From a virus, in IMG/VR virus record IMGVR_UViG_3300040856_003651, positions 1 through 22,424 of that record: a stretch of 22,424 bases of DNA. One strand, 5' to 3'. Position 1 is the first letter of the stretch. Each line of letters begins with the position of its first letter. The notes under the pieces are model-generated. The model ran no database searches and had not been told where the DNA came from. It saw only the letters and a program-made list of their open reading frames with translations. Below, piece by piece: positions 1 through 22,424 of the stretch. A program made the translations under genes and the position numbers.

Positions 1-556
1 ATGCTTCATCGCTTCTATTATATATCCAACTTTTCCCAGTTCTTTCCGGCATGTAAACATTTATCCAATCTCCAGCAGCAAATTCGCTAGCGTCTGTAAA
101 TGGAATTGGACCAGGAGATCCACTTGGGCTAATATCACTAGTTATTGTTGTTTCTGGATTTGGATTTGTTCCAATAATCTCTACTTGATTATGAGTATTA
201 GCTCTTACATATAGTCTATGGGCATCTGTATTAGTTCCTCTTAATTCTAAAATAGATCCTGGGTCCATTCTAAAATAAGCCCCTGTACTTGAACTTCCTT
301 CAGAAAAATATGCATTACTTAAAGACTGAACGAACAAATAACCATTCATACGAAGCATACATCCAGAACCCTCAAAATGCAGCTTGCCATAAACATTACT
401 ATCTTCATATCCGTTTGTTGGTCTATGATCTCCAGTGACTGCTACTATGTGCTGCCTAGAAATATTAAATGTATCACCATCTCCAGGTACTGCGTTCAAA
501 TCCCATGTAGAAGGATCTCCGAATGGTCCGCTTTGCGTACTTGTGTATGTAGCCAT
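1..556 (-). CDS. G8-domain-like surface protein, 3' end outside window
   Basis: An open frame of 185 codons starts at the ATG at 556-554 and runs off the window edge without a stop, so the C-terminus is missing. The start follows GAGGAATAAT, a good Shine-Dalgarno, 1 nt after the stop of the 72-codon gene. Residues 15-75 read STWDLNAVPGDGDTF, then alternating strands and GKLHFEGSGCMLRMNG. This resembles the G8 domain (W...VPGDGD, later L.F.....L.. .G), an all-beta domain found in extracellular proteins and in phage or bacterial right-handed beta-helix proteins. No signal peptide or membrane segment is visible. By position at the end of a fibre and lectin module it is probably a virion surface or fibre protein that contacts host glycans; that role is inferred. 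The family call rests on a short motif and could be a generic phage beta-helix instead. Confidence 0.6.
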   Translation of the reverse strand, partial: MATYTSTQSGPFGDPSTWDLNAVPGDGDTFNISRQHIVAVTGDHRPTNGYEDSNVYGKLHFEGSGCMLRMNGYLFVQSLSNAYFSEGSSSTGAYFRMDPGSILELRGTNTDAHRLYVRANTHNQVEIIGTNPNPETTITSDISPSGSPGPIPFTDASEFAAGDWINVYMPERTGKSWIYNRSDEA

Positions 557-557
557 A

Positions 558-776
558 TTATTCCTCTATTAGTGGTTCTGACTCTGGTATTTTTATTTCT
601 AGTCCTGCTAATTCAGCATATCTACTCTCGTCACAATGTAGCTCAAAAGACATTGAATTTTCATTGTTTAGCAGAGTATGAGGGTTAAACTGTACGAGAG
701 ATTCATCCCCAGGATATTCTAAAGTATCAACACTAACTGTCCCGTTTTGTTTATCTATATTAACATATATAATCAT
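558..776 (-). CDS. small acidic protein of unknown function (72 aa)
   Basis: I do not recognise this protein. Its ATG (776-774) directly abuts the TAA of the preceding 536-codon fibre gene (TAAATG), with the Shine-Dalgarno GGAGA inside the end of that gene. Its own stop is 1 nt before the next ATG. This tight packing on both sides supports a real, co-translated gene. The product is strongly acidic, especially toward the C-terminus (IPESEPLIEE), with an N-terminal strand-like stretch MIIYVNIDKQNGTVSV, and no signal peptide or membrane segment. Cyanophage and marine phage fibre regions often hold small acidic proteins of this size next to fibre genes; a chaperone or small structural role is possible but there is no motif to support it. 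Confidence 0.7.
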   Translation of the reverse strand: MIIYVNIDKQNGTVSVDTLEYPGDESLVQFNPHTLLNNENSMSFELHCDESRYAELAGLEIKIPESEPLIEE

Positions 777-2387
777 TTATTTCTCCACTATAAGGTCCGG
801 AACATCTTTTCGAACAGCCGTAAAGCTCCAAAAGAATTCTAATTCTCCTAATGTTTTGCAGCGATGACCCTTAACTGTAAATGTATTTTTGGCCAGATCA
901 ATATCATCTACATAAAGAGTTTTGTGGTGTTTATAATTTGTGATTTGAATACTGATATCTTCTTCTCGAACAAGTTTTTTCATATAGGAAGGTAATTTTA
1001 TAACACAAACACCTTCTTTGAGCTTGTCTCTTCCTGTAAGTCTTACTCCGTGATATGGAGACTCTAAAGACCCATATTGTAATTTTTTCCCCTTCTTTGT
1101 GGGGTGATCAATCAAGAAGCTCTTTGTAGAAGCAGCAAGATGTCCGGTTACTGTGGCATCGCTTCCAAAGAAAACATCTCCGGTTATATTTCCAGAACCT
1201 GCTACATCTAACTCATAAACTGGATTAGAATTTTTAACTCCAATATTATCTTGAAAATAACTTATTCCAGCTGCTACTTGCAGTCCCCAATTTTGATCTG
1301 CCCTCTGAGCATATCCATAAAGGGCTACGTTTCTAGTACCAGACCCATAAGCAGTAGCATTGATTCCATAGTTTGTGCCTATGCTTTTATTGTTAAATGC
1401 TTTAATCGCTTGATTGCTACCAGCAGTATCTCCATCATCTACATAAATTCTAACTTTACCACCACCAGTCAAACCATTGTCCCTACCAAACTTTGCACTA
1501 ACCCCGTCTGTATCTAGATGAAGAGTAGTACCATCAAAAGTCATACTAGTTGTAGGTTCCCAATAATCAGCCCCACTATTCCAAACAAGAAGATTATTAT
1601 CTACTACTCCACTAGTATTTACATTATGTAGATCATTGATGCCGCCCGGATTTGTTATTCTTACTAGCAGCTCTCCATTATTACCATCTTTTAAAACAAT
1701 AGCAGTATATATTATATGTTTTGGAGGAACTTTAGTTAAACCACCAGCAGTTGATGGATCTAAAAATAATATATCTCCCTCTACCCAAGTTTCACCATTT
1801 GGATTTAATGCAGTATTTGATGATCGTAAGTCTACTTTTCTTACATGACCAAAATGAACAACATATCCTAGATCTCCATTATTGAGTGTTTCAGCTAAAA
1901 GGCCGATATATCTAACTTCCTCTACACTTAAATCTGCTACAAATTTATCAATCTCTATTCTCTGACCGCCAGCATTAACGCCAGCAGCATATACTGGCTG
2001 ACCCTTATATATTGTCCCGCCACTTAGATTAATAACTCTATAAAATACATCTTGTCCAAGATGCGTTGTAAGAGTATCTGTTAATCCTAAATCAAGTGTA
2101 CCAAGAGTATCGTTCCAGTTTAATTGACCTTCAATTTGATCTATGTCAGCTAAAGAAGAATCAAAGAAAATTTCATCAACACCACTAATCGTAGCTGGAT
2201 TAATAATCTGGCCGCTTACCCCGGCTACAACAAGCCAGGGCAAGTCATCCCATAAATTAGACCCATCACCTATTTTTACATTATTTACAGTAGTATCCCA
2301 GCCTAGCTCTCCAGATGCTAAAATTACATTATTTGACCATTGGGTACTAGTACCACGACGTAGTTGTATACGATTCTTTACGGGCAT
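777..2387 (-). CDS. tail fibre protein with tropism-determinant-like N-terminus (536 aa)
   Basis: The N-terminal ~50 residues (IQLRRGTSTQWS, then GELGWDT and VKIGDGSNLWDDL) form the short domain seen at the start of many phage fibres and in the Bordetella phage Mtd N-terminus; it probably docks the fibre on the virion. The same block opens the 848-codon fibre in this window. Residues ~113-190 are a beta-rich unit (FYRVINLSGGTIYKGQPVY). Residues ~383-418 are a fibre-shaft-like stretch (NPVYELDVAGSGNITGDVFF). The last ~115 residues begin KSFLIDHPTKKGKKLQYGSLESP, a conserved C-terminal fibre block recalling marine phage fibres. It lacks the catalytic S74 chaperone signature that I would expect for an autocleaving tip. 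The gene starts after a 66-nt gap holding palindromes and a late-promoter-like octamer. It probably forms a trimeric receptor-binding or structural fibre. Confidence 0.8.
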   Translation of the reverse strand: MPVKNRIQLRRGTSTQWSNNVILASGELGWDTTVNNVKIGDGSNLWDDLPWLVVAGVSGQIINPATISGVDEIFFDSSLADIDQIEGQLNWNDTLGTLDLGLTDTLTTHLGQDVFYRVINLSGGTIYKGQPVYAAGVNAGGQRIEIDKFVADLSVEEVRYIGLLAETLNNGDLGYVVHFGHVRKVDLRSSNTALNPNGETWVEGDILFLDPSTAGGLTKVPPKHIIYTAIVLKDGNNGELLVRITNPGGINDLHNVNTSGVVDNNLLVWNSGADYWEPTTSMTFDGTTLHLDTDGVSAKFGRDNGLTGGGKVRIYVDDGDTAGSNQAIKAFNNKSIGTNYGINATAYGSGTRNVALYGYAQRADQNWGLQVAAGISYFQDNIGVKNSNPVYELDVAGSGNITGDVFFGSDATVTGHLAASTKSFLIDHPTKKGKKLQYGSLESPYHGVRLTGRDKLKEGVCVIKLPSYMKKLVREEDISIQITNYKHHKTLYVDDIDLAKNTFTVKGHRCKTLGELEFFWSFTAVRKDVPDLIVEK

Positions 2388-2411
2388 AATAGGGCCACTT
2401 TCTCTGGTTTT

Positions 2412-2435
2412 GGAATATTCCTAAAATAGTACTAT
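2412..2435. repeat. two adjacent perfect 10-bp palindromes
   Basis: GGAATATTCC (2412-2421) and ATAGTACTAT (2426-2435) are both perfect palindromes separated by 4 nt. They lie in the 66-nt leader of the 536-codon fibre gene, between its start and the promoter-like octamer at 2451-2458. They could be protein-binding sites or small RNA hairpins in the leader. AT-rich DNA produces short palindromes by chance, so the function is unproved. Confidence 0.35.
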
Positions 2436-2450
2436 ACCTTATTAATACAC

Positions 2451-2458
2451 TATTTATT
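2451..2458 (-). promoter_or_regulatory. candidate late promoter (AATAAATA)
   Basis: On the minus strand the octamer AATAAATA overlaps the stop codon of the 84-codon gene and lies about 64 nt before the fibre ATG at 2387. T4 late promoters use TATAAATA, and cyanophage relatives use NATAAATA. The spot is plausible because one of the larger intergenic gaps in the window follows it. The octamer is common by chance at this base composition, so confidence is low. Confidence 0.35.
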
Positions 2459-2708
2459 GTAGTTCATCCATAGGAGCAGTCCAATCTTCTCCACTTAAAA
2501 TTTCTAAAATTTCAGCGTGGGTGTATGGACCTTCTTTAGTAGAGAGCCCCGAAACGCACGCTGGCATCTCACCTTCCCACTTTACGAAAGTTTTTGTGGA
2601 ATCGACGCTTTTTCTCACGGTCTCCGCACTCGTTTCGAGAACCGTATCAAAATCAATAGCATCTAGTTCGCTAACATTAAAAATCATATAATTTCTATTT
2701 TCGTACAT
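2454..2708 (-). CDS. conserved-type small phage protein, unknown function (84 aa)
   Basis: The longest frame starts at 2723 with ATG AAG GAG ATG ATT ATG. AAGGAG inside it is an ideal Shine-Dalgarno 6 nt before the third ATG at 2708, so the real product most likely starts MYENRNYMIF and has 84 residues. It is mostly helical and acidic, with ETVRKSVDSTKTFVKW and a C-terminal EILEILSGEDWT. I believe similar proteins occur near fibre genes of T4-like marine phages, but I know no function. Its base composition stands out: in 2521-2660, 67 of 140 bases are G or C, with many CpG-containing codons (TCG, ACG, CGA), clearly above the AT-rich LamG and fibre genes on either side. That suggests a separate origin or different selection. 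It lies between the last LamG gene and the second adaptor-bearing fibre. Confidence 0.75.
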   Translation of the reverse strand: MYENRNYMIFNVSELDAIDFDTVLETSAETVRKSVDSTKTFVKWEGEMPACVSGLSTKEGPYTHAEILEILSGEDWTAPMDELQ

Positions 2709-2731
2709 AATCATCTCCTTCATTTGTTAAT

Positions 2732-2745
2732 GTAAACTTGTTTAC
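2732..2745. repeat. small inverted repeat GTAAAC-TT-GTTTAC
   Basis: Two perfect 6-base arms around a 2-nt centre lie between the last LamG stop (2746) and the Shine-Dalgarno of the 84-codon gene. This is too small a loop for an efficient terminator and lacks a T-run, so an operator-like site or chance is more likely. Confidence 0.25.
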
Positions 2746-3477
2746 TTATAGGCCAAAGCGGCCTTTTGTTGCCTCAAAATTATTATTCACTTCATCTGCT
2801 GATAGCTCTTTACCATAAATCCTAACAATACTTGTATAGCCAGTGCCTCCGTATTGTGTATCAACAGTTGCTTCTACATTCTTATTTACAGCGAAAGGTC
2901 TGGTGCTACCTGGGCCTAAAGGATTTCTAGCAGATACACTGGTTGACGCAACTTGTTGACCATTTCTATATATTCTCATTCTAGAATTTGCTCTTGAACC
3001 TGTACCAACAATATGATACCACTGATTTGTAGACCATCCAGATGAATATAAAAATTTACCGTCGTATGCCCATTCTAATGAAGATATATTAACTCCATTT
3101 CCAGAAAAACCGTCATACCATATGAGACAGTGATAGTCTGATCTGTCAGTAGACATAAGTCTCTTTTGTGCCTGTATTAGAGTTGGGTAATGCCAAATTT
3201 CATATGTTAATTCACCAGATATGTTGTATAAAAATTTACTTGGGTCTGTACTAATTTCACTAACGCCAAAAGCCAATCCGCCAAAATCATTAACTTGCCA
3301 ATATCCATTACTATTCCAACTAGTATTTGCACTTGTAGAAATAAAACTTCCGTTATAAGTGTACGGAGCTAAATTGTATATAGTTGTTCCGCTGCCAGGA
3401 TATGAATTACGATCCGCTGCATCTAAACACAACACCAGACCATCTGTTACTATTTTTGGACCTGTTCTGTAACTCAT
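2746..3477 (-). CDS. LamG/concanavalin A-like lectin protein (243 aa), last of the array
   Basis: This is a single jelly-roll domain of the LamG_3 type, a fold that usually binds carbohydrate. The N-terminal array signature is GPKIVTDGLVLCLDAADRNSYPG and the C-terminal one ELSADEVNNNFEATKGRFGL. The centre has ELTYEIWHYP, a typical central strand of the fold, and WYHIVGTG...RIYRNGQQVAS, the common 'W.h...... i y.nG' strand pair. The usual FDGSNDY strand is replaced by LAFGVSEISTDPSKF. The start overlaps the previous LamG stop as ATGA (3474-3477), with AAGGTAGG just upstream inside the coding end of that gene, so translation is probably coupled. There is no signal peptide, so it is expected to act as a virion component or an intracellularly made adhesin loaded on particles. 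Confidence 0.85.
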   Translation of the reverse strand: MSYRTGPKIVTDGLVLCLDAADRNSYPGSGTTIYNLAPYTYNGSFISTSANTSWNSNGYWQVNDFGGLAFGVSEISTDPSKFLYNISGELTYEIWHYPTLIQAQKRLMSTDRSDYHCLIWYDGFSGNGVNISSLEWAYDGKFLYSSGWSTNQWYHIVGTGSRANSRMRIYRNGQQVASTSVSARNPLGPGSTRPFAVNKNVEATVDTQYGGTGYTSIVRIYGKELSADEVNNNFEATKGRFGL

Positions 3478-4121
3478 AATCCGTACCTACCTTTTGTTGC
3501 GTTGTAGTTTTGTAATATTTGTTCATCGCTCAATTCTCTATCATAACAGGCAAATGTATATATGCGTGTTGTGTCGCTATCTCCAGACAAACCCGTAAGT
3601 CCAAGTGGACCAGAATTTGTTATTCCTAAATTATTTGCTCCACCAACCCTAGAACCTATTTTAGTATCATTTGCCCACATTTGACCCCCGCCTTTATCAA
3701 CATCAAATTGTAATGACATAAAAACCGTTTCATTTAAACTCATGTTATAATAACTAGAAATCGTTCCCCAATTACCTCCTCTATTAGCATACCACCCTAT
3801 AAGTCCTTCCATGTGAGGAGTGGTTCCATTAAAATTATGAAAATGATATAAAACAAAAGAAGATGTGCTTGTGCCTCCGTCTTTTCTAACAAAACGAGTG
3901 GAGTATTGAGTACTATTACCTATTTTTTGCCACCATAAACAAATAGTTATTTTAGTAACATTATTTGACCAATCAGCTGTGTTATAGTTTGCACCAGAAA
4001 AGGCCGTTCCAGTAACTAGGTCTTTGATAGATTGACCAGGAGGAAGAGAGTTAGGATCGGCTGTGTCCAAATAAAGAACAAGCCCGTCTTCTACGATATC
4101 TGGCCCACCACTAATTGCCAT
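3474..4121 (-). CDS. LamG-like protein, short divergent paralogue (215 aa)
   Basis: It has the array N-terminus GPDIVEDGLVLYLDTADPNSLPPG and C-terminus ELSDEQILQNYNATKGRYGL. Between them it is the shortest member. The FDGSNDY-type strand that should follow the N-terminal block is absent: GTAFSGANYN leads straight into WSNNVTKITICLWWQ. Residues ~105-115 GLIGWYANRGGNW match GWYSNLAGGF of the 219-residue paralogue, making these two a likely subgroup. The start is set by AAGGAG 9 nt upstream in an 18-nt gap, one of the few array junctions without overlap. The fold is probably intact but trimmed at one edge, which could alter ligand binding. Confidence 0.8.
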   Translation of the reverse strand: MAISGGPDIVEDGLVLYLDTADPNSLPPGQSIKDLVTGTAFSGANYNTADWSNNVTKITICLWWQKIGNSTQYSTRFVRKDGGTSTSSFVLYHFHNFNGTTPHMEGLIGWYANRGGNWGTISSYYNMSLNETVFMSLQFDVDKGGGQMWANDTKIGSRVGGANNLGITNSGPLGLTGLSGDSDTTRIYTFACYDRELSDEQILQNYNATKGRYGL

Positions 4122-4139
4122 GTCTCTTCGCTCCTTATT

Positions 4140-4832
4140 CTAGAGGCCAAATCGGCCCTTGGTTGCTTGGTAATTCTGTAGAATTTCGCTATCCAACAAT
4201 GCTCTGTTATAAAACTGCACCAAGGCACAACTTCCAGCAGTATAACCAGTACCTAAACCTGGACCCATTATTCTAAAATTATGACCACTAGTATTATTAA
4301 ATTGACCGTTTAAATTCTTTTGGCTTTTATACTCACCCTGGTGAAAAAGTTTAATTTTTATACCAGTAGCGTTCCATACACTACCAGAAACACCAGCGTA
4401 TCTCCATGTATCATCACCAAATATTCCAGCATCAGATGGATATTGGTTGGGGGAGTTACTTGTGTCCGTTCTACAATTTAGGGTACGATTAGGAGCTATT
4501 AACAAATTCCAACCTTGCGATCCGCTGCTGTAGGCTATTAATGTTTTAAAAGCAGTAATATTAGCTTTAAACCACCCTAAAGCGGTAAAATTGTTTAATG
4601 GTAAAATATCACTCAGGCCAGGAACATTAATAAAATCATTACTGCCATCAAAATTAAAAATTCCATTGTTATTATTCAAATAGTTTGGACCATTTAATAT
4701 TTGTCCATTGTGTGAATTTACAGAAATATCTGTCCATGTACTACCGCTTCCAGCGTAGCTATTCTTGTCTGCTGCATCCAGACACAAAACGAGTCCATCT
4801 GTTACTATTCTGGGGCCGTAATTATTGCTCAT
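4140..4832 (-). CDS. LamG/concanavalin A-like lectin protein (230 aa)
   Basis: This is a canonical array member: GPRIVTDGLVLCLDAADKNSYAG at the N-terminus, NGIFNFDGSNDFINVPG (residues ~60-77) as the first jelly-roll edge, NNFTALGWFKAN in the centre, and FYNRALLDSEILQNYQATKGRFGL at the end. These match LamG_3 (PF13385-type) domains, which bind glycans or act as fibre modules. Its ATG (4832-4830) overlaps the TGA of the 219-codon gene, and its Shine-Dalgarno AAAGGAAG lies in that gene's codons for the final KGR. It ends in TAG, then an 18-nt spacer precedes the next gene. Specific ligand and virion location are not deducible from sequence. Confidence 0.87.
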   Translation of the reverse strand: MSNNYGPRIVTDGLVLCLDAADKNSYAGSGSTWTDISVNSHNGQILNGPNYLNNNNGIFNFDGSNDFINVPGLSDILPLNNFTALGWFKANITAFKTLIAYSSGSQGWNLLIAPNRTLNCRTDTSNSPNQYPSDAGIFGDDTWRYAGVSGSVWNATGIKIKLFHQGEYKSQKNLNGQFNNTSGHNFRIMGPGLGTGYTAGSCALVQFYNRALLDSEILQNYQATKGRFGL

Positions 4833-5488
4833 AGTCCGAATCTTCCTTTTAGGGCTGCATAATTTTTATCTAATTCGTCCATAGACAATGCTCTATTGTA
4901 CATTAATATTGTAGATATCTTACCCCAAGGTTGTGACGGCCAACATATTCTATAATTATTGATGCCAGAACAATTATTTCCAGCAGTATTAGTAGTTGAA
5001 TTTCCAACCTGTGTGCTGCCATCAATATAAAATTTATTAGTAGAACCATTTTCTCCAAGAAGAGTTAACATATTCCATCTCGCTTCAAGACCTCCAGTTT
5101 CAACATTATAGCCGCAGTCCCTAAAACCTCCTGCAAGATTAGAATACCATCCTAGTTTATTTGCTGTTGATACAATAAGTGGATGCTCTGAATCTCCTCT
5201 TACTAAAGTTCTCCAATTAGATGGTGAATCTTTCATATCATTAAACGAAATAACAGTATAGTTGTCACCATAATATAGGTTTATTCCAGTCTTATCTGCA
5301 TATTCATTGGTAGCAAAATCCAAGGATTTACCATCCCAAGCGGGAGAATTGTATAGTATGTAATTTATATTGTATGGGGCTAGATTATACCAAGTATTTC
5401 CACTACCAGGATAACTCTTCCTATTCGCTGCATCTAAATGCAGCACTAATCCATCGGTAACTATTCTGGGGCCGTTTGCGTAGCTCAT
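4829..5488 (-). CDS. LamG-like protein (219 aa)
   Basis: The N-terminal array block is GPRIVTDGLVLHLDAANRKSYPG with NTWYNLAPYN, and the C-terminal block is MYNRALSMDELDKNYAALKGRFGL. The centre is divergent: SLDFATNEYADKTGI stands in for FDGSNDY, and GWYSNLAGGF...CGYN resembles the 215-residue paralogue. NKFYIDGSTQVGNS is the typical late strand with an exposed loop. The ATG (5488-5486) overlaps the stop of the 226-codon gene as ATGA, with AAGGGGAGA inside that gene's codons for KGR. It is probably translated by termination-reinitiation. The LamG assignment rests mainly on the shared ends. Confidence 0.82.
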   Translation of the reverse strand: MSYANGPRIVTDGLVLHLDAANRKSYPGSGNTWYNLAPYNINYILYNSPAWDGKSLDFATNEYADKTGINLYYGDNYTVISFNDMKDSPSNWRTLVRGDSEHPLIVSTANKLGWYSNLAGGFRDCGYNVETGGLEARWNMLTLLGENGSTNKFYIDGSTQVGNSTTNTAGNNCSGINNYRICWPSQPWGKISTILMYNRALSMDELDKNYAALKGRFGL

Positions 5489-6165
5489 TTTCCAAATCTC
5501 CCCTTTAATGCATTATAATTCTGTAACACTTCAGCGTCTGTTAAATCTCTTTCATACGCCATAATTAATCCCATTTGCCCAGACCAATAGCCACCTGTAT
5601 ACCCAGTACCAAGAGTAACACTAGCACTAGTATTTGTTAGTGTTCCATATGAATGGCTATATGTAGCAGTTCTAGATCCATCTTTAAACCATCTATGCTC
5701 TGTTGTATTCCTTACAGTTCCCATGCAAATCCATTCGTTTCTTGGTGTACCAGCACTAGCTCTACCTGCATATGGACTAGAATTACCCCCAGCATCACCC
5801 CAATAAGAACTTATGGTATTATTAAGTTCATGAGTCCATGTGCCATATCCACCATAAGCTTGATTCCAAGGATTTCTTCTACCAACTTGAGTAGCTGAAT
5901 GATACATCCATATTAATAATGTTTGTGCTGTAGCCCATCCGTCAAAATTCGTCCCCGTATCAGTAATTGCCAAATAATCATTAGTTCCATCAAAGCTAAT
6001 CACATTACTACTTATTGAAATGCCGTTTAACATTATACCATTATTTCCACGACCAGACAAATCATATAGCGTTGTTCCAGAACCTGGATAGCATTTTCTA
6101 TTAGCTGGATCTAAATATATCATTAGTCCATCAGTTACTATTCTTGGTCCATATAAATTTGCCAT
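5485..6165 (-). CDS. LamG/concanavalin A-like lectin protein (226 aa)
   Basis: The N-terminal block is GPRIVTDGLMIYLDPANRKCYPG plus TLYDLSGRGNNG, the most classical 'WtDlSG.gn.g' form in the array. VISFDGTNDYLAITDTG (residues ~55-70) is the FDGSNDY strand, TAQTLLIWMYHS the central strand, and YERDLTDAEVLQNYNALKGRFGK the C-terminus. Here the final residue is K instead of L. Large loops rich in G, N, W and Y (WNQAYGGYGTW, GDAGGNSSPYAG) are candidate glycan-binding surfaces. The start follows TAGGAGAGAATTATA, 12 nt after the stop of the 426-codon gene. Its end supplies both Shine-Dalgarno and overlapping stop for the next LamG gene. Confidence 0.87.
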   Translation of the reverse strand: MANLYGPRIVTDGLMIYLDPANRKCYPGSGTTLYDLSGRGNNGIMLNGISISSNVISFDGTNDYLAITDTGTNFDGWATAQTLLIWMYHSATQVGRRNPWNQAYGGYGTWTHELNNTISSYWGDAGGNSSPYAGRASAGTPRNEWICMGTVRNTTEHRWFKDGSRTATYSHSYGTLTNTSASVTLGTGYTGGYWSGQMGLIMAYERDLTDAEVLQNYNALKGRFGK

Positions 6166-6177
6166 TATAATTCTCTC

Positions 6178-7458
6178 CTATACATATGCTGTTCCATTCC
6201 AAGCTTGTTTTCGAACTCTAACTGAATAGAATCCACCATATACATTATTATTACTATACAAAGATGTGTCTACATAGACTGTTTTACCAGTGCCATAATT
6301 TACAGAATATAAAAGAGAAGAGCCATTATAGTGTTTTAAAGTGCCATCGGTATTGTAAACAATGTATAGTTTTTCATTTGCGTTCCAAGTTTTAGACGGA
6401 GTGATACCCGCACCATTGTTGTAAAGAACAAAGGAATTTTGTTGATATGGATAAGCAGCATAATCAAGAGTATTGTAACTTGAGTTAGATGTAGGATCAA
6501 CATTCCATGATATCATAGCGTAGCTTTGACCATTATTACTAGCCGCTGCGTTTTTTCTATATTCTATTGTACATGGTGCGGTAAAGCTGGTTGTACTATA
6601 GAATTGTCTGTTCCATCCAGTACTACCAATCCTAAACATATCAACATTTTTACCGCCATTATTACTTATATAGATATTTCCTGAATTATCTGTAGTATAT
6701 GTTACATTCTCATAGTCTGAAAGATCTTCTTCTGGGTATCGACCTTTTAACGCATTGTAATTATCTTTTATTTCTTTATCTGATAATTGCCTATCATAAA
6801 AAGAAACTTTACTTATCTCACCATCAAAATTCTGGTTAGAAGCACCACGACGACCTATTTCTGGGAGAGTACCATTATTTTTGATCGGTCCTGTTTTATT
6901 AGTATTTGCTGTCGTAACTAATTCTCCATTAAGATATCCCTTAACTTGTCCAGATGTTCCACCATTACCATAACGATTAAATGTCCATGCAAAATGATAC
7001 CAAACATTTCGACAAATAGAATCTTCACCTATTTGTGCTCCTCTAGCATCTCCACCAGAACCATCAAACCAAGTATTGTCTGACTGCCTTAAATCTATTC
7101 CAACAGCATTTTTATACTGAGCTATCCATAATTGAGATTCTTCAATATATAATTGATAATACGGTGAAGCCTTAGCTGGTTGCATATTATGAAATTTAAC
7201 AAACGCTTGCCAAGTAAATTCATCTTTACCGGCAACAATAGATTCCGATAAACTAAAATAATCGTTAGATCCGCTAAGTATAAACTTTCCTTTTCTAGCT
7301 GTAGAAAAACTGGGACTATTAACGAGTGTAAAATTTCTTCCACGACCAGAAAGATCTTTCCAACTTGAACCAGTGCCAGGGAATGATTTTCTATTTGCCG
7401 CATCTAAATGCAAAACAAGACCATCTGTTTCTATATCAGGACCGCCATAAATACTCAT
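6178..7458 (-). CDS. two-domain LamG fusion protein (426 aa)
   Basis: Residues 1-~243 are a full array-type LamG domain: GPDIETDGLVLHLDAANRKSFPG, GKFILSGSNDYFSLSES, DEFTWQAFVKF, FYDRQLSDKEIKDNYNALKGRYP. Instead of stopping after KGR it continues for ~180 residues into a second, beta-rich domain (FYSTTSFTAPCTIEYRKNAA, then SYAMISWNVDP, LYIVYNTDGTLKHYNGSSL and GKTVYVDTSLYS). I take this for a second lectin-like sandwich seen in marine phage structural proteins, though I cannot name the family. The start ATG lies in the 3' half of an inverted repeat that also contains the Shine-Dalgarno GGAG. It overlaps the stop of a 15-codon mini-ORF. The fusion suggests the KGRFGL end is a module boundary. 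Confidence 0.83.
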   Translation of the reverse strand: MSIYGGPDIETDGLVLHLDAANRKSFPGTGSSWKDLSGRGRNFTLVNSPSFSTARKGKFILSGSNDYFSLSESIVAGKDEFTWQAFVKFHNMQPAKASPYYQLYIEESQLWIAQYKNAVGIDLRQSDNTWFDGSGGDARGAQIGEDSICRNVWYHFAWTFNRYGNGGTSGQVKGYLNGELVTTANTNKTGPIKNNGTLPEIGRRGASNQNFDGEISKVSFYDRQLSDKEIKDNYNALKGRYPEEDLSDYENVTYTTDNSGNIYISNNGGKNVDMFRIGSTGWNRQFYSTTSFTAPCTIEYRKNAAASNNGQSYAMISWNVDPTSNSSYNTLDYAAYPYQQNSFVLYNNGAGITPSKTWNANEKLYIVYNTDGTLKHYNGSSLLYSVNYGTGKTVYVDTSLYSNNNVYGGFYSVRVRKQAWNGTAYV

Positions 7459-7502
7459 GAGGATAACTCCTCTCTATTATATGAAAAATTTATTTTTCTC
7501 AT
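7455..7502 (-). CDS. 15-codon coupling mini-ORF between LamG genes
   Basis: The stop of the 227-codon LamG gene overlaps an ATG in the same ATGA manner as other array junctions, with GAGGGAGG upstream. The frame reads MRKINFSYNREELSS and ends in TGA that overlaps the ATG of the 426-codon gene, again as ATGA. It exactly spans the gap between the two genes. It may be a leader maintaining translational coupling, or the scar of a deleted LamG gene. The peptide itself matches nothing I know, and chance cannot be excluded for so short a frame. Confidence 0.4.
   Translation of the reverse strand: MRKINFSYNREELSS
7459..7472 (-). promoter_or_regulatory. hairpin containing the Shine-Dalgarno of the 426-codon gene
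   Basis: On the minus strand GAGGA-GTTA-TCCTC forms a 5-bp stem with a 4-nt loop immediately before the ATG at 7458. The left arm holds the GAGGAG Shine-Dalgarno. Folding would hide the site unless a ribosome arriving from upstream opens it, which fits translational coupling through the mini-ORF. The stem is short and its stability is untested. Confidence 0.35.
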
Positions 7503-8182
7503 ACTCCAAACCTCCCTCTGGTGGCGTTGAAATTCTGACGAACTTCGTTCGCTAACAATTGACGATCATATAATGTTACTTGGGACATATAACCTTGCCA
7601 CGGTTTTTCGTTTTCGTATGGTCGCCATCCTATTCTAAAATTACCGCCATTTGCTTGTGAAGATAAAGTCTGAGTTCCATTAAACTTAGATTCTCCATTG
7701 ACATATATAGTAACAGTCTGACCGGGATTCCAAACAAAGCCAACATGCCACCATGTATTTGTAGTTATAGTAAAACCAGTATCATTATCTGTGGTTTGTC
7801 CATATGCTTGAAATTTTAAGTTGTTGCTTGTGCTTTGTAATTCAAAATCTCCTCGATTCTGGATATTATTAACTAGAGCATACCAACTCCATATTTTTTG
7901 TCTAGCATAAGTTGTAGTATAAACCCAGGCAAAAAAACTATTTCCATTAGCATCATAAGTTCCTGTAGGTATACCAGTATCGAAATAATCATTTGACCCA
8001 TTCAATTCAAAACAGCCTCCATAGAATGAGCGTGGTGCTGGTCCACTTCTATATATGTTATTTTTTGCTGGACTAAGATCGTACACTGTAGTACCACTAC
8101 CAGGATAACTCTTGCTGATAGCAATATCCATACAAAGAACTAAACCATCAGTTGTTATTTTAGGACCATTTCTATACGCCAT
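7499..8182 (-). CDS. LamG/concanavalin A-like lectin protein (227 aa), first of the array
   Basis: The array signature is GPKITTDGLVLCMDIAISKSYPG with TVYDLSPAKNN, then CFELNGSNDYFDTGIPTG (FDGSNDY strand), NSFFAWVYTT (central strand), WWHVGFVWNPGQTVTIYVNG (strand pair with the nG turn) and LYDRQLLANEVRQNFNATRGRFGV. All elements of a LamG_3 jelly roll are present, so this is one of the clearest members. The start at 8182 overlaps the end of the 124-codon gene by 11 nt and uses GAAGAG just upstream. Its last codons form AGAGGGAGG, the likely Shine-Dalgarno for the following mini-ORF. It is probably a virion adhesin or receptor-binding protein; the ligand is unknown. Confidence 0.88.
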   Translation of the reverse strand: MAYRNGPKITTDGLVLCMDIAISKSYPGSGTTVYDLSPAKNNIYRSGPAPRSFYGGCFELNGSNDYFDTGIPTGTYDANGNSFFAWVYTTTYARQKIWSWYALVNNIQNRGDFELQSTSNNLKFQAYGQTTDNDTGFTITTNTWWHVGFVWNPGQTVTIYVNGESKFNGTQTLSSQANGGNFRIGWRPYENEKPWQGYMSQVTLYDRQLLANEVRQNFNATRGRFGV

Positions 8183-8546
8183 TATTCTCTTCCATTAAAA
8201 CCCATGTTTGATTCTCTTCGTCCCAATAGTATTCAGCATCATCTTCAGGATAAGGAACTGGAGCTTGCCAATCAAACTCTTCGTTTAAAGTCCAACTGGG
8301 AAAAGGTTGTGGTGGGATAAAAACATCATTTTCCTCATTATAATTATACCCTATTCCAGCATATCTCTTGCGGAAATTGCTATTGTAGCTGGTTTGCTTC
8401 CATGTTCCCGCTAAACCAAGCTGGTTGATGAACGCTTGCCCACAACTTTCGCTTGAGGGAAACTCTCCTCCACAGCAATTGTCGTTGCTTACTACTATTA
8501 CTTGTTGAACAGTACCGTTCTCGTCTATTTGTGCAAAGTGTGCCAT
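8172..8546 (-). CDS. conserved phage protein, MAHFAQIDENG family (124 aa)
   Basis: I recognise this as a protein widespread in T4-like cyanophages and marine phages. It begins MAHFAQIDENGTVQQVIVVSN, continues with WKQTSYNSNFRKRYAGIGY and the hallmark DVFIPPQPFPSWTLNE, and ends in an acidic tail. Its function is not established; it is generally found next to structural and fibre genes and is presumed a small structural protein. The copy here appears full length. A cysteine cluster (NDNCCGGEF...ESCG, residues ~22-36) is present in the variable loop. The start (8546) overlaps the TAA of the 56-codon gene as TAATG, with the strong Shine-Dalgarno GAGGAGG upstream. It is well placed for coupled translation with the LamG array downstream. 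Confidence 0.88.
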   Translation of the reverse strand: MAHFAQIDENGTVQQVIVVSNDNCCGGEFPSSESCGQAFINQLGLAGTWKQTSYNSNFRKRYAGIGYNYNEENDVFIPPQPFPSWTLNEEFDWQAPVPYPEDDAEYYWDEENQTWVLMEENNGV

Positions 8547-8716
8547 TATTCCTCCTCTATACTTAGAACTTCTACAATGTTATAGAAATTTAATTTTTGT
8601 ATAGCTTCTTCTTGTGAATTGGCTAATACGTCTGTAATCAATAAGATTTCTTGAGTTTCCTCATCACTTAGATCAAATTTGTCTATAATTTTTAATGTTA
8701 TCGTATACTTATTCAT
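8546..8716 (-). CDS. small protein of unknown function (56 aa)
   Basis: This gene starts with ATG at 8716-8714, overlapping the TGA of the 432-codon gene as ATGA, and ends in TAA overlapping the ATG of the 124-codon gene as TAATG. It thus fills exactly the gap between them. The product begins MNKYTITLKIIDKFDLSDEE and ends VEVLSIEEE. It has alternating hydrophobic residues at the start and a central segment TDVLANSQEEAIQKL that looks helical. This beta-helix-acidic pattern recalls small ferredoxin-like phage proteins, but I do not recognise a family. The end of the gene encodes the GAGGAGG Shine-Dalgarno of its neighbour. The double overlap is the main argument that it is real. Confidence 0.68.
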   Translation of the reverse strand: MNKYTITLKIIDKFDLSDEETQEILLITDVLANSQEEAIQKLNFYNIVEVLSIEEE

Positions 8717-10011
8717 AATACTGTTAATGCCTTCATATGTCTATCACTTAATATTGTAGGTACGCAAAATATTTTTTTATAGAAAGCATCAGGATATAAT
8801 GCAATACTATTTATGGTACTTGTGTAAGTTGAATTTGCAGCAGAGTTTGAGGAGTAGACCGATCCATTATTCATACAAGCTTTTGATCCTAAGCCAGCCT
8901 GATATGTAAGTATGCCTTTATTATTATCGTCCAATATAGGAAAACTACCATAATCATATGAGGCCTGTCCACTTTTTCTAAAAGTAATATTAGAATTATT
9001 ACTATACTGTCTAAATCTACAAGTCGTTGAAGTAGGCTGGATGGCCATGTAGCTTGATATAACACCAACCTTAAAATTGTTTAATGGCATTGAAAACTGA
9101 CCAAATAAAGACAATTTATCGTTTCCATAGGTTCCTAAAAAATTAGTACTAACATAAAAAGAATCATTAGAGTTACTAGCTGTAGATGTTGTAGTTTTAA
9201 CATAACTTCTAGCAGTTGCCTGATAGGCAAAACTGATATTTGATTCATGCATAGTCATTGCGCCCCATATGTATAAACCATCTCCAGAAGATCCGGTGAT
9301 AGAATTAGAAGATGTAGTTGGTGTGTATGTTACAGTATAGGTTTTATTAGTAAAATTATCGTCTTTTACACATAAAAAACATCTATACCATCCATTCCCC
9401 ATTCTCATTATATGTTTGTATGTATATACTAAATAATTACTGTTAGAATCATTTGATCCTGTAGTTGCATTTGTTAAGTTAAAATAGCAAGACAAACTGT
9501 CTGTTCCATTCTCTATTTTTATATTTAAATATGAGCATTCATCCGCTTTAACCATAACAGATAAATGAAAACATCTTCTATTACCAGTATTAGTATTGAC
9601 ATAGCCTGTTGTGTATGATTGACTAACATTTCCTCCAGAAGAAGATATTGATAATTTTTGAGCATTATTGATACCATCTGGACTCAAGACTGATGACGAA
9701 CTTATGGTTGATGACGTTTTAGTCCATACGCTTTGACTAAAATCTTCACTATGTAGAAATACATTATTTCTCGAAGATTCTATTAGTAAGCCTTTATATA
9801 CTAAATTGTCATTACTATCATACTCATATCCAAAACGAGGTTCATTGACACTTGCTGTTTGTAAATACCCATTACTTCCAATATATGTTCCTATGGAGTT
9901 ACGAGTATACGTTACGGGACCACCTATTGCTCCTGAATTTGGGTTTACTTCTTTACGTCTTTCAAAATCTCTATAAAAAGTAGATTGTAAACTTCCATAA
10001 TTAATTCCCAT
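8713..10011 (-). CDS. phage tail/spike protein with carbohydrate-binding-like domain (432 aa)
   Basis: Residues ~34-100 show a signature common in phage tail and spike proteins: TYTRNSIGTYIGSNG, NEPRFGYEYD, GLLIESSRNNVFLHSEDFSQS and VWTK. These introduce a CBM-like beta-sandwich (residues ~85-265) with SPDGINNAQKLS, FHLSVMVKADE and NGWYRCFLCVK. The C-terminal ~165 residues look like a second beta domain rich in S, T and N, ending in FCVPTILSDRHMKAL, a weak echo of the LamG-type endings. The expected role is glycan recognition on the particle surface. The start overlaps the stop of the LamG/Gly-rich gene as TAATG, with AAAGGGAGG inside that gene's KGR codons, so it belongs to the same coupled series although it is not itself a standard array member. 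Confidence 0.78.
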   Translation of the reverse strand: MGINYGSLQSTFYRDFERRKEVNPNSGAIGGPVTYTRNSIGTYIGSNGYLQTASVNEPRFGYEYDSNDNLVYKGLLIESSRNNVFLHSEDFSQSVWTKTSSTISSSSVLSPDGINNAQKLSISSSGGNVSQSYTTGYVNTNTGNRRCFHLSVMVKADECSYLNIKIENGTDSLSCYFNLTNATTGSNDSNSNYLVYTYKHIMRMGNGWYRCFLCVKDDNFTNKTYTVTYTPTTSSNSITGSSGDGLYIWGAMTMHESNISFAYQATARSYVKTTTSTASNSNDSFYVSTNFLGTYGNDKLSLFGQFSMPLNNFKVGVISSYMAIQPTSTTCRFRQYSNNSNITFRKSGQASYDYGSFPILDDNNKGILTYQAGLGSKACMNNGSVYSSNSAANSTYTSTINSIALYPDAFYKKIFCVPTILSDRHMKALTVL

Positions 10012-11603
10012 TATAATCCAAACCTCCCTTTAGTAGCATTATAGTTGTCTTTAATTTGTTTTTCTGATAAAGCTACATTATCATAAACTTTTACAGAAGC
10101 TACGTCTCCCAGTAATGGCAGGGCACCATATTGATAATTTGGAACAATAGTGGAACCTATTCTAAAAGGTAGTGGATCGCCATAGTATTCAAGCGTATTA
10201 TCAACAAGCGTATTAGTATTATAACCCTGCAATTCACCATTGAGATAAACATATGCAGTTTTTACAGAACCATCCCAAACTAATGTTCCATTTACCCATT
10301 CTCCAGAAGCATAAGAATTATTTGCAGTTCCAAACAATGCTCTATCTCCATTATTATCTTCTATATTAACATAGAATCTATATGTTGAATTAGCGTGAAT
10401 CTCAATAGTTGCATTGTATCCTCTAAATGTTGTAAATAAAGCCCTGTTTGTACTACCGTCACTATTATCTCTATACCAAATATCTATACTAAATTTTCCA
10501 CCAGCTGAACTAATGCCAAGATTACCAGCAGTTACAGGGGTTTGTATATATTGATTACTTCCATCAAAACTAAAATAACCCTTATTACCTGTACTATAAT
10601 CACTTGGTCCCATATTCTCTAAAGTACCAACAATCTTACTAGTACTTAAACCACCAACTCTACCACCAACAGTAAAAGTACCACTACTAGTAAATACATG
10701 AATGGTATATCCTTTTCTTGTAATTATACTGTCTCCACCTGTAGCTTTTTGTGGGCCTTTATATTTAATTATTACAACTCCAGAACCACCATTCCCCGCA
10801 GATCTACTACTGTAACTAACATTATATCCTCCTCCTCCTCCACCAGAACCTGTATTAGCCGAAGCATTTCCGTTTATGTTTGCATCATTGGAATTAAAAC
10901 CTCCACTACCAGCACCACTACTACCAACTCCAGGTATATATGGGCCTCTATAACTTCTGACGCCACCCCCTCCTCCACCAGCAAACCATCCATCTTCACC
11001 TAAAGATCTACCAAAAGAATAACCAAAATACCTACCTATTCCACCATTTCCTCCTTTGCTATTAACAACAAAAGCATTCCCGGCATTGGTTCCGACTCCT
11101 CCTGCTCCACCACCACCAGCACCTAAATCTCCATTGCCGTTATTACCTCCATTATTACCCTGTCCAGAAATTCCTGTTCCTCCATTGTAGCTCCCATTTG
11201 CACCTCCTCCTCCAGATCCTCCGTTTTTTGTTGTAGAAGAAGTAGCTCCTCCATGATGATCTCCACCGCCACCTCCAGTACTAGTAACGCTAAAAGCTGA
11301 ACTATTACCGCCAACTTTACCGTCTTGACTACTAGTATTCCATCCCGTGCCTCCAGCACCACCAGCACCAACAGTAACTGTATAACTTCCAGTAGATAAG
11401 CTAGCTCTAGTATACCCATGCAATAAGCCACCAGCACCACCACCACCGCCAATAACGCCACCGCCGCCGCCACCTCCAGCAACTATCAAATACTCAACAG
11501 GAAGGCCATTAATAGGATACGCCCTATCACTCACAGCACCAGCAGCATCTAGATTAAATACTAATCCATCTGTTACTATATCGGGACCACCTTTTACACT
11601 CAT
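10011..11603 (-). CDS. LamG protein interrupted by a glycine-rich domain (530 aa)
   Basis: Residues 1-30 are the array-type N-terminus (GGPDIVTDGLVFNLDAAG) and residues ~316-530 the rest of a LamG domain (GYFSFDGSNQYIQTPV, FSIDIWYRDN, TAYVYLNGELQGY, VYDNVALSEKQIKDNYNATKGRFGL). Between them, residues ~31-315 form a glycine-rich phage domain: VEYLIVAGGGGGGG, GGGAGGLL, repeated GGGGG blocks, GSGVVIIKYKG, and finally YTIHVFTSSGTFTV. Such Gly-rich domains occur in fibre tips, where polyglycine-II helices can present receptor-binding loops. The insertion after the first LamG strand keeps both parts in frame. The start follows AAGGAG 9 nt upstream. The end supplies a Shine-Dalgarno (AAAGGGAGG) and TAATG overlap for the next gene. 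Confidence 0.85.
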   Translation of the reverse strand: MSVKGGPDIVTDGLVFNLDAAGAVSDRAYPINGLPVEYLIVAGGGGGGGVIGGGGGAGGLLHGYTRASLSTGSYTVTVGAGGAGGTGWNTSSQDGKVGGNSSAFSVTSTGGGGGDHHGGATSSTTKNGGSGGGGANGSYNGGTGISGQGNNGGNNGNGDLGAGGGGAGGVGTNAGNAFVVNSKGGNGGIGRYFGYSFGRSLGEDGWFAGGGGGGVRSYRGPYIPGVGSSGAGSGGFNSNDANINGNASANTGSGGGGGGYNVSYSSRSAGNGGSGVVIIKYKGPQKATGGDSIITRKGYTIHVFTSSGTFTVGGRVGGLSTSKIVGTLENMGPSDYSTGNKGYFSFDGSNQYIQTPVTAGNLGISSAGGKFSIDIWYRDNSDGSTNRALFTTFRGYNATIEIHANSTYRFYVNIEDNNGDRALFGTANNSYASGEWVNGTLVWDGSVKTAYVYLNGELQGYNTNTLVDNTLEYYGDPLPFRIGSTIVPNYQYGALPLLGDVASVKVYDNVALSEKQIKDNYNATKGRFGL

Positions 11604-11618
11604 ATGGAGAGCTCCTTA

Positions 11619-14165
11619 CTATGGTGTGCCCCCATCTATTGTGCAGAAGGTGAGAACTGTTGGTGCTGCTGCACTTACTCCACTAATAGCCACAAGACCA
11701 TCTATTCTATTGCTACTTGAACCTAATTCTACTTCTGTTGTTCCAAAAGTAACACTATCATTTTCTAGTTGTAGATTACCAACTCCGCTCGCCTTGATAG
11801 ACACAGCGCCAGTAGTCACACTAAAATCACCGCTATCAAAACTAGCTATACCTTTTACAGATGTTGTAGCAAGAGTATGTGTGGTTGTGTTTACTGCTGT
11901 TACTCTTCCGTATGTGTCTGTAGTAACAGAAGAAACAAAGCTATTAGTTGGACCAGCTGTACCATTTGTTCTAGATACTGAAGGCAGTCTAGCTTCATTT
12001 AGTGTCCCGGACGAAATATTGCTGGCATTAAGATTTGTCAGAGAACTACCATTTCCACTAAATGTAGCACTAATAGTTCCAGCACTAAAGTTTCCGCTAG
12101 AGTCTCTACTTACAATGGTATCTGCTGTATTAGCTGGAGTAGCATTACTTTCAACTGTAAATGTTGCTCCTTCTCCAGCAGAACCACCAAGAGTAAGGCC
12201 AGACCCATTTACTGCTACAGCAGCAACATAGTTTCCTGTAGTATCTGTACCAAGAGCAACACTGTCGGGCTGAATCGTGGTATTTAGAGAAAGACTAACA
12301 TTGCCATTAAGATTAGTCCAAGTTAGATTATCTGAACCAACAACGTCTCCAGTTAGAGCAACTGTGATAACAGGATCGGGAAGATCTGTGAAATTATCCC
12401 AATCTAGATAGTGTGAGCCATGTTGACCATCTAATAGATCAGCATTTAGGTTTGTAACAGCAGTAGTAGATGTTACAACAAATGGAGCTGTACCATTTGC
12501 AACTGTAGAAATGAATCTATTTGCTTGGAAGTTTTCTGACCCAACTTCCCATCTACCATCAACATTATCCCAAACAAGTTGTTTATAGTCACTTGTTCCA
12601 CTATTTCTTACTTCAAGACCACCAGTAGGAAGACCACTGGTATTTACTCGAATAATATTGTCTCCGATTTCTACAACAGTAGAATTAACTGTGGTTGTAG
12701 TACCAGCAACAGTAAGATCACCACCAACCGTTACGTTTCCAGTTGTGGTTAGGGTAGCTGTTTGAACATGATCTGCTGTAACAGTTCCTGTAGCGGTTAC
12801 ATTGCCTGCCGTTAGAAGATTAGTAGCAGCATTATAGGATAGATCCCCATCTGTTCTAACGGTTTCATTAGTAGCAGAACCATTGTCTGAATCTACAAAT
12901 GTTAGGTAATGGGTTCCAGTGTCTGTTGTAACTGTCTTAACTTGGTCAGCACTACTAATATTACCAACAACAGTACCAACTGTAAGAGTATTAGTACTAG
13001 GATTATACGATAGTGCCGTATCTGTCTCTATTCCTTGAGTTCCAGTAGAACCGTCTACAAAAGTAAGATAAACCGTTTCATTTGTACCATTATTAGCAGT
13101 AACTGTTACGTTGGTTGCTTCTGTAGCTGTATCTGCATTTCCTGTTACGTCACCAGTAAGATCTCCAACAAAACCAACGCTAGCATAGACGCTTGTACCA
13201 CTAACTACAGCAGCACTATTAGCACCTATAACTGTTCCATCAATACTTCCGCCATCAATATCTACACTAGCAAAAGAAGAAGAACCAGTAGAAGTAACAT
13301 CTCCACTTAGGTCACCAGAAAATGTTACTGCTGTTACTGTGTCTGTAGCCGTAAGATTTCTTATTCCATCTATATCTTTACTAGAGTCCAATACAACAAC
13401 TCTATTTGCACTAGCAGTACCAGGAACAACCCCAGAAAGATATCCTAGTTCAGTAAGGCTTGCTTTAACCTTAGCGTCTGTTATATTATCCCAGATATGG
13501 GTATGAGTATCATCTAGAACTGCTGTACTAATTGTAAGCGTGTTATTACCGCTATCATAAACAAAATTAATTCCAGTACCAGCAATAAGCTGTGTATCAA
13601 TATTTCCGCTAATTGCTGCATCCCAGTCATTAATCAATGTATGATCAATTCCTGTAACTGCTATACTGTATACTTTATTACTGCTTTCTGTGGTTTCTGT
13701 AACTCCAATTCCTGTACTTTCTTCAACCCTTAGTGTCATTCCTGTTACACTAACAGTGGTAAATCCTGTAGGGTCGTCATAAGACTTATCTATACCAAAA
13801 CCGCCCACAACACCACTATTACCGATAATATCTTGAACACCTTCTACATTTAAGGATCCACTAGAAGTCGCAATAAAATTTGCCAACCATGTTTCATCAA
13901 CACTCCATGTTGCGTTTTCCCATGAGCCAGAACCTCCTACAACACTATCAAAGACTATATTAATACCACTGCTTTCTACAAAGTTTGTAGAATTTAAAGG
14001 GACAGAAGTATAATTAAGATCATTCCATGCTGTGGTTCCATCTCCAATCTTAATTTTCTTTGTGTCTGTTTCAAATCCTATTTCACCAGAATATAGTATC
14101 GGGTTTTGAGATGTCCATAGAGCCGCTGATCCTCTTCTTACTTGTAATCTTGTATTAACTGGCAT
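11619..14165 (-). CDS. large tail fibre protein (848 aa)
   Basis: The N-terminus LQVRRGSAALWTSQNPILYSGEIGFETDT..KIGDG is the same adaptor domain as in the 536-residue fibre. The rest is low-complexity T/S/N/G-rich beta shaft typical of long phage fibres: GDLTGDVTGNADTATEA, two related ~53-residue units each with YLTFVD (near residues 365 and 418) followed by LSYN..TN.LT, and GDLTVAGTTTTVNSTVVEIGD. ADLLDGQHGSHYLDW (near 575-590) is a hallmark motif of T4-like fibre proteins. It ends TFCTIDGGTP, similar to the preceding small protein's end. There is no S74 autocleavage motif. The start follows GGAGATAATACAA. It is probably a trimeric long fibre, possibly carrying or partnering the LamG proteins encoded behind it; partnering is inferred. 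Confidence 0.86.
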   Translation of the reverse strand: MPVNTRLQVRRGSAALWTSQNPILYSGEIGFETDTKKIKIGDGTTAWNDLNYTSVPLNSTNFVESSGINIVFDSVVGGSGSWENATWSVDETWLANFIATSSGSLNVEGVQDIIGNSGVVGGFGIDKSYDDPTGFTTVSVTGMTLRVEESTGIGVTETTESSNKVYSIAVTGIDHTLINDWDAAISGNIDTQLIAGTGINFVYDSGNNTLTISTAVLDDTHTHIWDNITDAKVKASLTELGYLSGVVPGTASANRVVVLDSSKDIDGIRNLTATDTVTAVTFSGDLSGDVTSTGSSSFASVDIDGGSIDGTVIGANSAAVVSGTSVYASVGFVGDLTGDVTGNADTATEATNVTVTANNGTNETVYLTFVDGSTGTQGIETDTALSYNPSTNTLTVGTVVGNISSADQVKTVTTDTGTHYLTFVDSDNGSATNETVRTDGDLSYNAATNLLTAGNVTATGTVTADHVQTATLTTTGNVTVGGDLTVAGTTTTVNSTVVEIGDNIIRVNTSGLPTGGLEVRNSGTSDYKQLVWDNVDGRWEVGSENFQANRFISTVANGTAPFVVTSTTAVTNLNADLLDGQHGSHYLDWDNFTDLPDPVITVALTGDVVGSDNLTWTNLNGNVSLSLNTTIQPDSVALGTDTTGNYVAAVAVNGSGLTLGGSAGEGATFTVESNATPANTADTIVSRDSSGNFSAGTISATFSGNGSSLTNLNASNISSGTLNEARLPSVSRTNGTAGPTNSFVSSVTTDTYGRVTAVNTTTHTLATTSVKGIASFDSGDFSVTTGAVSIKASGVGNLQLENDSVTFGTTEVELGSSSNRIDGLVAISGVSAAAPTVLTFCTIDGGTP

Positions 14166-14185
14166 TTGTATTATCTCCGTTTATA

Positions 14186-14386
14186 TTATGGTGTTCCGCA
14201 ATCTATTTCATCTAGATATGCGTCTAAATAATCGTCTAAACCACTGATACTCGTAACAGGTATATTGTCTGGTAAATCACTGATTAATATTGGTCTTGTG
14301 CATGTATCTATTTCTAGGTAAACATCGTTAAGATCAGCACCAATGGTACTTTCTATTTCCAGAAGATAATGACAACATTCTTCCAT
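14186..14386 (-). CDS. small cysteine-containing acidic protein (66 aa)
   Basis: I do not recognise a function. It starts MEECCHYLLEIES, is acidic, and its second half IPVTSISGLDDYLDAYLDEIDCGTP resembles the 'GLDDYLDAYLD' segments that occur in fibre-collar regions of marine phages. The last residues IDCGTP match the end IDGGTP of the following 848-residue fibre at both protein and DNA level. The start is 1 nt after the stop of the 132-codon gene (TAATATG), but no strong Shine-Dalgarno is visible, so it likely depends on reinitiation. It may be a detached fragment or partner of the fibre. Three cysteines in 66 residues is high for this region. Confidence 0.68.
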   Translation of the reverse strand: MEECCHYLLEIESTIGADLNDVYLEIDTCTRPILISDLPDNIPVTSISGLDDYLDAYLDEIDCGTP

Positions 14387-14387
14387 A

Positions 14388-14786
14388 TTAACAACTCATA
14401 TTGCTAGAGGATAAACTAAATCTTTTGACAATATTAACATTTCCAAAAATTAATCTACTAGTATATTTACCTCCACCACTATACATATCGTCTGGACTTT
14501 GAATTTCTAAGTCATATCTTGCTTTTTTAAACGTCCAATCATTTGTTGTCTCTGCTGGTATCATTAAAGTAATTTTACCATTGGGACCATCAATACTAAA
14601 CTTATATACACTATAATCTAAATTTGTAGTATCAAATATCATTGTTGTGTTGGTGTTGGTTTTCATTATCATTCTTGCACACCAATCGGTTAAATTAATG
14701 ATATTTTTATCTGAATCTTTATAAGTAATAGATAACTTAAAAGATGATCCTTGTTCGATATTGAAATCATACTGGGTAGCTGGCAT
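14388..14786 (-). CDS. putative baseplate/fibre accessory protein, beta-sandwich type (132 aa)
   Basis: The pattern YDFNIEQGSSFKLSITYKDSDKNIINLTDWCARMIMK, then GKITLMIPAETT and ARYDLEIQSPD, and near the end GNVNIVKR, fits a common phage beta-sandwich in which 'QG..f...i.y.D..g..idLt...arm..r' opens the domain. Related domains include the N-terminal part of BppU-type baseplate proteins, and similar stand-alone proteins sit before fibre genes in aquatic phages. The assignment is by pattern, not by a diagnostic residue. The gene is the first after the capsid terminator. Its ATG follows AAGGGAAAGACT. It probably attaches or organises fibres; what it binds is unknown. Confidence 0.7.
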   Translation of the reverse strand: MPATQYDFNIEQGSSFKLSITYKDSDKNIINLTDWCARMIMKTNTNTTMIFDTTNLDYSVYKFSIDGPNGKITLMIPAETTNDWTFKKARYDLEIQSPDDMYSGGGKYTSRLIFGNVNIVKRFSLSSSNMSC

Positions 14787-14830
14787 AGTCTTTCCCTTAT
14801 GTTAAAATGTATACAATAATATATACACCT
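14787..14830 (-). promoter_or_regulatory. possible promoter region for the fibre module
   Basis: The 44 nt between the terminator and the 132-codon gene are extremely AT-rich, with TATATATTATTGTATACAT on the minus strand. Because a strong terminator precedes it, the fibre genes need read-through or a promoter here. No exact NATAAATA octamer or clean sigma70 pair is present, so this is placed mainly by context. Confidence 0.25.
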
Positions 14831-14860
14831 AAAAAAAAAGGCCGGCACTATGGCCAGCCT
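14831..14860 (-). terminator. rho-independent terminator after the capsid gene
   Basis: On the minus strand GGCTGGC-CATAGT-GCCGGCC forms a 7-bp stem (one G-U pair) with a 6-nt loop, followed by nine T residues. It starts about 26 nt beyond the capsid stop. It is the only convincing intrinsic terminator in the window and separates head genes from fibre genes. The other strand has only a broken T-run after the stem, so reverse activity would be weaker. Confidence 0.88.
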
Positions 14861-14885
14861 CTTTTCTTTTGATTATATGAAGTTC

Positions 14886-15884
14886 TTATAGAGTACCAAT
14901 AAGTGCTCTACGATTATCTAGAACTGCAAAACCTTGCTCAGCCCATCCGTAGAAACCTGCTCTCTTCTGACGATGAAGTGTTTCATCCTCAAAAATTTGA
15001 ACTTCTTGACGTACTGGCATGATAAAGCTGTCTCTCTTACGAAGATCGAGACCAACTACGATTTCTTCATCAGCACTCATTGGAGCTGATAGAACATTCT
15101 CATAGAATAATTGGTATTCTTGGTCTTTACCAAGTTCGTCTAGATCATGAAGATTAACACCAAAAACTCTATTAACGGAACCATCAGCAGCTGTATAGAT
15201 CTCACGACGAGTAATTTCGTCTACTTGATCTAGTCCCCAGTTGCGGATATCTTCCATTGCTTCTGGTGAAACATAAAGATCTGTTAACATACCACGATTA
15301 TTACTGGTGCTGTTACCACCACCATTACGACGCATAACTGTTTTCATAAGAGAAACTAGTCTCTTTGTGAACTGACCTAAATCAGCGTCATCGTCATTAA
15401 CATAGATGTTACGATCAACAGCAGCAGCAAGAAGAGTGTGCCAGCCATCGTCGTTCATTTTCTTAACAAATTGAGCCTCTAAAAGCTCCATAGCTCTACC
15501 AACTACATCCCAACGAGCATCGCGGGCATACTTTAGTAGATAATCAATGGATGCGCCAATGTCATAGGTTGGAACCATGACATAGTCACCTTCAACATGA
15601 CGTTGTGGAATATATCCATGATTAGGGATGGTATAAGCAACAAAGTCTTTTTCAGTACCTGGAGCTAAGAAATCTAAAGGAAATTCTGGGGTGGCACTTT
15701 GATCCAATGATATTGGTTCAAAAATTCCATCTAGAATATCTCCATTGAGAATTCCTTGACGTAATGGTAGCTCTAGAGCCTTAGCAAACTCATAATTTGC
15801 TGCTAAAGCTTCTTCTCTACGAGCTGATCCAGAACGTTTTAGAAGTTCTGTAAGCTCTGGTGTTGGATTAAATCTATTTGCCAT
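14886..15884 (-). CDS. major capsid protein, HK97-fold type (332 aa)
   Basis: It follows the protease-scaffold and decoration genes in the classical head order and is the last gene before a strong terminator. Features consistent with a capsid protein include a helical N-terminal arm (LTELLKRSGSARREEALAANYEFAKAL), PTYDIGASIDYLLKYARDARWDV, a long central helix region, TDLYVSPEAMEDIRNW, and the C-terminal run QEVQIFEDETLHRQKRAGFYGWAEQGFAVLD. That ending, with R.GFYGWAEQGF, is typical of capsid proteins whose last strands close the A-domain. Its G+C content looks higher than in the fibre genes, as expected for a highly expressed gene. The Shine-Dalgarno is AAAGGGAGAAG. The N-terminus could be trimmed by the upstream protease; I cannot fix a cleavage site. 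Confidence 0.88.
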   Translation of the reverse strand: MANRFNPTPELTELLKRSGSARREEALAANYEFAKALELPLRQGILNGDILDGIFEPISLDQSATPEFPLDFLAPGTEKDFVAYTIPNHGYIPQRHVEGDYVMVPTYDIGASIDYLLKYARDARWDVVGRAMELLEAQFVKKMNDDGWHTLLAAAVDRNIYVNDDDADLGQFTKRLVSLMKTVMRRNGGGNSTSNNRGMLTDLYVSPEAMEDIRNWGLDQVDEITRREIYTAADGSVNRVFGVNLHDLDELGKDQEYQLFYENVLSAPMSADEEIVVGLDLRKRDSFIMPVRQEVQIFEDETLHRQKRAGFYGWAEQGFAVLDNRRALIGTL

Positions 15885-15902
15885 TGTATTCTTCTCCCTT
15901 TA

Positions 15903-16364
15903 TCATGTAATGTTAATGTCTACTTTGACGTAACCGTCTAAATCATATGAGCTTAAAAAGCGACCAACTTGAACACTGTTGGTGCTTGAAGTTGTTAAAT
16001 AACCTGATGGACCTAAGTATGCTGGTGTTCCACCAAGAATTGTAAGACCATTTACAACTTGATCAGTTGTAACTTGACCTTGACGAAGAATGGTAACCTT
16101 GCTACCTTGCTGTACTTCGTCTTTGTGCCAATTGATGTGTTGTCTAGTTAGGTCTAAATTAACAACATCATTTAGTAAAACACCTGCTGGTGCTCTACCT
16201 GATTGGTCTGCTGCATATGTTACAACAGCGTCTGGGTCGTCCATGCTAATGCCTGAACCAACTACGCTATTGCTATGAACTACAACGCCACCTCTTTCGG
16301 CAACTTCGTTCATAAAAAATGAAATATCTGTATATGCTTCAATACGATCTGGTTTTAAAGCCAT
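15903..16364 (-). CDS. putative head decoration/capsid-stabilising protein (153 aa)
   Basis: The gene lies between scaffold and major capsid genes, the usual place for a decoration protein such as lambda gpD. The product starts MALKPDRIEAYTDISFFMNEVAERGGVVVHSN and is otherwise beta-rich (GVLLNDVVNLDLTRQHINWHKDEV, GSKVTILRQGQVTTDQV, YLTTSSTNSVQVGRFLSSYDLDGYVKVDIN). The ending 'vG.fls..d.dGyvkv.i' is what I expect for the beta-tulip or similar folds that cement capsomers ('vGrfls' resembles DUF2190/decoration-like endings). There is no direct motif for capsid binding, so the role comes from order and general pattern. Its ATG follows GGGAGAG, 12 nt after the protease stop. Confidence 0.75.
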   Translation of the reverse strand: MALKPDRIEAYTDISFFMNEVAERGGVVVHSNSVVGSGISMDDPDAVVTYAADQSGRAPAGVLLNDVVNLDLTRQHINWHKDEVQQGSKVTILRQGQVTTDQVVNGLTILGGTPAYLGPSGYLTTSSTNSVQVGRFLSSYDLDGYVKVDINIT

Positions 16365-16376
16365 GTTTACTCTCCC

Positions 16377-17060
16377 TTACTTATTAAGTGTTTTACCTAG
16401 TCTATTGGAAATAAAATCTACTAAAGCTGCTCTAGTGTTTTCTATGTCGCTCTCTGCTTCACTACCTACACTTAGATCAACATTATTCTCTGGTTCGGCT
16501 GTTTCTAAAACTTCTGATAAATCTTCTGAAGCTTTTTTCTTGCCTTCTTTTTTTTCTTCTTTAACGTCATCTTCTGATGATGGCATCTTTGGCTTCATAG
16601 CCGCAAGAAGAGAAACCATATTATCAAAAGCTTCGTCGTCTAATGACTCAAATTTTTCAACATTAGAAGCAGCTGACTCTTCATCAAGACCAGCTTCAAG
16701 TAGAGAAGCCTTGCGTTTCATCATGGCTTCTTTCTTCTTCATCTCTTCTTCTTTATCTTTATAAGCAGCAAGAATTTCGTTTGCAGCATCAAGTTCTGCC
16801 TTCATCTTTTCCATTTCTTCTTTCTTTTTCTTCATGTCTTCTTCAGACATTTTGGCAGCTTCTTCTTTTTCTGTTAATGCTGTTTCTAAAGCAGTCTTTG
16901 TTTCAGCGTGAGCGACACGCTCTGCTTCAAGGGCTACTTCTAGCTCGGAGGCTTGAGTTTTAATTTCATCACGAGAAGCATAAGCCTCTTTAACTAAATC
17001 TGTACAATCATTCATAGCTTCTACCTTATTTTCGGGTTTTGTTTCTTGTTCTGAACTCAT
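16377..17060 (-). CDS. nested scaffold protein from an internal start (227 aa)
   Basis: Codon 279 of the protease gene is ATG at 17060-17058, preceded by AAGGAGG (17072-17066) at 5-nt spacing. This is the most perfect Shine-Dalgarno in the head region and much better than that of the full gene. Translation from here, in the same frame, gives MSSEQETKPENK followed by the whole coiled coil and acidic tail without the protease domain. That is just the product needed in high copy to scaffold the prohead, while the full-length fusion is needed in few copies. Lambda makes Nu3 from inside gene C in the same manner. The call is inferred from signal and location. Confidence 0.65.
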   Translation of the reverse strand: MSSEQETKPENKVEAMNDCTDLVKEAYASRDEIKTQASELEVALEAERVAHAETKTALETALTEKEEAAKMSEEDMKKKKEEMEKMKAELDAANEILAAYKDKEEEMKKKEAMMKRKASLLEAGLDEESAASNVEKFESLDDEAFDNMVSLLAAMKPKMPSSEDDVKEEKKEGKKKASEDLSEVLETAEPENNVDLSVGSEAESDIENTRAALVDFISNRLGKTLNK

Positions 17061-17894
17061 TACGGCCTCCTTTATATTGGCTTGATTAGAAAATACACCT
17101 ATTTCTTCTAAAGAGCTATTTTTTTCTATCATTGTTTTTTCTTCTTCGATAGGATAACTATCTTTCGTAAAAATTATACTTTCAGGATTAGCAGGCTTAT
17201 TAACAAATCCCTTACCACTAAAAGTAATGTTTCTTAATACCCTACCTATCTTATAGTCTTCATGTTCTCCTGCGCCACCATATGATCTTAAATGTTTTGT
17301 AAGAAATGCTGTTGATTCATCTCTAGCTAAAACTTTGAATTCACCGGTTGACTTATTGACTAATCCATAATCAAACCCATTAAAAAAACATTCCATACTA
17401 ACATACTTAGTACCGTTTTCTATTTCTTGGATTAGATTATCTGCTCTGGACTTAAGTTCTGGATCTGTAAATCCTTCATATATTACAGAAGAGGTGAGGA
17501 TATGAAATTTTTCTGGGAGATTTTCTACTGGCGTTTTTTCATCAATTAAAATACCTTCTTCTGTTATAGGCCAGTTTGCAGTAATATGTCCTACTATAGA
17601 ATTTTCATCATGCTCCAAATTAGTTGGCTTATGTACTGGGGTATTTCTTGCTGCCCAAACCTCTTCCTTATCAAATACATCATCATTCTTATTCCATGAA
17701 GTGGTAACAAGAATTGATTGAGTGTAATATAGATCTTTGTCTTTTAGTCCTGCTACTGTTTTTAGCTCTTTTTTTTGTGATGCAGAAAATGTGTTGTCTG
17801 AACCTTTCTCGACAAGACAAGCGTATGTTACTGAGGCCTGAGCTTTAATTGTTTCTTCTAGGCCATCTTGTTTTTCTTGTTCAAATATTTGCAT
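16377..17894 (-). CDS. prohead protease-scaffold fusion protein (505 aa)
   Basis: Residues ~55-245 form a prohead serine protease domain. LEHDENSIVGHI (~93-104) carries a conserved His (H95), and KYVSMECFF (~163-171) carries the likely nucleophile S166 in the [V]SMEC context used by T4-gp21/U9-type enzymes. The domain ends FSGKGFVNKPANPESIIF. Residues ~300-400 are a long K/E-rich coiled coil (AKMSEEDMKKKKEEMEKMK), and the tail (~435-505) is acidic and ends in a basic helix RLGKTLNK, all typical of scaffold proteins. The enzyme would mature the prohead by cleaving scaffold and capsid precursors. Fusion of protease and scaffold recalls lambda C/Nu3. An internal start for the scaffold alone is given separately. 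The gene's own Shine-Dalgarno is AAGAGAAA. Confidence 0.85.
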   Translation of the reverse strand: MQIFEQEKQDGLEETIKAQASVTYACLVEKGSDNTFSASQKKELKTVAGLKDKDLYYTQSILVTTSWNKNDDVFDKEEVWAARNTPVHKPTNLEHDENSIVGHITANWPITEEGILIDEKTPVENLPEKFHILTSSVIYEGFTDPELKSRADNLIQEIENGTKYVSMECFFNGFDYGLVNKSTGEFKVLARDESTAFLTKHLRSYGGAGEHEDYKIGRVLRNITFSGKGFVNKPANPESIIFTKDSYPIEEEKTMIEKNSSLEEIGVFSNQANIKEAVMSSEQETKPENKVEAMNDCTDLVKEAYASRDEIKTQASELEVALEAERVAHAETKTALETALTEKEEAAKMSEEDMKKKKEEMEKMKAELDAANEILAAYKDKEEEMKKKEAMMKRKASLLEAGLDEESAASNVEKFESLDDEAFDNMVSLLAAMKPKMPSSEDDVKEEKKEGKKKASEDLSEVLETAEPENNVDLSVGSEAESDIENTRAALVDFISNRLGKTLNK

Positions 17895-17927
17895 AGTATT
17901 TCTCTTAAATTTTGTAAATAGTTTGTA

Positions 17928-20084
17928 TTACACCATAGCGTTATAAAAATAAGCTTTCGTAAACTTAACTTCTTCTGCTGTTAATTGTCTATCTAACTCA
18001 TTTGCTATATTTTTATTGATTATAGAAAACTTATGACATATGTTTTTATTTTCAATACTATCTATAGTATTGAGTTTGGATAAAACAACTTCTTTGGTAA
18101 TCTGTTGTTGTGGCTCTAACGAAAAAAAGATTTTTGTCTTAATGTTCTCTGCTTCTGAATATTCCAACGAAGACAGGCTTCTCATGTTTTTCTTATTGTA
18201 AAAACTAAGCATGTATGGATTTACTAGTTCTGAAATTTTTTCTTGAGCCTCTATAGCCCACAACTGTATAGTTGCTCCTGTTTGAGGTTTGAAAGTTCTT
18301 TCTTTTCTTTGCTCTGTGTCTTTAGAATTTTTAGGTCTACCTTCTCCAGGTTGTCCTGGTTGTTTATCTGATATTTCTGTTTTCATTGGAGTGTTTGCCA
18401 TTTTCATTTCAACACTAGTCATTTCTCCTTGTTTCTTGTCTTCTAAAGATAGACCAACTTGACTAGGTGTTGCTAAACCAATTTGTAAAGCAATTTTACG
18501 AAGAGCATTATTGAATTGTGGATCATGCCAAGGTCCAGCTTTTTGAATCATCCTATCACTACTTCTTTCTCTGTTCTCTCTGTTTAATCTACTCTTTTCT
18601 GTGTCTGGATCAAAACCAAATACTCTCTGCACTAATTCATCGCTAACGATATTTCTATCTGCTAGTTGTAATAGTAAAGCTTTCTCTGCTTCTTCATTAC
18701 TAAGATCCATTCTATCAAATTCAATCTTAGCAGCAACCCTAAAACCCATAGCTTTCTGAACAGCTTCTATTTCTTGCTGCCAAAAACTCATTAACACCCT
18801 ACGACCATATTGTAGTCTTTGTGTTAATGTTTTAAGACTGATAAAATTATTAGTAGTACCAGCAGCACCAAAAGTACCAGTAAGAGTTGGTGGAATTCCA
18901 AGACCTGCATAAATACTATTTAAATGCGGTGCATATTTTGCTTCTCCTAAAAACTGATGAACATTTGTTTTACTTTCAATTAACTCGATATCTGGACCCC
19001 AAACAAGATCCATTGTTCCACCACCAACATTATTTTGTAGAATATTACTAAGTTTACTAGCAGCAGCAGACGTTGGAGCAATTTTATGATCTAAACTTCC
19101 AAGTTTAAATATACGAATATTACTAATAGCTCCATCAAGAGCAGCAAGGTCTGCTAACTTGAGTTTTTCGATAATATTAATATCATCCATAATACTGTAT
19201 ATAATTGGAAAGGCCCATGACTTCCAATCATCTTTTTTATAATGGAATACTAAAGTTTTATTCGGATCCAACATATATGGTTTTTTGCTTTTGGCTGCTT
19301 CTATGATAGGTGCTGGTAGTTGTTCTATCACACTTCTTTCTGCTTCGTTTTTTGGTTTATTAATAATTTTTCTTAACGAAGCTGGTAATGTTATTGAATA
19401 CATTTTATATCCAACAAAACTAGATAAAGATTCTCCAATAATATCAACACAAGAAGGGTCTATGAAAGTATACTTCCAAGGAATTTCTCTTTTTTCTATG
19501 TTGTTTTTTTCATCATAGTTTATATTAAGATCTGCAGCAGTTGCTTTGTACATTGAATCTGCTACTTTTAAACTAATTTTGGCTGTTTGCCTATTAATAA
19601 CAACATTACCTATTCTATAAAGATTGTTTAAGAACCTTTCGCTTCTTTCTTCTCCTCTAACTTTTTTAAACCAGTTGCGATAAAATCTTTCTATTCTTTT
19701 GTTTGGGTGTGTTAGTCTTATTCCTTGGCTAGCAAAGTCTCCCATAAGATCAATAACATTTTTAACTAAGCCAACTCTGTTATAGATCATATCAGACTGT
19801 TTAAAGATATGCTTAAGCTGTTTTGGAATAGCTTCTTCTGGTCTAAAGTAATCGTAATCACTACGGGTTAAACCTGGTCTTCCGCTTGTTGGTCCATCTA
19901 GATTGGAAAAATCCATTCTATATCTACCATTATTAGCAACTGTTCTTTCTATTCCTCCAAACTCATCTAAGCTTTTAGAGGCTTCGTTTAACGCAGCTCT
20001 TTTATCATTAAGATCTTCATCACCCCATGTAACATAAGCGTTTTCTGAGATAACTTCAGCATCAGGTATTTTTGGATTCTTCAT
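17928..20084 (-). CDS. portal protein (718 aa)
   Basis: Next after the large terminase and before the protease, this is the expected place for the portal, the dodecameric ring at the capsid vertex through which DNA enters. The sequence agrees: an N-terminal region with MIYNRVGLVKNVIDLMGDF, a wing/core with YTFIDPSCVDIIGESLSS and KTLVFHYKKDDWKSWAFPIIYSI, and the helical stem segment (HLNSIYAGLGIPPTLTGT, ISLKTLTQRLQYGRRVLMSFWQQEIE). A flexible P/G/K-rich linker QPGQPGEGRPKNSKDTEQ (~572-592) precedes a ~120-residue C-terminal helical domain; a 'GRP.NSKDT' linker is usual in this portal group. The length is greater than for most siphophage portals and closer to myophage-like ones. The start has only a weak Shine-Dalgarno (AAAGAT). 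Confidence 0.88.
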   Translation of the reverse strand: MKNPKIPDAEVISENAYVTWGDEDLNDKRAALNEASKSLDEFGGIERTVANNGRYRMDFSNLDGPTSGRPGLTRSDYDYFRPEEAIPKQLKHIFKQSDMIYNRVGLVKNVIDLMGDFASQGIRLTHPNKRIERFYRNWFKKVRGEERSERFLNNLYRIGNVVINRQTAKISLKVADSMYKATAADLNINYDEKNNIEKREIPWKYTFIDPSCVDIIGESLSSFVGYKMYSITLPASLRKIINKPKNEAERSVIEQLPAPIIEAAKSKKPYMLDPNKTLVFHYKKDDWKSWAFPIIYSIMDDINIIEKLKLADLAALDGAISNIRIFKLGSLDHKIAPTSAAASKLSNILQNNVGGGTMDLVWGPDIELIESKTNVHQFLGEAKYAPHLNSIYAGLGIPPTLTGTFGAAGTTNNFISLKTLTQRLQYGRRVLMSFWQQEIEAVQKAMGFRVAAKIEFDRMDLSNEEAEKALLLQLADRNIVSDELVQRVFGFDPDTEKSRLNRENRERSSDRMIQKAGPWHDPQFNNALRKIALQIGLATPSQVGLSLEDKKQGEMTSVEMKMANTPMKTEISDKQPGQPGEGRPKNSKDTEQRKERTFKPQTGATIQLWAIEAQEKISELVNPYMLSFYNKKNMRSLSSLEYSEAENIKTKIFFSLEPQQQITKEVVLSKLNTIDSIENKNICHKFSIINKNIANELDRQLTAEEVKFTKAYFYNAMV

Positions 20085-20095
20085 ATCTTTATCTG

Positions 20096-20117
20096 TAATA
20101 GTATTGTAATAGTATTG
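20096..20117. repeat. 11-bp tandem duplication before the portal gene
   Basis: TAATAGTATTG occurs twice head to tail in the 65-nt gap between terL and portal. The two units start 12 nt before the portal ATG. It may have arisen by slippage. It could alter leader structure or spacing, but no motif in it is recognisable. Confidence 0.5.
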
Positions 20118-20149
20118 TTGCTATCGAAGTATAATTACATACACTTTTT

Positions 20150-22186
20150 TTAACGATATACTCCTTTGTAAATATCCATATTGGCTGTATTAGTAAACCA
20201 ATTTGGTCCTTTATACATCTCTCCATCTTTTTTCTTCTTTGGAATAGCTCTTAGATTAGCTCCTATTACTCCATAATCAATACCAACTAATTGTCTATTC
20301 ATTTGTCTCGCAATCATATTAGCAATAACCAAAGCGCTATACCGGTCTTTTCTAAGTTTTCCTTTTTTACCATTTGGAAGTTTAACGTCTGGAGTATCCC
20401 ATTTATCTCTTCCTCCAACACCAGTGCTAGTCTGAGTCATTACAATTGTTGTTAATTCATCTTTAAGTTCTTCTATCTCTAATATACATTCACTTTCACT
20501 ATCATACAACTTATCTATGTCACTATTTACAATATCTTTTCCTTCTTTGTCTAAAGCTAAACCTAAAGAAAGTTCATCAAATCTTGGAAACAATAAAATT
20601 TTATCTTCTAAGTCTTTTCTCAATCCGTGATTTGCTTGTGCTGTCCATTCTGCTTTGGCAAATTGTACTAATTCTAGTATGTGTAAACCTTGTTGATCAT
20701 CAGTATCTTTTGCTTTATCTATATCTATTATAGGCCATATTAGTTGTTCTCCTTCGGTTATTTTACTGGGATCATGCAAAGCTTCTTCTACTGCAACACC
20801 TCCTCCTTGTGCATCCATACCTATACGATAACATGGAAACACTTTCATTAGATTTCTAATCTTCCTAGCACAAAAACCATAAAAATCATGTTCTCCGACC
20901 AAACCTGTTTTTTGTCGATCTTTAAAATTACTTCTATTGGTAGTCCAACAATATACTATCCTGTTATGGTCTGGATGTATTTCTAAAACAACTATACTAA
21001 AATTGTCTTTTTCGGAAGCTGGGTCAATTCCGTAAACATATTGCTTATTAGCATTTCCTTTTGTATTAACATCAAAAATGATTGGCTTATCATTGATTTT
21101 AATAGGATTATTTTCTTTACAAACACAACTTTCTATCAAACTTCTTTTAAAGAATCCATCGCTATCTTCTGTGAAACAAGCGGCGTATTCCATGTTGTAT
21201 ATACCGGTATGAATCGTAGCTTTGGCTCTAGCAACCTGTTTATCATCCATGAATCCTTTAGGTATCAATTCGTAAGGGATTCTTACTATGCTATAATCAT
21301 ACCAATTAAAGTTATCTGGTACATCTTCACCGAAAATTTCTTTTAGCTTATGAGGATCTCCACGACTATTAATAATGGCTTTGTATCGGTTCCAGTAACT
21401 AGCAAAATGCTTGAAACTATAGTCTGCAGTTCCACTAATAATAGCTTGGTTTCCTTTTTTAATTTGAACTGCTTCTAGCTCATCTGACCATAAACCAGCT
21501 TCACGCATAGCTTTTTTACGAGCTTCTTCTTTAACATTTTGTATAGGGCTAGCGCTTACTGCTGCGAATCCTGCCACAACCGTTTCATAGATATCCGGAC
21601 TAATACTAGCAAACTCGTCAGCAATGATAATATGCGCTCTGAGGCCTCTAATCTTGCTTCCGTCACCCATAGGAACAGCAATAGTCCAACTATCACCAAG
21701 ACGAATAGTACACCTGTCAACATCTCTTCTCGGCCCATCATCATTGCTACTAAATATACTCCTTATAATAGGACTATTACGCCACATATTTTCCATATAT
21801 TCGAATATAATCTTACTCTGTCGGAAAGCTGCACCAACTATAACTATTTTTGTACCTGGAACTAATATACACTTCATCATGCTATAAAGAGCTAAACTAA
21901 AAGATTTACCAAAACCACGAGACGCTATAAACATCGGAAATGGCCTATACCAAAATTCTTGTAATAAAGCAACCTGTATCGGATGAAGCTCTATTCCCAT
22001 GAGTAGTTTAACGGTAGATCCGAAGTATTTAGGATTTCTTAATAATCTTAAAAGATGAAGGTCAGGATTTTCTATATCTTCTTTGGTTCTACCAAATAAA
22101 GGATTATCCGGAAGTATTAATTTATTAACATCTCCCAGATTCAACCATGCGTCTTCAAATATCGATTTATCCTTTGTATTTGCCAT
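20150..22186 (-). CDS. terL: terminase large subunit (678 aa)
   Basis: This is the DNA-packaging motor ATPase and headful or site-specific nuclease. The ATPase domain has Walker A SRGFGKS (89-95), Walker B IIIADE with catalytic E191 (186-191) and coupling motif SGTA (251-254). The RNase H-like nuclease domain has YGIDPA with D388, GMDAQGGG with D458 and, near the end, KDRYSAL with D614, the three acidic positions expected for metal binding. All key residues are present, so the enzyme looks active. The length is at the long end for TerL. An insertion-like stretch (~541-605) lies between the second and third acidic motifs. The ATG overlaps the preceding gene by 20 nt. It partners the portal encoded next; no small subunit is recognisable. 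Confidence 0.95.
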   Translation of the reverse strand: MANTKDKSIFEDAWLNLGDVNKLILPDNPLFGRTKEDIENPDLHLLRLLRNPKYFGSTVKLLMGIELHPIQVALLQEFWYRPFPMFIASRGFGKSFSLALYSMMKCILVPGTKIVIVGAAFRQSKIIFEYMENMWRNSPIIRSIFSSNDDGPRRDVDRCTIRLGDSWTIAVPMGDGSKIRGLRAHIIIADEFASISPDIYETVVAGFAAVSASPIQNVKEEARKKAMREAGLWSDELEAVQIKKGNQAIISGTADYSFKHFASYWNRYKAIINSRGDPHKLKEIFGEDVPDNFNWYDYSIVRIPYELIPKGFMDDKQVARAKATIHTGIYNMEYAACFTEDSDGFFKRSLIESCVCKENNPIKINDKPIIFDVNTKGNANKQYVYGIDPASEKDNFSIVVLEIHPDHNRIVYCWTTNRSNFKDRQKTGLVGEHDFYGFCARKIRNLMKVFPCYRIGMDAQGGGVAVEEALHDPSKITEGEQLIWPIIDIDKAKDTDDQQGLHILELVQFAKAEWTAQANHGLRKDLEDKILLFPRFDELSLGLALDKEGKDIVNSDIDKLYDSESECILEIEELKDELTTIVMTQTSTGVGGRDKWDTPDVKLPNGKKGKLRKDRYSALVIANMIARQMNRQLVGIDYGVIGANLRAIPKKKKDGEMYKGPNWFTNTANMDIYKGVYR

Positions 22187-22424
22187 ATATTGTTCTCATA
22201 ATTCTAACAGCCATTTTTTCTGCGTTAGCAGCGTCACCACAATAAATTGTTTGTATATTATAATTGATATTTATAAGTGACAAATATTTAAGAATATAAT
22301 TATTTGATACTCTCAATTTATTCCATTTATCTTTTGGTATATCAGACCCGATAGGAAAATTATACACATCTTCTAGATCAAATTCAAATAACATAAACCG
22401 ATGAGGTATTTCACTCAATCTTTC
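22167..22424 (-). CDS. unknown small protein upstream of terL, 5' end probably outside window
   Basis: The frame is open from the window edge to the TAA at 22169-22167 and overlaps the terL start by 20 nt. The first possible start inside is TTG at 22418, with an ATG only at codon 9 of that frame. Either TTG is the start or the gene begins beyond the edge; I favour the latter only weakly. The readable part includes HRFMLFEFDLEDVYNF, a helix-like KWNKLRVSNNYILKYL and a C-terminal AANAEKMAVRIMRTIYGKYKG. No known domain is evident. The position before terL would suit a small terminase subunit, but no DNA-binding helix-turn-helix can be seen, so I do not call it that. Confidence 0.6.
   Translation of the reverse strand, partial: ERLSEIPHRFMLFEFDLEDVYNFPIGSDIPKDKWNKLRVSNNYILKYLSLININYNIQTIYCGDAANAEKMAVRIMRTIYGKYKG
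22268..22275 (-). promoter_or_regulatory. candidate T4-type late promoter (TATAAATA) before terL
   Basis: A perfect TATAAATA on the minus strand lies 82 nt upstream of the terL ATG, inside the preceding small gene. It equals the T4 late-promoter consensus. A few such octamers per strand are expected by chance in a window this AT-rich, so only its position before the first head gene makes it notable. Confidence 0.3.

What the first reader, a model, noticed from the sequence alone, without database searches (positions are those of the whole stretch)
2746..8182. Seven tandem LamG paralogues with conserved ends and diverged centres
Seven consecutive genes share opening (GPxIVTDGLVL.LDxA) and closing (nyxAtKGRfGL) blocks, at protein level and partly at DNA level, while the middle differs strongly, including presence or absence of the FDGSNDY strand. 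An eighth relative sits upstream. Single LamG genes are common in marine phages; a run this long looks like a maintained adhesin repertoire. I infer modular exchange by recombination at the borders, giving variable glycan recognition, perhaps with alternative subunits on shared attachment points.
Basis: partly seen in the sequence, partly recalled or inferred. Interest (0 to 1): 0.75.

Follow-up and report, generated by a model that had tools for sequence, protein, structure and literature searches.

The report
Phage lectin array with swappable cores
A virus that infects bacteria carries a row of eight sugar-binding-type proteins; related viruses swap the middles of such proteins like cartridges while the short ends stay fixed, apparently so that each still fits its own place.

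Summary
Seven LamG genes (A-G, 2746-8182, minus strand) and an eighth (H, 10011-11603) have conserved ends (about 60% aa identity) and diverged centres (11-30%). Within this array the borders are conserved as protein only; codon identity is at the chance level.

The inferred exchange is supported by relatives. In L091, gene G matches at 91.5% nt through its start and 97% at its last 31 nt, with unrelated cores between. Contigs L130 and L131 are 100% identical over about 69 kb sampled and differ there only in the core of one LamG gene.

Beyond the finding: (1) such arrays occur in hundreds of phage contigs; three genes is the commonest size. (2) The first ~8 residues mark gene position: 30 of 37 typed trios hold one of each of three tag types (shuffled 8.3±2.5), while cores move between tags. 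(3) An uncharacterised 89-aa protein (2454-2723) lies near LamG in 78 of 80 loci and was not found in bacterial genomes. (4) The closing KGRFGL codons double as the next gene's ribosome-binding site.

Best reading: interchangeable lectin cores on fixed slots, swapped by ordinary recombination. No reverse transcriptase or invertase was found. Virion location and ligands are inferred.

The parts
2746..3477 (-). LamG gene A, N-terminal tag YRTGPK (slot-2-like by eye; the one-residue rule calls it type 3)
   Evidence: Laminin_G_3 54.6 bits (cut-off 27.6)
3474..4121 (-). LamG-like gene B, tag ISGGPD (slot 3), lacks the FDGSNDY strand
   Evidence: no Pfam hit but PHROG 24074/8510 and shared ends
4140..4832 (-). 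LamG gene C, tag NNYGPR (slot 1)
   Evidence: N block 87% nt to L091 gene 11521-12227
4829..5488 (-). LamG gene D, tag YANGPR (slot 2)
5485..6165 (-). LamG gene E, tag NLYGPR (slot 1)
6178..7458 (-). LamG gene F, tag IYGGPD (slot 3), with an extra C-terminal domain of about 185 aa; 67% aa identical to its L091 counterpart, so its core was not swapped
7499..8182 (-). LamG gene G, tag YRNGPK (slot 2); core replaced relative to L091
10011..11603 (-). LamG gene H, tag VKGGPD (slot 3), Gly-rich PF21722 domain inserted after the first strand
2454..2723 (-). p89, small partner protein of LamG arrays, no known family
8172..8546 (-). p124 (phrog_7759), 96% aa identical to its L091 counterpart
8062..8557 (-). 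496-nt block 91.5% identical to L091, covering p124 and the start of G
   Evidence: converted from reverse-complement coordinates
7498..7528 (-). 31-nt block at the end of G, 96.8% identical to L091
4716..4900 (-). D-end/C-start junction block, 81% nt identical to the junction of two LamG genes in L091 whose cores are only background-similar
10004..10081 (-). end block of H, 86% nt identical to L091 while the H core is diverged
777..2387 (-). fibre with Mtd_N start and C-terminal SFLIDHPTKKGKKLQYG domain; fibres of this kind neighbour 66 of 102 arrays
11619..14165 (-). fibre with Mtd_N start, upstream of H

Best explanation
The array encodes a set of lectin-type adhesins built as cartridges. 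Each protein has (i) an N-terminal tag of about 8 residues that marks its position in the gene set, (ii) a shared first strand, (iii) a LamG core that would contact the receptor, and (iv) a shared C-terminal helix and tail whose codons also supply the ribosome-binding site of the next gene. Phages replace whole cores by recombination between the conserved border blocks, while tags stay in place. Shown by sequence: conserved tags and borders, core replacement in relatives, movement of cores between tag types, linkage to p89, and the ribosome-binding-site codon bias. Inferred: that the proteins sit on the virion near the neighbouring fibres, that tags direct docking, that cores bind host glycans, and that p89 helps assembly or docking. 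In this phage the eight genes carry two slot-1, three slot-2 and three slot-3 tags (A assigned by eye).
For: Conserved ends and diverged cores; solved LamG folds align mostly to profile positions 27 or 57 to about 217, so the tag and the last residues lie outside the known fold. Window vs L091: G matches at 95-100% up to the tag, 40-50% in the core, 100% at the tail; same for the H end and the D/C junction. L101 vs L292/L300/L286: flanks 88-99%, several junction blocks 92-97%, centres unrelated. L130 vs L131: no mismatch in 59.4 kb sampled plus 9.8 kb of flank, one core replaced between 100% borders. L115 slot-3 core is 92% nt identical to the L308 slot-1 core, diverging only at the tag. Tags: 30 of 37 typed trios carry all three types, shuffle mean 8.3, maximum 19 of 20,000; without any typing, same-position tag identity 0.344 vs 0.297±0.002 (z 20.5), against z 2.4-3.8 for two nearby control stretches. 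Type does not predict core identity (0.279 vs 0.278). p89: 78 of 80 loci have LamG within 5 kb. AGG for the KGR arginine: 58% where the next LamG gene abuts, 19% otherwise, 11% elsewhere in these genes.
Against: No virion proteomics or binding data for this phage. 'Structural protein' labels on the two LamG genes of Flavobacterium phage immuto could not be traced to an experiment. The tag rule was made after seeing the first data; in the p89-selected set only 3 trios could be typed (2 of 3 complete), as freshwater lineages use other tag alphabets. Within-array tag identity is only slightly, not significantly, below shuffled (z -1.4). Core identity of about 0.28 is near the alignment noise floor.
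Confidence: 0.7

Rival explanations
1. Ordinary family conservation: the ends are conserved because they are structural parts of every protein of this phage LamG family, and the array arose by old duplication and divergence. No special exchange is needed.
For: 90 aligned family members show the same conserved ends. In the window's own array synonymous sites are saturated, so no recent border exchange between its paralogues.
Against: It does not explain 99-100% nt identical N blocks followed by about 34-37% aa cores, the L130/L131 replacement, cores shared between different tag types, or position-specific tags.
Confidence: 0.15
2. Assembly artefact: metagenome assemblers joined different phages at near-identical border blocks, producing false hybrids.
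For: Border blocks are repeated and sometimes identical over 90 nt or more; the L130 and L131 contigs both end just past the swapped gene.
Against: Eight other arrays were recovered 100% identical in two or more contigs with different sample numbers. Many hybrids have borders at 81-97%, not 100%, and genes stay in frame with the right slot tag. In L131 both borders of the new core are identical to L130, so the alternative core must itself lie between those borders or be misjoined twice.
Confidence: 0.08
3. A dedicated diversification machine (diversity-generating retroelement or invertase) acts on the array.
For: The neighbouring fibres have an Mtd_N domain, named after the DGR target Mtd.
Against: No reverse transcriptase in 32 records and no serine recombinase in 30; many are fragments. 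Change is replacement of whole cores, not scattered adenine-site substitutions, and all genes of the array lie on one strand.
Confidence: 0.03
4. The LamG proteins are not adhesins but capsid decorations or secreted proteins; swapping reflects immune-like or surface selection unrelated to receptors.
For: PHROG 8510, matched by these genes, is labelled head and packaging; the array follows the capsid genes.
Against: The region also holds two Mtd_N fibres and tail-labelled PHROGs; fibre genes neighbour most arrays; in some relatives a sheath-like protein follows the array.
Confidence: 0.12

Closest known systems
T-even gp38 tail-fibre adhesins (T2, PP01, S16)
   Same: Constant segments flank hypervariable receptor-binding segments; changes there alter receptor specificity (PMC12892980 for structure and history; segment swapping by recombination is from my own knowledge).
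   Different: gp38 is one adhesin with polyglycine-II loops at a fibre tip; here whole LamG cores are replaced, in sets of several genes with position tags. H alone carries a Gly-rich domain (PF21722).
Umbrella-toxin UmbA lectins of Streptomyces
   Same: A relatively conserved attachment part plus highly variable lectin domains, several per particle, and lectin swapping retargets the particle (PMC13274773).
   Different: Bacterial toxin particles, a trypsin-like attachment domain, mostly beta-propeller lectins; no sequence relation was tested.
Host-recognition clusters and metaviromic islands of marine phages
   Same: Hypervariable host-recognition regions, some with concanavalin-A domains (PMC3909814, PMC7029224).
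   Different: Described as variable regions; the passages read do not describe gene trios, position tags or core replacement.
Diversity-generating retroelements (Mtd of phage BPP-1)
   Same: Variable lectin-type adhesins; Mtd_N domain in the neighbouring fibres.
   Different: No reverse transcriptase found; variation is replacement of whole cores.

Membership tests
Laminin_G_3 (PF13385) domain family | Profile score above the curated cut-off | tested here: met
   A, C, E, F, G, H above cut-off; D 23.4 bits, below 27.6; B no hit
Laminin_G_3 (PF13385) domain family | Jelly-roll lectin fold | tested here: met
   Model of G, pLDDT 82, matches trans-sialidase lectin domain, arabinanase AbnA domain 4 and others, E to 1.6e-10; not modelled for the other seven
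T-even gp38 adhesin | Glycine-rich domain carrying the variable segments | tested here: not met
   Genes A-G have no Gly-rich Pfam hit; only H has PF21722, which differs from the seven
Diversity-generating retroelement | Reverse transcriptase near the variable gene | tested here: not met
   0 of 32 records with PF00078; records are partly fragments
Invertase-driven phase variation | Serine recombinase | tested here: not met
   0 of 30 records with PF00239; tyrosine recombinases not tested
Tail-fibre assembly chaperones (for p89) | Sequence or fold match to a solved chaperone | tested here: inconclusive
   No sequence match in the PDB, no Foldseek match below E 1, best VIA Z 4.6 to an unrelated protein
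Phage receptor-binding protein (for the LamG genes) | Present on the virion and binds the host | not testable with these tools
   Database label 'structural protein' in phage immuto only

The most novel reading that the evidence does not exclude
A widespread multi-slot adhesin system in aquatic phages: three LamG proteins with distinct N-terminal address tags dock at three separate positions with the help of a dedicated small partner (p89), and lectin cores circulate as interchangeable cartridges among slots and phages.
Probability: 0.45. Interest if true: 0.8.

Novelty: new variant of a known kind. Interest (0 to 1): 0.62.

Why it matters
If right, it gives phage host-range change a readable grammar: tags say where an adhesin goes, cores say what it binds. 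Aquatic phages could then be compared by which cores occupy which slots, core exchange could be followed in time series, and the link between receptor repertoire and host strain diversity becomes testable. It also gives a first functional context to an uncharacterised phage protein family (p89) with hundreds of members.

Tried and rejected
Recent gene conversion between this array's own paralogues: rejected for this phage, although 35 of 80 sampled arrays show such an excess of shared codons. Diversity-generating retroelement and serine invertase: not found. The array as a conserved feature of this capsid lineage: rejected; of 80 MCP relatives only L007, which is nearly the same phage, has a LamG hit, and 36 of the others have at least 5 kb downstream. 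p89 fold: no convincing solved relative; only uncharacterised viral proteins match. p89 in 84,980 bacterial and archaeal genomes: ten pattern matches, none confirmed. A first alphabet-free tag test with a poor anchor was redone with a better one. Literature: no paper on LamG gene trios was found in the open library; subscription papers are not covered. Host of this phage: not determined.

Full report
Observation. Identity along the alignment drops from about 0.6 in the first 24 columns (0.51 in the next 12) to 0.11-0.30 in the centre and rises to 0.49-0.70 at the end. The strand FDGSNDY is kept in C, E, F, G and H, altered in D and missing in A and B. DNA-level similarity inside the array is no more than protein conservation predicts.

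Setting. The contig belongs to an uncultured phage with terminase, portal, capsid and two Mtd_N fibres; L007 is nearly the same phage (99.98% over 17.5 kb). Its capsid relatives (79-80 loci at 84-88% or more identity) lack LamG downstream of the capsid gene and carry other fibres there. So the array is a replaceable module in a variable region.

The family. After grouping loci that share identical genes, 120 groups remained; 56 hold exactly three LamG genes, and the largest array has 14. Long arrays are therefore real but not unique.

Exchange of cores. The syntenic relative L091 shares the order fibre, H, p124, G, F, D, C. In G, identity is 95-100% through p124 and the tag, about 75% in the first strand, 40-50% in the core, and 100% at the tail. 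D and C keep tag and junction but have background-level cores; F was not swapped. Elsewhere, N blocks of 90 nt at 99-100% identity are followed by cores at 34-40% aa identity, and flanking genomes are 88-99% identical in the L101/L292/L300/L286 group. L130 and L131 show no mismatch in 59.4 kb of sampled sequence and 9.8 kb of flank, but the third LamG gene changes after nt 212 and returns to identity at IYNKAL. Eight other arrays were found 100% identical in separately assembled contigs.

Tags. In most marine trios the residue two before the first proline is Y/F, H/N, or small (A, G, S, R). Of 37 fully typed trios, 30 hold one of each (shuffled 8.3±2.5, maximum 19). The rule was formed on loci L087-L257; of the trios fetched afterwards (L261 on), 7 of 11 typed ones are complete. 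In a third set chosen by p89, only 3 trios were typable because freshwater lineages use other motifs. A test without typing, on 63 trios, gives the same answer: tags match across phages by gene order (z 20.5), against z 3.8 and 2.4 for stretches just behind, while those stretches, unlike the tags, are more alike within an array. Core identity does not depend on tag type or on sharing an array (0.28 in all classes), and 26 of the 45 most similar core pairs were scored as different types, two of them only because one tag was untyped relative to a near-identical neighbour. The clearest case is the L115 slot-3 core, 92% identical to the L308 slot-1 core from just behind the tag.

Borders as more than fold. 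Known LamG structures mostly start aligning at profile position 27 or later and end near 217, so the tag and closing residues are additions. Where the next LamG gene abuts, the codons of the closing KGR are strongly biased to GGA/GGG and AGG, which reads as a Shine-Dalgarno sequence; in the window this is seen before A, C and D. The closing block is thus constrained both as protein and as DNA.

p89. The small gene behind A has relatives in 54 of 102 arrays, 36 of them inside the array. Starting from p89 instead, 78 of 80 loci have LamG within 5 kb, and the two exceptions are short pieces. It matches no Pfam or PHROG family, no solved structure, and was not confirmed in any of 84,980 cellular genomes. 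Its only cultured carriers found are S-SKS1 and the immuto phages, which also carry the LamG family. A role in assembly or docking is inferred from position alone.

Structure. The model of G is a jelly roll with a C-terminal helix (pLDDT 82). Its best structural matches are carbohydrate-binding or lectin-like domains. A shared fold does not show what is bound.

Judgement. The claim that a long run is unusual is not. The position tags and p89 go beyond the finding. What the proteins bind and where they sit are inferences.

Noticed in passing
2454-2723: p89: conserved small protein family tied to LamG arrays, no known family or fold match, not confirmed in cellular genomes.
   Followed up: yes
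2746-5488: Codons of the closing KGRFG block act as Shine-Dalgarno of the overlapping next gene; family-wide codon bias.
   Followed up: yes
L130:9634-10329 and L131:9634-10368: One LamG core replaced between two contigs identical over all other stretches compared; both contigs end near the array, as expected of a polymorphic site.
   Followed up: partly
8172-8546: p124 is 96% aa identical to L091 although other shared genes are about 70% at nt level, so it was probably exchanged recently together with the start of G.
   Followed up: partly
10011-11603: H carries a Gly-rich PF21722 domain between tag strand and LamG core; similar insertions occur in other arrays.
   Followed up: no
6178-7458: F has an extra C-terminal domain of about 185 aa, conserved in L091, without a Pfam match.
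   Followed up: no
2-556 (longer in L250:15903-17600): Start of a large protein of at least 566 aa, no PHROG or Pfam hit for the part in the window, one relative in L116.
   Followed up: no
14886-15884: Capsid protein of a large uncultured phage group (at least 599 matching stretches), distantly like Bacillus phage G gp27.
   Followed up: partly
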